Origin: an uncultured Rhodospirillales bacterium
GTDB lineage: Bacteria; Pseudomonadota; Alphaproteobacteria; ATCC43930; CGMCC-115725
Direction: 5' to 3'
Length of the DNA stretch: 64,000 nt
Assembly: GCA_903828515.1 (NCBI GenBank)
Contig: CAIKMD010000007.1
Coordinates: 1,768,706 to 1,832,705, forward strand
Shown here in pieces: positions 1 through 64,000 of the stretch; position 1 is the first letter of the stretch, and every line of letters begins with the position of its first letter. Made by a program: the position numbers and the translations under genes. The notes under the pieces are model-generated. The model saw only the letters and a program-made list of their open reading frames with translations. It ran no database searches and was not told the DNA's origin.

Positions 1-2
1 GG

Positions 3-41
3 GCCGTCATCAAGGCCTCCGACGTGATGATCGGCAAATGA
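3..41 (+). CDS. C-terminal end of an unidentified protein (partial)
   Basis: An open frame enters from the left edge and ends at TGA 39-41, encoding the last 12 residues AVIKASDVMIGK. Its stop overlaps the ATG of the next gene (ATGA, 38-41), so it is probably the upstream cistron of the ABC importer operon and translationally coupled to it. Too little is visible to name a family. Confidence 0.4.
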   Translation, partial: AVIKASDVMIGK

Positions 42-1066
42 AGATTTTTCTCGCGGTCGCGGCCCTTTGCCTTATCGGGTTCGCGGCGGCGCCGGCGGAC
101 GCCAAGTCGTTTACCGATTCGGGTGGGCGTGTTGTCGATCTTCCCGACAAGGTCGCTCATGTCTGGCCGGCCGGGCCGCCGTCCGAATCACTCATTTATA
201 TTCTGGCGCCCGAGAAGCTGGTCGGCTGGACGCATCGCATCTCGCCCGACGCGGCGGCGTTTATGAGTAACAACTACGGCGCGCTGCCGGTGATCGGGCG
301 GCTGACGGGGCGCGGCAATACCGCGAACCTCGAGGCGGTTGTGGCTGCGGCGCCCGATCTCATCCTCGATGTCGGCACGGTCGGGCCGACCTATGTGTCG
401 CTGGCAGACCGGGTGCAGGATCAGACTCATATTCCCTATGTCCTGATCGGCGGATCGTTGGCCGACACGCCGACCTTGCTGCGCAACGCGGGCGCGGTAC
501 TCGGCGTCTCCGATCGCGCCGAGATCTTGGCGCGTTACGCACAGGATGCGCTGACCGATATCCAGAAGCGGATCGCGACGGTACCGGCGGCCGAGCGCCC
601 GAAGGCCTATATGGCGCGCGGGCCGCACGGCCTTGAGACCGATGTGCGCGGCTCGATCAACGGCGAAGCGCTCGAATTTCTCGGTGCGCAGAACGTCGTT
701 GCTTCCGGCATGAGCGCGGGCAACCTCGCCGATGTGTCGATGGAACAGGTCCTGGCGTGGCAACCCGATGTGATCGTCACGATCAACCGGGATTTCATCA
801 AAACAGTCTGGGACGATCCGCAATGGCAGGGCGTGAAGGCGGTCCACGACAAGCGGGTCTACATCGAACCGCTCTTGCCGTTCGGCTGGGTCGACGAACC
901 GCCGGGACCGAACCGGATCATCGGCATACGCTGGCTGGCGAAATTGCTCTATCCTCGCTTGTTCCCCGAAGATTTGCGCGCCGAGGCCAAGCGTTTTTAT
1001 GAGCTCTTCTATCACCAAGCCCCCACCGACGCGCAAATCGACCAGCTCATCGGCAAGTCGGGCTGA
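38..1066 (+). CDS. Periplasmic binding protein of an iron-siderophore/cobalamin-type ABC importer
   Basis: This 342-residue protein starts with a Sec signal peptide (about residues 1-22, cleaved near ADA-KSF). The mature part has the FecB/BtuF (COG0614) layout: an N-terminal strand around DSGGRVVDLP, the LEAVVAAAPDLILDVG segment, and a C-terminal lobe with VLAWQPDVIVTINRDF and the late HDKRVYIEPLLPFGWVDEPPG. It would capture a metal chelate or corrinoid in the periplasm and deliver it to the permease encoded next. Start and upstream stop overlap as ATGA. The true ligand (ferric siderophore, heme, cobalamin, or an oxyanion as in some COG0614 members) cannot be decided from sequence, and no TonB-dependent receptor or riboswitch is visible. 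Confidence 0.85.
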   Translation: MKIFLAVAALCLIGFAAAPADAKSFTDSGGRVVDLPDKVAHVWPAGPPSESLIYILAPEKLVGWTHRISPDAAAFMSNNYGALPVIGRLTGRGNTANLEAVVAAAPDLILDVGTVGPTYVSLADRVQDQTHIPYVLIGGSLADTPTLLRNAGAVLGVSDRAEILARYAQDALTDIQKRIATVPAAERPKAYMARGPHGLETDVRGSINGEALEFLGAQNVVASGMSAGNLADVSMEQVLAWQPDVIVTINRDFIKTVWDDPQWQGVKAVHDKRVYIEPLLPFGWVDEPPGPNRIIGIRWLAKLLYPRLFPEDLRAEAKRFYELFYHQAPTDAQIDQLIGKSG

Positions 1067-2066
1067 AGCCGGGTTCATTGTGCCGTTGAGCCTGGGGCTC
1101 ACTGCGCTCGCAGTGTTGGCCGTCGTCGCCTTTGCGGTGGGGGCCTATCCCGTCAGTCCTCACGATTTGTTCGTCGCGCTGGGGCTTACCGGCGGCGCAT
1201 CCGTATCGGATGCCGCCCAAACCGTGATCTGGCAGATCCGCGGCCCGCGCGTTCTCGCCGCAATGCTGGTCGGTGCGGCGCTGGCATCGTCGGGTGCTGC
1301 GTATCAAGGCCTCTTTCGCAATCCGCTGGTGTCGCCCGACATCCTCGGCGTGTCGTCGGGCGCCGCGTTGGGCGCGGTCCTTGGCATCTATCTGTCGCTG
1401 CCGGTGCTCTGGATCGAAGCCGCGTCGTTCGCGGGTGGGCTTGTTGCGGTCGGGATGGTCTACGGTGTCGCGGCTGCCATCCGGGGACGCGATCCGGTGC
1501 TGGTGTTGGTGCTGACCGGCGTGGTGATCGGGGCGTTGCTCGGGTCAGGCGTCGCGCTGTTGAAGTTCCTTGCCGATCCGCTGAACCAGCTTCCGGCCAT
1601 CACGTTCTGGCTGCTCGGGAGCCTCGCATCGTTCAATCGTACCGATCTTCTGGTCCTCGGGCCGACCGTGCTCGTGGCGCTGGTGCCGTTGGCGTTGCTG
1701 CGCTGGCGGCTCGACGTGATGAGTCTCGGCGAGGAGGAAGCAACGTCCTTGGGTGTCGACGTGCGTCTCGTGCGCGTTGCGGCAATCATTGGCGCGACGT
1801 TGATGACGGCGGCGGCGGTGTCGGTCAGCGGCATTGTCGGCTGGGTCGGATTGCTGGTGCCGCATCTGGCGCGGCTCATCGTCGGGCCGGCCTTCGCGCG
1901 GTTGCTGCCGATGACGATCGTGCTCGGAGCGGCTTATCTGCTCGCGGTCGACACGCTCGCGCGCACCATGGGCGCGGTCGAGTTGCCCCTGGGCGTGCTC
2001 ACCGCGGTGATCGGCACGCCGGTATTCCTGTGGCTTTTGGCGCGCGGGCGGCGCGGCGCATGGTAA
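999..2066 (+). CDS. FecCD-type ABC importer permease
   Basis: A 355-residue polytopic membrane protein of the FecCD/BtuC family. Family hallmarks are IRGPRVLAAMLVGAALASSGAAYQG near the N-terminus, FRNPLVSPDILGVSSGAALG, WLLGSLASF, and the cytoplasmic coupling region SGIVGWVGLLVPHLARLIVG followed by LLPMTIVLGAAYLLAVD. About ten membrane segments are expected and the hydrophobic runs agree. The ATG at 999 lies 68 bases inside the binding-protein gene. A GTG at 1080 (codon 28), just after that gene's stop, is an alternative start that removes a Ser/Thr/Pro-rich leader. It forms the transmembrane channel with the ATPase that follows. Confidence 0.88.
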   Translation: MSSSITKPPPTRKSTSSSASRAEAGFIVPLSLGLTALAVLAVVAFAVGAYPVSPHDLFVALGLTGGASVSDAAQTVIWQIRGPRVLAAMLVGAALASSGAAYQGLFRNPLVSPDILGVSSGAALGAVLGIYLSLPVLWIEAASFAGGLVAVGMVYGVAAAIRGRDPVLVLVLTGVVIGALLGSGVALLKFLADPLNQLPAITFWLLGSLASFNRTDLLVLGPTVLVALVPLALLRWRLDVMSLGEEEATSLGVDVRLVRVAAIIGATLMTAAAVSVSGIVGWVGLLVPHLARLIVGPAFARLLPMTIVLGAAYLLAVDTLARTMGAVELPLGVLTAVIGTPVFLWLLARGRRGAW

Positions 2067-2848
2067 GCGAAGGTCTTTCCGTCGAGGGTTTGTCCTTCGG
2101 CTATGCCGGAAACGCGATCGGCGAGGCGGTCAGCTTCGCGCTGAAGCCGGGCGAGGTCATGTGCCTGCTCGGCCCCAATGGCGGCGGTAAATCGACGTTG
2201 CTGAAGACCGTGCTCGGCTTATTGCCGCCGCTTGGCGGGGTCGTGCGGATCGACGGCGAGGATACCGCAGCGTGGACGCCGCGCCGCCGTGCGTTGTCGC
2301 TCGGCTATGTGCCGCAAAGCGGCGCCGGGCAGTTCGCCTATAGCGTGGCGGAAATGGTGCTGATGGGACGCACCGCGCATCACAGCGCGTTCTCGCCGCC
2401 GAGCGAAGCGGATCGCGTCATTGCCAACGAGGCGTTGATCGCGCTTGGGATATTGCCGCTGGCCGATCGCGACTGGCTGAAGATCAGCGGCGGTGAACGG
2501 CAATTGGCATTGATCGCCCGCGCGCTGGCACAGCAGCCACGCGTGCTGATCCTCGACGAGCCCACGGCCAATCTCGATTTCGGCAATCAGGTGCGCGTGC
2601 TCGCCGAGATACAACTGCTTGCGGCGCAGGGCCTCGCCATCGTCTTCGCGACGCATCACCCGGAACAGGCTTTCGCCTGCGCGGATCGCGTCGCGGTGCT
2701 CCACAATGGAAGGTTGGAACGTCAGGGCACGTCGGACGAGGTCATCACGCCCGAGACGATGCGCCTCGTCTACGGCGTCGAGGTCGACATCGTGCCGATC
2801 GACGACGGGCGCCTCAAGATGTGCGTGCCGCGGAGCTGGCGCTCGTAG
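2060..2848 (+). CDS. ATP-binding subunit of iron/cobalamin-type ABC importer
   Basis: A 262-residue ABC ATPase with Walker A GPNGGGKST, the Q-loop in LGYVPQSG, signature motif ISGGERQLALIARAL, Walker B VLILDEPTANLD and switch histidine ATHH. The ATG at 2060 overlaps the permease stop (TAA 2064-2066) and is preferred over an ATG 30 bases upstream inside the permease. It energises uptake by the binding protein and permease of the same operon. FepC/FecE/BtuD family; the substrate is unknown. Confidence 0.88.
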   Translation: MVSEGLSVEGLSFGYAGNAIGEAVSFALKPGEVMCLLGPNGGGKSTLLKTVLGLLPPLGGVVRIDGEDTAAWTPRRRALSLGYVPQSGAGQFAYSVAEMVLMGRTAHHSAFSPPSEADRVIANEALIALGILPLADRDWLKISGGERQLALIARALAQQPRVLILDEPTANLDFGNQVRVLAEIQLLAAQGLAIVFATHHPEQAFACADRVAVLHNGRLERQGTSDEVITPETMRLVYGVEVDIVPIDDGRLKMCVPRSWRS

Positions 2849-2866
2849 CGTGCAGGCGCTGGGCGT

Positions 2867-5800
2867 TCAGGCGCTGGCGAGCGCGGTGTTCGCGGTAGTG
2901 CCGGCGGCGAGCGCGAACGAGCACTGCTCGACGACAGAGGCCCAATCGTTCGGCGCGGGCTGACGGAACAGCATCATGCTGCGATACCACGGGCTGTCGG
3001 TGCGCTTTTCGAGCCAGCGCCAATCGGCGCCGTGCGGCAGCATCAGCCAGCAATTCACGTCGAGCGCGCCGGCCAGATGGGCGACCGTGCCGTCGACCGT
3101 GATGACGAGGTCGAGCATGCTCATCGCAGCGGCGGCGTCGGCGGCATCGGCGAGATGCGGCGTCAGGTCGAGGATGCGGTCGGCGAGCGGGCCTTGGGTG
3201 AGTTCGGTCATCGCGGCGCCGCGCTGCAGGCTGTAGAAGCTCACGCCGCGCGTGCCGATGATTTGGCGCATCGCGTCGAGTTTCACCGAGCGGTTGCCGC
3301 CGTCGGTCGATTCCGAATCCGAACCCCAGGCGAGGCCGACGCGGATGCCGTCGCCGGTCATCAGCGGCGCGAGCGCTTGCGCGCGTGCCGGATCGACCGC
3401 GAGATACGGGAGACTGGTCGGGATCGTCGACAGGGTGGTGCCGAGCCGGTGCATCGCGCTCATCAGCGGAAGATGCGCGTCGAACGCGGGAAGGGCGCCG
3501 TCGAGCGCGACCACGCCGTCGAGACCGGGCGCCGTCATCATCAGCCGCACGAGGGCCGGATGGCAGGCGAGGATGATCCGGCTCGCATAGGCGCGAAGCT
3601 GCGGCGCGAAGCGAACGAACTGGATGGTTTCGCCGAGGCCCTGTTCGGACCACAGCAGCAGCGTGCGGTCGCCGAGCATCTGGCCGTCCCACAGCGGTGC
3701 GTTGAGCGTCGGCATCTTCATGTGACGCCAGCCGCGCCAGCGCCATTCGAATTCGGCGGCGCCGGCCTTGAGGTCGCCCTTTGACATCAGCGCCATGGCG
3801 AGGCCCATATGCGCGTCGGCGTAATCGCTCTTCAAGGCAATGGCGCGACGGAAGCATTCGATGCCGCTATCGACATCGCCCTGCGAGCGCAGCGTGGTGC
3901 CGAGATAGGCGAAGGCTTCGGGATAATCGGGACGGATTTCGAGCGCGCGGCGCTGCAGACGCACCGCCTCGTCGTAAAGTCCGGCTGCCCGCGCGATATT
4001 GCCGAGATTGGCCAATGCCTGCGGATGATCGGGCTTCAGTTCGAGAGTGCGGCGGTAATGCAGCGTCGCCTGGTCGGTGAGACCGGCGGCGTCGAGCGCG
4101 GTCGCCAGATTGTTATGGCCGTCGGCATAGCCGGGTTTCATCTCCAGCGCCTTGGCGAGGTAGCCGATCGCTTCCTGCGCGTGGCCCTGTTCCTGCAGTG
4201 CGAGGCCGAGATTGCCGAGCGCGAGCGGATAGTCGGGACGCTTTTCCAGGGCGCGGCGATAGCAGGCAACCGCGTCATCGAGACGACCGAAGCGGCGCAG
4301 CAGGATGCCGAGATTGTTGAGCGTCTCGGGGCGGTGATTGCGTTCGCCCATCAGGGCCTGACGCGCGACTTCGCCGATGAGGCGATGATCGGCAGGCTCG
4401 GAATCGCCGTTCTGCTCGGGCCAGAACGGCTTGAGCGCGGCATAGCAGGGAATGGCGGCGGTCGCGAGATTGATCCAGCCGGCGTCGGCGTCGGAGGGCA
4501 GGAACAGCCAGGCCGGCCGGTCGAGCGCGCTGGCGAGATGCGCCATGCCGACTTCGGTGGTGACGACGAGATCGAGATTGCGCAGCGCCGCGGCATAGCG
4601 GTGGAAATCGGTCAGTTCGGGCGTTAGGTCGGTCACGCGATCATGCGGCGGGCGCGGCGTCAGCGCGAAGAAGCGCACGCCGGGGACGTCGAGCAGGGCG
4701 TCGAGCGTCGCGTCGTGGCCGTTCCAGGCGATGCCGATCTTGAGATCGTCGCCGGCCATCGCCAGCGAGAGATTGGCGACGCGGGTCGGATCGAAGGCAA
4801 CGCGGCGCAGGCGCGCCATGTAGTCCTGTGCCTCGGCGGACTTGCCGCCTTCGGCGTTGAGCGCGCCCAGACGGAAGAGAAGATCGGGGCTGTTGGGCGC
4901 CATGTTGAGGCCGGCGACCAAGGGACCGAGCGCACCGGCCGAGCGATATTGGCGCAGGGTCGCGAGGAACGGCGCGCTTTGTTCCTGCGGCAGCAGCGCC
5001 TGCATCGGAACCGGCGCCAGCGTGTCGGAAGGAGCGGCGAAGCCGAAGACGGCGAGCGCGCCCCCGACTTGTTCGATGACCTTGTCCCACGCGCCGGCCT
5101 GGGCCTGGCGATAGATCAAAAGGCTGGGATACCACGGGCTGTCGGTGCCGTGACCCGACCAGCGCCAGTCGCTGACCTTCGGGAGCATGACCCAGGCGGC
5201 ACGGCCGAGCGCGCCGGCGATGTGCGCGGCGATGCCGTCGACGGTGATGACGAGATCGAGCTGGCTGATCGCCGCCGCCATATCGGCGAGATCGGAAATC
5301 TTGAATGAGAGGTCGGTGAGACGGTTGGCGAACGGGCTCGCGGCGATTTCGCCGGCAGCACCCGATTCGAGGCCGAAGAAACGCAGGCCCGGCACTTGCA
5401 GGAGCGGCGCCAGCGAAGCCAGCGGAATGGGACGGCGTTGATCCTTGTTGCCGCCGTTCCACATCAATCCGACCTTGAAGCCGGGACCGGCGACGGACGG
5501 CTGGATCGCGCTCTGCTTGATCGGATCGACGGCGATATAGGGACCGGCGAAGCGCACGTTGTCACGGGCGATGCCGAGGCGGTTGAGCAGGCTGGTCAGC
5601 GGCAGATAGGCATGAACCTGGGGCACCGGTTCGCCCTGGCTCACGACCTGATCGATGCCGGGCGCGGATGCGGCAAGGCGCGCGAGCGGCGCCGGGCATG
5701 CCAGCACGATGCGGCCGGCCGAAGCGCGCAGCATCGGCGCGAAGCGAATGAGTTGAACCGCATCGGCGAGACCGGTGTCGGCCCAGAGCAGCAGAGTACG

Positions 5801-6583
5801 GCCGGCGAGCGGCTTGCCGTCCCAGAGCGGCGCGTTGAGGCGCGGCGCGCCGGGTCGGCGCAGGCGCCATTCGTATTCGGCGCTACCGCCGGCGAGATCG
5901 CCGTTCTCCATCATGAAGAGACCGAGATTGGTATGCAGCGTCGGATCGTCGGGCGTGCCGGCGATCGCATCGCGCAATCCCGCGATGGCCTCGTCGAGCT
6001 TGCCCTGTTCACGGCGCGCGAGCGCGAGACCGTTGAGCGCGGCCGGATGACCGGGGCGCGCACGCAGGACCTGCTCGAAACATTGAGCGGCTTCTTCGGG
6101 ACGGCCTTCTTCGCCGAGCGCGGTCGCCAGCACGAAGAGAGCTTCGGGATTTTCGGGCTTCAGGCGCAACGCGAGGCGCGCGCACTGAACGGCCTGGTCG
6201 GCGCGGTTGAGCGCCAACAGCGACAAGCCGAGATTGACCAGCGCATCGGGGGAGTCGGGATGGATCGCGAGCGCGCGGCGCAGATGCGTGATCGCTTCCT
6301 CGGGGCGGCCTTTCAGCCGCAGCACGTTGCCGAGATTGTTGAGGATGTTGACGTTGTCGGGGAGTTCCTGGCGGGCCTGTTCGAGAAACTGAATGGCTTC
6401 ATCGAGTTTGCCGGACGATGCCAGCACCGTGCCGAGGAGGAATTGGAGATCGGTACTGCGCGCCGGCGCATCGAGCGCGGACCGCAAGGCCTTTTCGGCA
6501 TCGGAGAAGCGGCGCTCGCGCATCGCTTCGACGACCCAGTCTTTCAGGCTCGCCGTCGGCATCAGGTTGTTGTCGCCGTCCAT
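2867..6583 (-). CDS. Giant TPR protein with repeated GT9/OGT-like domains
   Basis: This 1238-residue soluble protein has no signal peptide. By eye it contains TPR repeats at about 45-230, a full glycosyltransferase-like domain at 240-510 (NAPLWDG, LLLWADTGLADAVQLIRF, LDLVITVDGIAAHIAGALG, DWRW...DSPWYP), a degenerate half domain at 545-745 (LDLVVTTEVGMAHLASAL), a second TPR block at 750-935, and a second full domain at 940-1230 (NAPLWDG, LLLWSEQGLGETIQFVRF, LDLVITVDGTVAHLAGAL, DWRW...DSPWYR). Related bacterial TPR-glycosyltransferase proteins usually carry one TPR array and one such domain of about 500-700 residues. Donor and acceptor are unknown; glycosylation of protein or surface polymer is an inference. 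The gene is isolated, and a purine-rich GAGG lies upstream of the start. Confidence 0.8.
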   Translation of the reverse strand: MDGDNNLMPTASLKDWVVEAMRERRFSDAEKALRSALDAPARSTDLQFLLGTVLASSGKLDEAIQFLEQARQELPDNVNILNNLGNVLRLKGRPEEAITHLRRALAIHPDSPDALVNLGLSLLALNRADQAVQCARLALRLKPENPEALFVLATALGEEGRPEEAAQCFEQVLRARPGHPAALNGLALARREQGKLDEAIAGLRDAIAGTPDDPTLHTNLGLFMMENGDLAGGSAEYEWRLRRPGAPRLNAPLWDGKPLAGRTLLLWADTGLADAVQLIRFAPMLRASAGRIVLACPAPLARLAASAPGIDQVVSQGEPVPQVHAYLPLTSLLNRLGIARDNVRFAGPYIAVDPIKQSAIQPSVAGPGFKVGLMWNGGNKDQRRPIPLASLAPLLQVPGLRFFGLESGAAGEIAASPFANRLTDLSFKISDLADMAAAISQLDLVITVDGIAAHIAGALGRAAWVMLPKVSDWRWSGHGTDSPWYPSLLIYRQAQAGAWDKVIEQVGGALAVFGFAAPSDTLAPVPMQALLPQEQSAPFLATLRQYRSAGALGPLVAGLNMAPNSPDLLFRLGALNAEGGKSAEAQDYMARLRRVAFDPTRVANLSLAMAGDDLKIGIAWNGHDATLDALLDVPGVRFFALTPRPPHDRVTDLTPELTDFHRYAAALRNLDLVVTTEVGMAHLASALDRPAWLFLPSDADAGWINLATAAIPCYAALKPFWPEQNGDSEPADHRLIGEVARQALMGERNHRPETLNNLGILLRRFGRLDDAVACYRRALEKRPDYPLALGNLGLALQEQGHAQEAIGYLAKALEMKPGYADGHNNLATALDAAGLTDQATLHYRRTLELKPDHPQALANLGNIARAAGLYDEAVRLQRRALEIRPDYPEAFAYLGTTLRSQGDVDSGIECFRRAIALKSDYADAHMGLAMALMSKGDLKAGAAEFEWRWRGWRHMKMPTLNAPLWDGQMLGDRTLLLWSEQGLGETIQFVRFAPQLRAYASRIILACHPALVRLMMTAPGLDGVVALDGALPAFDAHLPLMSAMHRLGTTLSTIPTSLPYLAVDPARAQALAPLMTGDGIRVGLAWGSDSESTDGGNRSVKLDAMRQIIGTRGVSFYSLQRGAAMTELTQGPLADRILDLTPHLADAADAAAAMSMLDLVITVDGTVAHLAGALDVNCWLMLPHGADWRWLEKRTDSPWYRSMMLFRQPAPNDWASVVEQCSFALAAGTTANTALASA

Positions 6584-6875
6584 CGTCAGTCACCCTCGGA
6601 GGAATCGCGCGATGCCCCACAGCATCACGGAGTACTACCGACAATTTTTAGAGAATAAGGGTTAATTATTTCTCACCATGGACGGTGAGGAGGGGATTGC
6701 CGGCTCCGGTGGCCGACATTCGATAATGCGTTAACCGGTGTGAAGATCTGGTTAAATGAACTCAATAACCGCGAAAAACCGCTTGAACTTGAACGCGATT
6801 TAAATTGCCGGCCACAAATCGGCCATGGTTCATTTGTATCCTTCAGTCGTCGCTTCAGTAGGGAGGGCTTTCGAA
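6584..6875. other. AT-richer intergenic region between the TPR gene and a small gene
   Basis: This 292-base gap holds no large gene. It contains the promoter and ribosome-binding region of the TPR gene reading left, a possible 17-codon ORF at 6612-6665, a short perfect hairpin (CTCACC 6672-6677 with GGTGAG 6684-6689), and an inverted pair AAATGAAC 6754-6761 / GTTCATTT 6828-6835 ahead of the small gene at 6876. The base composition (for example around 6643-6672) is clearly more AT-rich than the coding DNA, as expected for a control region. Confidence 0.5.
6612..6665 (+). CDS. Possible 17-residue peptide
   Basis: A perfect GGAGG at 6598-6602 sits nine bases before an ATG that opens MPHSITEYYRQFLENKG and stops at TAA 6663-6665. 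A hairpin follows at 6672-6689. The reading frame lies antisense to the leader of the TPR gene. A real small peptide or leader is possible, but a frame this short with a good ribosome site also occurs by chance. Confidence 0.2.
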   Translation: MPHSITEYYRQFLENKG

Positions 6876-7097
6876 ATGCAACGTTGGTTAGTCGGCGAAG
6901 CCAGCCTCGAAGAATTGATCGGGGACGACATGATGGGCCCCGTTGTGGCGAGCGCGGGCATGAACCGCGAGGAATTCCGCCTAAGTTTCGCCGAGACCGC
7001 GCGGCGGCTCTGTCCCCGCGCCGGCGAGAGCCGGTCCGGCAAGAGCGGGAATGTGCGGTGCAGCGAGCAGCCGCGTCGCTTCGCGGCCGGGTTCTGA
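6876..7097 (+). CDS. Small hypothetical protein, 73 residues
   Basis: A strong Shine-Dalgarno site (GGGAGGG, 6861-6867) lies eight bases before the ATG. The first 45 residues (MQRWLVGEASLEELIGDD, then VASAGMNREEFRLSFAETARRL) are acidic and amphipathic, looking like a small helical protein. The tail is basic and low-complexity. The 3' half overlaps the end of the histidine kinase gene on the other strand (6981-7097), where the kinase itself has left its conserved domain. I do not recognise a named family. The good ribosome site and protein-like N-terminus favour a real gene. Confidence 0.5.
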   Translation: MQRWLVGEASLEELIGDDMMGPVVASAGMNREEFRLSFAETARRLCPRAGESRSGKSGNVRCSEQPRRFAAGF

Positions 7098-8504
7098 ACG
7101 GCCGGATTCGACCGCTAAAGGAATTTGCAGCACGGCTTTGAGGCCGGGATTGACCGCGCCCGGATGGCTCTCTTCGAGCCATACCGTGCCGTCGTGAAGC
7201 TGCGACACCGCACGGACAAGACTGAGACCCAAACCGTTTCCGGGGGTGCTCCGGCTCCCCTCCAGCCGGACGAACCGGTCGAACACCGCCTCGCGCCGTT
7301 CGACCGGCACGCCGGGGCCGGAATCGGCCACTTCGACGCGGGCGTTGGGCCCGATCGCGTGCGCGACCAGCGCGACGCCGCCCTCGGGTGTGTACTTCAA
7401 GGCGTTGTCGAGCAGGTTGGCGATCGCCTGCGATAACAGGTGTCGATCGCCGCGGACCTTGAGCGTGGCCGCGATATCGCTGGTCAGCACAAGACCCTTT
7501 TCCTCGGCGACGGGATCGTAAAGCTCGGCCACGTCAGTGGCGATTTCGGCGAGATCGACGACGCCCCAACTGTCACGTCGCGAACCCGCTTCGGCCTCGG
7601 CGATACTGAGGAGTGCGTTGAACGTGCCGAGCAGCCGGTCCGCCTCGCTGATCGTATCGCGCAGCGCCTCGGCATAGCGTTGCTCGTCGGGCTTCTCGAT
7701 GAGCGTTACCTCGAGCCGGGCACGCAGGCGTGCCAGCGGCGTGCGCAGATCGTGGGCGATGTTGTCGGTGACCTGTTTCATGCCCGCCATCAGCTGCTCG
7801 ATCTGGTCGAGCATGGCGTTGAGATTTTCCGCGAGCTGATCGAACTCGTCGCCGCTGCCCGACAGCGGCACGCGCTGGGACATGTCGCCGTGGATGATGC
7901 GGGTGCTGGTTCGGTTCACCGCGTCGACCTTGCGGAGCATGTTGCGGGTCATCAGCAGGCCGCCGGCAATGCCGAGACCCAGGGTGATGAGCGCCGCCCA
8001 ACCGAGCGTATGCGTGATCCGGCCTCGGAAAAGATCGGCGTCGCGCATATCGCGCCCGACCAGAAGATGGAAATTGCCCGGCAGCACGATCACCGAGGCG
8101 CGCGCGGCGAGGGTCTCTGTCACGCTGCCGCGGTGTTCCTCGACCGGAAAGCGAACCCAGCCATTGCCGCTTTCGTGCACCTGCGGCCATTGCTGAAGAT
8201 TGCCGGCGAGCGGATGGAGCAGGGGATCAGTGATCAGATAAAGCGTGCTGTCGAACCGTCCAGGGGTGCGTTCCTCGGCGGTGACGCGTTCGTGGATGAC
8301 GTCGACCAGGCCCGCGAGCCCGTGCTCCTGATATTGCTCGGCGAGGCCGCGGATTTCGGCGTCGATCGTTTCGTCGGTCTGCAGGTCGATGAAATCGGCG
8401 GTCGACAGATAGATGAACGCCAGGAGCGCCAGCACCGAGGTCGCGAACAGCGAAAAATAGACGGCGGCGAGACGAAAGGCGTTGGTGTTGAAAAACCGCG
8501 TCAT
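6981..8504 (-). CDS. Sensor histidine kinase (HAMP-HisKA-HATPase)
   Basis: A 507-residue inner-membrane kinase. Transmembrane segment one is at about 11-36, a periplasmic sensor region follows to about 164, transmembrane segment two is at about 165-185, and HAMP spans about 187-240. The phosphoacceptor is His251 in NIAHDLRTPLARLR. The ATPase domain has N-box NLLDNALKYTPEGG, G1 DSGPGVP and G2 GNGLGLSLVRAV. A nonconserved tail of about 35 residues follows the last conserved strand. It lies three bases after the response regulator gene, reading the same way, so it is the cognate kinase. The stimulus is unknown; the layout is that of the QseC/PhoQ-like class. Confidence 0.9.
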   Translation of the reverse strand: MTRFFNTNAFRLAAVYFSLFATSVLALLAFIYLSTADFIDLQTDETIDAEIRGLAEQYQEHGLAGLVDVIHERVTAEERTPGRFDSTLYLITDPLLHPLAGNLQQWPQVHESGNGWVRFPVEEHRGSVTETLAARASVIVLPGNFHLLVGRDMRDADLFRGRITHTLGWAALITLGLGIAGGLLMTRNMLRKVDAVNRTSTRIIHGDMSQRVPLSGSGDEFDQLAENLNAMLDQIEQLMAGMKQVTDNIAHDLRTPLARLRARLEVTLIEKPDEQRYAEALRDTISEADRLLGTFNALLSIAEAEAGSRRDSWGVVDLAEIATDVAELYDPVAEEKGLVLTSDIAATLKVRGDRHLLSQAIANLLDNALKYTPEGGVALVAHAIGPNARVEVADSGPGVPVERREAVFDRFVRLEGSRSTPGNGLGLSLVRAVSQLHDGTVWLEESHPGAVNPGLKAVLQIPLAVESGRSEPGREATRLLAAPHIPALAGPALAGAGTEPPRGLGET

Positions 8505-8507
8505 CGC

Positions 8508-9182
8508 TCAGTCGGTCGCGAGGCGATAGCCGGCGCCGCGCACGGTGTGGAGGAGCGGCTTCTCGAAGCCCTTGTCGATCTTTTGGCGCAGCCGGCTGAT
8601 ATGGACGTCGATCACGTTGGTCTGGGGATCGAAATGATAGTCCCAGACATTTTCCAGCAGCATCGTGCGAGTGACGACCTGTCCGGCATGACGCATCAGG
8701 AATTCGAGCAGGCGAAATTCGCGCGGCAGCAACTCGATCGTCTGGCTGCCGCGGCGGATGTTGCGCGCGAGCAGATCCATCTCGAGATCGCCGACCTGGA
8801 GTTTGGTCGATACCGCCGTGCCGCTGCCCCGACGCAACAGCGCCTCGATCCGCGCCAGCAATTCGGCGAAGGCAAACGGCTTGACCAGATAGTCGTCGCC
8901 GCCGGCGCGCAGGCCCTTGACCCGGTCGTCGACCGCGCCGAGCGCGGAAAGGATCAGGACCGGGGTGTGGATTTCGGCAGTGCGCAGCGCGGCAATGACC
9001 GTGAGGCCGTCCATGCCCGGCAGCATCCGGTCGACGATCAGTCCGTCGTAAGTGCCGGAGCTGGCGAGAAACAGGCCCTCGCGACCCTCATTCGCCGCAT
9101 CGACGACATAGCCGCTCTCGGTCAGGCCTTTCACGATATAGGCCGAGGCCTCGCGATCGTCCTCGATGACCAGCAGCTTCAT
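8508..9182 (-). CDS. OmpR-family response regulator
   Basis: A 224-residue two-domain regulator. The receiver has the acidic pair EDD (7-9), phosphoacceptor Asp51 (LIVDRMLPG), Ser79 as the switch residue and Lys101 (YLVKPF). The C-terminal winged helix carries LLPREFRLLEFLMRHAGQVVTRTMLLENVW and the recognition region TNVIDVHISRLRQKID. It is co-transcribed with the kinase downstream. A 26-codon membrane-peptide gene lies 82 bases upstream on the same strand and may share its transcript. Confidence 0.93.
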   Translation of the reverse strand: MKLLVIEDDREASAYIVKGLTESGYVVDAANEGREGLFLASSGTYDGLIVDRMLPGMDGLTVIAALRTAEIHTPVLILSALGAVDDRVKGLRAGGDDYLVKPFAFAELLARIEALLRRGSGTAVSTKLQVGDLEMDLLARNIRRGSQTIELLPREFRLLEFLMRHAGQVVTRTMLLENVWDYHFDPQTNVIDVHISRLRQKIDKGFEKPLLHTVRGAGYRLATD

Positions 9183-9230
9183 GGCCGCAGACCTTAGCCC
9201 CGACGGGCGGCTGCGCCAATCTCGCTTACA

Positions 9231-9248
9231 CCGCGCGAAACGGCGCGG
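9231..9248 (-). promoter_or_regulatory. Hairpin between the small membrane ORF and the response regulator
   Basis: CCGCGC at 9231-9236 pairs perfectly with GCGCGG at 9243-9248 around a six-base loop. No T-tract follows on the minus strand, so this is not a canonical terminator. It could limit read-through from the small ORF into the two-component genes or simply reflect high GC. Confidence 0.25.
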
Positions 9249-9264
9249 CGCCTGGGATCGCCGA

Positions 9265-9345
9265 TCAGCTCAGCGTCGTGACGATGGCGACGAGCCATCC
9301 GAAAGCCAGCACTGCGGCGACTTGGCGATCGATAATCCGGTCCAT
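9265..9345 (-). CDS. 26-residue single-pass membrane peptide under a putative SOS promoter
   Basis: The frame reads MDRIIDRQVAAVLAFGWLV, then AIVTTLS and TGA. A charged N-terminus (D2, R3, D6, R7) precedes one continuous hydrophobic segment of about 16-18 residues. GAGGGAG at 9353-9359 gives a strong ribosome site seven bases upstream. A -35 TTGTTC (9397-9402) and a -10 TAGAAA (9374-9379) spaced 17 bases sit just ahead, and a GTTC-N7-GTTC LexA-type box (9386-9400) overlaps the -35. Caulobacter SidA is an SOS-induced inner-membrane division inhibitor of similar size; homology cannot be judged at this length, so the analogy rests on size, topology and control. It is 82 bases upstream of the response regulator. 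Confidence 0.5.
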   Translation of the reverse strand: MDRIIDRQVAAVLAFGWLVAIVTTLS

Positions 9346-9373
9346 GTCCGTGCTCCCTCAATGTCAGGAGCAT

Positions 9374-9402
9374 TTTCTAGCATTAGAACAAAACAAGAAC
9401 AA
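9374..9402 (-). promoter_or_regulatory. Putative SOS-controlled sigma70 promoter with LexA box
   Basis: Reading left, TTGTTC (9397-9402), 17 bases, TAGAAA (9374-9379). The two GAAC half sites on the plus strand (9386-9389 and 9397-9400) are separated by exactly seven bases, which is GTTC-N7-GTTC on the minus strand, the known alphaproteobacterial LexA site. The box covers the -35 and part of the spacer, the usual place for a repressor. Confidence 0.5.
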
Positions 9403-9413
9403 GAAGTTTTTCG

Positions 9414-9431
9414 ATGCCCCAAAAATGGCAT
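9414..9431. promoter_or_regulatory. Inverted repeat upstream of dps
   Basis: ATGCC (9414-9418) and GGCAT (9427-9431) form a dyad with an eight-base A-rich spacer, upstream of the dps promoter and just right of the LexA-like box. It could bind a regulator of dps. No family consensus is clearly met. Confidence 0.25.
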
Positions 9432-9457
9432 AAACGGTGGGGTAAAATGGCTTGAGC

Positions 9458-9487
9458 TTGCTGGTTTGCCGACGCCACGCATATTTT
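9458..9487 (+). promoter_or_regulatory. Candidate dps promoter
   Basis: TTGCTG (9458-9463), an 18-base spacer and TATTTT (9482-9487) precede the AAGGAGAGAG ribosome site (9500-9509) and the dps ATG at 9512. This would give a short leader of roughly 18 bases. Confidence 0.35.
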
Positions 9488-9511
9488 AGAACGACTCAAA
9501 AGGAGAGAGCC

Positions 9512-10000
9512 ATGGCCTTACACAAAACCCAGAACGATCTGAAGTCGAACACCAAAACCACGGTGATCGCGCTGCTCAATGCGCGCCTTGCCGAGGGGAT
9601 CGATTTGGCGCTCCTGACCAAGCAGGCGCATTGGAACGTGAAGGGCCCGCAATTCATCGCGGTGCATGAAATGATCGACGGTTTCCGGACCGAAATCGAC
9701 GGCCATGTCGACACCATGGCGGAGCGGATCGTTCAACTCGGTGGGACCGCGATGGGCACGACGCAGGCCGTCGCGAAGGCGACGACGCTCGCCGCGTATC
9801 CGACCGACATCTATCAGACGAAGGATCATCTTCACGCCCTGATCGAGCGCTACGGCAAGACCGCCAATGCGGCGCGTGCCGCGATCGAAGAAGCCGACGA
9901 GGCGGGCGATAAGGACACGGCCGATATCCTGACCGCCTATTCACGCGCGCTCGACAAGGCGCTGTGGTTCCTCGAAGCGCACGTCCAGGAACCGGCGTAA
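9512..10000 (+). CDS. dps: Dps family DNA-protecting ferritin
   Basis: A 162-residue Dps/miniferritin. The inter-subunit ferroxidase residues are visible in KQAHWNVKGPQF (His) and in EIDGHVDTMAERI (Asp and Glu), the standard Dps signatures. The lysine-bearing N-terminal extension (HKTQNDLKSNTKTT) could bind DNA. The start at 9512 is set by AAGGAGAG at 9500-9507; an upstream in-frame start near 9452 would add an unlikely leader. Dps dodecamers oxidise ferrous iron with peroxide and shield DNA in stress. It is a single gene, convergent with the acyl-CoA dehydrogenase seven bases away. Confidence 0.93.
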   Translation: MALHKTQNDLKSNTKTTVIALLNARLAEGIDLALLTKQAHWNVKGPQFIAVHEMIDGFRTEIDGHVDTMAERIVQLGGTAMGTTQAVAKATTLAAYPTDIYQTKDHLHALIERYGKTANAARAAIEEADEAGDKDTADILTAYSRALDKALWFLEAHVQEPA

Positions 10001-10007
10001 CGGGACC

Positions 10008-11231
10008 CTAGAGCCCGCGCGCTTTCTGCATCGCCCGCACTTCGGCGCGGGCGATCGAGCGCAGATGGACTTCGTCGGGGCCGTCGACGATCTGCAGATA
10101 GCGGCCGTGCGTCCAGATGTCGGGCAGGGGTGTGTCCTGGGTCAGGCCCTTGGCGCCGAAGACCTGCATCGCGCGGTTGGCGATCGCGACCTCGATCCGC
10201 GGCACGATCACCTTGATCAGTGAGACTTCACGTCGCGCCGCCTTGGTGCCGTGCCGGTCGATCAGCCAGGCGGTCTTCAACACCAGCAGGCGTGCCTGCT
10301 CGATCTCGATCCGCGAAAGTGCGATCCATTCGCGGATCGTGCCGTGCTCGTGCAGCGCCTGACCGAAGGTGCGGCGCTCGAGCGAGCGTTCGATCATCAA
10401 TTCCAGGGCCAGTTCGGCGCAGCCGATCGCGCGCATGCAGTGATGGATGCGGCCGGGACCAAGCCGCGCTTGCGCCAAGGCAAACCCACCGCCTTCCTCG
10501 CCCAGCAGACTGTCGAGCGGCACGCGGACTTTATCGAACAACACCTCGCAATGCCCGTTCGGGTGAACCTGATGCATCACCGGTGGATTGCGCAGGACCC
10601 TGAGGCCGGGTGAATCGGCGGGGACGAGGATCATGCTCTGGCGGCGATGGGCCTCGCTTCGGTCGGGACTGGTCTGGCCCATGACGATGAAGAGCTTGGT
10701 GCGCGGATCGGCGGCGTTGGTGATGAACCATTTGCGGCCTTCGATCACCCACTCATTGCCTTCGCGTTTGATCGAGGTGCGGATGTTGGTCGCGTCCGAC
10801 GATGCGACGTCGGGCTCGGTCATCGCGAAGGACGAGCGGATCTTTCCGTCGAGCAACGGCTTCAGCCAGCGCTCTTTCTGTGCCGGCGTTGCGGCGAGGT
10901 GGAGCAACTCCATGTTGCCGGTGTCGGGTGCGCTGCAGTTGAAGACCTCGGACGCCCAATCGATCCGTCCCATGATCTCGGCGCAGGGCGCATAGTCGAG
11001 ATTGGAGAGCGCGGTACCCGGCTCGTCGGGCTTGAGGCCAGGCAGGAACAGATTCCACAGGCCTTCGGTGCGCGCTTTGGCTTTAAGGTCTTCGAGGAAC
11101 GGCGGCGGGAACACGCCTTCGTGTTCGACGACTCGTTCGTAGTCGGTCTGACGCGGCGCGACATGCTCGGCGATGAATTGCCGCACCGCCGTCTGCATGT
11201 GCCGCGATTTCTCGGAGAATTCGAAATCCAT
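10008..11231 (-). CDS. Acyl-CoA dehydrogenase (ACAD10/11-like)
   Basis: A 407-residue FAD acyl-CoA dehydrogenase. It carries SFAMTEPDVASSDATN and WFITNAADPRTKLFIVMG (FAD and substrate contacts), RRTFGQALHEHGTIREWIA, and the C-terminal IVDGPDEVHLRSIAR. In that position the ACAD10/11 group uses an aspartate near GPDEVH as likely catalytic base instead of the usual glutamate. The ATG at 11231 gives the family-like start MDFEFSEKSR; a TTG at 11249 adds six residues. It probably oxidises long or branched acyl-CoA, transferring electrons to ETF. It is a lone gene between dps and a beta-helix protein. Confidence 0.88.
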   Translation of the reverse strand: MDFEFSEKSRHMQTAVRQFIAEHVAPRQTDYERVVEHEGVFPPPFLEDLKAKARTEGLWNLFLPGLKPDEPGTALSNLDYAPCAEIMGRIDWASEVFNCSAPDTGNMELLHLAATPAQKERWLKPLLDGKIRSSFAMTEPDVASSDATNIRTSIKREGNEWVIEGRKWFITNAADPRTKLFIVMGQTSPDRSEAHRRQSMILVPADSPGLRVLRNPPVMHQVHPNGHCEVLFDKVRVPLDSLLGEEGGGFALAQARLGPGRIHHCMRAIGCAELALELMIERSLERRTFGQALHEHGTIREWIALSRIEIEQARLLVLKTAWLIDRHGTKAARREVSLIKVIVPRIEVAIANRAMQVFGAKGLTQDTPLPDIWTHGRYLQIVDGPDEVHLRSIARAEVRAMQKARGL

Positions 11232-11265
11232 CAAAGCAGGATGCGGCAAAGCGCCCCGACTTGTC

Positions 11266-11271
11266 TATGAT
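11266..11271 (+). promoter_or_regulatory. -10-like element compatible with leaderless transcription
   Basis: TATGAT lies six bases before the ATG at 11278 and no Shine-Dalgarno is present, which is the geometry of a leaderless mRNA. A good -35 is not evident. Confidence 0.3.
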
Positions 11272-11277
11272 GGCTGA

Positions 11278-12429
11278 ATGAAAACCCTGGTCACGACTCT
11301 CTTGCTCGGCCTTACCGCCGCCGCGCCCGCCTTGGCGGCACATCTCGATGTCGCGACGCCGCAGGCGATCGTCGCTGCCGTCACCAACGCCCAACCCGGC
11401 GATATCATCACCATCGCCCCCGGCCGTTACGAATTGCCGGGGTTGCGGATGCGCACGAACGGCACCACCAAGCGCAAGATCGAGTTGCGGGCCGTGACGC
11501 CCGGCACCGTCGAACTGATCTCGACCGCGACCGAGTTCATCAAGATCAGCGGTTCGGACTGGGTGGTCGACAATCTCGACATCGCCGGCATCTGTCCGGC
11601 CGACGACGATTGCGAACACGCGTTTCACATCGTGGCGGGCGCGGATCGGGCCTTCATCCATCACAATCGCATCCGCGACTACAACGCGCATATCAAGGGC
11701 AACGGCGAGAACGGGCGCTTTCCGCAGGACGTCAAGATTGCCTCGAACATGCTGTTCAACACCCGTCCGCGAAAGACCGACAACCCGATCGCACCGGTCG
11801 ATGTCGTCGGCGGCAAGGGCTGGACCGTGCAGGACAATCTGATCGCCGATTACGGCAAGGCGCTGGCGCATCCGCCGACGGTGAAGGACGATTGGAGTTA
11901 CGGGATTTTCCTCAAGGGCGATTCGTCGTTCGGCCTGATCGCGGGCAACATCGTCGGCTGCGATCTCGCGGCGCCGGCGACGCCGGCCGTGCGCGGCATC
12001 TCCCTCGGCGGCAGCATCACCACGCCCAATACGGGGCTCTGCGATTTCGGCGACGACTGCACGATCGAACACCGCGACGGCACGATCCGCGACAACCTTG
12101 TTCTTAACTGCGCGGGCGAGCCGGGGATCTATCTCTATAAGGCGGCGCGCAGCCGGGTGCTGCGGAACACGCTGGTGGCGACGACGGGCATTCTGGCGCG
12201 CGAGGCCGAAACCTCGGCTTCGATCATCGACAACAAGCTCGACGGCAAGGTCTGGGCGGAAAACGGCGCGCGCATCATCGACGCGACCAACCGTCTCCTC
12301 AGCGCCGACGAAGCGAGGACGAACTATCTCGTGCCACTGTTGGGACCGGCGAAGCCGCCGGCGACCACGACGATCGGCTCGGCGGTTGCGGCGTATCGGA
12401 CCTATCGCGAGACGTTGGCGAAGCGATAG
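11278..12429 (+). CDS. Secreted right-handed beta-helix protein
   Basis: A 383-residue protein with a signal peptide (cleaved near ALAAHLD, about residue 21). It opens with ATPQAIVAAVTNAQPGDIITIAPGRYE, the classic N-cap of parallel beta-helix proteins. Repeated rungs follow (VVDNLDIAG, AFIHHNRIRDYN, WTVQDNLIADYG, FGLIAGNIVG, GTIRDNLVLNC, SRVLRNTLVAT). This resembles the chondroitinase/alginate-lyase (PL6-like) and NosD/CASH group. No catalytic set can be assigned, so polysaccharide binding or cleavage is inference. It converges with, and overlaps by 28 bases, a second beta-helix gene. Confidence 0.75.
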   Translation: MKTLVTTLLLGLTAAAPALAAHLDVATPQAIVAAVTNAQPGDIITIAPGRYELPGLRMRTNGTTKRKIELRAVTPGTVELISTATEFIKISGSDWVVDNLDIAGICPADDDCEHAFHIVAGADRAFIHHNRIRDYNAHIKGNGENGRFPQDVKIASNMLFNTRPRKTDNPIAPVDVVGGKGWTVQDNLIADYGKALAHPPTVKDDWSYGIFLKGDSSFGLIAGNIVGCDLAAPATPAVRGISLGGSITTPNTGLCDFGDDCTIEHRDGTIRDNLVLNCAGEPGIYLYKAARSRVLRNTLVATTGILAREAETSASIIDNKLDGKVWAENGARIIDATNRLLSADEARTNYLVPLLGPAKPPATTTIGSAVAAYRTYRETLAKR

Positions 12430-13901
12430 GCGCCGGCATCGACCGGCGTGCTCGGCGCGCGCGCCTCGACACCGAGCGGATAGAGGTTCTGATAATCGGG
12501 GATCAGCTTGAAGCCGCTGGCCGGACCGAGATCGACGCCCGCGCCGATCGCCGGCGAGCCGGGCTTCAGGTGATAGTCGAATTTCGAGGGATCGACGAAG
12601 CCGACGTCGCGCACGATCTTGTTGCCGCCGCCGCCATTGTCGTTGAGATAGGACGGCGTGCTGGCGCCGGCGATGATGTTGTTGATCATCTTGCCGGTAC
12701 CCTGCAACGGATCGCCTGGACCCGACATGATGTTGTTGGCGACGATCACTGTGCCGGGCGAGCGTGAATGTACGAACACGCCGCTGGAACGATCGAGCAC
12801 CATCGTGTTGTTGACGACGTAGAGTTCCTGGTTGGGGTTGGTCGGTCCCTCCATCGCCATCGCGATGAAGTTGAAATTGTCGGCCTTGGGGCCTTTCTCG
12901 ATCATGTTGCCGATGATGTAGGCGCGGCCTCCATTCGAGAGATCGACGTCGTAACTCGCCGTGCCGTCGGCGAAATCGGCGATGCGGTTGTAAAGCACAT
13001 AGGTCACGTCGGCGCGCGATTTGATGTGATGGCCGATCGTGTTGAGCTGAAACACGCTGCCGCGCACGACGAGGGTGCGGATGTGATTGATGTAGATGCC
13101 GTGGACCTGTCCCGTCTGGGTGCCGTTATGCACGAAGGCCGAGCTGTCGATGATGATGTCGCTCTCGGGATTGTCGCCGGCCAGGATGCCTTCCTGGTTG
13201 TCGTGGAAGAAGCAGTTGAAGAGGGTGAGGTTCACGCCTTCGGCGCGAATGCCGGCGCCGTTGCCGTCGCCGACCTTGGCGCCGGAGAACTCGATGTTCT
13301 CGATCCGCGTGTTATTGCCGGTGGTGACCCAGATCGCCTTGCCGTTAGCGGATTCGCCGTCGGCATCGAGGTGGGCGCGGCCGCCGCCGACGCCGCGAAT
13401 GGTGAGATTGTCGGCTTTGATGATCGCGGTATCGCCGATGTAATTGCCGGTATCGATTTCGATCGTGTCGCCTTTCTGTGCCGCGGCGAAGGCAGCGCTC
13501 GGGCTTTTGTAATCCTTGCCCTGTCCGACGCGCAGGACGCGGCCCGATCCTTTTTGCGCCGGCGGCGCGGGCATCGATGACGGCGCGGCCAAGGAGGGTG
13601 CCGGCGACATTGCTGTCGCGGTGGTGGTGCTTGGCGTCGAGACACCGGGGATGGGCGCCACGCCGTTCGATCGGGGCGAGGTTGCGAAAGGTGTCGGTGT
13701 TGCTGCGGGAGGCGCAGCCATTGCCGAAGGCGCCGCACCCGCGCCGCTCGGACCGAAGCTCATCGAATCGACGTCACCGGGATTGATCGGGAGGGTGAAA
13801 ACCCGGCCATCCTTGAGCTTGACGGTCATATCAGCGATCGAAGGCGCGGCGACCAATGCCAGCGCCAAGAGCACCGAGAGAGCGGCGAGAATCCGATTCA
13901 T
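12402..13901 (-). CDS. Secreted beta-helix protein with Pro/Ala linker
   Basis: 499 residues from the ATG at 13901. A signal peptide (MNRILAALSVLLALALVAAP) is followed by a small beta segment (MTVKLKDGRVFTLPINPGDVDSM), a linker of about 90 residues rich in Ala, Pro, Ser and Thr, and a right-handed beta-helix. The helix starts at LRVGQGKDYKSPSAAFAAAQ and shows rungs such as NLTIRGVGGGRAHLD, NTRIENIEFSGA, NLTLFNCFFHDN, LVVRGSVFQLN and ELYVVNNTMVLD. An upstream in-frame start would bury the signal peptide, so it was rejected. The role is probably cell-surface or periplasmic carbohydrate interaction; no active site was identified. Confidence 0.75.
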   Translation of the reverse strand: MNRILAALSVLLALALVAAPSIADMTVKLKDGRVFTLPINPGDVDSMSFGPSGAGAAPSAMAAPPAATPTPFATSPRSNGVAPIPGVSTPSTTTATAMSPAPSLAAPSSMPAPPAQKGSGRVLRVGQGKDYKSPSAAFAAAQKGDTIEIDTGNYIGDTAIIKADNLTIRGVGGGRAHLDADGESANGKAIWVTTGNNTRIENIEFSGAKVGDGNGAGIRAEGVNLTLFNCFFHDNQEGILAGDNPESDIIIDSSAFVHNGTQTGQVHGIYINHIRTLVVRGSVFQLNTIGHHIKSRADVTYVLYNRIADFADGTASYDVDLSNGGRAYIIGNMIEKGPKADNFNFIAMAMEGPTNPNQELYVVNNTMVLDRSSGVFVHSRSPGTVIVANNIMSGPGDPLQGTGKMINNIIAGASTPSYLNDNGGGGNKIVRDVGFVDPSKFDYHLKPGSPAIGAGVDLGPASGFKLIPDYQNLYPLGVEARAPSTPVDAGAYRFANVSR

Positions 13902-14094
13902 GGGAATTGACCCTAAGGCTGGAGAACCTTGGGGAAGGCTGCGCCCAAACTCTTGAAAAGAGAGTAAAGGTTGCGATCTGCTCACTGATCCGGTCGTTTC
14001 GGGCAACTGCTTGAAAGACCCGGCGATTCGGAATTTCGGCCGCCCGCAAAATAAAGGTTGCGGGGGCTTGAAGCATATTGTTTTATGCCGATCT

Positions 14095-14122
14095 TAATTG
14101 TGTACCGCAGCGGTCCTAATTA
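14095..14122. promoter_or_regulatory. Candidate Rrf2 operator ahead of the SUF operon
   Basis: A nested dyad: TAATT (14095-14099), ACCG (14104-14107), a CAG centre, CGGT (14111-14114) and AATTA (14118-14122). It lies 24 bases upstream of the regulator's ATG, where an Rrf2/IscR-type protein could autoregulate. This is inferred from symmetry and position; it was not matched to a published consensus. Confidence 0.35.
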
Positions 14123-14146
14123 CCGAAAGCGTGGCGTAGCAACAAT

Positions 14147-14602
14147 ATGGTCATTCTCAGCAAACTCGCCGATTACGGCGTGATTATAGCCACTCATCTG
14201 GCGGCCCATCCGGAGCGGCAGATGACCGCCGCCGCCTTGGCCAAGGATACGAGCCTGCCGCGCGCGACGGTCGCCAAGGTGCTGAAGGCGCTGGCGCATG
14301 GCAATGTCGTCACCGGTGCGCGTGGCGCTGCCGGCGGTTATCGCCTGGCCCGCGAGGGCAATGCGATCTCGGTTGCCGACGTGGTCGCCGCGATCGACGG
14401 CGCGATGGGCGTGACCGAATGCACCGTGCATGACAGCGATTGCAGCCGAACCCATTTCTGTGCAACGCGCCCGCATTGGCAGCGGATCAACGTCGCGGTA
14501 AACACGGCGCTCGGCGCCATCACGCTTGCCGAAATGTCCAACCCCTTCGGTCCGCTGACGACGCGGACCGGCGCGGCCCCCGAAGCGAGGACCACGCCAT
14601 GA
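14147..14602 (+). CDS. Rrf2-family SUF regulator (Fe-S responsive)
   Basis: A 151-residue winged-helix protein of the IscR/Rrf2 family, matching the SUF-associated branch. The N-terminal helix-turn-helix is [17 protein letters not shown] to [12 protein letters not shown]. Three cysteines in [10 protein letters not shown] and HFCATR (about residues 92, 98 and 104) are spaced as in the [2Fe-2S]-binding region of IscR. It is the first gene of the suf operon and its TGA overlaps the sufB ATG (ATGA 14599-14602). It probably represses or tunes suf expression according to Fe-S status (family knowledge). Confidence 0.9.
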
Positions 14603-16044
14603 CCGCCCCCGACGATCTGGAAACCGTCCGCGCCGTTACCGGCGAGGGCTACAAATACGGCTTCGTCACCGACATCGAGAGCGACAGCCTGCCGCCGGGT
14701 CTCAGCGAAGACACGGTGCGCTTCATCTCGGCCAAGAAGGGCGAGCCGCAATGGCTGCTCGATTGGCGGCTCGAGGCCTATCGCCATTGGCTGAAGATGG
14801 AAAATCCGGATTGGGCGAAGCTGCGCATCGCGCCGATCGATTACCAGGCCTCGAGCTATTACTCGGCGCCGAAAGAGGGACCGAAGTCGCTCGACGAGGT
14901 CGATCCCGAACTGCTGAAGACCTACGAGAAGCTCGGCATTCCCCTGGGTGAGCGCGCGGCCTTGGCCGGTGTCGCCGTTGATGCGGTGTTCGACAGCGTC
15001 TCGGTCGCGACGACCTTCAAGGCCAAGCTCGGCGAACTCGGCATCATCTTCTGCTCGTTTGGCGAAGCCGTCCGCGAACACCCTGATCTTGTAAGAAAAT
15101 ACCTCGGATCGGTGGTACCTCAGGGCGACAATTTCTTCGCCGCGCTCAATTCCGCGGTGTTCAGCGATGGGTCCTTCGCCTACGTCCCGCCGGGCATCCG
15201 CTGCCCGATGGAGCTGTCGACGTATTTCCGAATTAATGCTGCAAAATCAGGGCAGTTCGAGCGGACCTTGCTGGTTTGCGACAAGGGCAGCTACGTCTCT
15301 TATCTCGAGGGCTGCACCGCCCCGCAGCGTGACGAGAACCAGCTTCATGCCGCGGTGGTCGAACTGGTCGCGCTCGAAGACGCCCAGATCAAATACTCGA
15401 CCGTCCAGAACTGGTATCCGGGCGACGCCGAGGGCAAAGGCGGGATCTACAACTTCGTCACCAAGCGCGGCGCCTGCCGCGGCGCGCGGGCCAAGATTTC
15501 CTGGACCCAGGTCGAGACCGGTTCGGCGATCACCTGGAAATATCCGAGCTGTCTCTTGGAAGGCGATGACTCGGTCGGCGAGTTCTATTCGGTCGCCATC
15601 ACCAACAATCTTCAGCAGGCCGATACCGGCACGAAGATGATCCATCTTGGCAAGAACACCTCGTCGACGATCATCTCGAAGGGGATTTCTGCCGGGCGTG
15701 GCCAGAACACCTATCGCGGTCTCGTGCGCATGCAGCCCAAGGCGCAGAACGCCCGTAACTACACCCAGTGCGACAGTCTGCTGATCGGTGATCGCTGCGG
15801 CGCCCATACCGTGCCCTATATCGAGGTTCGCAATCCCTCGGCGCGGGTCGAGCATGAAGCGACTACCTCGAAGATCAGCGACGATCAGATGTTCTATTGC
15901 CAGCAGCGGGGTCTTTCGAAAGAGGATGCGCTGTCGCTGATCGTCAACGGCTTCTGTCGCGAAGTGCTCAAGGAACTCCCGATGGAGTTCGCGGTCGAAG
16001 CCCAAAAGCTTCTCGCCGTCAGTCTCGAGGGCAGCGTCGGCTGA
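14599..16044 (+). CDS. sufB: Fe-S cluster assembly scaffold SufB
   Basis: 481 residues, full length. SufB signatures include [79 protein letters not shown] and the C-terminal [29 protein letters not shown]. The Cys of DRCGAHT corresponds to E. coli Cys405, the persulfide/cluster residue. The start at 14599 overlaps the regulator stop. SufB forms the SufBC2D scaffold on which Fe-S clusters are built in the cytoplasm. Confidence 0.96.
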
Positions 16045-16110
16045 ACCTGAATTTTACGAAACAAAGCCAATTTCGAACGGCGCATGAAGGTCGTAAGGAC
16101 GTAAGAAGTT

Positions 16111-16860
16111 ATGTTAAAAATTAGTGGGTTACAGGCAAAAATTCTCTCAGGACGTGAGGTTCTGAAGGGTATCGACCTGAACGTCAAAGCGGGCGAAGTC
16201 CACGCCATCATGGGCCCGAACGGCTCGGGCAAGAGCACGCTCGCGGGCATCCTGGCCGGCAAGCCCGGCTATGAAGTGACCGGCGGCAGCGTGACCTATC
16301 AGGGCAAGGACCTGCTGTCGTTGAGCGCAGACGAGCGCGCACGCGAAGGCGTGTTTCTGGCGTTCCAGTATCCGGTCGAAATTCCCGGCGTGAACAACAT
16401 GTATTTCCTGCGCGCCGCGCTCAACGCGGTGCGCCGCCATCGTGGCGAGGCCGAACTCGACGCCGGCCAGTTCCTCAAGGCGGTGCGCGCGAAGCTCAAG
16501 GAGCTGGAGATCGGCGACGACCTGCTGCAGCGCGGCGTCAATGTCGGCTTCTCGGGCGGCGAGAAAAAACGCAACGAAATCTTCCAGATGGCGATGCTCG
16601 AACCGAAGCTCGCTTTGCTCGACGAAACCGACAGTGGCCTCGACATTGACGCCCTGAAACTCGTCTCCAACGGCATCAACAAGCTGCGCTCGCCCGACCG
16701 CGCCATGGTGTTGATCACCCACTATCAGCGACTGCTCGACTATGTCGAACCCGACCACATCCATGTCCTGAGTCAGGGCAAGATCGTGATGTCGGGCGAT
16801 AAGTCCCTCGCGGCGGAGCTCGAGAAAACTGGCTACGCCGCGTTCGGCGACGCGGCCTGA
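16111..16860 (+). CDS. sufC: SUF ABC-type ATPase SufC
   Basis: 249 residues with Walker A GPNGSGKST, the SufC-type AFQYPVEIPGV, signature FSGGEKKRNEIFQ and Walker B LALLDETDSGLDID. The Asp-Ser-Gly-Leu-Asp form is typical of SufC. A 66-base gap follows sufB, containing a small AT-rich leader before the ATG. SufC hydrolyses ATP to drive conformational change in SufBCD. Confidence 0.96.
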   Translation: MLKISGLQAKILSGREVLKGIDLNVKAGEVHAIMGPNGSGKSTLAGILAGKPGYEVTGGSVTYQGKDLLSLSADERAREGVFLAFQYPVEIPGVNNMYFLRAALNAVRRHRGEAELDAGQFLKAVRAKLKELEIGDDLLQRGVNVGFSGGEKKRNEIFQMAMLEPKLALLDETDSGLDIDALKLVSNGINKLRSPDRAMVLITHYQRLLDYVEPDHIHVLSQGKIVMSGDKSLAAELEKTGYAAFGDAA

Positions 16861-16866
16861 TCCACG

Positions 16867-18141
16867 ATGAGCCCGAAGCCAGAAACCGCGCCCTATCGGA
16901 CCGCGTTCGATCGTCATCATCCGGCGGGCCACGACGAGCGCCGCGAGGCCGCGTTGTCGCGGTTCGAGACGCTGGGGTTTCCCACCCGTCGCGACGAGGC
17001 CTGGCGCTTCACCGATCTGAAGAAGCTGCATCGCGCGGTGTTCGCGCCGGCCGAAGGCGCCATCCACGCGGTGCCCGATCTGGTTCCCTGGCGCTTCGCC
17101 GGCGACGCGCACCGTATCGTGCTGGTCAACGGCCGCTTCGCCCGCGAGTTGTCGCAAGTCGGCGATCTCCCCAAGGGCGTCATCTTCGGCAGTCTTGCCG
17201 CCAATCCCGCGCTGATCGAGCAGACCTTCGATCCGACCGACACGGAAGGCGGCCAAGCCTTCACTGCGCTCAATGCCGCGCTCTTTGCTGACGGTTTCGC
17301 GTTGGTCGTGCCGGCCGGCGTTCATCTCGATGTGCCGGTCGAGATCGTGCATTGGGGTGCGGCGTCGGGGCGGTCGTTCCATCTGCGCCATCTGATCGCG
17401 CTCGGCGCGGGCGCGACGGCGACGGTGATCGAGACCTATGCCGGCCAGGGCGATTACTGGACCAATGCGGTGACCACGGTTCGGCTCGACGCGGGCGCCA
17501 AATTGCGTCACGCCAAGCTGCAGGACGAATCCTCGTTGGCGATCCATTTCGCACAGGTTCGTGCCGACCTGGCGAGCGATGCGCGATACGAAAGCTTCGT
17601 GCTGACCCTGGGCGGCAATCTCTCGCGCCATGACAGCGCCGTGCTCTATGGCGGCGCCGATGCGACTTGCGGCTTGTTCGGCGCCTATCTCCTGCGCGGC
17701 GAGCAGGAGGCGACCAATGCGACCTTCGTCGATCATGCGGTGCCAAGCTGCACCACGACCGAAGTGTTCAAGGGCGTGGTCGACGAGCGCGCGCATGGCG
17801 TGTTTCTGGGCAGCATCATGGTTCGCCAGGATGCGCAGAAAACCAACGCCAATCAGCTCAACAAGAATTTGTTGCTGTCGCCGCGTGCGGCGGTCGACAC
17901 CAAGCCGCAGCTCGAAATTCTTGCCGACGACGTGAAGTGCAGCCACGGTGCGACGGTCGGCGATCTCGACGAGGAAGCCTTGTTCTATCTCGAAGCCCGC
18001 GGCATTCCTGCGCCCGAGGCGCGGCGCATGCTGATCGAGGCTTTCGCCGCCGACGCGATCGACCAGATCGAGGATGACGTCGATCTGCGCGCGCATTTCG
18101 TCACCCAGGTCCAGCGCTGGCTCGGTGGAGGCGCCAAATGA
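16867..18141 (+). CDS. sufD: Fe-S assembly protein SufD
   Basis: 424 residues, SufB/SufD beta-helix family. It carries FPTRRDEAWRFTDLKKL near the N-terminus and the C-terminal DDVKCSHGATVGDLDEEALFYLEARGIP, where the His of CSHGAT corresponds to the E. coli His360 region involved in cluster assembly. Six bases separate it from sufC, and its TGA overlaps the sufS ATG by four bases. It pairs with SufB in the scaffold. Confidence 0.95.
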   Translation: MSPKPETAPYRTAFDRHHPAGHDERREAALSRFETLGFPTRRDEAWRFTDLKKLHRAVFAPAEGAIHAVPDLVPWRFAGDAHRIVLVNGRFARELSQVGDLPKGVIFGSLAANPALIEQTFDPTDTEGGQAFTALNAALFADGFALVVPAGVHLDVPVEIVHWGAASGRSFHLRHLIALGAGATATVIETYAGQGDYWTNAVTTVRLDAGAKLRHAKLQDESSLAIHFAQVRADLASDARYESFVLTLGGNLSRHDSAVLYGGADATCGLFGAYLLRGEQEATNATFVDHAVPSCTTTEVFKGVVDERAHGVFLGSIMVRQDAQKTNANQLNKNLLLSPRAAVDTKPQLEILADDVKCSHGATVGDLDEEALFYLEARGIPAPEARRMLIEAFAADAIDQIEDDVDLRAHFVTQVQRWLGGGAK

Positions 18142-19382
18142 GCGTCGCCGCCAAGAGCGGAGCCCGGGCCGGGTTCGATCCGCGCGCGGTCAAGCGCGAC
18201 TTCCCGATCTTCACGAACAATCCGGGCGTGGTCTTTCTCGACAGCGCGGCGAGCGCGCAAAAACCCGCGAGCGTGATCGATCGGGTCTCGGATTTTTATC
18301 GCCATGACTACGCCAACGTGCATCGCGGCGTGTACCGCTTGAGCGTCAAGTCGAGCGAACTCTACGAGAACGCTCGCGACCGCGCGGCAAAATTCCTCAA
18401 CGCCGCCGATCCGAGCGAGATCATTTTCGTGCGCGGCGCGACCGAAGGCATCAATCTTGTCGTGTACAGTTGGGGCGCCGCCAATCTCAAGGCCGGCGAC
18501 GAAGTGCTCATCACCGAACTCGAGCATCACGCCAACATCGTGCCGTGGCAGATCCTGCGCGACCGCATCGGCTTCACGCTGAAGGTCGCGCCGATCGACG
18601 CGACCGGCGGCATCGACATGGCGGTGCTCGAATCCCTGATCGGGCCGAAGACGAAGATGGTCGCGGTCACCCAACTGGCCAATGCGACCGGCGCGCTGGT
18701 GCCGGTCGAGGCGATCATCCGGCTGGCACATGCCAAAGGCGCGCTGGCGCTGATCGATGGCTGCCAGGCCGCGCCGCGCATGATGGTCGATGTGCAGGCG
18801 CTCGATTGCGATTTCTATGTCTTCTCCGGTCACAAAATGTACGGGCCGACCGGTATCGGCGTGCTCTACGGCAAACGCGCGCTGCTGCAGGAGATGCCGC
18901 CCTGGCAGGGCGGCGGCGACATGATCCTCAACGTGACTTTCGAGAAGACGACGTTCCAGGAGCCGCCGGCGCGCTTCGAGGCAGGAACGCCCGATATCTC
19001 GGGTGCGATCGGATTGGCGACGGCGCTCGATTATATCGATGCGTTGGGTCGCGATGCGATTGCCGCTCACGAGGCGGAACTGACGGAATACGGCATCGGT
19101 GTGCTGTCGCGGATGCCGGGCGTGAAACTGGTGCCGGCCGGACAGCGCCGTTTCGGCATCTTGTCGTTTGGCGTCGATGGGGTTCACCCGCACGATCTGG
19201 CGACCATCCTCGATCAGCACAGCGTCGCGGTTCGTGCCGGGCATCATTGCGCGCAGCCGCTGATGGACAAGCTCAATCTGGCCGCGACGACGCGCGCCTC
19301 GTTCGGGGTCTATAATGACGAACGCGACATCGATTCACTGGCTGCCGCCATCAAGGCAGCGCAAGTGATGTTCGCGGACTAG
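18138..19382 (+). CDS. sufS: Cysteine desulfurase SufS
   Basis: A 414-residue class II (SufS) aminotransferase-fold enzyme. PLP is held by Lys233 in FSGHKMYGPTG; the catalytic Cys371 is in VRAGHHCAQPLM. TEGINLVVYSW and ELEHHANIVPWQ (His130/His131) contact the cofactor. It converts cysteine to alanine and forms a persulfide that is passed to SufU, encoded next. Translation is coupled to sufD by a four-base overlap. Confidence 0.95.
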   Translation: MSVAAKSGARAGFDPRAVKRDFPIFTNNPGVVFLDSAASAQKPASVIDRVSDFYRHDYANVHRGVYRLSVKSSELYENARDRAAKFLNAADPSEIIFVRGATEGINLVVYSWGAANLKAGDEVLITELEHHANIVPWQILRDRIGFTLKVAPIDATGGIDMAVLESLIGPKTKMVAVTQLANATGALVPVEAIIRLAHAKGALALIDGCQAAPRMMVDVQALDCDFYVFSGHKMYGPTGIGVLYGKRALLQEMPPWQGGGDMILNVTFEKTTFQEPPARFEAGTPDISGAIGLATALDYIDALGRDAIAAHEAELTEYGIGVLSRMPGVKLVPAGQRRFGILSFGVDGVHPHDLATILDQHSVAVRAGHHCAQPLMDKLNLAATTRASFGVYNDERDIDSLAAAIKAAQVMFAD

Positions 19383-19390
19383 GGTGCAGC

Positions 19391-19855
19391 ATGGAAACGC
19401 GTGATCTCTACCAGGACATCATTCTCGACCACGGCCGCAAGCCGCGAAATTTCCACGCGATGGAGCACCCGTCGCATTTCGCGCACGGTCATAATCCGCT
19501 GTGCGGCGACCGCATCACGATCTATCTCGAGCTCGCCGATGGCCGGGTGAAAGACGTGAGCTTCGAGGGACGGGGCTGCGCGATCTCGACCGCCTCCGCC
19601 TCGTTGATGACCGAAGTGCTGAAGGGCAAGACGCTTGCCGAGGCTGATGCCTTGTTCAAGGCGTTTCATGCCGAGGTGATGGGTACCGAGATTCCGCCGG
19701 TGCCCGAGCCGTTGCAGGACGATTTCGAGCGCCTGGCGCCGTTGGAAGGGGTCAAAGCCTATCCGGCACGGGTGAAATGCGCGACGCTGGCGTGGCACGC
19801 GTTCGAGACGGCGCTCAAGAGCGGAGCGGTCGGTGCGACCGTGAAGACGGAATAG
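19391..19855 (+). CDS. sufU: SufU-type sulfur acceptor / scaffold
   Basis: 154 residues, IscU fold with the insertion typical of SufU (around LAEADALFKAFHAEVMG). The three conserved cysteines are in NPLCGDRI, GRGCAISTAS and VKCATLAW, and the Asp after the first Cys is present. In Gram-positive bacteria SufU binds zinc and takes the persulfide from SufS; the same role is inferred here because no sufE is in the cluster. It lies eight bases after sufS. Confidence 0.9.
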   Translation: METRDLYQDIILDHGRKPRNFHAMEHPSHFAHGHNPLCGDRITIYLELADGRVKDVSFEGRGCAISTASASLMTEVLKGKTLAEADALFKAFHAEVMGTEIPPVPEPLQDDFERLAPLEGVKAYPARVKCATLAWHAFETALKSGAVGATVKTE

Positions 19856-19859
19856 GGCC

Positions 19860-20249
19860 ATGGCGAGCGATGATCCGTTTTCATTCGAAACCGAAAAGCC
19901 GCCGGCGACGGAGGAGGTCGAACGTCCCGCGTCGGTCGACAATGACGAAGAATTGCTGCCGCGCGTGCTCGAGGCGCTGAAGACCGTGCGCGATCCCGAG
20001 ATACCGGTGAACCTGGTCGATCTCGGCTTGATCTACGAGCTGATCGCCAACAAGGACGGCATCGTCTACATCGAGATGACCCTGACCGCGCCGTCGTGTC
20101 CGGTCGCGGGCGAACTCCCCGGTCAAGTGCATGACGCGGTCGCCGAAGTCGAAGGCGTCAACGACGTGCGGGTGAAGCTCGTGTGGGAGCCGCCCTGGGA
20201 GAAAGACCGCATGAGCGAAGAGGCCAAGCTCGAACTCGGGATGATGTAG
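19860..20249 (+). CDS. sufT: SufT (DUF59/MIP18-like Fe-S maturation protein)
   Basis: 129 residues with a short acidic leader followed by a complete DUF59 domain: LKTVRDPEIPVNLVDLGLIYEL, then MTLTAPSCPVAGELPG and VRVKLVWEPPWEKDRMSEEAKLELGM. The Cys in APSCPVA is the conserved residue of the family. It lies four bases after sufU and ends the suf operon. SufT helps load Fe-S clusters into client proteins under demand (family knowledge). No sufA or other A-type carrier follows; a cytochrome gene does. Confidence 0.88.
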   Translation: MASDDPFSFETEKPPATEEVERPASVDNDEELLPRVLEALKTVRDPEIPVNLVDLGLIYELIANKDGIVYIEMTLTAPSCPVAGELPGQVHDAVAEVEGVNDVRVKLVWEPPWEKDRMSEEAKLELGMM

Positions 20250-20333
20250 TCCCGGCCGACTCACGCAATCGTTACGCCTTGCCGCGTCCGCGCGAGCCTA
20301 TCATCGCCATAGTCGGGTTTCAGGGAGTTGAGT

Positions 20334-20834
20334 ATGCATCTGTTTCAAAAGGGCTTGATGGCCGCGGGCGTCGGGCTGGTGCTCGCTGCCGGAACCGTTG
20401 GCGTGTTCGCCGCGGACGACAAGGAAGCCGTGATCAAGACGCGCGGCGATTTCATGGGTGCACAGCAAAAGGCGGTGGGTCAGGTCCAGGCTTTCGCCAA
20501 GGGAACCGGCGACCGCGCCGGGGCGATCGACGGCGTTACCAAGCTCGTCGCGATGTCTACCGAATTGGAAGCGAAATTCATTGCCTTCTTCCCGCCGGGC
20601 ACCAGCAACGTCGATTTCCCCAAATTGGCGCGCGCCAAACCCGAATTATGGCAGGGCACGAATCTCGATCAGGCCAAGGCCGCTATTCCGAAGATGCACG
20701 ATGCTCAGGTCAAGCTGCTCGAGGTGGTGAAGACCGCCGATGCCGAAACCGTCGGCAAAGCGATGTCGGATAATTATCGCGATACCTGCAACGGCCTTTG
20801 CCATAACGCCTATCGCGGCCCCGAGATCAAGTAG
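20334..20834 (+). CDS. Cytochrome c'-like protein with CX3CH heme motif
   Basis: 166 residues with a signal peptide (cleaved after VGVFA, about residue 27). The mature part is all-helical and resembles class II cytochrome c' (KTRGDFMGAQQKAVGQV near the start, heme motif near the C-terminus). The heme site reads C-N-G-L-C-H followed by NAYR: three residues between the cysteines instead of two. The codons (tgc aac ggc ctt tgc cat) are unambiguous in this sequence. AGGGAG at 20322-20327 supports the ATG at 20334; an in-frame TTG lies six bases earlier. It is followed by a diheme cytochrome gene. Confidence 0.75.
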   Translation: MHLFQKGLMAAGVGLVLAAGTVGVFAADDKEAVIKTRGDFMGAQQKAVGQVQAFAKGTGDRAGAIDGVTKLVAMSTELEAKFIAFFPPGTSNVDFPKLARAKPELWQGTNLDQAKAAIPKMHDAQVKLLEVVKTADAETVGKAMSDNYRDTCNGLCHNAYRGPEIK

Positions 20835-20835
20835 T

Positions 20836-20870
20836 AACCTCGGCAGGGTGTAAGCCCTGCTGTCGAGGTT
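20836..20870 (+). promoter_or_regulatory. Hairpin covering the ribosome site of the diheme cytochrome
   Basis: AACCTCG-GCAGGG (20836-20848) pairs with CCCTGC (20855-20860) and CGAGGTT (20864-20870), leaving a three-base bulge and a six-base loop. The GAGG (20865-20868) that serves the ATG at 20874 lies in the 3' arm, so the structure would hide it. It could act as an attenuator or processing site between the two cytochrome cistrons. Confidence 0.45.
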
Positions 20871-20873
20871 GCA

Positions 20874-21746
20874 ATGAAGTCCGTCTCTCTCGTTGCCGCC
20901 GCCATCGTTCTGGCGGGGCTGTCGGGTAGCGCGCGCGCGGCCGATGAAGCGGCGGTTGCGCGCGGCGCCTATCTCGCTGCTGCCGGCGATTGCGAAGCCT
21001 GTCACACCGATAAAAAGTCCGATGGTGCGCCGCTCGCGGGTGGGCGCCCGCTGGTGACGCCGTTCGGCACTTTCTACGCTCCCAACATCACGCCCGATCC
21101 CTCAACCGGGATCGGCAAATGGACCCTCGACGATTTCCGTCGCGCCTTGCGCGAGGGCAAGAACGAGCACGGCGCCTACTATTATCCCGTATTCCCGTTC
21201 ACCTCGTTTACCGGGATCACCGACCGGGACGCCGCGGACATCTTCGCCTATCTGCAAAGCGTGCCGGCGGTCGAACACCGCGCGCCGCATAACGAGGTCA
21301 AGTTTCCCTTCGGTTGGCGTTTCCTGATGATCGGCTGGCGCACGCTGTTCTTCAACGAAGGACCGCTGCAACCGGTGGTCGGGCAAAGCGAAGAATGGAA
21401 TCGCGGTCGCTATCTCGCCGAAGCCGTCGCGCACTGCCAGGAATGCCATACGCCGCGCAATTTCCTCGGTGGGCTCGATCGCGCGCATGCCTATGCCGGC
21501 AATCTTCACGGGCCGGACGGTAACGAAGCGCCCGATATCACGTCCCACAAGAAAGACGGGATCGGCGACTGGTCAATCGAGGATCTGGTCGAGGTGTTGA
21601 AAACAGGGACGACCCCCGATGGCGACAATGTCGCTCAAGGCATGGGCGACGTGGTCGACGCTGCCGCCAAGCTGACTGACGCCGACAGGCGCGCGATCGC
21701 GGTCTATATCACGTCGCTCCCACCACTGCCGCAGACACCGAAATAG
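20874..21746 (+). CDS. Periplasmic diheme cytochrome c
   Basis: 290 residues with a Sec signal peptide (cleaved after ARA, about residue 22) and two CXXCH sites: GDCEACHTD at about residue 41 and HCQECHTPR at about 190. This is the layout of diheme cytochromes related to alcohol-dehydrogenase cytochrome subunits, which carry three hemes. The IGKWTLDDFRRALREG and IGDWSIEDLVEVLKTG segments are matching distal-helix regions, showing two fused class I domains. It likely accepts electrons from a periplasmic dehydrogenase or from the neighbouring cytochrome. It is partly controlled by the upstream hairpin, if that is real. Confidence 0.88.
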   Translation: MKSVSLVAAAIVLAGLSGSARAADEAAVARGAYLAAAGDCEACHTDKKSDGAPLAGGRPLVTPFGTFYAPNITPDPSTGIGKWTLDDFRRALREGKNEHGAYYYPVFPFTSFTGITDRDAADIFAYLQSVPAVEHRAPHNEVKFPFGWRFLMIGWRTLFFNEGPLQPVVGQSEEWNRGRYLAEAVAHCQECHTPRNFLGGLDRAHAYAGNLHGPDGNEAPDITSHKKDGIGDWSIEDLVEVLKTGTTPDGDNVAQGMGDVVDAAAKLTDADRRAIAVYITSLPPLPQTPK

Positions 21747-21824
21747 CCTTATCGGGCGGCGTATCTTGCAACGGGTCGTTCTGCTAGCTTGAACGCCCGG
21801 GGAACAATCGCGATATCCAACCAG

Positions 21825-22799
21825 ATGACTGCCATCATCCGCACCGAAAAACTCCGCAAGACTTTTGCGGGCCATAAGAAAGAAATCGTCGAAGCGGTGC
21901 ATGATCTCGATCTCGAGGTCGAGAAGGGCGAGATATTCGGGCTGCTCGGCCCCAACGGCGCGGGCAAGACCACGGCCATGCGCATGCTCTGCACCTTGCT
22001 GGTGCCGACGAGCGGCAAGGCCACGGTTACCGGTTTCGATCTCGCCACCCAGGCGCACGAAATTCGCAAGAATATCGGCTATGTCGGCCAAAAGGGCGGC
22101 ATGGAGCAGGTGGCGACCGGACGCGAAAACCTCATGCTGCACGCACAGCTCTACCGGATGAGCCGCTCGGAAGCGACGCGCCGGATCGATGCGTTGATCG
22201 AGCGACTGAAACTTTCTGCGTTCGCCGACCGCAAGACCGAAACCTATTCCGGCGGCCAGCGGCGAATCTTCGATCTAGCCTCGGGTGTGATCAACATGCC
22301 GGAGCTTCTTTTCCTCGACGAACCATCGACCGGCCTCGATCCGCAAAGCCGGGCGCGCGTGTGGGAAGAAGTGAAAGGACTGCATGAGCAGGGCACCACC
22401 ATCTTCCTGACCACGCATTATCTCGAAGAAGCCGACGCGCTGTGCGATCGCGTCGCCATCGTGGATCTCGGCAATATCGTGGCGCTTGGCAGCCCGGCCG
22501 AGCTCAAGAAGAAAATCGCCGGCGACATCATCACGCTCGACTACGACGTCGAGGAGCGGGCGAAGGCGGCGATGCAATTTCTTTCGGGCAATCCGGCCGT
22601 GCTCGAACAGCACCAGACCGGGGCCACGATTCAGGTCTATGTCGATCGCGGTGACGAAGCACTGCCGGTGCTTCTGCGCGTCGTCGGCCAAGCCAATCTC
22701 GGCCCGCGATCCGTTCGTCTCTCGCGTCCGTCGCTCGACGACGTGTTCCTGAAGCTGACGGGTAAAACGCTGCGCGAATCCGAATCGACCCACGCTTAG
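21825..22799 (+). CDS. ABC exporter ATP-binding protein (DrrA/NodI-like)
   Basis: 324 residues with Walker A GPNGAGKTT, signature YSGGQRRIFDLASG, Walker B LLFLDEPSTGLD and switch histidine TTHYLEEADALCDR. The C-terminal extension of about 90 residues is typical of the DrrA class that pairs with ABC-2 permeases. The ATG at 21825 (MTAIIRTEK) is preferred over a TTG at 21789. Two permease genes follow within one base, so it probably powers export of a drug-like or lipid-like molecule; the substrate is unknown. Confidence 0.9.
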   Translation: MTAIIRTEKLRKTFAGHKKEIVEAVHDLDLEVEKGEIFGLLGPNGAGKTTAMRMLCTLLVPTSGKATVTGFDLATQAHEIRKNIGYVGQKGGMEQVATGRENLMLHAQLYRMSRSEATRRIDALIERLKLSAFADRKTETYSGGQRRIFDLASGVINMPELLFLDEPSTGLDPQSRARVWEEVKGLHEQGTTIFLTTHYLEEADALCDRVAIVDLGNIVALGSPAELKKKIAGDIITLDYDVEERAKAAMQFLSGNPAVLEQHQTGATIQVYVDRGDEALPVLLRVVGQANLGPRSVRLSRPSLDDVFLKLTGKTLRESESTHA

Positions 22800-22800
22800 C

Positions 22801-23553
22801 ATGCGCGACACGTATCTGATCACGATGAACGAGCTGTTGGTCACGGTTCGCAATCCGTTCTGGATTTTCCGCGGGCTGTTTCAGCCGATCATCTATCTTC
22901 TGCTGTTTGGGCCGTTGCTGAACGGCGTTGCCGGTACGCGGGGCTTTCCGGCGACCAACGCGATTCAGTTCTTCGCACCCGGCCTGCTGATCATGAACGC
23001 GCTGTTCAGTGCAGGATTCGAGGGCTTCACCTTGCAGGACAAGGTCGATTCGGGATTTCTCGAGCGCCTGCGCGTCACCCCGATCAGCCGCCTGTCCCTG
23101 GCGATGGGATTCATCCTGCAGTCCTCAATCACGCTGATCATCCAGAGCACGGCCTTGATCGTCTGCTCGCTGTTCTTCGGCCTGCAACTCGATCTTTGGG
23201 GCGCGGCGGTGCTGTTTTTTCTCATTCTGCTGATCGGCGTGACGATGGCGTCGATCTCTTTCATTCTGGCGCTGATCACGCGCGAGGGCGGCATTCTGGC
23301 CGGCGTCACCAACACCTTCATCCTACCGCTGCTGATCCTCTCGGGGGTGATGCTGCCGATTAGCTTTGGCCCACCCATTATTCAGTTCATCGCCCAATTC
23401 GATCCCATGCTCTATGCGGTGAACGGGGCGCGGGCGCTGATCAACGGCAACCTGACCGATCCGTCGGTTCCGATCGCGTTTGCGGTGTTCATCGCGTTGT
23501 CCGGGATCACGCTCGCCTTGTTTATTCGCGCGATGCGCGAGGCGGTGGCCTAG
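22801..23553 (+). CDS. ABC-2 type exporter permease, copy 1
   Basis: 250 residues, six hydrophobic segments, DrrB/NodJ type. The family ABC-2 signature region is SGVMLPISFGPPIIQFIAQFDP. It starts one base after the ATPase stop. It is about 73% identical to the next gene with no gaps (67 differences in 250 by eye), so the pair arose by tandem duplication and may form a heterodimeric channel. Confidence 0.9.
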   Translation: MRDTYLITMNELLVTVRNPFWIFRGLFQPIIYLLLFGPLLNGVAGTRGFPATNAIQFFAPGLLIMNALFSAGFEGFTLQDKVDSGFLERLRVTPISRLSLAMGFILQSSITLIIQSTALIVCSLFFGLQLDLWGAAVLFFLILLIGVTMASISFILALITREGGILAGVTNTFILPLLILSGVMLPISFGPPIIQFIAQFDPMLYAVNGARALINGNLTDPSVPIAFAVFIALSGITLALFIRAMREAVA

Positions 23554-24306
23554 ATGCGCGACATCTACCTCATCACCATGAACGAGATTCGCGTGACGAT
23601 GCGAAATCCGTTCTGGACGGTCAGTTCCCTGTTTCAGCCGATCATGTATCTCGTGCTGTTCGGACCGCTCCTCAACGGCGTTGCCGGCACAAACGGTTTG
23701 CCGGGCGGCAATGCGATTCAGTTCTTCGCGCCGGGCCTGCTCATCATGAACGCGCTGTTCGGCTCTGCCTTCGAGGGCTTTACCCTGCGCGACAAGCTCG
23801 ATTCCGGCTTTCTCGAGCGATTGCGGGTGACGCCGATCAGCCGCCTTTCCCTGGCGTTGGGGTTCATGCTCCAGTCTTGCCTCAATCTCATCATTCAAAG
23901 CGTGGTGCTGATTGCGTGCTCGTTCCTGTTCGGATTGAAGCTCGATCCTGTGGGCGCGATTATCCTGGTATTCCTCATCGTGCTGATCGGGATCACCATG
24001 TCGTCGATCTCTTACCGGCTCGGACTGATGATCCGCGAAGGCGGAATTCTTGCCGGGATCGTCAACACCTTCGTGCTGCCGATGATGATTTTGTCCGGCA
24101 TCATGCTGCCGATTAGTTTCGGACCGCCGATCCTTCAATTCATCGCGCAATTCGACCCGTTTCTTTATGCCGTGAGCGCGTCGCGGGCGCTGGTCAACGG
24201 CGCCTTGTTCGATGCTTCGATCCCGATCGCTTTTGCGGTTTTCGCGGTACTCGCGGTGACGACACTGGCGATCTTCATCCATGGAATGCGCGAAGCCGTG
24301 GCGTAA
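23554..24306 (+). CDS. ABC-2 type exporter permease, copy 2
   Basis: 250 residues, directly abutting copy 1 with no spacer. It shares the start MRDxYLITMNE, the block SGFLERLRVTPISRLSL and the end MREAVA with copy 1. Divergence is highest in the fourth membrane segment and near the C-terminus (for example IALSGITLAL against AVLAVTTLAI), which hints at subunit specialisation. It is probably co-translated with copy 1 as the second half of the transporter. Confidence 0.9.
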   Translation: MRDIYLITMNEIRVTMRNPFWTVSSLFQPIMYLVLFGPLLNGVAGTNGLPGGNAIQFFAPGLLIMNALFGSAFEGFTLRDKLDSGFLERLRVTPISRLSLALGFMLQSCLNLIIQSVVLIACSFLFGLKLDPVGAIILVFLIVLIGITMSSISYRLGLMIREGGILAGIVNTFVLPMMILSGIMLPISFGPPILQFIAQFDPFLYAVSASRALVNGALFDASIPIAFAVFAVLAVTTLAIFIHGMREAVA

Positions 24307-24415
24307 TTCCGCGCGATATCGCAGCCACAATCTTTCCCTATTCGTTAAGCCGTTTGGCATCGACGGCGGCGCGGGTTAGACCTATGGTTCGGTTCGGTCA
24401 TCAGGTGTATTCGGC

Positions 24416-24655
24416 ATGTTTTTCAAGAAGCATTCCGGCGATCCGGGCGCGGTTGACGACTCGGGTGTTGTTGCCGGTCAGCGATATCGGTCCGCCGGTG
24501 TCAAAACCATCGTGTGGGAAGTCAGCGCGGTATTGCGTTACCCGTGGGAGCCGTCGCCCCATGTCCGGCTCCAGCGGGTGGGTATTCCCGGCGATCTCAA
24601 GACCATCGGTCTCGAGACCCTCCTCGATCTGCGCTATTTCGAACCTGAGAAATAA
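24416..24655 (+). CDS. Small conserved-looking hypothetical protein, 79 residues
   Basis: MFFKKHSGDPG, then a protein-like core with VKTIVWEVSAVLRYPWEP, PHVRLQRVGIPGDLKTIG and LETLLDLRYFEP. It is soluble with no cysteines. A weak AGGTG lies upstream. Composition and pattern look like a real small beta/alpha protein, but I do not recognise a named family. It stands alone between the exporter and the PHA depolymerase. Confidence 0.55.
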   Translation: MFFKKHSGDPGAVDDSGVVAGQRYRSAGVKTIVWEVSAVLRYPWEPSPHVRLQRVGIPGDLKTIGLETLLDLRYFEPEK

Positions 24656-24753
24656 GCGCCGGCATTAGCCCGTTCTAAATTCCCCTTAGGCTAGAGTGAT
24701 GAATAGGGCGGACATGCGCGTCCGGATCCCTGCCACGAGGATGTAGAAAGCAC

Positions 24754-25971
24754 ATGATCTATCAGGCTTATCAGGCACAAACCGACGCGTTTGCGCCGTT
24801 CCGGATGCTGGCCCAGGTGAGTCAGCAGTTTCTTAACCATCCCTCGCACGCGTTCCGCGAAATGCCGCTGGCGCGCCACGCCGCCGCGGCACTGGAACTG
24901 GTATCGCGCATGGGTGTCTCGCATAAGCGCCCCGATTTCGGCATTACCGAAACCAAGGTCGGCAACCGCGTCGTCGCGGTGAGCGAAGAGCCGGTCGTGA
25001 CTACCCCGTTCTGCACGCTTCTCCATTTCAAGAAAGATGCCGCGATCACGCAGCCGAAGCTGTTGCTGGTGGCGCCGATGTCGGGACATTTCGCGACGCT
25101 GCTGCGTGGTACAGTCGAGACCCTGCTGCCCGACCACGATCTCTACATCACTGATTGGGTCAATGCGCGCAACGTCGCGCTGCGCCATGGGCGCTTCGAT
25201 CTCGACGACCATATCGATCTGATGATGGCGTTCATGCGGCGCCTCGCGCCCGACCTTCATGTCATGGCCGTCTGCCAGCCGGCGGTGCCGGTACTGGCGG
25301 CGGCGTCGCTGCTCGCGCAGGCCAACAATCCCGGTCAGCCGAATTCGCTCATCCTGATGGGCGGTCCGATCGATACCCGCGCGAACCCGACCCAGGTCAG
25401 TAAATTCGCCGAAGCCCATACGGTCGAGTGGCTCGAGCGCCACGTCGTCGATACCGTGCCGATCCGCTATGCCGGTGCGTTCCGCCGAGTCTATCCGGGC
25501 TTCATGCAATTGATCGGGTTTCTGAGCATGAATCTCGACCGGCATGTCACCGCGCATGTCGATCTCTATAAGCATCTTGTGGCCGGCGACGAGGAAAGCG
25601 CCGACACCACCCGGAAGTTCTACGACGAATACGGCTCGGTGATGGACCTCCCGGCCGATTTCTATCTGCAGACCATCGATCGCGTATTCCACAAGCAGGA
25701 TCTGGCGCGCGGCACGTTCAAATCGCGCGGTCATCTGGTCGAGCCGGCGGCGATCGAAAACACCGCGGTGCTGAGCGTGGAAGGCGAGAAGGACGATATT
25801 TGCGGTCTCGGCCAGACCGCTGCCGCGCATGATCTGCTGACCAACCTGCCCACGGCGAAGAAAGCCCATTACGTCCAGATGGGCGTGGGCCATTACGGCG
25901 TCTTCAACGGCCGCCGGTGGCGTGAGCAGATTTACCCGAAAGTGCGCGAGTTCATCGTCGAGAACGGTTGA
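24754..25971 (+). CDS. phaZ: Intracellular polyhydroxyalkanoate depolymerase
   Basis: 405 residues, the usual length of the intracellular PhaZ family. The lipase-box-like MAVCQPAVP holds the catalytic Cys174, with a late Asp in VEGEKDDICG and His in GVGHYGVF completing the triad. The start MIYQAYQAQTDAFAPFRMLA is family-typical. The enzyme breaks down stored poly-3-hydroxybutyrate granules, so the organism probably makes PHB. A terminator-like hairpin follows at 25980-25996. Confidence 0.92.
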   Translation: MIYQAYQAQTDAFAPFRMLAQVSQQFLNHPSHAFREMPLARHAAAALELVSRMGVSHKRPDFGITETKVGNRVVAVSEEPVVTTPFCTLLHFKKDAAITQPKLLLVAPMSGHFATLLRGTVETLLPDHDLYITDWVNARNVALRHGRFDLDDHIDLMMAFMRRLAPDLHVMAVCQPAVPVLAAASLLAQANNPGQPNSLILMGGPIDTRANPTQVSKFAEAHTVEWLERHVVDTVPIRYAGAFRRVYPGFMQLIGFLSMNLDRHVTAHVDLYKHLVAGDEESADTTRKFYDEYGSVMDLPADFYLQTIDRVFHKQDLARGTFKSRGHLVEPAAIENTAVLSVEGEKDDICGLGQTAAAHDLLTNLPTAKKAHYVQMGVGHYGVFNGRRWREQIYPKVREFIVENG

Positions 25972-25979
25972 GGTAGGCG

Positions 25980-25996
25980 CGCCGGAACAACCGGCG
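25980..25996 (+). terminator. Probable terminator of phaZ
   Basis: A perfect stem CGCCGG (25980-25985) / CCGGCG (25991-25996) with loop AACAA, followed by GTTTAT. It lies nine bases after the phaZ stop. Confidence 0.5.
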
Positions 25997-26157
25997 GTTT
26001 ATCAACGCGACCGCTTCGATGCTCCCACTGCAACGCAGGTGAGCGTGCCATGCTGTACGGCCTCCCCCGATTTGCTCTATACTGAGGGTAACTCATATAG
26101 ATTCGTTTGCATGACTCGCCTCGTGCGAGCGGCCTGAATTGAAAGGGAGACCCAGAG

Positions 26158-27093
26158 ATGAAACCCACCGTCACGATCATGAGCATCGCCGACGTCCCGC
26201 TGCATGTGCCGTCGGGCATCGGCCGCGAGGGCAGCAGCTCGAGCAAGCCGTTTCCGCTCGATTCGGGCGTTCCCGGCGTCAAACTGGAATTCACCTACCG
26301 GTCCTACGACACCGGATATGCGACGCCGCGCCACAAGCACATCTTCGATCAGTATCGCTTCAACCTCAGCGGCAAGCGGATGATCAAGGACGGGTTCGTC
26401 AATCCGGGAGAAGTCTGCTTCTATCCCGAAGGCGTCTATTACGGCCCCCAGCTTCAGGAAGAGCCCTGCGTCGGCCTGGGCCTTCAGTTCCAGGGCCTGA
26501 CCGGCATTCCCTATCTCACGCATAAAGAACTCGGCGATGCGCGCAAGGCGCTGTCGGCCGAGGGCGCCTCGTTCAAGGGCGGCATCTACACCAAGCTGCT
26601 TCCCGATGGCCGCAAGATCAACAAGGACTCCCACGTCGCCTGCACCGAATACGCCTCGGGCAAGCCGGTGGAATTCCCCACGGGTCGGTTCGACAAGCCG
26701 GTCGTCATGCGGCCGCAGAACCATCCCTGGATCGGCGACCGCCAAGATGTTGGCGTCGAGCACAAACGCCTCGGTACGTTCGGCGGTTCGGGCATTCGGA
26801 TGACCCGTCTTCTCCCGGGCGCCAAGATTCCGGCGCAGCGCATGGAAGATGCCGAAATCCGCTACCTGCTCGACGGCTCGATCAATTACGGCGGCAAGAC
26901 CTGGCAGGGCGGCAAGACGCTCGATCAAGGCACCTACATGTTCATTCAGGCGGGTGCGGATGTCGGCGAAATCACCACCGAGACCGGCGGCGAGTTCTAC
27001 GTGATCGAACTCCCCATGCTGGCCGATATCGCGGCTCAGCTTGTGCATGAACAGGCCTCGGCGCCCGCGCGCGAAATGGCAAGCGCGAAGTAA
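26158..27093 (+). CDS. Cupin-like (two-domain) hypothetical protein
   Basis: 311 residues, cytoplasmic. The N-terminal half contains a cupin-like YDTGYATPRHKHIFDQYRFNLSG followed by a Gly/Pro-rich strand pattern (NPGEVCFYPEGVYYGPQ). The C-terminal half repeats the idea with LLPGAKIPAQRMEDAEIRYLLDGSINYGG and GTYMFIQAGADVGEI. The first half keeps His-x-His; the second lacks the histidines, so only one metal site is likely. GGGAG precedes the start. The function is unknown. It is placed next to a TRAP-type binding protein, but no shared pathway can be shown. Confidence 0.6.
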   Translation: MKPTVTIMSIADVPLHVPSGIGREGSSSSKPFPLDSGVPGVKLEFTYRSYDTGYATPRHKHIFDQYRFNLSGKRMIKDGFVNPGEVCFYPEGVYYGPQLQEEPCVGLGLQFQGLTGIPYLTHKELGDARKALSAEGASFKGGIYTKLLPDGRKINKDSHVACTEYASGKPVEFPTGRFDKPVVMRPQNHPWIGDRQDVGVEHKRLGTFGGSGIRMTRLLPGAKIPAQRMEDAEIRYLLDGSINYGGKTWQGGKTLDQGTYMFIQAGADVGEITTETGGEFYVIELPMLADIAAQLVHEQASAPAREMASAK

Positions 27094-27105
27094 CGCTGTC
27101 ACGTC

Positions 27106-27159
27106 GATCGGATCTCCGGCCGCGCGGTTTCTTGCCGTCGCGGCCGGACGGTACCGATC
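27106..27159 (+). terminator. Long imperfect inverted repeat, possible terminator
   Basis: GATCGG (27106-27111), CCGGCCGCG-CGG (27116-27127), a seven-base loop, CCG-T-CGCGGCCGG (27135-27147) and CCGATC (27154-27159) can fold into one long interrupted hairpin just after the cupin-like gene. An AT-rich run follows from 27162, but no immediate T-tract, so it could be a terminator or an mRNA 3' end stabiliser. Confidence 0.4.
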
Positions 27160-27221
27160 CCGATTTTGAAAAATAAAAATGATGAGGTCCGACCCAAGGC
27201 GGCGAGCCTCGGGGGGAAACG

Positions 27222-28247
27222 ATGATCTCACGCGCGAAACGAATTTTGGCTGGCGGGGCGCTTGCGTTGTGTCTCGCGGCGCCGGCTTACGCCGATGTGA
27301 CATTGACGATGAATGTGGCGATGCCGCGCGCGTCCTCGTTCTTCGTCGGCCTCCAGCAACCCTGGGCGCAGATGGTCGAGGCGCAATCCAACGGCCGCAT
27401 CAAGGTTATCATGCCGGCGGCGACCCTCGCGCCCTTGGCGCGTCAGTGGGAGATGGTGACGAGCGGCATTGCCGACGTCGCCGAAACGCCGAGCGAATAT
27501 ATCCGCGATCGTGCCAAGCTCCCGATCCTCGCCGAAATTCCCTTCCTCGCGCCGAACGGCGTTGCCAACTCGGTCGCGATCTGGCGCACCTATGAGAAGT
27601 TTTTCGCGCCGGCGAATGAGCACAAGGGCGTCCATCTGCTTGGCTTCTGGACGACGGGCGGCAACAATTTGCAAACACTGAAACGCCCGGTCACCAAGAT
27701 CGAAGACTTCCAGGGCCTGAAGATCTGGACCGCGACGCCGAAGATGGCGACCACCATCCAGAATTTCGGGGCGACCCCGGTTTCGGCTTCGAATATGTAT
27801 GACGTGATGTCCGGTGGCATCGTCGATGGCGCCGTCGCCGGCAAAGGCGCACTGATCTCGTTCCAGCTCGCGCGCTATACGAGGGAAATCACCTATTTCC
27901 CGGGACAGCTCGGCTACACGCTGCAGACGTTTTTCATGAACGAGCAAAAATACAAGAGCCTCGCGCCCGAGGATCGCGCGATCATCGACAAGCTGTCGGG
28001 CGAGGCGGTTGCCATGTTGGGTGGGCAAGGATTCATCGATCAGGACAATCTGGCCGACCCGCTCATCAAAGAGAACGGGATCAACACCCGCGTCGCCGGT
28101 CCCGAGCTGATGAAAATCCTCGAAGACAGGGTCGGGTTCTACAAGGAAAACTGGCTGGCCGATGCGAAGTCGCGCGGGATCGATGGCCAGGCTGCCTATG
28201 ATTTCTATATCAAGACTGCGCAAGAAACTGCCTCGTTGATGAAATAG
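27222..28247 (+). CDS. TRAP transporter substrate-binding protein (DctP family)
   Basis: 341 residues with a signal peptide (cleaved after APAYA, about residue 24). DctP/TAXI-like features are AKLPILAEIPFLAPNG, the central DFQGLKIWTATPKMATTIQNFGATPVSASNMYDVMSGGIVDGA (ligand-binding arginine replaced or not obvious), and LQTFFMNEQKYKSLAPEDRAIIDKLSGE. It would bind an organic acid in the periplasm. No DctQ/DctM membrane partners lie in this window, so it is an orphan here. Confidence 0.85.
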   Translation: MISRAKRILAGGALALCLAAPAYADVTLTMNVAMPRASSFFVGLQQPWAQMVEAQSNGRIKVIMPAATLAPLARQWEMVTSGIADVAETPSEYIRDRAKLPILAEIPFLAPNGVANSVAIWRTYEKFFAPANEHKGVHLLGFWTTGGNNLQTLKRPVTKIEDFQGLKIWTATPKMATTIQNFGATPVSASNMYDVMSGGIVDGAVAGKGALISFQLARYTREITYFPGQLGYTLQTFFMNEQKYKSLAPEDRAIIDKLSGEAVAMLGGQGFIDQDNLADPLIKENGINTRVAGPELMKILEDRVGFYKENWLADAKSRGIDGQAAYDFYIKTAQETASLMK

Positions 28248-28261
28248 CGCGATGGCATTCG

Positions 28262-28921
28262 ATGATCGATAAGCGGGTCGAAGGCTTTGCCGCCGCGCTC
28301 GCCGGACTGAGGGACGGCGATACCGTTCTTTGCGGCGGCTTCGGCTCGATCGGCGAGGCGTTCGAGCTGATCGAAGCGATCATTGGCCTCGACGTGCGCG
28401 ATCTCACCGTGGTCTGCAACAACGCGGGCAGCGGGTTGGTCGGCGTCGCTGCTTTGTTGAAGGCTGGCCGAGCGCGAAAACTGATCTGCTCCTATCCGCG
28501 TTCGACCGATCCGCAGGTCATCGACGAACTCTATGCCCGCCGTGCGCTCGAACTCGAGATCGTGCCGCAGGGCACGCTCAGCGAACGGATGCGCGCGGCG
28601 GGGGCGGGGATCGGGGGATTCTTCACCCGTGCCGGCGCGGACACCGATCTCGCCCAGGGAAAGGAGACGCGCACGATCAACGGCGCACTCCATGTGCTGG
28701 AGCAGCCGCTGCCCGGTGACTTCGCCCTGATCCGCGCCCATCGCGCCGATCGTTGGGGCAACCTCGTCTATCGCAAGGCCGCGCGCAACTTCAATCCGGT
28801 GATGGCGATGGCCGGTAAAGTCACGGTCGCACAGGTGAGCGAGATCGTCGAATTGGGATCGCTCGACCCCGAGGCGATCGCGACGCCCGGGATTTTTGTC
28901 GATCGCGTGGTGGTCGTATGA
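28262..28921 (+). CDS. pcaI: 3-oxoacid (probably 3-oxoadipate) CoA-transferase subunit A
   Basis: 219 residues, CoA-transferase family I alpha subunit. The glycine-rich start DGDTVLCGGFGSIGEAFELIEA, the loop CNNAGSGLVGVAALLKAG and the block GGFFTRAGADTDLAQGKETRTI match the PcaI/ScoA group. Its TGA overlaps the subunit B ATG (28918-28921). A PcaF-like thiolase nearby makes 3-oxoadipate the likely substrate (inference); acetoacetate with succinyl-CoA is the alternative. Confidence 0.85.
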   Translation: MIDKRVEGFAAALAGLRDGDTVLCGGFGSIGEAFELIEAIIGLDVRDLTVVCNNAGSGLVGVAALLKAGRARKLICSYPRSTDPQVIDELYARRALELEIVPQGTLSERMRAAGAGIGGFFTRAGADTDLAQGKETRTINGALHVLEQPLPGDFALIRAHRADRWGNLVYRKAARNFNPVMAMAGKVTVAQVSEIVELGSLDPEAIATPGIFVDRVVVV

Positions 28922-29589
28922 CGCCGCTTTCTCGCCGTCAGATGGCGTGGCGTGCCGCGCAGGATCTGGCCGAGGGCCAGTACGTCAATCTCGGCATCGG
29001 CCTTCCGACCATGGTCTGCGATTTCGTGCCGCCGGGCCGCGAGGTCGTGTTCCACGCCGAGAACGGCATTCTCGGCATGGGCCCGGCGCCCGAGCCCGGC
29101 AAGGGCGACAAGGACCTCATCAATGCGGGTAAGGGACTGACGACGCTGCTGCCCGGCGGCACGTTCTTTCATCACAACGATGCGTTCCTGATGATCCGCG
29201 GCGGCCATATCGATGTGTCGATCATGGGCGCCTACGAGGTGTCCGAGCGCGGCGACCTCGCGAACTGGGCAACCGGCTCCGACAAGCTCGCGCCCGGCGT
29301 CGGTGGTGCGATGGACCTCGCTGCCGGCGCGCGCGAAGTATGGGCGCTGATGGAGCACAACGCGAAAGACGGAGCACCGCGCATCCGTAAGAGTTGCGTG
29401 CTGCCGCTGACGGCGGGTGGATGCGTCAAACGCGTCTATACGAATCTGGCTGTGCTCGACATCACGCGGGACGGCGTCGTGGTGCGCGAAATGATCGACG
29501 GGCTCGACCTTGCCGGTTTGCAGAGACTGACCGAGCCGAAGCTCGTGCTCGCGAATGATTGGAAGAAGCTCGAAGTGCCGGCGCTTTAG
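28918..29589 (+). CDS. pcaJ: 3-oxoacid (probably 3-oxoadipate) CoA-transferase subunit B
   Basis: 223 residues, beta subunit. The catalytic glutamate is in VFHAENGILGMGP and the oxyanion glycines are in LNLGIG-like YVNLGIGLPTMV. The block IRGGHIDVSIMGAYEVSERGDLANWA is diagnostic of family I. It is translated with subunit A through a four-base overlap. Together they move CoA from succinyl-CoA to a 3-oxoacid in the cytoplasm. It converges with the thioesterase gene three bases away. Confidence 0.87.
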   Translation: MTPLSRRQMAWRAAQDLAEGQYVNLGIGLPTMVCDFVPPGREVVFHAENGILGMGPAPEPGKGDKDLINAGKGLTTLLPGGTFFHHNDAFLMIRGGHIDVSIMGAYEVSERGDLANWATGSDKLAPGVGGAMDLAAGAREVWALMEHNAKDGAPRIRKSCVLPLTAGGCVKRVYTNLAVLDITRDGVVVREMIDGLDLAGLQRLTEPKLVLANDWKKLEVPAL

Positions 29590-29592
29590 ATA

Positions 29593-30048
29593 TCAACTCG
29601 CGGTCGCGCCGTTTTCCTTGAGCCAGGCGAGCAGTTTCTCCGAGATCGGTTTCGATTTGCGCGTCGCGCGATCCATGAACACGAGGACGACTTCTTCGGT
29701 GCAGAGGCACTTGTCGCCCTGGAAGACGCCTTGGCCCAGGCGGAACGAGGTGCGGCCGTATTTGAGGCCGCGAATGCCGACTTCGAACTTGCCGGGGAAA
29801 CGCAACTCGGCCTTGTAGTCGACTTCGACGCGAACGACATTGAAATTTTCGCTCGCGTCGAGCATGCCCAGCTCGGGGTTGCGGGTGATCGATACCCGCG
29901 CCGTCTCGAAATAATTGAGAAAGACCGCGTGGTTGACGTGGTTGTTGTGATCGACGTCGCTGAACCGGACACGCTCTTCGTACCAGAGCTTGTAGCCCGC
30001 GCGGTCGGTAAGGTTCGGCGCTGCTGGTGTCTGGCCGTCGGCGCTCAT
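29593..30048 (-). CDS. Acyl-CoA thioesterase (4HBT/hotdog)
   Basis: 151 residues in a single hotdog fold. The catalytic Asp lies in VRFSDVDHNNHVNHAVFLNYFETARV, the 4-hydroxybenzoyl-CoA thioesterase signature. The YGRTSFRLGQGVF strand and TEEVVLVFMDRATRKSKPIS complete the domain. The ATG (30046-30048) overlaps the thiolase TAA by one base, so the two are coupled. It releases free acid and CoA from a short or aromatic acyl-CoA. The longer frame upstream runs inside the thiolase gene and was rejected. Confidence 0.88.
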   Translation of the reverse strand: MSADGQTPAAPNLTDRAGYKLWYEERVRFSDVDHNNHVNHAVFLNYFETARVSITRNPELGMLDASENFNVVRVEVDYKAELRFPGKFEVGIRGLKYGRTSFRLGQGVFQGDKCLCTEEVVLVFMDRATRKSKPISEKLLAWLKENGATAS

Positions 30049-31250
30049 TAAACGCGCTCGATGATCGCGGCGATGCCCTGGCCGATCCCGATGCACATGG
30101 TGACCAGCGCATAGCGGCCGCCGGTGCGTTGCAACTGCCGCGTCGCGGTGAGCGCGAGGCGTGCGCCCGACGCGCCGAGCGGATGGCCGATGGCGATCGC
30201 GCCGCCATTCGGATTGACTCGGTCGTCGTTGAAATCGATCCCGAGACCTTTGAGGCAACCCAGCACCTGGCTGGCGAACGCCTCGTTGAACTCCATCACG
30301 TCGATGTCTTTGAGCGTCAGGCCCGCGCGCGCCAATGCCTTTTGCGTAGCGGGGACGGGGCCGAGGCCCATCACGCGGGGCGGTACGCCGGCAATCGCGC
30401 CGGTGACGATGCGCGCCAAGGGCTTCACGCCGGCTTTCTCGCCGGCCTTCTTGGTGCCGATGATGAGGGCGGCCGCGCCGTCATTGATGCCTGAGGCATT
30501 GCCGGCCGTTGTCACGCCGTTCGGCATGATCGATTTCAACTGGCCGAGGCGTTCGAGCGTGGTTTCGGGGCGCGGATGTTCGTCCTGGGATACGACATTG
30601 ACCGCACCCTTCTTGCCGCTCGGCACCGAGATCGACAGCAACTCGGCGTCGTAGAAACCGGCGGCCTTGGCCTTGGCGTATTTCTGTTGCGACCAGAGCG
30701 CGAACTGATCGCTTTGTTCGCGGGTGAGGCCAGTGTCCTTGGCGACGTTGTCGGCGGTGTCCGACATCGTGTCGGCGCCATAGGCTTTCTCGACCTTGGG
30801 GTTCGGAAAGCGCGCGCCGATGGTCGAATCGAACATCCGATATTCGCGCTGATAGGCAGCCTCGGCCTTCGCCATCACGAAGGGCGCGCGGCTCATGCTC
30901 TCGACGCCGCCGGCGATGAAGAGTTCGCCCATGCCGGTCGTCGCGGCGCGCGAAGTGTCGAGCACCGCGGCAAGGCCGCTGCCGCACAGCCGGTTGACGG
31001 TGATACCGCCGAGTTCAACCGGAAGCCCAGCGACCAGCGCCGCATGGCGCGCGACGTTGCGGGCATCCTCGCCGGCCTGGTTGGTACAGCCGGCGACCAC
31101 GTCCTCGTAATCCTCGGGCTTGAACTTGTTGCGGCCGACCACTTCCTTGATCACCGCCGCTAAGAGGTCGTCCGGGCGTACCGGCGCCAGCCCGCCCGCG
31201 TGGCGACCGATCGGCGTGCGCAGACCGTCATAGATATAGGCGTCGAGCAT
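30048..31250 (-). CDS. pcaF: Acetyl-CoA acyltransferase, 3-oxoadipyl-CoA thiolase-like
   Basis: A 400-residue thiolase. The acyl-accepting Cys is in [10 protein letters not shown] (about residue 90), the His in [19 protein letters not shown] and the second Cys in [11 protein letters not shown]. The start [25 protein letters not shown] and the [12 protein letters not shown] block resemble PcaF more than general FadA thiolases. AAGGAA precedes the ATG at 31250. With pcaI/J-like genes opposite, it could cleave 3-oxoadipyl-CoA to succinyl-CoA and acetyl-CoA. Confidence 0.87.
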
Positions 31251-31329
31251 GGCAGGATTCCTTATGGACGGCGGTTCTTTAAGGAAATTAGGGAATGCAG
31301 GCCTTGGCGACAAGCGGTATGGATATCGC

Positions 31330-32904
31330 ATGCGCGACTTTACCCAGCCCAACCGTTCCGCAGCCGTCTCGGCCAATGCCATGGCGGCGACCTCGCATCC
31401 GCTCGCCACGCTGGCCGCGCTCGATATCCTGCGCGCGGGCGGTAATGCGGTCGATGCCGCCATTGCCACGGTCGCCGTGCTCTGCGTGACCGAGCCGCAC
31501 ATGACCGGCATCGGCGGCGATTGCTTTGCGCTCTATTCGAAGAATGGCGCGGCGCCGTTGGCCTTGAATGGCTCCGGCCGCGCGCCGGCAAAGGCGACGG
31601 TCGATTGGTATCGCGGACAGGGCATTGCCGCGATCGGTCCGACGACGCCGCATGCGGTGACCGTGCCGGGGGCGGTCGATGCATGGTGCCGCCTTCATGC
31701 CGATCACGGCAGCAAGGATCTCGACGAGCTGTTCCGTCCGGCGATCAAGCTGGCCGAGGAAGGCCATGCGCTGACGCCGCGCGTCGCCGCCGATTTCGAT
31801 CATAGCTATCCGAAACAGGCGAACGACGCCGACATCGCGCGCGTCTTCGCACCGGGGCGCCGCGCGATCGGGCTTGGCGAAAAGCTGCATCAGCCGGCTC
31901 TCGCGAATACGTTCCGCCGCATCGCACGCGCCGGCCGAGCGGGATTCTATGAAGGCGAAGTGGCGACGGAGATCGTCGCCAAGCTCAACCGTCTAGGCGG
32001 GCTGCATACGCTCGACGATTTCGCGGCGCAGCGTTGTGAGTATGTGACGCCGGTCACGGCGGCTTATCGCGGTCACGACGTCTATGAATGCCCGCCGAAC
32101 GGACAAGGGCTCGCCGCGCTGATGATGCTTCGCACGCTTGAAGGCTATGATGTGAAAAGCCTCAGCGATGCCGACCGCATTCATCTTCTGGCCGAAGCCA
32201 CGAAAGCGGCTTATCGCGAACGCGATGCCTATTTTGCCGATCCGAAATTCGCGCCCGTCGATATCGCGCGGTATCTGTCGGATGATTACGCGGCCGGCGT
32301 GCGCAAGCGCATTCGCCTGGACCTGGTTTCCGAAGCCGTCGATTGGGACGAGATCGAGCACAAGGACACGGTCTATTTTTGCATCGTCGACCGCGACGGC
32401 AATTCGATCTCGTTCATCAACTCGCTGTTCCAGGATTTCGGCAGCGGCATTCTGGTGCCGGGTTGCGGGGTCCTTTTGCACAATCGCGGGATCAGCTTTC
32501 ACATCGACGAACACCATCCCAACCGGATCGAGCCCGGCAAACGGCCGATGCATACGATCATACCTGGCATGCTTGCCAAGGATGGCAAGACGGTCATGCC
32601 CTTCGGCGTGATGGGCGGACAGTACCAGGCGGTCGGCCATGCCCATCTGCTGATGCAGATGCTCGACATGGGACTCGATCCGCAGGCGGCGAACGAAAGC
32701 CCGCGCAGTTTCGCGTTCGACGGTTTGCTGGCGCTCGAATCGACCATCTCCGAGGCGGTCGCGCGCGATCTGGCCAAGCGCGGCCATCGCGTTGGCTGGG
32801 CCGGCGCCTTGGGCGGCTGTCAGGCGATCTGGATCGACCGCGCCAAGGGCTGTCTGATCGGCGGTTCCGACCCTCGCAAGGACGGCTGCGCCCTCGGTTA
32901 TTGA
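31330..32904 (+). CDS. ggt: Gamma-glutamyltransferase family Ntn hydrolase
   Basis: 524 residues from the ATG at 31330 ([27 protein letters not shown]). GGT hallmarks are [33 protein letters not shown], the autocatalytic Thr of [14 protein letters not shown] (Thr347), [17 protein letters not shown] and [13 protein letters not shown]. The precursor splits before that Thr to form two subunits. No signal peptide is apparent, unlike the classical periplasmic Ggt, so it may be a cytoplasmic relative such as a glutathione-adduct or cephalosporin-acylase-like hydrolase. Starts upstream (31249) would overlap pcaF's start. Confidence 0.85.
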
Positions 32905-33014
32905 GTAAGCGAGTCGAGGCAGCCGGGACAATCTGCCGCTTGGCAGAAACCCCATGCTCCGGTATGAAAAGCGCCTCCCGGGTCGGAAAATTCCCTAGGA
33001 AATATAAGGAAATA

Positions 33015-33034
33015 GGCGCCGTCCTTGCGGCGCC
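33015..33034 (+). promoter_or_regulatory. Perfect hairpin in the leader of the Nfn-like gene
   Basis: GGCGCCG (33015-33021) and CGGCGCC (33028-33034) form a seven-base stem with a six-base loop, ending 18 bases before the ATG at 33053. An AT-rich stretch (CTAGGAAATATAAGGAAATA, 32995-33014) precedes it and could carry the promoter. Confidence 0.35.
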
Positions 33035-33052
33035 CTGCGTGGTGGACGAACG

Positions 33053-36000
33053 ATGGCCGAATTGACCTTGCAGCACGGACTGAGCTTCGCGGATTTGTAT
33101 CGCCGCGATGGTCTGGCGCGTCTCGATGCCGCCTTCATGGAGCACCTCAAGGGGGCCGATGTCGCGCTGTTCAACCGGCTCGCCGCCGCCCGTCGCGAAC
33201 CGGAGACGTTGGCTGCCAAGGACGAGTCCGAACTGATCATCGAACTCGCCTCGCATCTCGAGGATTTTGTCGGCCTGCTGTTCGGTGTCACTGCCGAGCT
33301 TCGCGATCTGCAGGCCCGGCACGACGCCCTCGCGCCGATCTATTCGGTCAAGCGTCTCTTCGTCCAACGCCGCGCGGCCAAGGGCGCGACCCCGGAAGCG
33401 GTTGCCAAGATCGACGGGCCGGCGCTTGCCCGCGCGCTGGAAGCCCGCTTCGGCGAGCCGCTCACCGAACAGAGTTACGCGAAGCATGTCGGTGCCTGGC
33501 ATATCGACGAGGCGAAATACGCCGACGAACTGAACGACGCGGCGCAATACGCCGCCTGGGCGATCCATGCGCCCGAGGGTCGCAAGCTTCACGGCAAGGG
33601 TGTGCTGTTCAAGATACCGCATCGCCTGAATATGCAGCATCTCGTGCCGGTGACGACGATCGAACGGCACGGCGTGACGATGCTGCATCTGCCCGAGCAC
33701 GACCATCGCCACCGCGAAGGCTTTGCGCTGACCGATCAGGGCACCGATCTGACCGGCGCGCTCGATCAGGCGAATTACTGCATCTGGTGTCACGAGCAGG
33801 GCAAGGACAGTTGCTCGCACGGGATCAAGGACAAGAAAACCGGCGCCTTTGCCGGCTCGGTCTTCGGCGTGACCCTCGCGGGCTGTCCGCTCGAAGAAAA
33901 AATCTCCGAGATGAATCTGGTCAAGGCGCGTGGCAACAGTATCGGTGCGCTTGCCATCGCGGCGATCGACAACCCGATGATGGCGGCGACCGGCCACCGC
34001 ATCTGCAACGACTGCATGAAGGCCTGCATCTATCAAAAGCAGGAACCGGTCGATATTCCCCAGATCGAAACCCGCAATCTCAAGGACGTGATGGGATTGC
34101 CCTGGGGCTTCGAGATCTATTCGCTGCTGACGCGCTGGAATCCGCTTGATCTGCGCCGGCCGCTACCGAAGCCGGATACCGGTTATAAGGTTCTCGTCGT
34201 CGGACTTGGACCTGCGGGCTTTACCCTGTCGCATCATCTGATGAATGACGGGCATCACGTCGTCGGCATCGACGGATTGAAGATCGAACCGCTGCCCGAT
34301 GGCGTCGTCGGCAAGGATTTCAAGCCGATCCGCGATACGTCGGAAATCTGGGAAGGTCTCGACGACCGCGTGATGGCGGGGTTCGGCGGCGTCGCCGAAT
34401 ACGGCATCACCGTGCGCTGGGACAAGAATTTCCTCAAGGTGATCCGTCTCCTGCTCGAGCGGCGGCGGCAATTCTCGATGCATGGCGGCGTGCGCTTCGG
34501 CGGCACCATCACCATCGACGATGCATTCGCCTTGGGCTTCGACCATATCGCGCTCTGCGCGGGGGCCGGACGTCCGACCATCGTACCGATGAAGAACGGC
34601 CTCGCGCGCGGCGTTCGCCAGGCGTCGGACTTCCTAATGGCGCTGCAATTGACCGGCGCCGCGAAGACATCGAGCCTCGCCAATCTCACTGTGCGCTTGC
34701 CGATCGTGGTCATCGGCGGCGGTCTCACCGCGGTCGATACGGCGACGGAATCGCTCGCCTATTATCCGGTCCAGGTCGAAAAATTCCTGACCCGCTACGA
34801 AACCCTCGTCGAGGAGCGCGGCGAAGCCGCGGTGAGCGGGGGCTGGAGCCAGGAAGACCTGATCGTCGCCCTTCAGTTTATCGGGCATGCTCTCGACTTC
34901 CGCGCCGAGCGTGAGGCCGCCAAGGCCGAAGGCCGCCCGCCGAATCTCGTCAAGCTGATGAACGAGTGGGGCGGCGCCACCATTGCCTATCGCCGCCGTC
35001 TGATCGATGCACCCAGCTATACGCTCAACCACGAGGAAGTGGCGAAGGCGATGGAAGAGGGCATTCGCTTCGCCGAATGCCTGGCGCCCGAGGAAGTGAA
35101 CCTCGACCAGTTCGGGCATGCCGAATCACTGACGCTCTCGAAGCACAGCGTCAACGCGGACGGCAAGCTCATCAACACCGGCGAGGTGGTTACCTTGCCC
35201 GCGCGCACCATCCTGGTTGCCGCCGGCACGCAGCCCAACACCGTGCTCGCGCGCGAAGACGCGCAGGTCGAAATCGACGGACGCTATTTCCAGGCCTATG
35301 ACGAGCAGGGCAACAAGGTGAAGCCGCAGCGCGTCGCCAAGCCCGACAAGGTCGAGGTGCTGATCAATCATCAGCCCGACGGACGCTCGATCAGTTTCTT
35401 CGGCGATCTCCACCCGTCCTTTGCCGGCAACGTCGTGAAAGCGATGGGCAGCGCCAAGCTCGGCTATCCGGTGGTCAGTCGCGTGTTGGCGAAGACCAAG
35501 CCGACCGGGATCGAGCCGATGGCGCTGGCCGCGCTATTGGACGACGAACTGACGCCGCGGGTTCATGCGGTGGTCGAACTCGCGCCGAAGATCATCGAGG
35601 TGATTGTGCGGGCGCCGCTCGCGGCTCGCGCCTTCCAGCCCGGTCAGTTCTATCGCCTGCAGAATTACGAGACGCTGGCCCCCCGCACCGCTGACACGAT
35701 CCTCGCCATGGAAGGTCTCGCGTTGACGGGTGCGACCGTCGATCGGGAAAAGGGATTGCTCTCGACGATCGTCCTCGAGATGGGCGGGTCGAGCGATCTT
35801 TGCGCGGTGCTCAAGCCCGGCGAGCGGGTCATCCTGATGGGACCGACCGGAACACCAACCGAGACGCCGAGCGGCGAGACCGTGGTGCTGGTCGGTGGCG
35901 GGCTCGGCAATGCCGTGTTGCTGTCGATCGGTTCGGCGCTTCGCAAGGCCGGATCGAAAGTGCTGTATTTCGCCGGCTACAAGAAGCCGCAGGACCGCTA

Positions 36001-36529
36001 CAAGGTCGCCGAGATCGAAGCCGCGGCCGACGTTGTGGTCTGGTGCTGCGACACCGCGCCGGGTTTCGCCCCGACACGGCCGCAGGACAAGGCCTTCGTC
36101 GGCAACATCGTGGCCGCGATGGAAAATTATGCGGCGGGTTCGTTGGGCGATGGCTCGATCGATCTGGCGAGCGCCGACCGGCTGATCGTGATCGGCTCGG
36201 ACGCCATGATGGCCGCCATGGCGCGCGCGCGCGAAGGCGGATTGAAGCCCTATCTGAAGCCCGGACATCATGCGGTCGCATCGATCAATTCGCCGATGCA
36301 ATGCATGATGAAGGAAATCTGCGCCCAGTGCCTTCAGACGCAACGCGATCCGGTCACCGGCGAGGAGACGGTCGTGTTCACCTGCTTCAACCAGGATCAG
36401 TCGCTCGACCGCGTCGATTTCAAGGTCCTGCGCGAACGCCTCGGCCAGAACCGGCTCGAGGAAAAGATCGGTGCGCTGTGGATCGATCGCTGCCTCAAGC
36501 AGCTTGGTCAGCGCCAGGCCGCCGAGTAG
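33053..36529 (+). CDS. Fused NfnB-NfnA-like flavoprotein oxidoreductase
   Basis: 1158 residues, cytoplasmic. There is an N-terminal extension of about 230 residues. An Fe-S region follows with Cys243, 246, 254, 278, 318, 321 and 325. Next is a GltD/NfnB-like FAD domain (VVGLGPAGFTLS at about 382) with an NAD(P) site (IVVIGGGLTAVDTATE at about 550). A C-terminal NfnA/PyrK-like FNR domain spans about 845-1150 (QPGQFYRLQNYE, VVLVGGGLGNAVLL) with a [2Fe-2S] Cys set MQCMMKEICAQCLQT plus FTCFNQ. NfnAB normally has two subunits and bifurcates electrons between NADH, NADPH and ferredoxin. A single-chain version is an inference from domain order. It stands alone, with a leader hairpin. Confidence 0.8.
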   Translation: MAELTLQHGLSFADLYRRDGLARLDAAFMEHLKGADVALFNRLAAARREPETLAAKDESELIIELASHLEDFVGLLFGVTAELRDLQARHDALAPIYSVKRLFVQRRAAKGATPEAVAKIDGPALARALEARFGEPLTEQSYAKHVGAWHIDEAKYADELNDAAQYAAWAIHAPEGRKLHGKGVLFKIPHRLNMQHLVPVTTIERHGVTMLHLPEHDHRHREGFALTDQGTDLTGALDQANYCIWCHEQGKDSCSHGIKDKKTGAFAGSVFGVTLAGCPLEEKISEMNLVKARGNSIGALAIAAIDNPMMAATGHRICNDCMKACIYQKQEPVDIPQIETRNLKDVMGLPWGFEIYSLLTRWNPLDLRRPLPKPDTGYKVLVVGLGPAGFTLSHHLMNDGHHVVGIDGLKIEPLPDGVVGKDFKPIRDTSEIWEGLDDRVMAGFGGVAEYGITVRWDKNFLKVIRLLLERRRQFSMHGGVRFGGTITIDDAFALGFDHIALCAGAGRPTIVPMKNGLARGVRQASDFLMALQLTGAAKTSSLANLTVRLPIVVIGGGLTAVDTATESLAYYPVQVEKFLTRYETLVEERGEAAVSGGWSQEDLIVALQFIGHALDFRAEREAAKAEGRPPNLVKLMNEWGGATIAYRRRLIDAPSYTLNHEEVAKAMEEGIRFAECLAPEEVNLDQFGHAESLTLSKHSVNADGKLINTGEVVTLPARTILVAAGTQPNTVLAREDAQVEIDGRYFQAYDEQGNKVKPQRVAKPDKVEVLINHQPDGRSISFFGDLHPSFAGNVVKAMGSAKLGYPVVSRVLAKTKPTGIEPMALAALLDDELTPRVHAVVELAPKIIEVIVRAPLAARAFQPGQFYRLQNYETLAPRTADTILAMEGLALTGATVDREKGLLSTIVLEMGGSSDLCAVLKPGERVILMGPTGTPTETPSGETVVLVGGGLGNAVLLSIGSALRKAGSKVLYFAGYKKPQDRYKVAEIEAAADVVVWCCDTAPGFAPTRPQDKAFVGNIVAAMENYAAGSLGDGSIDLASADRLIVIGSDAMMAAMARAREGGLKPYLKPGHHAVASINSPMQCMMKEICAQCLQTQRDPVTGEETVVFTCFNQDQSLDRVDFKVLRERLGQNRLEEKIGALWIDRCLKQLGQRQAAE

Positions 36530-36546
36530 ACCGCACTGCTTGAGCC

Positions 36547-37323
36547 TCAATCGACGAGGCGGCGCCAGCCTTCGGTGCTGCTGAGTGCTTCGAGCGGACG
36601 GAACCGCGCCTTGTAGGCCATCTTGTCGCTCTCGGCGATCCAGTAGCCGAGATAGACGTAAGGCAGGCGCCGGCGCCGCGCTTCGTCGACCAGCCACAGG
36701 ACGAGCATCGTCCCGAGGCTGCGCTTGTCCGCATCGGGTGAGAAGAAGCTGTAGACGGCGGAAAGCCCGTCATCGAGCGGATCGTAGAGTCCGGTGCCGT
36801 AAAGGATACCGCCGACATCGCGCAGTTCGACCATCTTGGTCGGGACCGGGCTGTCCTCGACCATGGCCTGGTAATCGCCGAACGTCATCGCCGCCATGTC
36901 GCCGTCGACGTGACGCAGGCGTTGGTAACGTTGAAACAGCCGGAACTGTTCGAGCGTCGCGTCGGCCTCGACCGGCCGCGCAATCAAATCGCTGTTGACG
37001 TTACGCACCCGGCGCAGCGAGCGGCTCTCGATGAAGTCGGCGACCGGAATCCGCACCGGTACGCAGCTCTGGCAATCGATGCAGGCCGGGCGGTAGGCGA
37101 GGTGATGGCTGCGGCGGAAGCCGCCGCGCGATAGCTCGTTGTAGAAGGACGAGGCGTGGCGCCCGGTGAGTTCGGTGACGAGCTTGCGTTCGATCTTGCC
37201 GGGGACGTAGGGGCAAGGCAGGGCGGCCGTGCGATAGAAAGGTTGTGGCGCAACCGAAAGCCGCTCGGGCGCGTCCTGCCGCTGCCGCTGCCGTGGCTTT
37301 CCCTGATTGTTGCCTTCGGGCAT
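36547..37323 (-). CDS. bpt: Aspartate/glutamate leucyltransferase (N-end rule)
   Basis: 258 residues, the Bpt/Ate1 family. The N-terminal domain has CPYVPGKIERKLVTELTG and HLAYRPACIDCQSCVPVRIP; the C-terminal GNAT-like part has LGTMLVLWLVDEARRRRLPYVYLGYWIAESDKMAYKARFRP, the family signature. It transfers Leu from Leu-tRNA to proteins with N-terminal Asp or Glu, marking them for ClpS/ClpAP. It converges with the Nfn-like gene 17 bases away. Confidence 0.93.
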   Translation of the reverse strand: MPEGNNQGKPRQRQRQDAPERLSVAPQPFYRTAALPCPYVPGKIERKLVTELTGRHASSFYNELSRGGFRRSHHLAYRPACIDCQSCVPVRIPVADFIESRSLRRVRNVNSDLIARPVEADATLEQFRLFQRYQRLRHVDGDMAAMTFGDYQAMVEDSPVPTKMVELRDVGGILYGTGLYDPLDDGLSAVYSFFSPDADKRSLGTMLVLWLVDEARRRRLPYVYLGYWIAESDKMAYKARFRPLEALSSTEGWRRLVD

Positions 37324-37387
37324 TCCTTGGTACTTCCGGTCTGAGCCGTGTCGATTATGAACGACACAGACGGTATAAGGCCAGTGC

Positions 37388-38008
37388 TTATGTCAGGCCA
37401 ATCATAATGCATTTGCGATAGGCCGGACGTTCGCGGAGCCGCTCGTACCACGCCTCCAAATGAGGCAAGCGCTGGCGCTCGATCGGCAATTCGAAAAACC
37501 GGTAGGTGAGAATCCCGACGGGGATGTCGCCGATGCCGAATTCGGCGCCGCCGACATAGGTGCTGTCGGCGAGATAGCGGTCGAGCATGGCGAGGCTCTT
37601 GTTGCTCCGCGCGACGGCTTCGGCGATCTTCGCCATGTCGCGCTCGGCGGGCTTCGATCGGATGAGCCCCCAGAATGCCGGCGTGATCGCCGGCGTCAGC
37701 GTGGTCAGTGCCCAGTCGAGCCATTTGTCGCCCGGCGCACGCGCGCGAGGATCGGCTGGATAGAATTTTCCGCCACTGTATTTGGCCGCGAGGTAACGCA
37801 GGATCGAATTCGATTCCCAGAGGACGAGATCGTCTTCGATCAGGGTCGGAACAAGTTCGTTGGGATTGAGCGTGTGATATTCCGGCGTGTGGTTGCCGCC
37901 ATGTTCGAGCCCGTAAAGCTCAAGCTCGAATTTCGTGCCCATCTCCTCGAGGAGCCAGAGCACTTTCTGGGTGTTGTAGGAATTCGGTCGTCCGAGGATG
38001 CGAATCAT
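37388..38008 (-). CDS. Glutathione S-transferase family protein
   Basis: 206 residues. The thioredoxin-like N-terminal domain has RPNSYNTQKVLWLLEEMG, a cis-Pro in ELVPTLIEDD and WESNSILRYLAAKY (Glu-Ser glutathione contact). The helical C-terminal domain has EFGIGDIPVGILTYRFFELP. It likely conjugates or reduces with glutathione in the cytoplasm; the specific substrate is unknown. It lies just upstream of bpt on the same strand, with 64 bases between. Confidence 0.88.
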   Translation of the reverse strand: MIRILGRPNSYNTQKVLWLLEEMGTKFELELYGLEHGGNHTPEYHTLNPNELVPTLIEDDLVLWESNSILRYLAAKYSGGKFYPADPRARAPGDKWLDWALTTLTPAITPAFWGLIRSKPAERDMAKIAEAVARSNKSLAMLDRYLADSTYVGGAEFGIGDIPVGILTYRFFELPIERQRLPHLEAWYERLRERPAYRKCIMIGLT

Positions 38009-38038
38009 GCCGCGATCATGCCGCGGTGGAAAGCGGAG

Positions 38039-39046
38039 TCAACCGCCCGGCTTTTTCGGGGGGACCGGTTGAGCCGGCATCGGCGCGTTGTTCTCGCGCA
38101 GCAAGACGATGCTGATGCGGCGGTTTTGCGGATCCGACGGATTGGCTTTGTCGATCGGATCGCCGTCGGCCATGCCGACCACGCGCTGAAGCCGGGCGGG
38201 GGCGAAGCCCTGGTTGATGAATTCGCGCCGGCTGGCATTGGCGCGGTCGGTCGACAATTCCCAGTTCGTGTATTTCGCATTGGCCGCGTATTGCGTCGAA
38301 TCGGTGTGCCCGGTGATCGACACCTTGTTCGGCAGTTTCGCGATCACTTGCGCCACGAGCGATGTAAGCTTCTTGGCGGTGTCCCCCGGCTCGGCCGAAC
38401 CGGTCGGGAACATCGCCGATTTGTCCTGGTCGACGAGCTGGATGCGCAAGCCTTCCGGCGTCTCGTCGATCTTCAGGTTTTGGGCGAGGCCCTGTAGGTC
38501 GGGAACCTGCTTCACCGCCTGTTCGAGCGCCGACTTGGCGTCCTGAAACTGTTTTTCCTCTTTCGCGGCGAGCTGCTTTTGCAGTTCCTCGTCGCTGACC
38601 TTCTTGTCGGCGTTGGTGCCGGCATTGGTGTCGGTGTTGGCGACGGGTGCGCCCGCGGTATCGCTCTGCTCGGTGTCCTGACCCGACGTGCCCCCGTCAT
38701 CGCCGTCGTCGCCTTCGGTCGGCTGGCGCAAGGCGTTGTGGCTGAGTTCGAAGCTGGGCAAGGACTGCGACACGCTGGAGGCGCCCGGACTGCCAACAGT
38801 CAGGCCGCCGAGCACGCCGCCGGCACCGCTGGCGGATTTCGACGTGATGGTGGGCTCGAAATAATCGGCGATGCCGCGCTTTTGCACGTCGGTGGTGACG
38901 TTCAACAGCCAGAGCAGCATGAAGAACGCCATCATCGCGGTCACGAAGTCGGCGTAGGCGACCTTCCAGGCGCCGCCATGATGACCATGGCCGCCCTTCT
39001 TGATCTTCTTGATGATGATGGGCGCGCCGCCCGCGTGCTTTGCCAT
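38039..39046 (-). CDS. motB: Flagellar stator protein MotB
   Basis: 335 residues. A basic N-terminus (KKIKKGGHGHHGG) precedes one membrane segment with the proton-carrying Asp33 in YADFVTAMMAFFMLLWLLNV. A linker of about 100 residues is rich in Gly, Ser, Asp and Thr. The C-terminal OmpA/MotB domain has VSITGHTDSTQYA and LSTDRANASRREFINQG for peptidoglycan anchoring. It starts three bases after motA. With MotA it forms the stator driving flagellar rotation. No other flagellar gene is in the window. Confidence 0.93.
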   Translation of the reverse strand: MAKHAGGAPIIIKKIKKGGHGHHGGAWKVAYADFVTAMMAFFMLLWLLNVTTDVQKRGIADYFEPTITSKSASGAGGVLGGLTVGSPGASSVSQSLPSFELSHNALRQPTEGDDGDDGGTSGQDTEQSDTAGAPVANTDTNAGTNADKKVSDEELQKQLAAKEEKQFQDAKSALEQAVKQVPDLQGLAQNLKIDETPEGLRIQLVDQDKSAMFPTGSAEPGDTAKKLTSLVAQVIAKLPNKVSITGHTDSTQYAANAKYTNWELSTDRANASRREFINQGFAPARLQRVVGMADGDPIDKANPSDPQNRRISIVLLRENNAPMPAQPVPPKKPGG

Positions 39047-39049
39047 GGA

Positions 39050-39913
39050 TCAGGCCGCCTGCGGCATGTTCTCCACTGCCTCTTCGACCTCGTAGAAGGT
39101 CGGGCGGACATCGGTGTTCAGCGCCTTGCGGGCGAACTCGACCGCGACCGACGGTGCATAGCCCTGCATGTAGGCAAGGATCCCGGCTTTCATGCAGAGG
39201 AAATAGCGTTCCTCCGCGTCGCCGCGGTTTTTGATGGCGGCGGCGATCGGCGCAATGAAGCCGTACGACAACAAAATGCCCATGAACGTACCGACGAGCG
39301 CGCCGCCGATCAGGTGACCCAGCACGGCCGGCGGCTCGGTGATCGAGCCCATGGTGTGAATGACGCCCAGCACGGCGGCCACAATGCCCAGCGCGGGCAT
39401 GGCGTCGGCCACGGAGCCGATGGCGCCCGCGACCGCATGGTGTTCTTCGCGGTGGATGTTCAAATCCTCATCCATCAGCGTCTCCATCTCGTGATGGTTG
39501 TCGGTGCCGAGGGTGAGGAGGCGAAGATAGTCGCAAAGGAACGTCACGGCATGATGATCGTGAAGGAAGGTCGGGAATTTGGAAAAGAGCGTGCTCTCTT
39601 CCGGTTTCTCGACATGGGCTTCAAGCGCGAGCGCGCCCTTGGTCTTCGCCATCTTGAAGAGGGCGTAGAGCATGGTCAGCAACTCGAGATAGGCCTTCTT
39701 GTCGAATTTCTCGCCCTTGAACAGGGCGGGGATGGCCTTGCCGGCGGCGGACAGCACCGGCTTGCGATTGGAGGTGATGAAACCGCCGATGGCGGCGCCA
39801 ACGATGATCATGACCTCGAAGGGCTGGAACAGCACGTCGAGATGGCCGCCACCGGCGACATAGCCACCGACGACGCTCGCAAGGACGACGACGCAACCGA
39901 CGATAACGAGCAT
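39050..39913 (-). CDS. motA: Flagellar stator protein MotA
   Basis: 287 residues, the normal MotA length. The start at 39913 (MLVIVGCVVVLASVVGGYVAGGGHL) is the family-typical N-terminus; the longer frame upstream was rejected. Four membrane segments are visible, with the torque-loop block LLTLGTDNHHEMETLMDEDLNIHREEHHAVAGAIGSVADAMPALGIVAAVLGVIHTMG and the conserved Pro residues. The ribosome site is weak. It is the first gene of motAB and is divergent from hemB. Confidence 0.93.
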   Translation of the reverse strand: MLVIVGCVVVLASVVGGYVAGGGHLDVLFQPFEVMIIVGAAIGGFITSNRKPVLSAAGKAIPALFKGEKFDKKAYLELLTMLYALFKMAKTKGALALEAHVEKPEESTLFSKFPTFLHDHHAVTFLCDYLRLLTLGTDNHHEMETLMDEDLNIHREEHHAVAGAIGSVADAMPALGIVAAVLGVIHTMGSITEPPAVLGHLIGGALVGTFMGILLSYGFIAPIAAAIKNRGDAEERYFLCMKAGILAYMQGYAPSVAVEFARKALNTDVRPTFYEVEEAVENMPQAA

Positions 39914-40001
39914 GGCAGGGAAATTCTTTCCGGGATGCCGTGGAGAGCCCCTGTAATGTGCTTGATTGCTGTTAAGAATCCCTTTCGCGACCGGGCGCTG
40001 A

Positions 40002-41953
<1,952 letters not shown>

Positions 41954-41961
<8 letters not shown>

Positions 41962-42796
41962 GAAGGAAGTCGCGGATGATCGTGATCTGATCCGGCGCCA
42001 TCAGTGCGGGCGCGTGGCCGATGCCGGGAAACTCGACGAGCCGCGCGCGCGGCCCGCGTTGCGTCATCGCCTGCGCCACGTCGGCGGGCAGGATGTCGGA
42101 TTGAACGCCGCGTAGCAGGAGAGTCGGCAGCTTGATCTGATCCCATTGCATCCAAAGATCGACGTCGGCGATCGGGCCCTTCTTGAAGGCCTCGGCGATT
42201 TTCGGGTCGTAGTGCAGGGCGAAACTTCCGTCGTCTTTGCGCCGCGACGAGTGCAGAGCCATGTGCTGCCATTGTGCGTCGGTGAGCGGACCGAACGGTG
42301 CGTGGACGCGGCGCAATGCCGCCTCGAGCGTGGCGAGATCGGGAAAGCTCGGGTCGGCGCCGACATAGAGGCCGATGCGCTCCAATCCATCTTTCGGAAT
42401 GAATGCGCCGACATCGTTGATGACGAGGCGGCGCAGCGGCGCGTTGGGCAATGCCGCGAGCAACATGCCGATGATCCCGCCCATCGAGGTGCCGACCCAA
42501 TCGACCTGCTCGACGTCGAGCCGCGCGATCAGAGTGACGATATCGGAGAGATAAAGCGGATAGCCGTAATCATCGGCGATCGTGAGCCAGTCGCTTTTGC
42601 CGCGCCCCGGCATGTCGGGACAGATCACGCGATAATCGGCCGAGAGTGCTTGCGCCAACACGTCGAAGTCGCGTGCATTGCGGGTCAGGCCATGGACACA
42701 CAGCACGGTGCGCGCGTCCTTCGGGCCAGGCCACTCGACATAGGCGAGGCGGTGGAAACCATGCGGTCCGACACAGAGGAGGCTGCGCTCGATCAT
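41954..42796 (-). CDS. Alpha/beta-fold hydrolase
   Basis: 280 residues from the ATG at 42796 (MIERSLLCVGPHGFHRLAYVEWPG). The oxyanion motif is VLCVHGLTRNARDFD, the nucleophile Ser is in WVGTSMGGIIGM, an acid is likely in LRGVQSDILPAD and the His is in FPGIGHAPAL. The longer frame upstream lacks any domain and was rejected. Substrate unknown. The stop overlaps the start of the methyltransferase gene, so the two are co-expressed. Confidence 0.88.
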
Positions 42797-42926
42797 CTGT
42801 TCAGCATCGCCCGCCTGATCGAAGGGATCAAGCACCGACGCGCGACGCGCGGCCGACAAAGATTGCCGGGCAGGGCGGTCTCGGCTAAGACGGGCGCCAA
42901 TCGCCAGGATGAAGAGGGGACACGAG

Positions 42927-44081
42927 ATGGCCGTTCGCGGGCCGCTTTCCGGCATTACCGTCGTCGACCTGTCGCGCATCCTTGCGGGCCCCTATTGCAC
43001 GCTGCTGATGGCCGAAATGGGTGCGCGGATCATCAAGGTGGAACAGCCGGGCACCGGCGATGACGCGCGGGCTTACGGGCCGTTCGTCAAAGGCAAGTCG
43101 GCCTATTTCGCCTCGATCAATCGCGGCAAGGAATCGATCGCGCTTGATCTCAAGATGCCCGAGGATCGTCATACGTTTGAAAAGCTCCTCGAAAAGGCCG
43201 ATGTCATCGTCGAGAATTTTCGGCCCGGCACGATGGAAAAACTCGGCTATGGCTGGGAAACGCTGCACAAGACCTATCCCAATCTGATCTACGCCAGTGC
43301 GTCCGGGTTTGGTCACACCGGCCCGCATTCCAAGGACCCGGCCTACGATATGGTCGTGCAGGGCATGGGCGGGATTATGAGCGTGACCGGCTTTCCGGGC
43401 GGCCAGCCGACGCGCATCGGCATGTCGATCGGCGATATCGGCGCCGGGCTCTACACGGCCGTCGCGGTCAATGCCGCGCTGCTCCATCGTTGTCGCACCG
43501 GTGAAACCACCAAGATCGACATCGGGATGTTCGATTGCCAGTTGGCGCTGCTCGAAGGCATCGTCGCGCGCTACACGGTCGAAGGCGAGGTGCCCGGTCC
43601 GATCGGTTCGCGCCACGCCACCATTACGCCGTTCCAAGCCTTCAAGACCGGCGACGGCAACATCATCATCGCTGCGGGCAACGACAGCCTCTTCGTCAAG
43701 CTGGCGGACGCGCTCGGGCACCCCGAAATGGCGCAGAACCCCGATTACAAGACCAACGATCTGCGCAAGCTGCATCAGGCGCGGCTGCAGGACGAAATCG
43801 AAGCGATCCTGGCTGCGAAGACGACGGCGCAATGGATCGAGATCATCGGTCTCGCCGGCGTGCCTTGCGGCCCGATCAACAACATCGCCCAGGCGTTGCA
43901 ACATCCGCAGGTCGAAGCGCGGAACATGCTGGTGTCCGTGCCGGATGGCAGCGGCGGCACGCTGAAACTGTCAGGCAATCCGCTGAAGATGTCCGCCTTC
44001 GCCGATCCGACGACGCGCGATGCCGCGCCCGACCTCGACGCCAATCACGCCGCAATCTTGAAAGAACTGGGGCTCGATTAG
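42927..44081 (+). CDS. CaiB/BaiF family (type III) CoA-transferase
   Basis: 384 residues with the ATG at 42927 supported by AGAGGGG at 42913-42919. The family start is GPLSGITVVDLSRILAGPYCTLLMAEMGARIIKVEQPGTGD. The catalytic Asp is in DPAYDMVVQGMGGIMSVTG, and TRIGMSIGDIGAGLYTAVAV follows. It moves CoA between carboxylic acids, for instance in carnitine, succinyl or aromatic acid metabolism. Substrate unknown. It is divergent from the hydrolase gene and followed by a palindromic repeat at 44093-44115. Confidence 0.9.
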   Translation: MAVRGPLSGITVVDLSRILAGPYCTLLMAEMGARIIKVEQPGTGDDARAYGPFVKGKSAYFASINRGKESIALDLKMPEDRHTFEKLLEKADVIVENFRPGTMEKLGYGWETLHKTYPNLIYASASGFGHTGPHSKDPAYDMVVQGMGGIMSVTGFPGGQPTRIGMSIGDIGAGLYTAVAVNAALLHRCRTGETTKIDIGMFDCQLALLEGIVARYTVEGEVPGPIGSRHATITPFQAFKTGDGNIIIAAGNDSLFVKLADALGHPEMAQNPDYKTNDLRKLHQARLQDEIEAILAAKTTAQWIEIIGLAGVPCGPINNIAQALQHPQVEARNMLVSVPDGSGGTLKLSGNPLKMSAFADPTTRDAAPDLDANHAAILKELGLD

Positions 44082-44092
44082 TTCCAACCGTC

Positions 44093-44115
44093 ATGCGCGG
44101 GCCTGTCCCGCGCAT
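44093..44115. repeat. REP-like palindrome in a convergent gene gap
   Basis: ATGCGCGGG (44093-44101) pairs perfectly with CCCGCGCAT (44107-44115) around loop CCTGT. The surrounding CCGTC...CCAGCC context matches the shape of the short palindromic repeats (CGTCATNCCNGGG-type) scattered between genes in many alphaproteobacteria. It probably also works as a bidirectional terminator between the CoA-transferase and dioxygenase genes. Confidence 0.5.
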
Positions 44116-44120
44116 CCAGC

Positions 44121-45011
44121 CTAATGCATGAATGGCTCGACGACCGCGTGTTCGCGGCACGTGGTGCGGCGCATGTCGCGGGGGTATTTGAAATCTTCGA
44201 ACGGTGTCGCGCGGTGCATCAGGCAGCGATTGTCCCAGATCACCACGTCACCCTTGCTCCAGCGATGGCGATAGACGAACTGGTGCTGGGTCGCGAAGTC
44301 GGTGAGTTCCTTTAACAGCGCGCGACCTTCCTCGACCGGCATGCCCTCAATATGCGAGGCGTGCGAGGCGAGATAGAGCGTTTTGCGCCCCGAGGTCGGA
44401 TGCACCTGCGCGATCTTGTGCAGCGCCGGCGGTCGCGACGCGATTTCTTCCGGCGTCGGCTCGGGGAACCCCGAGAGCACGCGCGAATACCAGATCGAGT
44501 GCGAGGCAACCAAGCCTTCGATGCGGCGCTTCATCGCCTCGGGCAGTGCGTCATAAGCGGCGCGTTCGTCGGCGAATTCAGTGTCGCCTTGCGCGGGCGG
44601 CACGCGATGCGCGTTGAGCGCCGAATAGGTCGCGCGATTGGGGTGGAACGACATGTCGGTGTGCCACAGCCGGTTGCCGTTGTTGAACTGTCGGGCGCGG
44701 CTGTCGGGCGCCTGGATGTTGCCCTCGCTATCGATATTGCCGACATCGACCAGTTCAGGCCAGGCCGCGAGGCGATCCTTGCGGCCGGTCACGGTCAGGA
44801 CATGACCATGCTGCATCGGGCCGATATGCCGCGCGAAGGCGATATGCTGCTCGTTGCTCAGCGGTACGTCGTTCGGATAAACGCAGACCGCGTAGCGGTC
44901 CATGAAGCCGACAATCTGCGCGACCTCGTCCTCGGTCAGCGGGCGCGTCATGTCGAGCCCCGTCACGCGGGCGGCGAACAGATCATGCAACGGCTCGGCA
45001 ATCAGGGGCAT
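44121..45011 (-). CDS. TauD/TfdA-family Fe(II)/2-oxoglutarate dioxygenase
   Basis: 296 residues from the ATG at 45011, which has GGAGG (45017-45021) five bases upstream; an ATG at 45026 adds five residues. Iron ligands are His and Asp in RLWHTDMSFHPN and His in NRCLMHRATPF; the 2-oxoglutarate Arg is probably in the late RRTTCREHA. This matches TfdA-like enzymes that hydroxylate and cleave ether or sulfonate substrates. The real substrate is unknown. Confidence 0.9.
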   Translation of the reverse strand: MPLIAEPLHDLFAARVTGLDMTRPLTEDEVAQIVGFMDRYAVCVYPNDVPLSNEQHIAFARHIGPMQHGHVLTVTGRKDRLAAWPELVDVGNIDSEGNIQAPDSRARQFNNGNRLWHTDMSFHPNRATYSALNAHRVPPAQGDTEFADERAAYDALPEAMKRRIEGLVASHSIWYSRVLSGFPEPTPEEIASRPPALHKIAQVHPTSGRKTLYLASHASHIEGMPVEEGRALLKELTDFATQHQFVYRHRWSKGDVVIWDNRCLMHRATPFEDFKYPRDMRRTTCREHAVVEPFMH

Positions 45012-45065
45012 CGCGGCCTCCGTCATTCACGGATTGGAGAATAGCGCCAAGCCCGTGCCTCCCGC

Positions 45066-45071
45066 TAGACT
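45066..45071 (+). promoter_or_regulatory. -10-like element compatible with leaderless transcription
   Basis: TAGACT lies six bases before the acylase ATG at 45078 and no Shine-Dalgarno is visible. The geometry matches that seen at 11266 and 50289. No clear -35. Confidence 0.25.
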
Positions 45072-45077
45072 GCACGA

Positions 45078-47381
45078 ATGAAGCGGTTTTCTCGGTTTTT
45101 CTCGGTCTTCCTGGTGCTCGTCGTCGTCGTGGGATCGGGCGGGCTCTATCTCTGGCTGCGCTCGTCGCTGCCGGTGACCGACGGCACGTTGGCGCTGCCG
45201 GGCTTGTCGGCGCCGGTCACGATCACGCGCGATAAGAGCGGCGTTCCCACCATCAAGGCGCAGAACGATCCCGACGCTGCCTTCGCATTGGGCTTCGTCC
45301 ATGCCCAGGACCGGCTGTTCCAGATGGACCTCATGCGGCGCTTCGCCTCCGGCCGGCTGGCCGAGTGGTTCGGCGCACGCGCCGTCGACAGCGACCGCTC
45401 GATGCGGGTGCTTGGGCTTTATCGCGCGGCCGAGGCGCAATACGCGCTGTTGAGCCCGGCGCTGAAAGCTGTCTTCGACGCTTATGCCGCGGGCGTCAAT
45501 GCGTTCCTGGCCACGCGCCGCGGTGCGCCGCCGCCCGAGTACGTCCTTCTCAGCGTGCGACCGGATTCATGGACGCCAGCGGACTCCTTGGTCTGGGGCA
45601 AGATCATGGATCTGCAACTGACCGGCAATTATCGGATGGAGCTGTTGCGCCAACGTCTCGCGCAGCACCTGAAGCCGGAAGAAATGGCGGTGCTGTTTCC
45701 CGCCTATCGCGGCGATGCGCCAATCGTGCTGGGGCAGCTCGACGCGGACCTTCCCGGCGTGCCGCCGCAACAGGCTGCGTCGAACGAGTGGGTCGTCGAC
45801 GGCAAGCATTCGGTATCGGGCAAACCGCTGCTCGCCAACGACACGCATCTGGGATTTTCCACGCCGGGTGTCTGGTATCTCGCGCGGATCGAAACGCCGG
45901 ACGATACGCTCTCGGGCGTGACTTCGCCCGGCGAGCCGATGGTGGTCCTCGGGCATAACACTCATATCGCCTGGGGCTTCACCACGACCGGCGGGGACGT
46001 TGAAGATCTGTTCGTCGAAAAAGCCGATCCGACCGATCCGGCAAAATACCTGACGCCGGACGGGACAGAACCGTTTATGACGCGCAGCGAGACGATCAAG
46101 GTCCGCAGCGGCGATCCCGTGACGATCACGACACGCGCGACGCGACATGGACCGATCATCTCCAATCCGGCTGCCGAAGGCGACGCGCTCGCGCTGTCGG
46201 CGACATGGCTGCAAGGCGACGATCATACCCCCGATGCGCTGTGGGGCATGACCCACGCCCATGATTGGGATGGCTTTCGTGCCGCCCTGCGGCAGGCGGT
46301 CGCGCCTGAGCAGAACATCGTCTATGCCGATATCGACGGGAATATCGGGTTCTTCGCGCCGGCGCAGATTCCGATGCGCGCGGCGGGCAATGGCTTTGCG
46401 CCGGTGCCGGGCTGGACCGGCGATCACGACTGGACGGGGTTCGTACCGTTCGACGCGATGCCCATGGGTTTCAATCCGCCGAGCGGACGTTTCTTCGCGG
46501 CCAACAACAAGATCGTGCCGGATTCCTATCCCTATTTTATTACCAACGATTGGGAGTTGCCGTTGCGCGCCGAACGCATCGGTCAATTGCTCGATGCGAC
46601 GCAGGTGCAATCGCCTGAAACCTCGGCGGCGATCCAGCGCGATACCGTCTCGCTGATGGCGCGGCGGCTATTGCCGTTGATGCTGACGGGCACATCCGAT
46701 GCGCCGCGCTCTCGCGAGGTCATACGCCTCCTGAAAGCCTGGGACGGGAAAATGGATCGCGACCGGGTCGAGCCCTTGCTCTTTACCGCGTGGCTGCGCG
46801 AGTTCAATCGTCAGGTCATTGCCGACAAGCTAGGCGCTCAGTTCGAAAGCTACTGGTCGCTCCATCCCGATGTGATCGAGAGCATCCTCACGGCGCATCG
46901 AGACTGGTGCGACGACCGCGACACGCCGTCGATCGTCGAAACCTGCGAGCAGCAACTCGGCGCTGCGCTCGACCGTTCATTGGGCGAACTGGATACGCGC
47001 TATGGCGGCGACATGAGCCGGTGGAAGTGGGGCGAGGCGCATCGGGCGAGCTTCCGCCACCCGATCTGGCCGAACATCCCGGTACTCGGCAACTGGCTGG
47101 CCCTCGATATTCCCGACGATGGCGGTTACGACACGATCGACAATGCCAGCACCCAGATCGGCGACGAATCGCAACCCTTTGCCGCGATCCATGGTCCGAC
47201 GATGCGGATGATCGTCGATATGGCGGCGCCCGATGCTGCGCGCTTCGTGGTAACGCCCGGCCAATCCGGCAATGTGCTCTCGCCGCACTATGCCGATCTG
47301 ATGAGCCGGTGGCGCGACGTGACCTATGTGGGCTTCAGCGACGATTCGGCGGGCGGGGTGCTGACGCTCACGCCACGTTGA
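45078..47381 (+). CDS. Penicillin acylase family Ntn hydrolase
   Basis: 767 residues. An N-terminal membrane anchor or uncleaved signal (FFSVFLVLVVVVGSGGLYLW) is followed by the alpha region (VTITRDKSGVPTIKAQNDPDAAFALGFVHAQDRLFQMD), then the autoprocessing site before Ser235 in AASNEWVVDG, then the beta chain with KPLLANDTHLGF, TSPGEPMVVLGHNTHIAWGFTTTGGDVEDL and the late NYG-like end. Members cleave amides such as penicillin G or acyl-homoserine lactones in the periplasm; which one applies here is unknown. Confidence 0.92.
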   Translation: MKRFSRFFSVFLVLVVVVGSGGLYLWLRSSLPVTDGTLALPGLSAPVTITRDKSGVPTIKAQNDPDAAFALGFVHAQDRLFQMDLMRRFASGRLAEWFGARAVDSDRSMRVLGLYRAAEAQYALLSPALKAVFDAYAAGVNAFLATRRGAPPPEYVLLSVRPDSWTPADSLVWGKIMDLQLTGNYRMELLRQRLAQHLKPEEMAVLFPAYRGDAPIVLGQLDADLPGVPPQQAASNEWVVDGKHSVSGKPLLANDTHLGFSTPGVWYLARIETPDDTLSGVTSPGEPMVVLGHNTHIAWGFTTTGGDVEDLFVEKADPTDPAKYLTPDGTEPFMTRSETIKVRSGDPVTITTRATRHGPIISNPAAEGDALALSATWLQGDDHTPDALWGMTHAHDWDGFRAALRQAVAPEQNIVYADIDGNIGFFAPAQIPMRAAGNGFAPVPGWTGDHDWTGFVPFDAMPMGFNPPSGRFFAANNKIVPDSYPYFITNDWELPLRAERIGQLLDATQVQSPETSAAIQRDTVSLMARRLLPLMLTGTSDAPRSREVIRLLKAWDGKMDRDRVEPLLFTAWLREFNRQVIADKLGAQFESYWSLHPDVIESILTAHRDWCDDRDTPSIVETCEQQLGAALDRSLGELDTRYGGDMSRWKWGEAHRASFRHPIWPNIPVLGNWLALDIPDDGGYDTIDNASTQIGDESQPFAAIHGPTMRMIVDMAAPDAARFVVTPGQSGNVLSPHYADLMSRWRDVTYVGFSDDSAGGVLTLTPR

Positions 47382-47538
47382 GTATGCCGGATTTGCTTTG
47401 CCGATTCGACCATGTCGACGAGGGCAGGCGCTCCTCGTTGCATGGACCGGCGCCAGCAGCTAAACTTTTCGCCAGAGGAATACTAAAAACTGCAAAATCG
47501 GGGAAGGCGCGGCTGAGACCGCGTGAGAGGGTTTCGTA

Positions 47539-48063
47539 ATTCTAAATCGTCTGACACCGATCGCGTTGCTTGTTATTGCTGCCGCAGGTCTTTCTGCCTG
47601 TGCGGCGCCGACTCCGCCGGTTGCCGTCGTGCCGACCCCCGCCGTGGCCATCGTCGCGCCGCCGCCGGTCGCCGAGAAAAAAGACACTGCTTTCACCGAG
47701 AGTGGCGTGGCCTCATGGTACGCGAAGAGTCGCAAGCTCAAGCGTACGGCCAGCGGCGAGAAGATGACCAATGACGAACTGACTGCGGCGCATCCTTCAC
47801 TGCCCCTCGGCACGGTCGCGCGCGTGACCAATCTCGATAATGGTTTATCGGTGATCGTTCGTATCAACGATCGCGGTCCATTCAAGAAAAACCGAGTGAT
47901 TGATGTCTCGAAGTTGGCGGCGACGCGGCTCGGCATGACGGGCGCCGGCATCGCCCAGGTTCGCGTTGACGTTTATGTCGCCGATCAGCTCGCGGTTAGA
48001 GACTTCAACGGTTTTGCCCTCAGTCTCTATACCGGCAAAGGTTACGTGCTCACTCAACGATGA
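47539..48063 (+). CDS. RlpA-like DPBB lipoprotein (probable ATT start)
   Basis: About 174 residues if translation starts at ATT 47539, which sits seven bases after GAGAGGG (47525-47531) and gives a perfect lipoprotein signal (I/M-LNRLTPIALLVIAAAGLSAC). The only other in-frame candidates, CTG 47551 and TTG 47566, drop the basic residue. The lipobox LSAC is followed by a Pro/Val-rich linker, then a double-psi beta-barrel with GVASWYAKSRKLKRTASGEKM and VRINDRGPFKKNRVIDVSKLAATRLGM. It lacks the SPOR domain of long RlpA, so it is a short form. Overlaps DUF1330 by 14 bases. Confidence 0.75.
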   Translation: MLNRLTPIALLVIAAAGLSACAAPTPPVAVVPTPAVAIVAPPPVAEKKDTAFTESGVASWYAKSRKLKRTASGEKMTNDELTAAHPSLPLGTVARVTNLDNGLSVIVRINDRGPFKKNRVIDVSKLAATRLGMTGAGIAQVRVDVYVADQLAVRDFNGFALSLYTGKGYVLTQR

Positions 48064-48328
48064 ACATGCGGCCCTTGGTCGATTTCATCCGGATCGCCTT
48101 GGCCGGCGCGTATTCCGGCGAGTCATGCCAACGTTTGGCGGCTTCCGCATTTTCGAACGCCAGCATCGCCACGCGCTTCGGCGCTTCGCCCTCGAGTTCG
48201 GTGACGGTTGCGCCGCGCACGACGAAGGTGCCGCCGTATTTTTCCAGGGTCGGCAGGAAAAGCGGCCCATATGCTTTAAATGTTTCCGGATCGATGATCT
48301 CATTTTCGGCGATGACGTAAGCGGTCAT
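48050..48328 (-). CDS. DUF1330 family protein
   Basis: 92 residues from the ATG at 48328, where GCGAGG precedes the start by about six bases. The ferredoxin-like DUF1330 fold is shown by MTAYVIAENEIIDPETFKAYGPLFLPTLEKYGGTFVVRGA and a late AMLAFENAEAAKRWHDSPEYAPAKAIR. The family is usually a dimeric alpha-beta protein of unclear function. The longer upstream frame has no domain. It is convergent with the lipoprotein gene. Confidence 0.85.
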   Translation of the reverse strand: MTAYVIAENEIIDPETFKAYGPLFLPTLEKYGGTFVVRGATVTELEGEAPKRVAMLAFENAEAAKRWHDSPEYAPAKAIRMKSTKGRMFIVE

Positions 48329-48539
48329 GACATGCCTCGCATTATTTTTTTCGACCGTATTTATATAATGAAATGTCGACACGCCGGTAGCGCGCCGGAT
48401 TTTATGGTTTAAAAGCATTCATCATTAATAGTCGAACGAATACTATCGAATGAGACTCGCAACAGACGAAGTTGCTTCAATGAAGTCTTAACCGCCGGCC
48501 TCCTAAACTTCGCGATAAGTTTTAGCTGGCGAGGACGAC

Positions 48540-49016
48540 ATGCAATCCGCCTATCTCGATCTCATTGCCCTGGTGGAACGTCTCCACCGACAATTCCTCG
48601 AATTGGTCAAGCTCGAGCTTGACAGCAACGGGGTGCACGACATCAACAACGTGCAAGCCATGATTCTTTACAATATCGGCGACCTCGAGATGACCGTCGG
48701 CGAATTGACGCTGCGCGGTTGTTATCTCGGCTCGAACGTCTCTTACAACGTGAAGAAGATGCTCGAGAACGGTTACATCGTGCAGGAACGCTCCTCGCAT
48801 GACCGCCGCTCGGTTCGCGTTCATCTGTCGGAAAAGGGCATGGCCCTCCAACTGAAGTTGAAGCGCATGCACGAACGTCACATGTCTTCGCTGAACCAGG
48901 GTGTGGTTCAGGGCGACGATATGGTCGGTGCGCATCGCACGCTGCGCCGTCTCGAGCGCTTCTGGACGCACGCGGTCGAACTCGGCTCGCGTTCCGTCGC
49001 GAACACCGCCGCATAA
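48540..49016 (+). CDS. ldtR: LdtR-like MarR-family transcriptional regulator
   Basis: 158 residues matching the alphaproteobacterial LdtR group. It has YLDLIALVERLHRQFLELVKLELDSNGVHDINNVQAMILYNIGDLEMTVGELTLRGCYLGSNVSYNVKKMLENGYIVQERSSHDRRSVRVHLSEKG, a winged helix with wing SSHDRRSVRV. In Liberibacter and Sinorhizobium LdtR controls L,D-transpeptidase and stress genes (family knowledge). An AT-rich 120-base upstream region holds its promoter. Terminator at 49040-49067. Confidence 0.9.
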   Translation: MQSAYLDLIALVERLHRQFLELVKLELDSNGVHDINNVQAMILYNIGDLEMTVGELTLRGCYLGSNVSYNVKKMLENGYIVQERSSHDRRSVRVHLSEKGMALQLKLKRMHERHMSSLNQGVVQGDDMVGAHRTLRRLERFWTHAVELGSRSVANTAA

Positions 49017-49039
49017 AGACATTCGTCGGGCGACTAGCG

Positions 49040-49067
49040 AACGCCGGTCCGTCAGGGCCGGCGTTTT
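49040..49067 (+). terminator. Rho-independent terminator after ldtR
   Basis: AACGCCGGTCC (49040-49050) and GGGCCGGCGTT (49055-49065) form an 11-base stem with one G-U pair and loop GTCA, followed by TTTTGCTTT. It lies 23 bases after the ldtR stop and just before the gcdH 3' end, so it may also slow transcripts from the other side. Confidence 0.8.
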
Positions 49068-49070
49068 GCT

Positions 49071-50258
49071 TTAGAAGGCAGCGTGGCCCGTCATCGCCCG
49101 TCCGAGGATGAGGGCGTGGATGTCGTGTGTGCCCTCATAGGTGTTGACGGTTTCGAGATTCATCATGTGACGGATCACGTGATATTCGTCGACGATGCCG
49201 TTGCCGCCATGCATGTCGCGGGCGGTGCGCGCGATGTCGAGCGATTTGCCAGTCGAATTGCGTTTGAGGATCGACACCATCTCGGGCGTGGCGCGGCCTT
49301 CGTCCTTCAAGCGGCCGAGCCGCAGGCATGCATGCAGGCCGAGCGTGATCTCAGTCATCATGTCGGCGAGTTTCTTCTGCACTAGCTGGGTCGCGGCCAG
49401 CGGCTTGCCGAACGCACTGCGCGACATGGTGTAGTCGCGCGCGGCGTGCCAGCAGGACTCGGCGGCGCCGAGCGCGCCCCAGGCGATACCGTAACGCGCA
49501 TTATCGAGGCAGGTGAACGGGCCGCGCAGACCGGTGACTCCGGGGAGGATGTTTTCCTCGGGCACGAAGACGTCGGCCATGACGATCTCGCCGGTGATCG
49601 AGGCGCGTAAGGAAAACTTGCCGTCGATCTTCGGGGTCGAAAGTCCTTTCATGCCGCGTTCGACGATGAAGCCGCGAATCACGTCGTCGAGCTTCGCCCA
49701 GACGACCATCACGTCGGCGACCGGCGAATTGCTGATCCACATCTTGGCGCCGTTCAGGACATAGCCGCCGTCGACCTTCTTGGCCCGGCTTTTCATGCCG
49801 CCGGCATCAGAGCCGTGATCGGGCTCGGTCAGGCCGAAGCAACCGACCATCTCGCCGGTGCAGAGCTTGGGGAGGTATTTCTTCTTCTGCGCGTCGGTGC
49901 CGAAATCATTGATCGGGCCCATCACCAGCGAGGACTGGACACTGAGCATCGAGCGATAGCCGCTATCGACTCGCTCCACCTCGCGCGCGACCAGGCCGTA
50001 GCAAACGTAATTCACGCCGGCGCAGCCATAGCCGTCGATCGTCGCGCCGAGAAACCCGAGCTTGCCCATTTCGGGCATCAGGTCGGGATCCCATTTCTCG
50101 TCGCGGAAGGCCTGCTTGATCCGGGGGGCCAGTTTCTCCTGGGCATAGGCACGCGCGCTGTCGCGTACCATGATCTCGTCGCTGGTCAGCTCGGCATCCA
50201 GCAGAAGCGGGTCCTGCCAGTTGAAGCTTGGTCTTTCCTTACGCGGCGCGGTCGCCAT
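49071..50258 (-). CDS. gcdH: Glutaryl-CoA dehydrogenase
   Basis: 395 residues, typical GcdH length and start ([32 protein letters not shown]). [20 protein letters not shown] and [18 protein letters not shown] are the FAD/substrate regions; the catalytic Glu is in [21 protein letters not shown]. It oxidises and decarboxylates glutaryl-CoA to crotonyl-CoA in lysine, tryptophan and aromatic breakdown, passing electrons to ETF. GGGAGA precedes the ATG. It is divergent from the DUF6898-like gene. Confidence 0.93.
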
Positions 50259-50288
50259 CGGATTCTCCCGTTATTCTCAAAAGCGCGG

Positions 50289-50294
50289 TATTCT
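50289..50294 (+). promoter_or_regulatory. -10-like element of a probable leaderless small gene
   Basis: TATTCT is followed by six bases and the ATG at 50301 with no ribosome site. No good -35 is evident. Confidence 0.3.
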
Positions 50295-50300
50295 AGCGTC

Positions 50301-50486
50301 ATGGCGCCAGAGCGCGAGGTCCTCTTTGAGTTTTTCCGCGTCGGATCGGTGGTCCGGGTCACCGCCATCGACGCGGAATCCGGAATCGAGGCGGTGATCG
50401 TCGGCGACCCGGCACGGGGCGAGACGGCATTGAAGCGCCTCGCCATGCAAAAACTCGATTATGTGATCGCCAAGCGGAAGAGTTAG
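50301..50486 (+). CDS. DUF6898-like small protein
   Basis: 61 residues: MAPEREVLFEFFRVGSVVRVT, then AIDAESGIEAVIVGDPARGETALKRLAMQKLDYVIAKRK. The REVLFEFFRVG start, the AIDxxSGIEAxIVG strand and the ALKRLAMQKLDYVI helix match what I recall of the small alphaproteobacterial DUF6898 proteins. Role unknown. Its 3' end overlaps the MsrQ-like gene by four bases. The longer in-frame reading runs antisense to gcdH and was rejected. Confidence 0.65.
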   Translation: MAPEREVLFEFFRVGSVVRVTAIDAESGIEAVIVGDPARGETALKRLAMQKLDYVIAKRKS

Positions 50487-51340
50487 GCCGCGCGGAGCTT
50501 CGGGCCTCGTTTGATCAGTTGGCGCAATGCGCCCAGCAGAGCGACGCCACCGGTCGAGGCCAGCACGACCCAGCCGGGTCGGATGCCGGTATCCAGCGAG
50601 AAATTCGCCATCAGGACCCGATCGATCGGCGCACCGACTGCGAAGCCGTAATAGAGCGCCTCGCAGACGACGGTCAGCGCCCAGGCGGTGACGCACATGC
50701 CGGCCATGGCCAGGACCGGCAGCCGTCCACGTCCGAAATACCAGGTGATCGCCCGGCATCCCATCAGCCAGACATAGATGCCGGCCATCACCGAGGGCTC
50801 CCATTCGTCGAGCTTCGATTGCATGCAGAAATGAATCACGGCAAGCAGGCCGATGACATAGACGATGCGGTGAAGGCTCTGCCAGCGCCTGGCACCCAGG
50901 CGTTTTTGCCATCCGTCGGTGGACGTCGTGGCCAACACGACAAGACCGAGCAGCGCAGTGAAACCGATGGTCAGGTAAATCCGCAGTGCGATTTCCGATG
51001 CTACCATCGTCACGTCGAACGATTCATCGACGTAATAGAGCCAGAGGTGGGTCAGGACATAGATGCAGGCAGCCACGCCGATCATGCGGCGAACCTGAAG
51101 CAGGGCGGGCCACTGCAGGACGATCCGGGCCGGCGAAATGACCAGCGATATAAAGATCAGGCGAATGGTCCAATCGCCATATTGATGGATCGCCTCGGTC
51201 AGCGGGCGGGCGCCCAGCCGGTCGAGCGACAGGGAAACGATCGTCCAGATGCCCGGGATGAACAAGGCCACGAAGACAACGGTCTTAAACGGCGAGAACA
51301 TGCCGCCATAATCGAAAAATGGGCCTTTGCGAAAATTCAT
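50483..51340 (-). CDS. MsrQ/YedZ-like membrane heme protein
   Basis: 285 residues with about eight hydrophobic segments in two groups. The ferric-reductase-like domain holds heme-ligand histidines in VLTHLWLYYVD, RRWQSLHRIVYVIGLLAVIHFCM. MsrQ passes electrons from quinone to the periplasmic methionine sulfoxide reductase MsrP, but no msrP lies beside it. The C-terminal third (about 190-285) has extra membrane segments not typical of MsrQ, so the partner could differ. Confidence 0.75.
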   Translation of the reverse strand: MNFRKGPFFDYGGMFSPFKTVVFVALFIPGIWTIVSLSLDRLGARPLTEAIHQYGDWTIRLIFISLVISPARIVLQWPALLQVRRMIGVAACIYVLTHLWLYYVDESFDVTMVASEIALRIYLTIGFTALLGLVVLATTSTDGWQKRLGARRWQSLHRIVYVIGLLAVIHFCMQSKLDEWEPSVMAGIYVWLMGCRAITWYFGRGRLPVLAMAGMCVTAWALTVVCEALYYGFAVGAPIDRVLMANFSLDTGIRPGWVVLASTGGVALLGALRQLIKRGPKLRAA

Positions 51341-51438
51341 GCCGGCGTTTCATACCTGAGGCGTCGCGGGAATCCCATCACGATTCGGCGATTTGTCCGC
51401 TTGCTCGTGCGGGCCGCGCCGCATAATTTGAACCGGGC

Positions 51439-52353
51439 ATGAGTTATTTCCTCCAGCAATTGATCAACGGTCTCGCCCTTGGGGCGATCTATGGCCTGAT
51501 CGCCATCGGTTACACGATGGTCTACGGCATCATCGGCATGATCAATTTCGCCCATGGCGAGATTTACATGATCGGCGCCTTTGTCTCGCTGATCACCTTT
51601 CTCGTCCTCGGACTGGTCGGGATCAGCTACATACCGTTGGCTCTGACCATCGTGCTGATCTCCGCGGTCGGGTTCACCTCGTTTTATGGCTGGACGGTCG
51701 AGCGTATCGCCTATCGCCCATTGCGCGGCTCGTTTCGTCTGGCGCCACTGATCTCGGCGATCGGTATGTCGATCTTCCTGCAGAATTACGTTCAGCTCCT
51801 GCAGGGCGCGCGGGTGAAGACGCTGCCGCCGGTCATCCAGGGCGGGTTCCAGCTCATGGAGACCAACGGCTTCGTCGTCCAGGTCAGCTATCTCCAATTG
51901 ATGATCGTGGGCGTGACGGTCGCGCTGATGGCGGGTTTCACCGTCATGATCGCCGCGACCCCGCTGGGCCGGGCGCAGCGCGCCTGCGAACAGGACATGA
52001 CCATGGCGGCGCTGCTCGGGATCAATGTCGACCGGACGATTTCGACCACCTTCGTGATCGGCGCCGCGCTCGCCGCCGTCGCCGGCATGATGGTCACGAT
52101 GTATTACGGCGTGATCGATTTCTTCATCGGCTTTCTCGCCGGTATGAAGGCGTTCACGGCGGCGGTGCTGGGTGGGATCGGCTCGCTGCCCGGTGCGATG
52201 CTCGGTGGCCTGCTGATCGGCCTGATCGAGGCATTCTGGTCGGGTTATTTTTCCTCGGCCTACAAGGACGTGGCGGTCTTCGGCATCCTGATCCTGGTGT
52301 TGATCCTGCGTCCGTCCGGGTTGCTCGGCCGGCCCGAAATCGAGAAGGTCTGA
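51439..52353 (+). CDS. livH: Branched-chain amino acid-type ABC permease LivH
   Basis: 304 residues with about eight membrane segments. The family signature is LINGLALGAIYGLIAIGYTMVYGIIGMINFAHGEIYMIGAF near the start and MKAFTAAVLGGIGSLPGAMLGGLLIGLIEAF near the end, with RAQRACEQDMTMAALLGINVDRTISTTF as the cytoplasmic coupling region. First gene of the liv operon. It pairs with LivM; the ligand may be an amino acid or another small acid. Confidence 0.93.
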   Translation: MSYFLQQLINGLALGAIYGLIAIGYTMVYGIIGMINFAHGEIYMIGAFVSLITFLVLGLVGISYIPLALTIVLISAVGFTSFYGWTVERIAYRPLRGSFRLAPLISAIGMSIFLQNYVQLLQGARVKTLPPVIQGGFQLMETNGFVVQVSYLQLMIVGVTVALMAGFTVMIAATPLGRAQRACEQDMTMAALLGINVDRTISTTFVIGAALAAVAGMMVTMYYGVIDFFIGFLAGMKAFTAAVLGGIGSLPGAMLGGLLIGLIEAFWSGYFSSAYKDVAVFGILILVLILRPSGLLGRPEIEKV

Positions 52354-53588
52354 TGAAAGTAGCGGCGCTCGCGAAGGAATCCGCCTTCGCGGCGTTCGTC
52401 GCGCTGATACTCGCTATTCCGCTCGTTGGCTTCGACACCGTCGAGGCCAATGGCGGCATCGGCATCGAGAGCCGGATGAGCTGGGTCGGAATCGCGGTCC
52501 TGGCGGTCTTTCTCGGCCGGATCGCGATCGGATTGCTGCCCCGTCGCGCGCCGAGTCTCGTGTTGCCCGGCACGGGATTTCTGTCGCGCCATATTCGTGT
52601 ACTCGGGATTTGCGGTATCGTCGTCGCCGTGGCACTGCCGTTTCTGCCGGGATCGTCACGCTACCTGGTCGATCTCGCGACGACCGTGCTGATCTACATC
52701 ATGCTCGGCTGGGGCTTGAACGTCGTGGTCGGTCTCGCCGGATTGCTCAATCTCGGGTACGTCGCGTTTTACGCGGTCGGTGCCTACGCCTTTGCGTTGA
52801 GCGCGCAATATTTTCATTTGGGATTCTGGCAGGCGCTCCCGATCTCGGGTGCGCTCGCGGCCTGCGTCGGCATCCTTTTGGGCTTTCCGATTCTGCGCCT
52901 ACGCGGCGACTATCTAGCCATCGTGACGCTTGGTTTCGGCGAGATCACCCGGATCATTCTCTTGAATTGGGGTACGGTCACCGGTGGTCCTAACGGCATC
53001 AACGACATTCCGCGCCCGACCTTCTTCGGTTTGCCGCTGGCGGCGAACGCGCCAGGCGGCGGCCAAACCTTCGCGCAATTTTTCGGCATTCCCTATAACG
53101 CGGGCCAGCGGATCATCTTTCTCTATTTCGTAATTCTCGTGCTCGCGCTGGGCACCAACTATGTGACGGTGCGCTTGCGTCGCCTGCCGATCGGGCGCGC
53201 ATGGGAGGCTTTGCGCGAAGATGAGATCGCCTGTCGCGCGCTTGGTATCAATCCGACGAACGTGAAACTTTCGGCGTTCGCGATCGGTGCGTTGCTCGCC
53301 GGATTCGCTGGTGCATTCTTCGCGACACGCCAGGGTTTCATCAGTCCGGAAAGCTTCAGCTTCCAGGAATCGGCGACAGTGCTGGCGATCGTGGTGCTCG
53401 GCGGCACTGGCAGTCAGCTCGGCGTCGTGATCGCGGCGATCGTTCTGGTGACGTTGCCGGAGTTCGGGCGCGAATTGGTTCAGTTCCGCATGTTGTTGTT
53501 CGGCGCCGCAATGATCGCGATCATGGTGTGGCGGCCACGGGGAATCATGGCGTTGCGGACACCGTCGGTGCGGTTGTCCTCCTCATGA
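52353..53588 (+). CDS. livM: Branched-chain amino acid-type ABC permease LivM
   Basis: 411 residues; the ATG shares one base with the livH stop. An N-terminal extension with two extra membrane segments precedes the common core, which begins near YLVDLATTVLIYIMLGWGLNVVVGLAGLLNLGYVAFYAVGAYAFAL. The coupling part is RLRRLPIGRAWEALREDEIACRALGINPTNVKLSAFAIGALLAGFAGAFFA. Its stop overlaps livG. Confidence 0.93.
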   Translation: MKVAALAKESAFAAFVALILAIPLVGFDTVEANGGIGIESRMSWVGIAVLAVFLGRIAIGLLPRRAPSLVLPGTGFLSRHIRVLGICGIVVAVALPFLPGSSRYLVDLATTVLIYIMLGWGLNVVVGLAGLLNLGYVAFYAVGAYAFALSAQYFHLGFWQALPISGALAACVGILLGFPILRLRGDYLAIVTLGFGEITRIILLNWGTVTGGPNGINDIPRPTFFGLPLAANAPGGGQTFAQFFGIPYNAGQRIIFLYFVILVLALGTNYVTVRLRRLPIGRAWEALREDEIACRALGINPTNVKLSAFAIGALLAGFAGAFFATRQGFISPESFSFQESATVLAIVVLGGTGSQLGVVIAAIVLVTLPEFGRELVQFRMLLFGAAMIAIMVWRPRGIMALRTPSVRLSSS

Positions 53589-54385
53589 ATGCGGCACCGT
53601 TGCTCGACGTCGACGCGTTGACGATGCGGTTCGGCGGGCTTCTCGCGGTGGACACGCTGTCATTCACCGCGTTCAAGCACGACATTACAGCGATCATCGG
53701 CCCCAACGGCGCGGGCAAAACCACGGTGTTCAATTGCCTGACCGGCTTTTACCGGCCGAGCGCCGGGCGGCTCGGGCTTCATCGCGACGACCGTATCATG
53801 GCGCTCGAGCGCATGGACGGCTGGCGCATCGCCCGCGACGGCGGCGTCGCGCGCACGTTCCAGAATATACGCCTCTTTCCCGGCATGACCGTGCTGGAGA
53901 ATCTCATGGTCGCGCAGCACAAGACCCTGATGCGGGCCAGCGGCTGGACGCTCGGCGGACTCTTCGGAATCGGGCCTTATCGCGGGGCCGAAAAGGCGGG
54001 CATCGAAAAGGCGCGACTGTGGCTCGAGCGGATTGGATTGCTCACGAGTGCCGATCTCGATGCCGGCACCTTGCCCTATGGCGCGCAGCGGCGCCTAGAG
54101 ATCGCACGTGCGATGTGCACCGATCCGCTGCTGTTGTGCCTCGATGAGCCGGCGGCGGGTCTGAACCCGCGCGAGAGCGCCGAACTCAATCAGCTTCTGC
54201 TGGCGATCCGCGAGCGCGACAAGATTGGGATCCTGCTGATCGAGCACGATATGAAAGTGGTGATGGGGATTTCGGATCGCATCGTCGTGCTGGATTACGG
54301 TCGCAAGATCGCCGAGGGCACGCCAGCCGAAATCCGCGCCAACCCGGCGGTGATCAAAGCCTATCTCGGCGAGCCCGAGGCCTGA
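53585..54385 (+). CDS. livG: Liv ABC transporter ATPase LivG
   Basis: 266 residues from the ATG at 53585, overlapping the livM stop (ATGA). Walker A GPNGAGKTT, LivG-specific RDGGVARTFQNIRLFPGMTVLENLMVAQH, the signature part LPYGAQRRLEIARAM, Walker B LLLCLDEPAAGLNP and switch His ILLIEHDMKVVMGI. Signature is YGAQ rather than SGGQ, as is normal for LivG. Confidence 0.94.
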   Translation: MNAAPLLDVDALTMRFGGLLAVDTLSFTAFKHDITAIIGPNGAGKTTVFNCLTGFYRPSAGRLGLHRDDRIMALERMDGWRIARDGGVARTFQNIRLFPGMTVLENLMVAQHKTLMRASGWTLGGLFGIGPYRGAEKAGIEKARLWLERIGLLTSADLDAGTLPYGAQRRLEIARAMCTDPLLLCLDEPAAGLNPRESAELNQLLLAIRERDKIGILLIEHDMKVVMGISDRIVVLDYGRKIAEGTPAEIRANPAVIKAYLGEPEA

Positions 54386-54386
54386 G

Positions 54387-55091
<705 letters not shown>

Positions 55092-55139
55092 GGGTGGGAT
55101 AGACTGTCGTGATCCCCGGTCCCGCTGATGGAGGCTGAC

Positions 55140-55589
55140 ATGGCGGAGAAGGACAAGAGCGATACGCCCGACGAGCCGCCGAAAGAGCGCGCGCCAACGG
55201 TGTTCCCCGATTATTGGGGGTCGAACATGCTGGTCTATGGCGATATTTCGCGCCTGCTGTTCCGCATGCACCGCAATGTTGCCGCGCACATGGACGCGCA
55301 TAAACGATTGATGGAACGCCTGCAATCGGTGTTCAACCACGAACAGCAATTGATGCTCGAACTGTCGCGCCTTGTCGAAGAAAACATGACCCAGGCGCAA
55401 CGAGTCTCGAATGTGGAACGCCCTGCCCTCGGCAAAGAGAGTCTCGATAAAATCTTCGAGCACGCGAACAACGCGATGACGGAATCCGGCCGGATGTTCA
55501 CCGACATTCAGCTTGAAGCCTTGTCGTTGTTGAAGCATTACATCGAAGACCCCGGCGACGAAACCAAACCCGATCCCATCAAGCCCTAA
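55140..55589 (+). CDS. Hypothetical helical protein in the liv operon
   Basis: 149 residues with GGAGG (55130-55134) five bases before the ATG at 55140; an ATG at 55128 adds four residues. An acidic disordered start (AEKDKSDTPDEPPKE) precedes a mostly helical, coiled-coil-prone body (ISRLLFRMHRNVAAHMDAHKRLMERLQSVFNHEQQLMLELSRLVEENMTQAQRV). Phasin-like in pattern but not clearly a phasin. Its placement between the ATPases and the binding protein suggests a linked role. I do not recognise a family. Confidence 0.65.
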   Translation: MAEKDKSDTPDEPPKERAPTVFPDYWGSNMLVYGDISRLLFRMHRNVAAHMDAHKRLMERLQSVFNHEQQLMLELSRLVEENMTQAQRVSNVERPALGKESLDKIFEHANNAMTESGRMFTDIQLEALSLLKHYIEDPGDETKPDPIKP

Positions 55590-55608
55590 TCGTTCCAGAG
55601 GACATAAG

Positions 55609-56724
55609 ATGACGTTGAAGCTGAGTCTCGTCGCGGCCGCGTTGCTGACGCTGATCGCGGGTGCCGCGCGCGCCGAAGATATCCAGATCGCGGTGGCCGG
55701 TCCGATCACCGGTTCCGATGCTGCCGTCGGCGAGCAGATGAGGCGCGGCGCTGAGATGGCGGTCGCCGACATCAATGCGCGCGGCGGGTTGCTGGGTAAA
55801 AAACTGGTGTTGCAGGTCGGCGACGACGCCTGCGACCCGAAGCAGGCAGTCGCCGTCGCCAATAAATTCGCGGTCAGCGGCGTGGTGTTCGTCGCCGGGC
55901 ACTATTGCTCCAGCACGTCGATCCCCGCCTCAGCGGTTTATGCCGATGCCGGGATCATCGAGATCACGCCGGCCTCGACCAATCCCGCCTATACCGATGG
56001 GCCGGCACAGAAGGGTTGGATCAACGTGTTCCGCATTTGCGGTCGCGACGATGTGCAGGGAAAGGTCGCGGGTTCCTACATTGCGCAACAGCTCAAGGAC
56101 AAACCGGTCGCGATCATCGACGACAAGACGACGTACGGCAAAGGTCTCGCCGACGAAACCCGCAAGGCGCTCAACGCTGCTGGGGTCAAGGAAGCGATTA
56201 ATGAATCGATCAACCAGGGCGACAAGGATTTCTCGGCACTGGTCAGCAAGATGAAACAGGCCAAAGTCGGCGTGATCTACTTTGGCGGCTATTACACCGA
56301 GGCTGGTTTGATCGTTCGCCAGGCGAAAGAGCAGGGGATGAACGCGGTGCTGCTGGGCGGCGACGCGCTGGTGACGAGCGAGTTCTGGAAGATCACCGGC
56401 GCCTCGGGCGCTGGCACGCTGATGACTTTCTCGCCCGATCCGCGCAACGTGCCCGAAGCGGCACCTGTGGTCGCGGAATTCACCAAGCAGGGATACGATC
56501 CGGAAGGCTACACGCTCTATACCTACGCGGCGGTTCAGTCCTATGTCGCGGCGGCGACGCAAGCGAAGACGTTGAACATCGACGCGGTCTCGAAGGCGCT
56601 TCACGCCGACAAGTTCTCGACCGTGCTGGGACAGATCGGTTTCGATGCCAAGGGCGACGTGATCGGCCCCGGCTATGTCCTGTTCGTCTGGAAAGACGGG
56701 AAATACGCCGAGATCAAAAGCTGA
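55609..56724 (+). CDS. Liv-type periplasmic binding protein
   Basis: 371 residues with a signal peptide (cleaved after ARAED, about residue 22). LivK family features are IAVAGPITGSDAAVGEQMRRGAEMAVADINARGGLLGKKLVLQVGDDACDPKQAVAVANKF and the hinge strands VFVAGHYCSSTSIPASAVYADAGIIEITPASTNP, then VAIIDDKTTYGKGLADETRK. It closes the liv operon; together these genes form a full importer. Ligand unknown: with monooxygenases next door, an aromatic or other acid is possible. Confidence 0.92.
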   Translation: MTLKLSLVAAALLTLIAGAARAEDIQIAVAGPITGSDAAVGEQMRRGAEMAVADINARGGLLGKKLVLQVGDDACDPKQAVAVANKFAVSGVVFVAGHYCSSTSIPASAVYADAGIIEITPASTNPAYTDGPAQKGWINVFRICGRDDVQGKVAGSYIAQQLKDKPVAIIDDKTTYGKGLADETRKALNAAGVKEAINESINQGDKDFSALVSKMKQAKVGVIYFGGYYTEAGLIVRQAKEQGMNAVLLGGDALVTSEFWKITGASGAGTLMTFSPDPRNVPEAAPVVAEFTKQGYDPEGYTLYTYAAVQSYVAAATQAKTLNIDAVSKALHADKFSTVLGQIGFDAKGDVIGPGYVLFVWKDGKYAEIKS

Positions 56725-56727
56725 GCA

Positions 56728-58389
56728 TCAGAAGCCGGTAACCAGCGCGAGCAAGGCGTCGGCGTCGTCGGGCAGGCGATTGCCCCGCCACGCGACGTAG
56801 TGATCGGGACGGATCAGCGCGAGGTCGCAGCCGTAGAGATCGCGGCCTGCGGGAAGATCGACGGTGATGCTGGCGAGGGGTACGCCGCGCTTTTGGGCGG
56901 AGATTTCCAACGCTCGCGTGTCGGTATCGCTGTTGGCGAGACGCAGCAGCGTGAAGCCGACGCCCAACCGGTCGTAGAGCGAGACGTGATCTTTGAGCCA
57001 GAGATGCGGCGCGCGCCCGCCGGGTGAGGAACTCGGCCGGTAGTCGATCAGATCGTCGCTCGGCGGTGCTATGGTGTCCGATGCAAGGATCGGCGATCCG
57101 TCGTATCGCGCGCCAAGCTGCACACCCAGGGACGAGAATTCTTCGCCGAAGGTCGAGAGAAAATCGGTTGCGGCGCGCCGGTCGGCCTGACCGGCGGCGG
57201 AATCTTCCTCAATCGCTTCGCCGACCGGAACCTGACCGACATTGCGGGCGAATTGCTTGGCCGCATTGGTATTGCGATGGGCGATCGGCTGGCGTTCGAT
57301 CGCGTAGCTGTCGAGAAGCCTGGGGCCGCCCCAACCCTGGACGGTGGCGGCGAGCTTCCAGCCCAGATTGACGGCGTCATCGATGCCGGTGTTCATGCCG
57401 AACCCGCCGGTCGGGGTGAAAAGATGAACCGCATCACCCGCCATGAACACGCGCCCCTGCGCGAAACGCTCGGCGACGAGCGCGCGGCCGGCCGTCCACG
57501 GCCAATGCCCGATGAATTCGATGTCGATCGCCGCGCCGAAATTGGCGGCGAACTGGCGCGCGATCAGCGCCTCGTCGGGCTTGTCCTCGGGCCGGAGGAG
57601 ACGCGTCGTGAAGAGCAGCGTGTCGGAACCGTCGAGCACGACCGTGTTGCTGCGGATGTCACGATTGACGGTCCAATACTGCCAGCACCGTTTGTGCGGT
57701 ATCCGAGCCATGAAACCGGGCGCGCGCAGATAGGTCGAAACCGTCGGGCCCGCGGCATAGGCCTGCGGTCCGAGCGTCTCGCCGCCATACCGGATGCCGA
57801 GTTGGCGGCGCACGAGACTTTGCCCTCCGTCGCAACCGACCAGGAACTTGCCGCGCAGGGTCTCTCGCCGGCCGGTCGCAACTTCTTCGATCTCGGCGGT
57901 GACGCCATCGGCATCTTCGGTGAAACCGACGCATTGCCAGCCGTAACGCTTGGCGATGCGGGGCAGGGTCTGGATGTGCTCGAAGACGTAAGCCTCGGCG
58001 TACATCTGATTGCAGCGCAGCAGCGGCTCGGGCACCTGATCGGTCGGCCCGGCCGTGGCGGCGATATTCTGCTTTTCCTGATCGGACGGCATCGCCAGAC
58101 GCGCCAATTCCCATCCGGTCAGGCGGGTGAAATAGCCGACATCGGTCGGATAGTCGGCGGGCAGACCCTGGGCGCGAATGCCGGCGGCGATGCCACGCCG
58201 GCGGTAATGCTCCATCGTTCGCGCGTTCTGCGTACTGCCCTTCGGGTGCCAGCGCGGACCCGGCTCGATGTTGACGATGACGCTATCGACGCCGGCGGCT
58301 TCCAAGGTCATCGCCGTCATCATGCCCACCGGCCCGCCGCCGATGATCAGGACGGGAAAGCGCAAGAGTGCGGGATCGGTTGCGGTCAT
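56728..58389 (-). CDS. FAD-dependent aromatic-type monooxygenase, copy 1
   Basis: 553 residues, the PheA/TfdB/MhpA class. FAD binding starts at VLIIGGGPVGMMTAMTLEAAGVDSVIVN; the class motif FLVGCDGGQSLVRRQLGI and the GDAVHLFTPTGGFGMNTGIDDAVNLGWKLA block contact FAD and flavin. A C-terminal thioredoxin-like domain ends DLYGCDLALIRPDHYVAWRGNRLPDDADALLALVTGF. About two thirds identical to the next gene. It converges with the liv binding protein gene three bases away. Substrate, probably a phenolic or similar compound, unknown. Confidence 0.88.
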   Translation of the reverse strand: MTATDPALLRFPVLIIGGGPVGMMTAMTLEAAGVDSVIVNIEPGPRWHPKGSTQNARTMEHYRRRGIAAGIRAQGLPADYPTDVGYFTRLTGWELARLAMPSDQEKQNIAATAGPTDQVPEPLLRCNQMYAEAYVFEHIQTLPRIAKRYGWQCVGFTEDADGVTAEIEEVATGRRETLRGKFLVGCDGGQSLVRRQLGIRYGGETLGPQAYAAGPTVSTYLRAPGFMARIPHKRCWQYWTVNRDIRSNTVVLDGSDTLLFTTRLLRPEDKPDEALIARQFAANFGAAIDIEFIGHWPWTAGRALVAERFAQGRVFMAGDAVHLFTPTGGFGMNTGIDDAVNLGWKLAATVQGWGGPRLLDSYAIERQPIAHRNTNAAKQFARNVGQVPVGEAIEEDSAAGQADRRAATDFLSTFGEEFSSLGVQLGARYDGSPILASDTIAPPSDDLIDYRPSSSPGGRAPHLWLKDHVSLYDRLGVGFTLLRLANSDTDTRALEISAQKRGVPLASITVDLPAGRDLYGCDLALIRPDHYVAWRGNRLPDDADALLALVTGF

Positions 58390-58390
58390 T

Positions 58391-58405
58391 GAACCATTCT
58401 AGAAC
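58391..58405. promoter_or_regulatory. GAAC-N7-GAAC element before monooxygenase copy 1
   Basis: The second match in this window to the alphaproteobacterial LexA pattern, lying in the 23-base gap between the two monooxygenase genes, inside the ribosome-binding zone of copy 1. A single match of eight fixed bases is expected about once by chance in a window this size on each strand, so support is weak. Confidence 0.15.
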
Positions 58406-58412
58406 GCTGAGC

Positions 58413-60077
58413 CTAGAAACCGGTAACCCTCGCGAGCAGGGCGTCGGGATCGTCGGGCAGGCGGTTGCCGCGCCACGCGACGTAATGGTCGGGACGGATC
58501 AGCGCGAGATCGCATCCATAGAGATCGCGGCCGGCGGGCAGGTCGATTTCGATGCTCGCGAACGGCACGCCCCGCTTTTGCGCGGCGTTCTCCAAGGCGC
58601 GAGTATCCGCGTTGCTGTTCGCGAAACGCAGCAGGGTGAATCCGGGGCCGAAGCGGTCGTAGAGCGAGACATGGTCCTTCAGCCAAAGATGCGGCGCGCG
58701 CCCGCCGGAGAGAGAAGTCGGACGATAGATCGCGGGATCGTCGGCTGGTGGTGCGCCGCCGTCGCTGGCGATAACCGGCGATCCGTCGTAGCGCGCGCCT
58801 AACTGGACTCCGATGGACGCGAATTCCTCGCCGAAGGCCGAGAGGAATGCGCCTGCTGTCTGGCGTGCGGCTTCGCCCGCGGCGCTTTCCTCGTTGATCG
58901 CTTCGCCGACCGGAACCGCGCCGACGCTGCGCGCCAGGGCCTTGGATGCCGTCGTGTTGCGGTGCGCGATCGGACGGCGCTCGATCTCATAGCTGGCGAT
59001 GAGCTTGTCGCCGCCCCAGCCTTGTGTCAGCGCAGCGAGCTTCCAGCCGAGATTCATCGCGTCATCGATTCCGGTGTTGAGTCCGAAGCCGCCGGTCGGC
59101 GTGAAGAGATGCGCGGAGTCACCGCACAGGATCGCGCGGCCGGCGCCGAAACTATCGGCGACCAGCGCATGGCCCGCCGTCCACGGCTTGTTGTCGTGGA
59201 ACTCGAATTCGATATCTTCGCCGTAACTGGCGCGGAATTGTCGGGCGATGATCGCCGGATCGGGCTTGTCGTCGGGGTTGCGCAATGTCGTGCCGAACAG
59301 GATGCTGTCGCTCTGATCGACGATCATTGTGTTGGATCGGATGTCGCGATTGACCGTCCAATACTGCCAGCATTTCTTGTGCGGAATGCGCTGAAAGAAA
59401 CTCGGCACCCGGATATAGGTCGATACCATCGGCCCGTTGAGATAACCGACGGGCCCGACCGTACCGCCGCTGTAATGAACGCCGAGCTTCTTGCGCACCA
59501 AGCCGCGCCCGCCATCGCAGCCAACGACGTAAGCGGCGCGAACCGTCTGACGACGGCCCGTTTCGACCTCCTCGATCTCGGCAACGATCCCGTGGGCGCT
59601 CTCGCTGTAATCGACGCATTGCCAGCCGAACCTCACCGTCACGCCGTCGAGTGTCTGGATATGCTTGAAGAGAAAATTCTCGGCGTGCATTTGATTGAGC
59701 CGAAGCAAGGGCTCGGGAACCTGATCGGTCGGCCCGGCGGCAGCGACCTGCGCCATTTTTTCCCGCTCGGAAGGCTGCACGATGCGCGCCAATTCCCAGC
59801 CGGTCAGGCGGGTGAAATAGCCGATGTCGAGCGGATAGTCCGGCGCCAGGCCGAGTGTGCGCAGATGACGCGATATGCCGAGACGGCGGTAATGCTCCAT
59901 CGTGCGCGCGCTTTGCGTGCTGCCCTTCGGATGCCAGCGCGGGCCCGTCTCGGTGTTGACGATCACGCAACGCGTGCCCAGCGCGTGCAAGGCCATGGCG
60001 AGGGTCATGCCGACGGGGCCGCCGCCCACGATGAGAACGGGTGCCCTGAGTTCCGACGCGGAATTTTCAGCATTCAT
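58413..60077 (-). CDS. FAD-dependent aromatic-type monooxygenase, copy 2
   Basis: 554 residues, a paralogue of copy 1 with the same motifs (VLIVGGGPVGMTLAMALHALGTRCVIVN, VVGCDGGRGLVRKKLGV, GDSAHLFTPTGGFGLNTGIDDAMNLGWKLA) and a nearly identical C-terminal end. It is upstream of copy 1 with a 23-base gap, so one transcript probably carries both. Its own upstream region carries the perfect palindrome at 60107-60119. Substrate unknown. Confidence 0.88.
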   Translation of the reverse strand: MNAENSASELRAPVLIVGGGPVGMTLAMALHALGTRCVIVNTETGPRWHPKGSTQSARTMEHYRRLGISRHLRTLGLAPDYPLDIGYFTRLTGWELARIVQPSEREKMAQVAAAGPTDQVPEPLLRLNQMHAENFLFKHIQTLDGVTVRFGWQCVDYSESAHGIVAEIEEVETGRRQTVRAAYVVGCDGGRGLVRKKLGVHYSGGTVGPVGYLNGPMVSTYIRVPSFFQRIPHKKCWQYWTVNRDIRSNTMIVDQSDSILFGTTLRNPDDKPDPAIIARQFRASYGEDIEFEFHDNKPWTAGHALVADSFGAGRAILCGDSAHLFTPTGGFGLNTGIDDAMNLGWKLAALTQGWGGDKLIASYEIERRPIAHRNTTASKALARSVGAVPVGEAINEESAAGEAARQTAGAFLSAFGEEFASIGVQLGARYDGSPVIASDGGAPPADDPAIYRPTSLSGGRAPHLWLKDHVSLYDRFGPGFTLLRFANSNADTRALENAAQKRGVPFASIEIDLPAGRDLYGCDLALIRPDHYVAWRGNRLPDDPDALLARVTGF

Positions 60078-60106
60078 CCGGCGGTCTCCCTTTGCCCACT
60101 TTATTG

Positions 60107-60119
60107 TAGAACTGTTCTA
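60107..60119. promoter_or_regulatory. Perfect palindrome upstream of the monooxygenase pair
   Basis: TAGAAC-T-GTTCTA, 30 bases upstream of the copy 2 start and in an AT-rich promoter region. TAGAA-N3-TTCTA resembles the Irr iron-control (ICE) core as I recall it; a TetR-type operator is equally likely given the adjacent catabolic genes. Confidence 0.45.
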
Positions 60120-60242
60120 ATATGACTGCCGATATATTAGGCAAGTCAAGGTTCAAAGCCCCAACGCCATGGATGGTAGGCGGCTGACAGCGGGCCGCGA
60201 AATCTGGTAGGATGCGAGCTTGGCTTGGAACCTTTTCGATTC

Positions 60243-60674
60243 ATGACCGAGACCGTCGCCGTTGCTGCCGACCACGGCGGCTATGAAATGAAATGCGCGC
60301 TCTTGCCGGAGCTGCGCGCGCTCGGGTTTGCCGTGATCGATCTCGGCACCAACAGCACGGATTCGGTCGATTATCCCAGCTTTGCGAAACTGGTTTCGGA
60401 TGCGATCGAAAGCGGAACCGCGCAACGCGGTCTGTTGCTCTGCGGGACCGGCATCGGAATATCGATCGCGGCCAACCGCAATGCCAAAATTCGCTGTGCG
60501 CTCGCGCATGATGCGACCACGGCGCGGCTTGCGCGCCAGCACAACGATGCCAATGTTCTGGCTCTCGGCGCCCGCGTCATCGGGCTCGAGATCGCCAAGG
60601 ATTGTCTCAAGACCTTCTTCACCACCGAATTCGAAGGCGGGCGCCATGCCCGCCGCGTCGCTCTTATGTCCTGA
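60243..60674 (+). CDS. rpiB: Ribose 5-phosphate isomerase B
   Basis: 143 residues from the ATG at 60243 ([21 protein letters not shown]). RpiB motifs: [54 protein letters not shown] with the catalytic Cys, and [15 protein letters not shown]. It interconverts ribose 5-phosphate and ribulose 5-phosphate in the cytoplasm. First gene of the rpiB-glyA-nrdR-ribD-ribE run; glyA follows after 17 bases. Confidence 0.95.
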
Positions 60675-60691
60675 ACGAGGCCGTCACCACG

Positions 60692-61987
60692 ATGTCACCT
60701 GCTAATACCAATGCCGACCGCTTCTTCAGCGCCACGCTCGCCGAAGCCGATCCCGAGATCGCCAGCGCGATCGCGAAAGAACTCGGTCGTCAACGCGACA
60801 AGATCGAACTGATCGCGTCGGAGAACATCGTGTCGCGCGCCGTGCTCGAGGCGCAGGGCTCGGTGATGACCAACAAATACGCCGAGGGCTATCCGGGCCG
60901 ACGCTATTACGGCGGTTGCGAATTCGTCGATATCGCCGAGCAGCTTGCGATCGACCGCGCCAAGCAATTGTTCGACTGCAAATTCGCCAACGTGCAGCCG
61001 AATTCCGGCTCGCAGGCGAACCAGGCGGTGTTGCTCGCGCTGATCAAGCCGGGCGATACCATCATGGGCATGTCGCTCGCCGCGGGCGGACATCTCACCC
61101 ACGGCGCGCCGCCCAATCTTTCGGGCAAGTGGTTCCGCGCCGTGCAATACGGCGTGCGGCGCGAGGATGCGCTGATTGATTACGACGAGGTCGAGCGTCT
61201 CGCCAAGGCCGAGAAGCCCAAGCTCATCATCGCCGGCGGCTCGGCCTATCCACGCATCATCGACTTTGCGCGCTTCCGCAAGATCGCCGATGAAGTCGGC
61301 GCGTTCCTGATGGTCGACATGGCGCATTTCGCCGGGCTGGTGGCCGGTGGCGTTCATCCGAGTCCCTTGCCGCACGCGCATGTCGTCACCTCGACGACGC
61401 ATAAGACGCTGCGGGGCCCGCGCGGCGGTCTGATCCTTTGCAACGACGAAGAGATCGGCAAGAAGATTAACAGCGCAATCTTCCCCGGCCTTCAGGGCGG
61501 TCCGTTGATGCATGTGATCGCGGCGAAGGCCGTGATGTTCGGCGAGGCGTTGCGTCCGGAATTCAAGCTTTATGCCCGTGCCGTGGCCGACAACGCCAAG
61601 GCGCTCGCGGCGAGCCTCGCCGCTCGTGGCCTCGCGATTGTCTCCGGCGGCACCGACACGCATCTGATGCTGGTCGACGTTCGCCCCAAGCAGGTCACCG
61701 GCAAGGCCGCCGAGATCGCGCTCGAACGCGCGGGTCTTACCTGCAACAAGAACGGCATCCCGTTCGATCCGGAAAAGCCCACGATCACCTCAGGTGTCCG
61801 GCTCGGTAGCCCGGCCGGCACCACGCGTGGCTTCGGAGTTGGTGAGTTCAAACAGATCGGCGAATGGATCGCCGATGTTCTTGAAGGCGTTCGCGCGAAT
61901 GGCGATGCCAATAACGGCGTCGTCGAGGCGGCAATCGGCCGCAAGGTCGGCGCGATGTGCGCCGCCTTCCCGGTCTATCCGGGCTAA
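60692..61987 (+). CDS. glyA: Serine hydroxymethyltransferase
   Basis: 431 residues from the ATG at 60692 ([48 protein letters not shown]). The PLP lysine is in [36 protein letters not shown] and [10 protein letters not shown] are conserved. It makes glycine and methylene-THF from serine. A frame beginning at 60602 overlaps rpiB and was rejected. nrdR follows after 18 bases. Confidence 0.97.
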
Positions 61988-62005
61988 GAGGGGGAGTAGG
62001 GGACG

Positions 62006-62470
62006 ATGCGCTGCCCGTTTTGCGGTACCGAAGACACGCAGGTCAAAGATTCTCGTCCGACCGAGGATCAATCGGCGATCCGGCGCCGGCGTCTGTGTCC
62101 CAATTGCGCCGCGCGTTTCACCACCTTCGAACGCGTGCAGTTGCGCGAACTGACCGTGGTGAAAAAAAACGGCCAGCGCGAACCGTTCGAGCGCGAGAAA
62201 CTGGCGCGTTCCATTCATATTTCGCTGCGCAAGCGCCCGGTCGAACCAGAACGCGTCGAGCGGGTGATCAACTCGATCGTGCGGCAGCTCGAAAGCTCCG
62301 GCGAAAGCGACATTCCGTCGGACGTGGTCGGCGAGATGGTGATGGAAGCCCTGGCGACGCTCGATCAGGTTGCCTATGTCCGCTTCGCTTCGGTCTATCG
62401 CAATTTCCGCGAAGCCAAGGATTTCGGCGATTTCGTCGGACGCATCCACGTCGATGCCGATAACGACTGA
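62006..62470 (+). CDS. nrdR: Ribonucleotide reductase repressor NrdR
   Basis: 154 residues. The zinc ribbon has two Cys pairs, [16 protein letters not shown] and [18 protein letters not shown], followed by an ATP-cone ([20 protein letters not shown]). NrdR represses nrd genes when ATP/dATP is high. GGGGGAGTAGGGG upstream supports the start. It is five bases from ribD. Confidence 0.97.
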
Positions 62471-62475
62471 GTCCC

Positions 62476-63573
62476 ATGAATGATGGCCACTATATGCGCG
62501 CGGCACTTTCGCTGGCGCGGCGTGGCCTCGGCACGGTGTGGCCGAACCCGGCGGTCGGTTGCGTGCTGGTCAATGACGGCGTCGTGGTCGGGCGCGGCTG
62601 GACCCAGCCCGGTGGTCGTCCGCATGGCGAGACCGAGGCATTGGGCCGCGCTGGCGCTTTGGCGCGCGGCGCCACGGCCTATGTCGGGCTTGAGCCCTGC
62701 GCGCATCACGGCAAGACGCCGCCCTGCACCGACGCGCTGATCGCGGCGGGAGTGAAGCGCGTGGTGGCGGCGATGGAAGATCCCGATCCTCGTGTCTCGG
62801 GCCGCGGCTTCGCCAAATTGCGCGATGCCGGTATCGCGGTCGAGACCGGCTTGCTGGCGAAAGAGGCAGCCGAGATCAATGCGGGTTTCCTGATGCGGCT
62901 CGCCAAGGGCAGGCCGCTGGTGACGCTGAAACTGGCCGCGACCCTCGACGGCAAGATCGCGACGTCGTCGGGCGAAAGCCAATGGATTACCGGCGAGGCC
63001 GCTCGTAACCGGGCGCACCTCATGCGCGCAACGAATGACGCGGTTGTCGTCGGCGCGAATACGGTGATCGGCGACGATCCGCTCCTGACCTGTCGACTGC
63101 CGGGCATCGAGACGCGTAATCCGGTTCGTATCGTGTTCGACGGCGGCTTGCGTGTGCCGCTGACCGCCAAGCTGATCGCACAGGCCAAACTGGTCCCGAC
63201 CTGGATCGTCCATCGCCATGGCGTCGATGCGGCGCGTCGTGAAGCCTTCCGCGATTGCGGTGTCGAACTGATCGAGGCGTCGACGACCACGACCGGCGAG
63301 ATGGATCTGGCCGCGAGTTTTGCCGAACTTGGCAAGCGCGGTCTGACTCGCGTTCTGGTCGAAGGCGGCTCGCGCTTCGCCGGCGCGCTGCTCGCGGCCG
63401 ATCTGGTCGACCGGCTCGCCTGGTTCCGCGCGCCAAGCCTTCTGGGCGGCGATGCCATGCCCTCGGTCGAGGCGTTCGGCATTGCCAAACTCGCCGAAGC
63501 ACCCCGTTTCAAGCGCCTGTCCGTCGAGATCGTCGGCGACGATCTGCTCGAAACCCTGACGCGGGCGGCCTGA
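62476..63573 (+). CDS. ribD: Bifunctional pyrimidine deaminase/reductase RibD
   Basis: 365 residues. The deaminase half has HGETEAL and LEPCAHHGKTPPCTDALIAAG (zinc His-Cys-Cys, Glu base); the reductase half has LKLAATLDGKIATSSGESQWITGEAARNRAHLMRATNDAVVVGANTV and VLVEGGSRFAGALL. It carries out steps two and three of riboflavin synthesis. Followed one base later by ribE. Confidence 0.96.
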   Translation: MNDGHYMRAALSLARRGLGTVWPNPAVGCVLVNDGVVVGRGWTQPGGRPHGETEALGRAGALARGATAYVGLEPCAHHGKTPPCTDALIAAGVKRVVAAMEDPDPRVSGRGFAKLRDAGIAVETGLLAKEAAEINAGFLMRLAKGRPLVTLKLAATLDGKIATSSGESQWITGEAARNRAHLMRATNDAVVVGANTVIGDDPLLTCRLPGIETRNPVRIVFDGGLRVPLTAKLIAQAKLVPTWIVHRHGVDAARREAFRDCGVELIEASTTTTGEMDLAASFAELGKRGLTRVLVEGGSRFAGALLAADLVDRLAWFRAPSLLGGDAMPSVEAFGIAKLAEAPRFKRLSVEIVGDDLLETLTRAA

Positions 63574-63574
63574 C

Positions 63575-64000
63575 ATGTTCACCGGAATCATCGGCGGTAT
63601 CGGCGAAATCAGGTCGGTCAAACAAGCCGGCGATACAACCTATGTGATAGGCACCAAACTCGATTTGCGCGACCTCGTGCTCGGAGCGTCGGTGGCGTGC
63701 GCCGGCGTATGCCTGACGGTCGTCGAGTTCAAGGATGACTGGTTCACGGTACAGGCCTCCGCCGAGACCCTGGCGCGTTCGACCCTGGGGACCTGGCGCG
63801 TCGGCACGGCGATCAATCTCGAACGCGCGCTGCGCGCCGGCGATGAACTGGGCGGGCATCTGGTCGCGGGCCATGTCGATGCCGTGGCCGAGATCGTCGA
63901 GCGCCGGCCGGAGGGCGATTCAACCCGGTTTTCGTTCCGTATCCCGGAGGCTTACGCGCTGTCGGTCGCTTCCAAGGGTTCGGTCGCGCTGGATGGCGTC
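63575..64000 (+). CDS. ribE: Riboflavin synthase alpha subunit (partial)
   Basis: The first 142 codons of the gene, cut by the window end. MFTGIIGGIGEI is the family start, followed by LGASVACAGVCLTVV, and ERALRAGDELGGHLVAGHVDAVAEI, the classic first-lumazine-domain motif; the second domain has begun. It dismutates two lumazines to riboflavin. The likely next genes (ribBA, ribH, nusB) lie outside the window. Confidence 0.95.
   Translation, partial: MFTGIIGGIGEIRSVKQAGDTTYVIGTKLDLRDLVLGASVACAGVCLTVVEFKDDWFTVQASAETLARSTLGTWRVGTAINLERALRAGDELGGHLVAGHVDAVAEIVERRPEGDSTRFSFRIPEAYALSVASKGSVALDGV

Follow-up and report, generated by a model that had tools for sequence, protein, structure and literature searches.

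A 26-residue peptide that is predicted to cross the membrane once appears to be made under SOS control from a very short gene in the 64,000-nucleotide stretch of DNA analysed here (the window). This is what the initial annotation had proposed, and the sequence gives good support for SOS control of a translated membrane peptide, because the LexA-type box and the frame are kept together in relatives, the frame evolves under selection at the protein level, and the same promoter stands before a recN gene and Y-family polymerase genes elsewhere. We put at roughly one half the probability that LexA controls this single-pass peptide and that it binds a membrane partner, likeliest the septal wall synthase, and acts in the manner of SidA. 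The locus occupies only about 140 bp; its putative operator is clean, one helix face is a candidate for contact, and its phylogenetic range is defined. Genes this tiny are usually overlooked by gene finders.

When the sequence was re-read, the coordinates and the description given by the initial annotation proved right: the 26-codon frame, its ribosome site, the -35/-10 pair at 17-nt spacing and the GTTC-N7-GTTC lying over the -35 were all located (Table 1). The frame translates to MDRIIDRQVAAVLAFGWLVAIVTTLS (26 aa), a peptide with a predicted hydrophobic segment (Kyte-Doolittle 2.26 over 16 residues), no charged residue beyond R7 and a C-terminus that coincides with the membrane edge. Purine-rich stretches precede the start codon in the promoter sequences of the homologues as well. 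Both TTGTTC and TAGAAA are off consensus, and a generic sigma-70 scan of the window, which returned nothing, did not score the promoter.

Table 1 Features at the peptide locus, in window positions
Feature	Position	Strand	Remarks
26-codon frame with stop	9265..9345	minus	ATG to TGA; predicted single-pass membrane peptide
Ribosome-binding site (putative), GAGGGAG	9353..9359	minus	read from sequence
-10 hexamer TAGAAA	9374..9379	minus	extended -10, TG at 9381-9382; read from sequence
LexA operator (putative), GTTCTTGTTTTGTTC	9386..9400	minus	GTTC-N7-GTTC; 40 nt before start codon
-35 hexamer TTGTTC	9397..9402	minus	overlaps operator; 17 nt to -10
OmpR-type response regulator	8508..9182	minus	82 nt after peptide stop, same direction
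Sensor histidine kinase (HAMP, HisKA, HATPase)	6981..8504	minus	adjoins regulator; candidate alternative target

Searching with the peptide alone produced matches in 14 of the 39 genomes of the family at E <= 1, and in 9 of the 21 more complete ones. All of the 12 best matches (E <= 0.16) carry a box 32-44 nt ahead of the start codon, a count that does not stand for 12 independent events since the homologues share one ancestor. The two weakest matches (L021 and L022; E 0.41 and 0.64) show no box and no motif and were discarded as chance. Joint conservation of box and frame in close relatives, one of the checks that the initial annotation had named, is thus seen in 12 of the 14 raw matches. The AT-rich kind of box occurs in 11 of the 12 retained homologues; the exception, in genome G032, has the box GTTCGCTGAACGTTC and seemingly a different promoter. 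Across the 12 promoters the -10 core reads TGCTA in seven and CGCTA in one, with neither form in four.

Wider searches point to a narrow distribution. A profile search recovered the peptide in nine of 26 genomes of the order that are at least 90% complete, all of them in its own family, and in 387 genomes sampled from the class, with at most 20 candidates scored per genome, it returned three family members and one partial match, which was taken as chance (L030, E 0.0087, covering positions 3-20 inside a 310-aa open frame). When box, start and frame were combined into one pattern and a collection of 84,980 species was scanned with it, 17 contigs matched, ten from family members (filed under the names 'Rhodospirillales bacterium' or 'Alphaproteobacteria bacterium') and seven from unrelated organisms; the pattern overlooks one retained member (G032, at L014/L026). 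The seven unrelated matches, in Gaetbulibacter, Pseudoscardovia, Pseudalkalibacillus, two Allomuricauda and two Nostoc, have no motif-bearing frame and were rejected. One match of the pattern in a viral contig (L201) likewise has no motif-bearing frame and was taken as chance, and as far as the viral contigs go a virus origin was rejected. Among the genomes searched, the known range of the frame is therefore six genera of one alphaproteobacterial family. In five further genera of that family neither the peptide search nor the profile search found the frame, which indicates that it is not needed for the SOS response there.

The bare box is too common to serve as evidence by itself: the window has eight copies of GTTC-N7-GTTC where shuffles average 2.39 (one of 100 shuffles reached eight), and the genome has 133 where the reversed pattern has 92. 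Its AT-rich form GTTCNNNNWWTGTTC, in which the end of the spacer is AT-rich, is specific, with 15 sites against 3 for the reversed pattern in this genome and, in six frame-less relatives, 62 against 7. We scanned both sides of these 77 AT-rich boxes, the 15 of the own genome and the 62 of the six profile-negative relatives, for a frame of 18-50 residues with a ribosome-like site and a hydrophobic segment, and only one box has such a neighbour, namely the frame in the window. This background scan reads only rough gene starts and can therefore miss frames; behind the 62 boxes of the frame-less relatives it found no substitute membrane frame.

Judged by the company it keeps, the box in the window is a LexA operator. 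Neighbours were identified for four of the 15 AT-rich sites in the own genome, and they are the window frame, recA (L059, an NCBIfam RecA match above cut-off), imuA (L005, E 1e-23, below the curated cut-off) and dnaE2 (L055, a fragment whose best match is error-prone DNA polymerase, below cut-off); the remaining 11 sites have no assigned neighbour, and some may be chance. A LexA DNA-binding domain is present in all 16 genomes searched, and GTTC-N7-GTTC lies 47-102 nt ahead of the lexA start in 14 of the 15 lexA loci examined, where starts were placed by a text filter that missed the start in the fifteenth and where weaker further LexA matches were left out. A variant of the AT-rich form, GTTCTAGTTTAGTTC, stands before the own lexA. 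The same motif is described for Caulobacter, with the box GTTCttgttatGTTC (PMC12700426), and the box of one relative (G037) is identical to it.

The promoter as a whole leads to the same reading. Six of the 387 genomes have a single copy of the pattern TTGTTC-N4-TTTGTTC-NN-ATGCTA, which lies before a window-type frame in three of them, before recN in one (L136, a fragment, E 1e-100, below cut-off) and before a Y-family polymerase gene in two, one with E 7e-57 to DNA polymerase IV, below cut-off (L137), and the other assigned by eye from its likeness to the first (L138). The recN and polymerase copies belong to other families. It is the genes it precedes elsewhere that mark this promoter-with-operator as an SOS promoter. 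Like members of a LexA regulon, the window gene has an operator that overlaps its promoter and that is conserved with the gene in relatives.

Three further boxes were noted beside the main analysis. A 437-residue frame (MQESSGSTRMVARGVEAPVLVFNPNEL...), possibly a further SOS gene, follows 35 nt behind the strong box GTTCCTATTTTGTTC (L049:1501-1515; G000:C6:220588-220602), and a frame of 229 residues that resembles, by eye, an endonuclease III type glycosylase follows 24 nt behind the box GTTCATGTTTTGTTC (L056:1501-1515; G000:C7:545950-545964). A peptide-less relative has a box 35 nt before a gene that by eye looks like single-strand binding protein (L144; G031:C23:31427-31441).

The frame is under selection at the protein level. 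In their last 21 codons the 12 homologues show a pS of 0.557 and a pN of 0.301 (ratio 0.54), whereas the other two reading frames give pN/pS ratios of 0.93 and 1.40; pS exceeds pN in 65 of the 66 pairs, which are not independent because of shared ancestry. Over 20 codons the values are 0.550 and 0.320, with pS above pN in 62 of 66 pairs. The alignment has no gaps within the last 21 residues, and the N-terminus varies in length, with 4 to 14 residues ahead of an invariant D. Five positions (D6, L13, W17, A20 and T24) are identical in all 12 homologues and G16 in 11; with a turn of 100 degrees per residue, all six fit within an arc of 100 degrees. The conservation moment over positions 6-26 has p = 0.014 against shuffles, with 100 degrees the best of the angles tried; over positions 9-26 and 9-25 it has p = 0.023 and 0.034, with 90 degrees best and 100 nearly as good. 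L25 is near-invariant but lies off the conserved face. Conservation on one face of a helix suggests a specific partner.

Directly downstream of the frame, in the same direction, lies a two-component system that the initial annotation had not mentioned and that provides a second candidate target. Its regulator and kinase come closest to the heavy-metal class, below the cut-offs of those models. A scan of the window found no terminator-like site between frame and regulator, and read-through from the peptide gene into the regulator is possible. In the 12 genomes the gap between frame and regulator is 78-123 nt in six, 584-748 nt in four and about 2 kb in one; the stretch fetched from the twelfth shows no regulator. 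In five of the 12, an oppositely oriented gene runs to within 50 nt of the frame's stop codon, so that the frame there seems to be its own unit. This convergent gene (at L013, L016, L031, L032 and L081, the last, from G032, overlapping the peptide gene by 14 nt) looks like a stand-alone receiver domain, a domain that a scan confirmed in L032 only. On the other side of the locus, 112 nt separate the LexA box from the start of a Dps gene (9512-10000, plus strand). The other genome of the genus has Dps at a distance of about 2.3 kb, which makes shared control doubtful, and Dps was dropped as a partner.

A related kinase (E <= 1e-20) is found in 38 of the 39 family genomes, 26 of which have no retained frame. 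The stretch before the regulator was available for 20 of the 27 frame-less genomes: it has no GTTC-N7-GTTC in 18 and one inside the regulator gene in two, with less than 500 bp of upstream sequence in G033, G008 and G024. That G033 shows no frame is explained by its contig, which breaks off about 45 bp short of the regulator gene. In a kinase tree of 28 rows, which covers 28 of the 39 genomes and leaves out G011, G012 and nine genomes without a fetched locus, all 11 frame-bearing rows fall in one group of 16 rows with 100/100 support. The tree requires at least four changes in the presence of the frame, which we read as one gain, losses in g8 and G017, and the contig end of G033.

No Pfam or NCBIfam model fits the peptide family, for which the searches returned weak matches only and no model named SidA. 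Two of the 12 members show a weak profile likeness to MmpA (NF046122, best E 0.01; the window peptide scores 15.9 against a curated cut-off of 32 bits) and one to the WLR motif membrane protein (NF053726, E 0.001), as is expected between hydrophobic helices; a literature search returned no paper combining 'MmpA' and 'morphogenic membrane protein'. SulA (PF03846) was found in none of 11 genomes searched, and of 14 control genomes only Escherichia coli was positive.

The closest parallel is SidA of Caulobacter crescentus, described as an inner-membrane protein of 29 residues that the SOS response induces and that interacts with FtsW (PMC4211646). Both are very short single-pass membrane proteins of alphaproteobacteria under LexA control (PMC4211646, PMC12700426), by prediction and through a putative operator in the case of the window peptide. 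The likeness drawn here is one of description, and we do not class the peptide as SidA; the profile of its family has no convincing match outside that family in the 387-genome sample, at the same depth of up to 20 candidates per genome. The Gram-positive division inhibitors YneA, SosA and ChiZ are likewise described as small SOS-induced membrane proteins; the membrane segment of YneA is stated to bind FtsW, and AlphaFold 3 models place SidA, SosA and ChiZ on FtsW, although their authors do not assign them high confidence (PMC13396833). YneA and ChiZ have a LysM domain, whereas the window peptide stops at the membrane edge, and the same source states that the membrane segment of YneA alone does not block division (PMC13396833).

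On this basis we propose that LexA, sitting on the operator over the -35, would keep the gene off. DNA damage would activate RecA, LexA would be cleaved, and the freed promoter would yield the 26-residue peptide, which we infer to insert into the membrane as one helix, with its N-terminus inside as the charged N-terminus suggests. The conserved face, including its G-x3-A motif, would then pack against a membrane partner. Our best guess for this partner, by analogy with the systems above, is the septal wall synthase FtsW/FtsI/FtsN, in which case division would be delayed until repair; the target, the effect on division and the role as a division checkpoint, which had been suggested in the initial annotation, are drawn by analogy from SidA. 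That SulA was found in none of the 11 genomes searched counts in favour of this reading. Against it count the five genera of the family in which the frame was not found, the inability of the YneA segment alone to block division, the position of L25 off the conserved face, the four promoters without either -10 core and the box of G032.

The two-component system offers a different partner. The peptide might act on the downstream sensor kinase, and SOS induction would then couple DNA damage to two-component signalling, much as the small membrane protein MgrB acts on the sensor kinase PhoQ. In favour of this unlikely reading are the same-direction position of the frame close upstream of the regulator in half of the 12 genomes and farther upstream in five more, the absence of a terminator-like site between them in the window and the single group that holds all frame-bearing kinases; the shared position may, however, be mere inheritance, the convergent gene directly behind the frame in five genomes means that co-expression is not required, and most family genomes have a related kinase without a retained frame. 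In its stronger form, in which the peptide docks by its one helix face on the neighbouring kinase and damage directly resets the system, with the whole system perhaps sharing the LexA promoter in the six genomes with the shortest gaps, we regard it as improbable. The same positional evidence would suit a leader frame whose translation only controls the regulator genes and whose peptide has no function. Yet the residues are more conserved than the DNA and the next gene is convergent in five of the 12 genomes, which makes a leader very unlikely.

It is also doubtful that the peptide acts on the membrane itself, lowering membrane potential and growth in the way of TisB or DinQ. TisB has charged or polar residues inside its helix. 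Such residues are not a feature of the helix in the alignment of the window family, and conservation of one face suggests a specific partner instead. In size, single helix and LexA control the peptide does match DinQ of Escherichia coli, described as a 27-aa inner-membrane peptide that depolarises when overexpressed (PMC3567139). DinQ, however, has charged residues in its helix (Glu17 and Arg20) and an antisense RNA (PMC3567139), whereas the helix of the window peptide is uncharged, with no charge after position 7. The antisense RNA was sought through Rfam only, over positions 8400-10400, where nothing significant was found for this or any other RNA element and one match (E 0.76) was taken as chance. 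That the box is accidental and stands beside a non-coding stretch that merely happens to be open would fit the high frequency of the bare box, but is highly improbable: box and frame occur together in 12 homologues from six genera with protein-level selection, and co-conservation, the single hit of the background scan and pN/pS already contradict it.

We return to the preferred reading, a LexA-controlled peptide that binds a membrane partner in the manner of SidA. Several lineages are described as having unrelated small proteins for their SOS-induced division inhibitors (PMC4211646), and a literature search found no LexA-controlled short membrane protein of these bacteria in the titles and abstract openings among the matches listed. 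We rate the peptide as a new and apparently unrelated addition to the SOS-induced tiny membrane proteins, and it probably helps cells to pause, most likely in division, during DNA repair. Should it act on the kinase, DNA damage and two-component signalling would be linked in a new way; should it block division, the view of the septal synthase as a common target of SOS responses (PMC13396833) would gain support.
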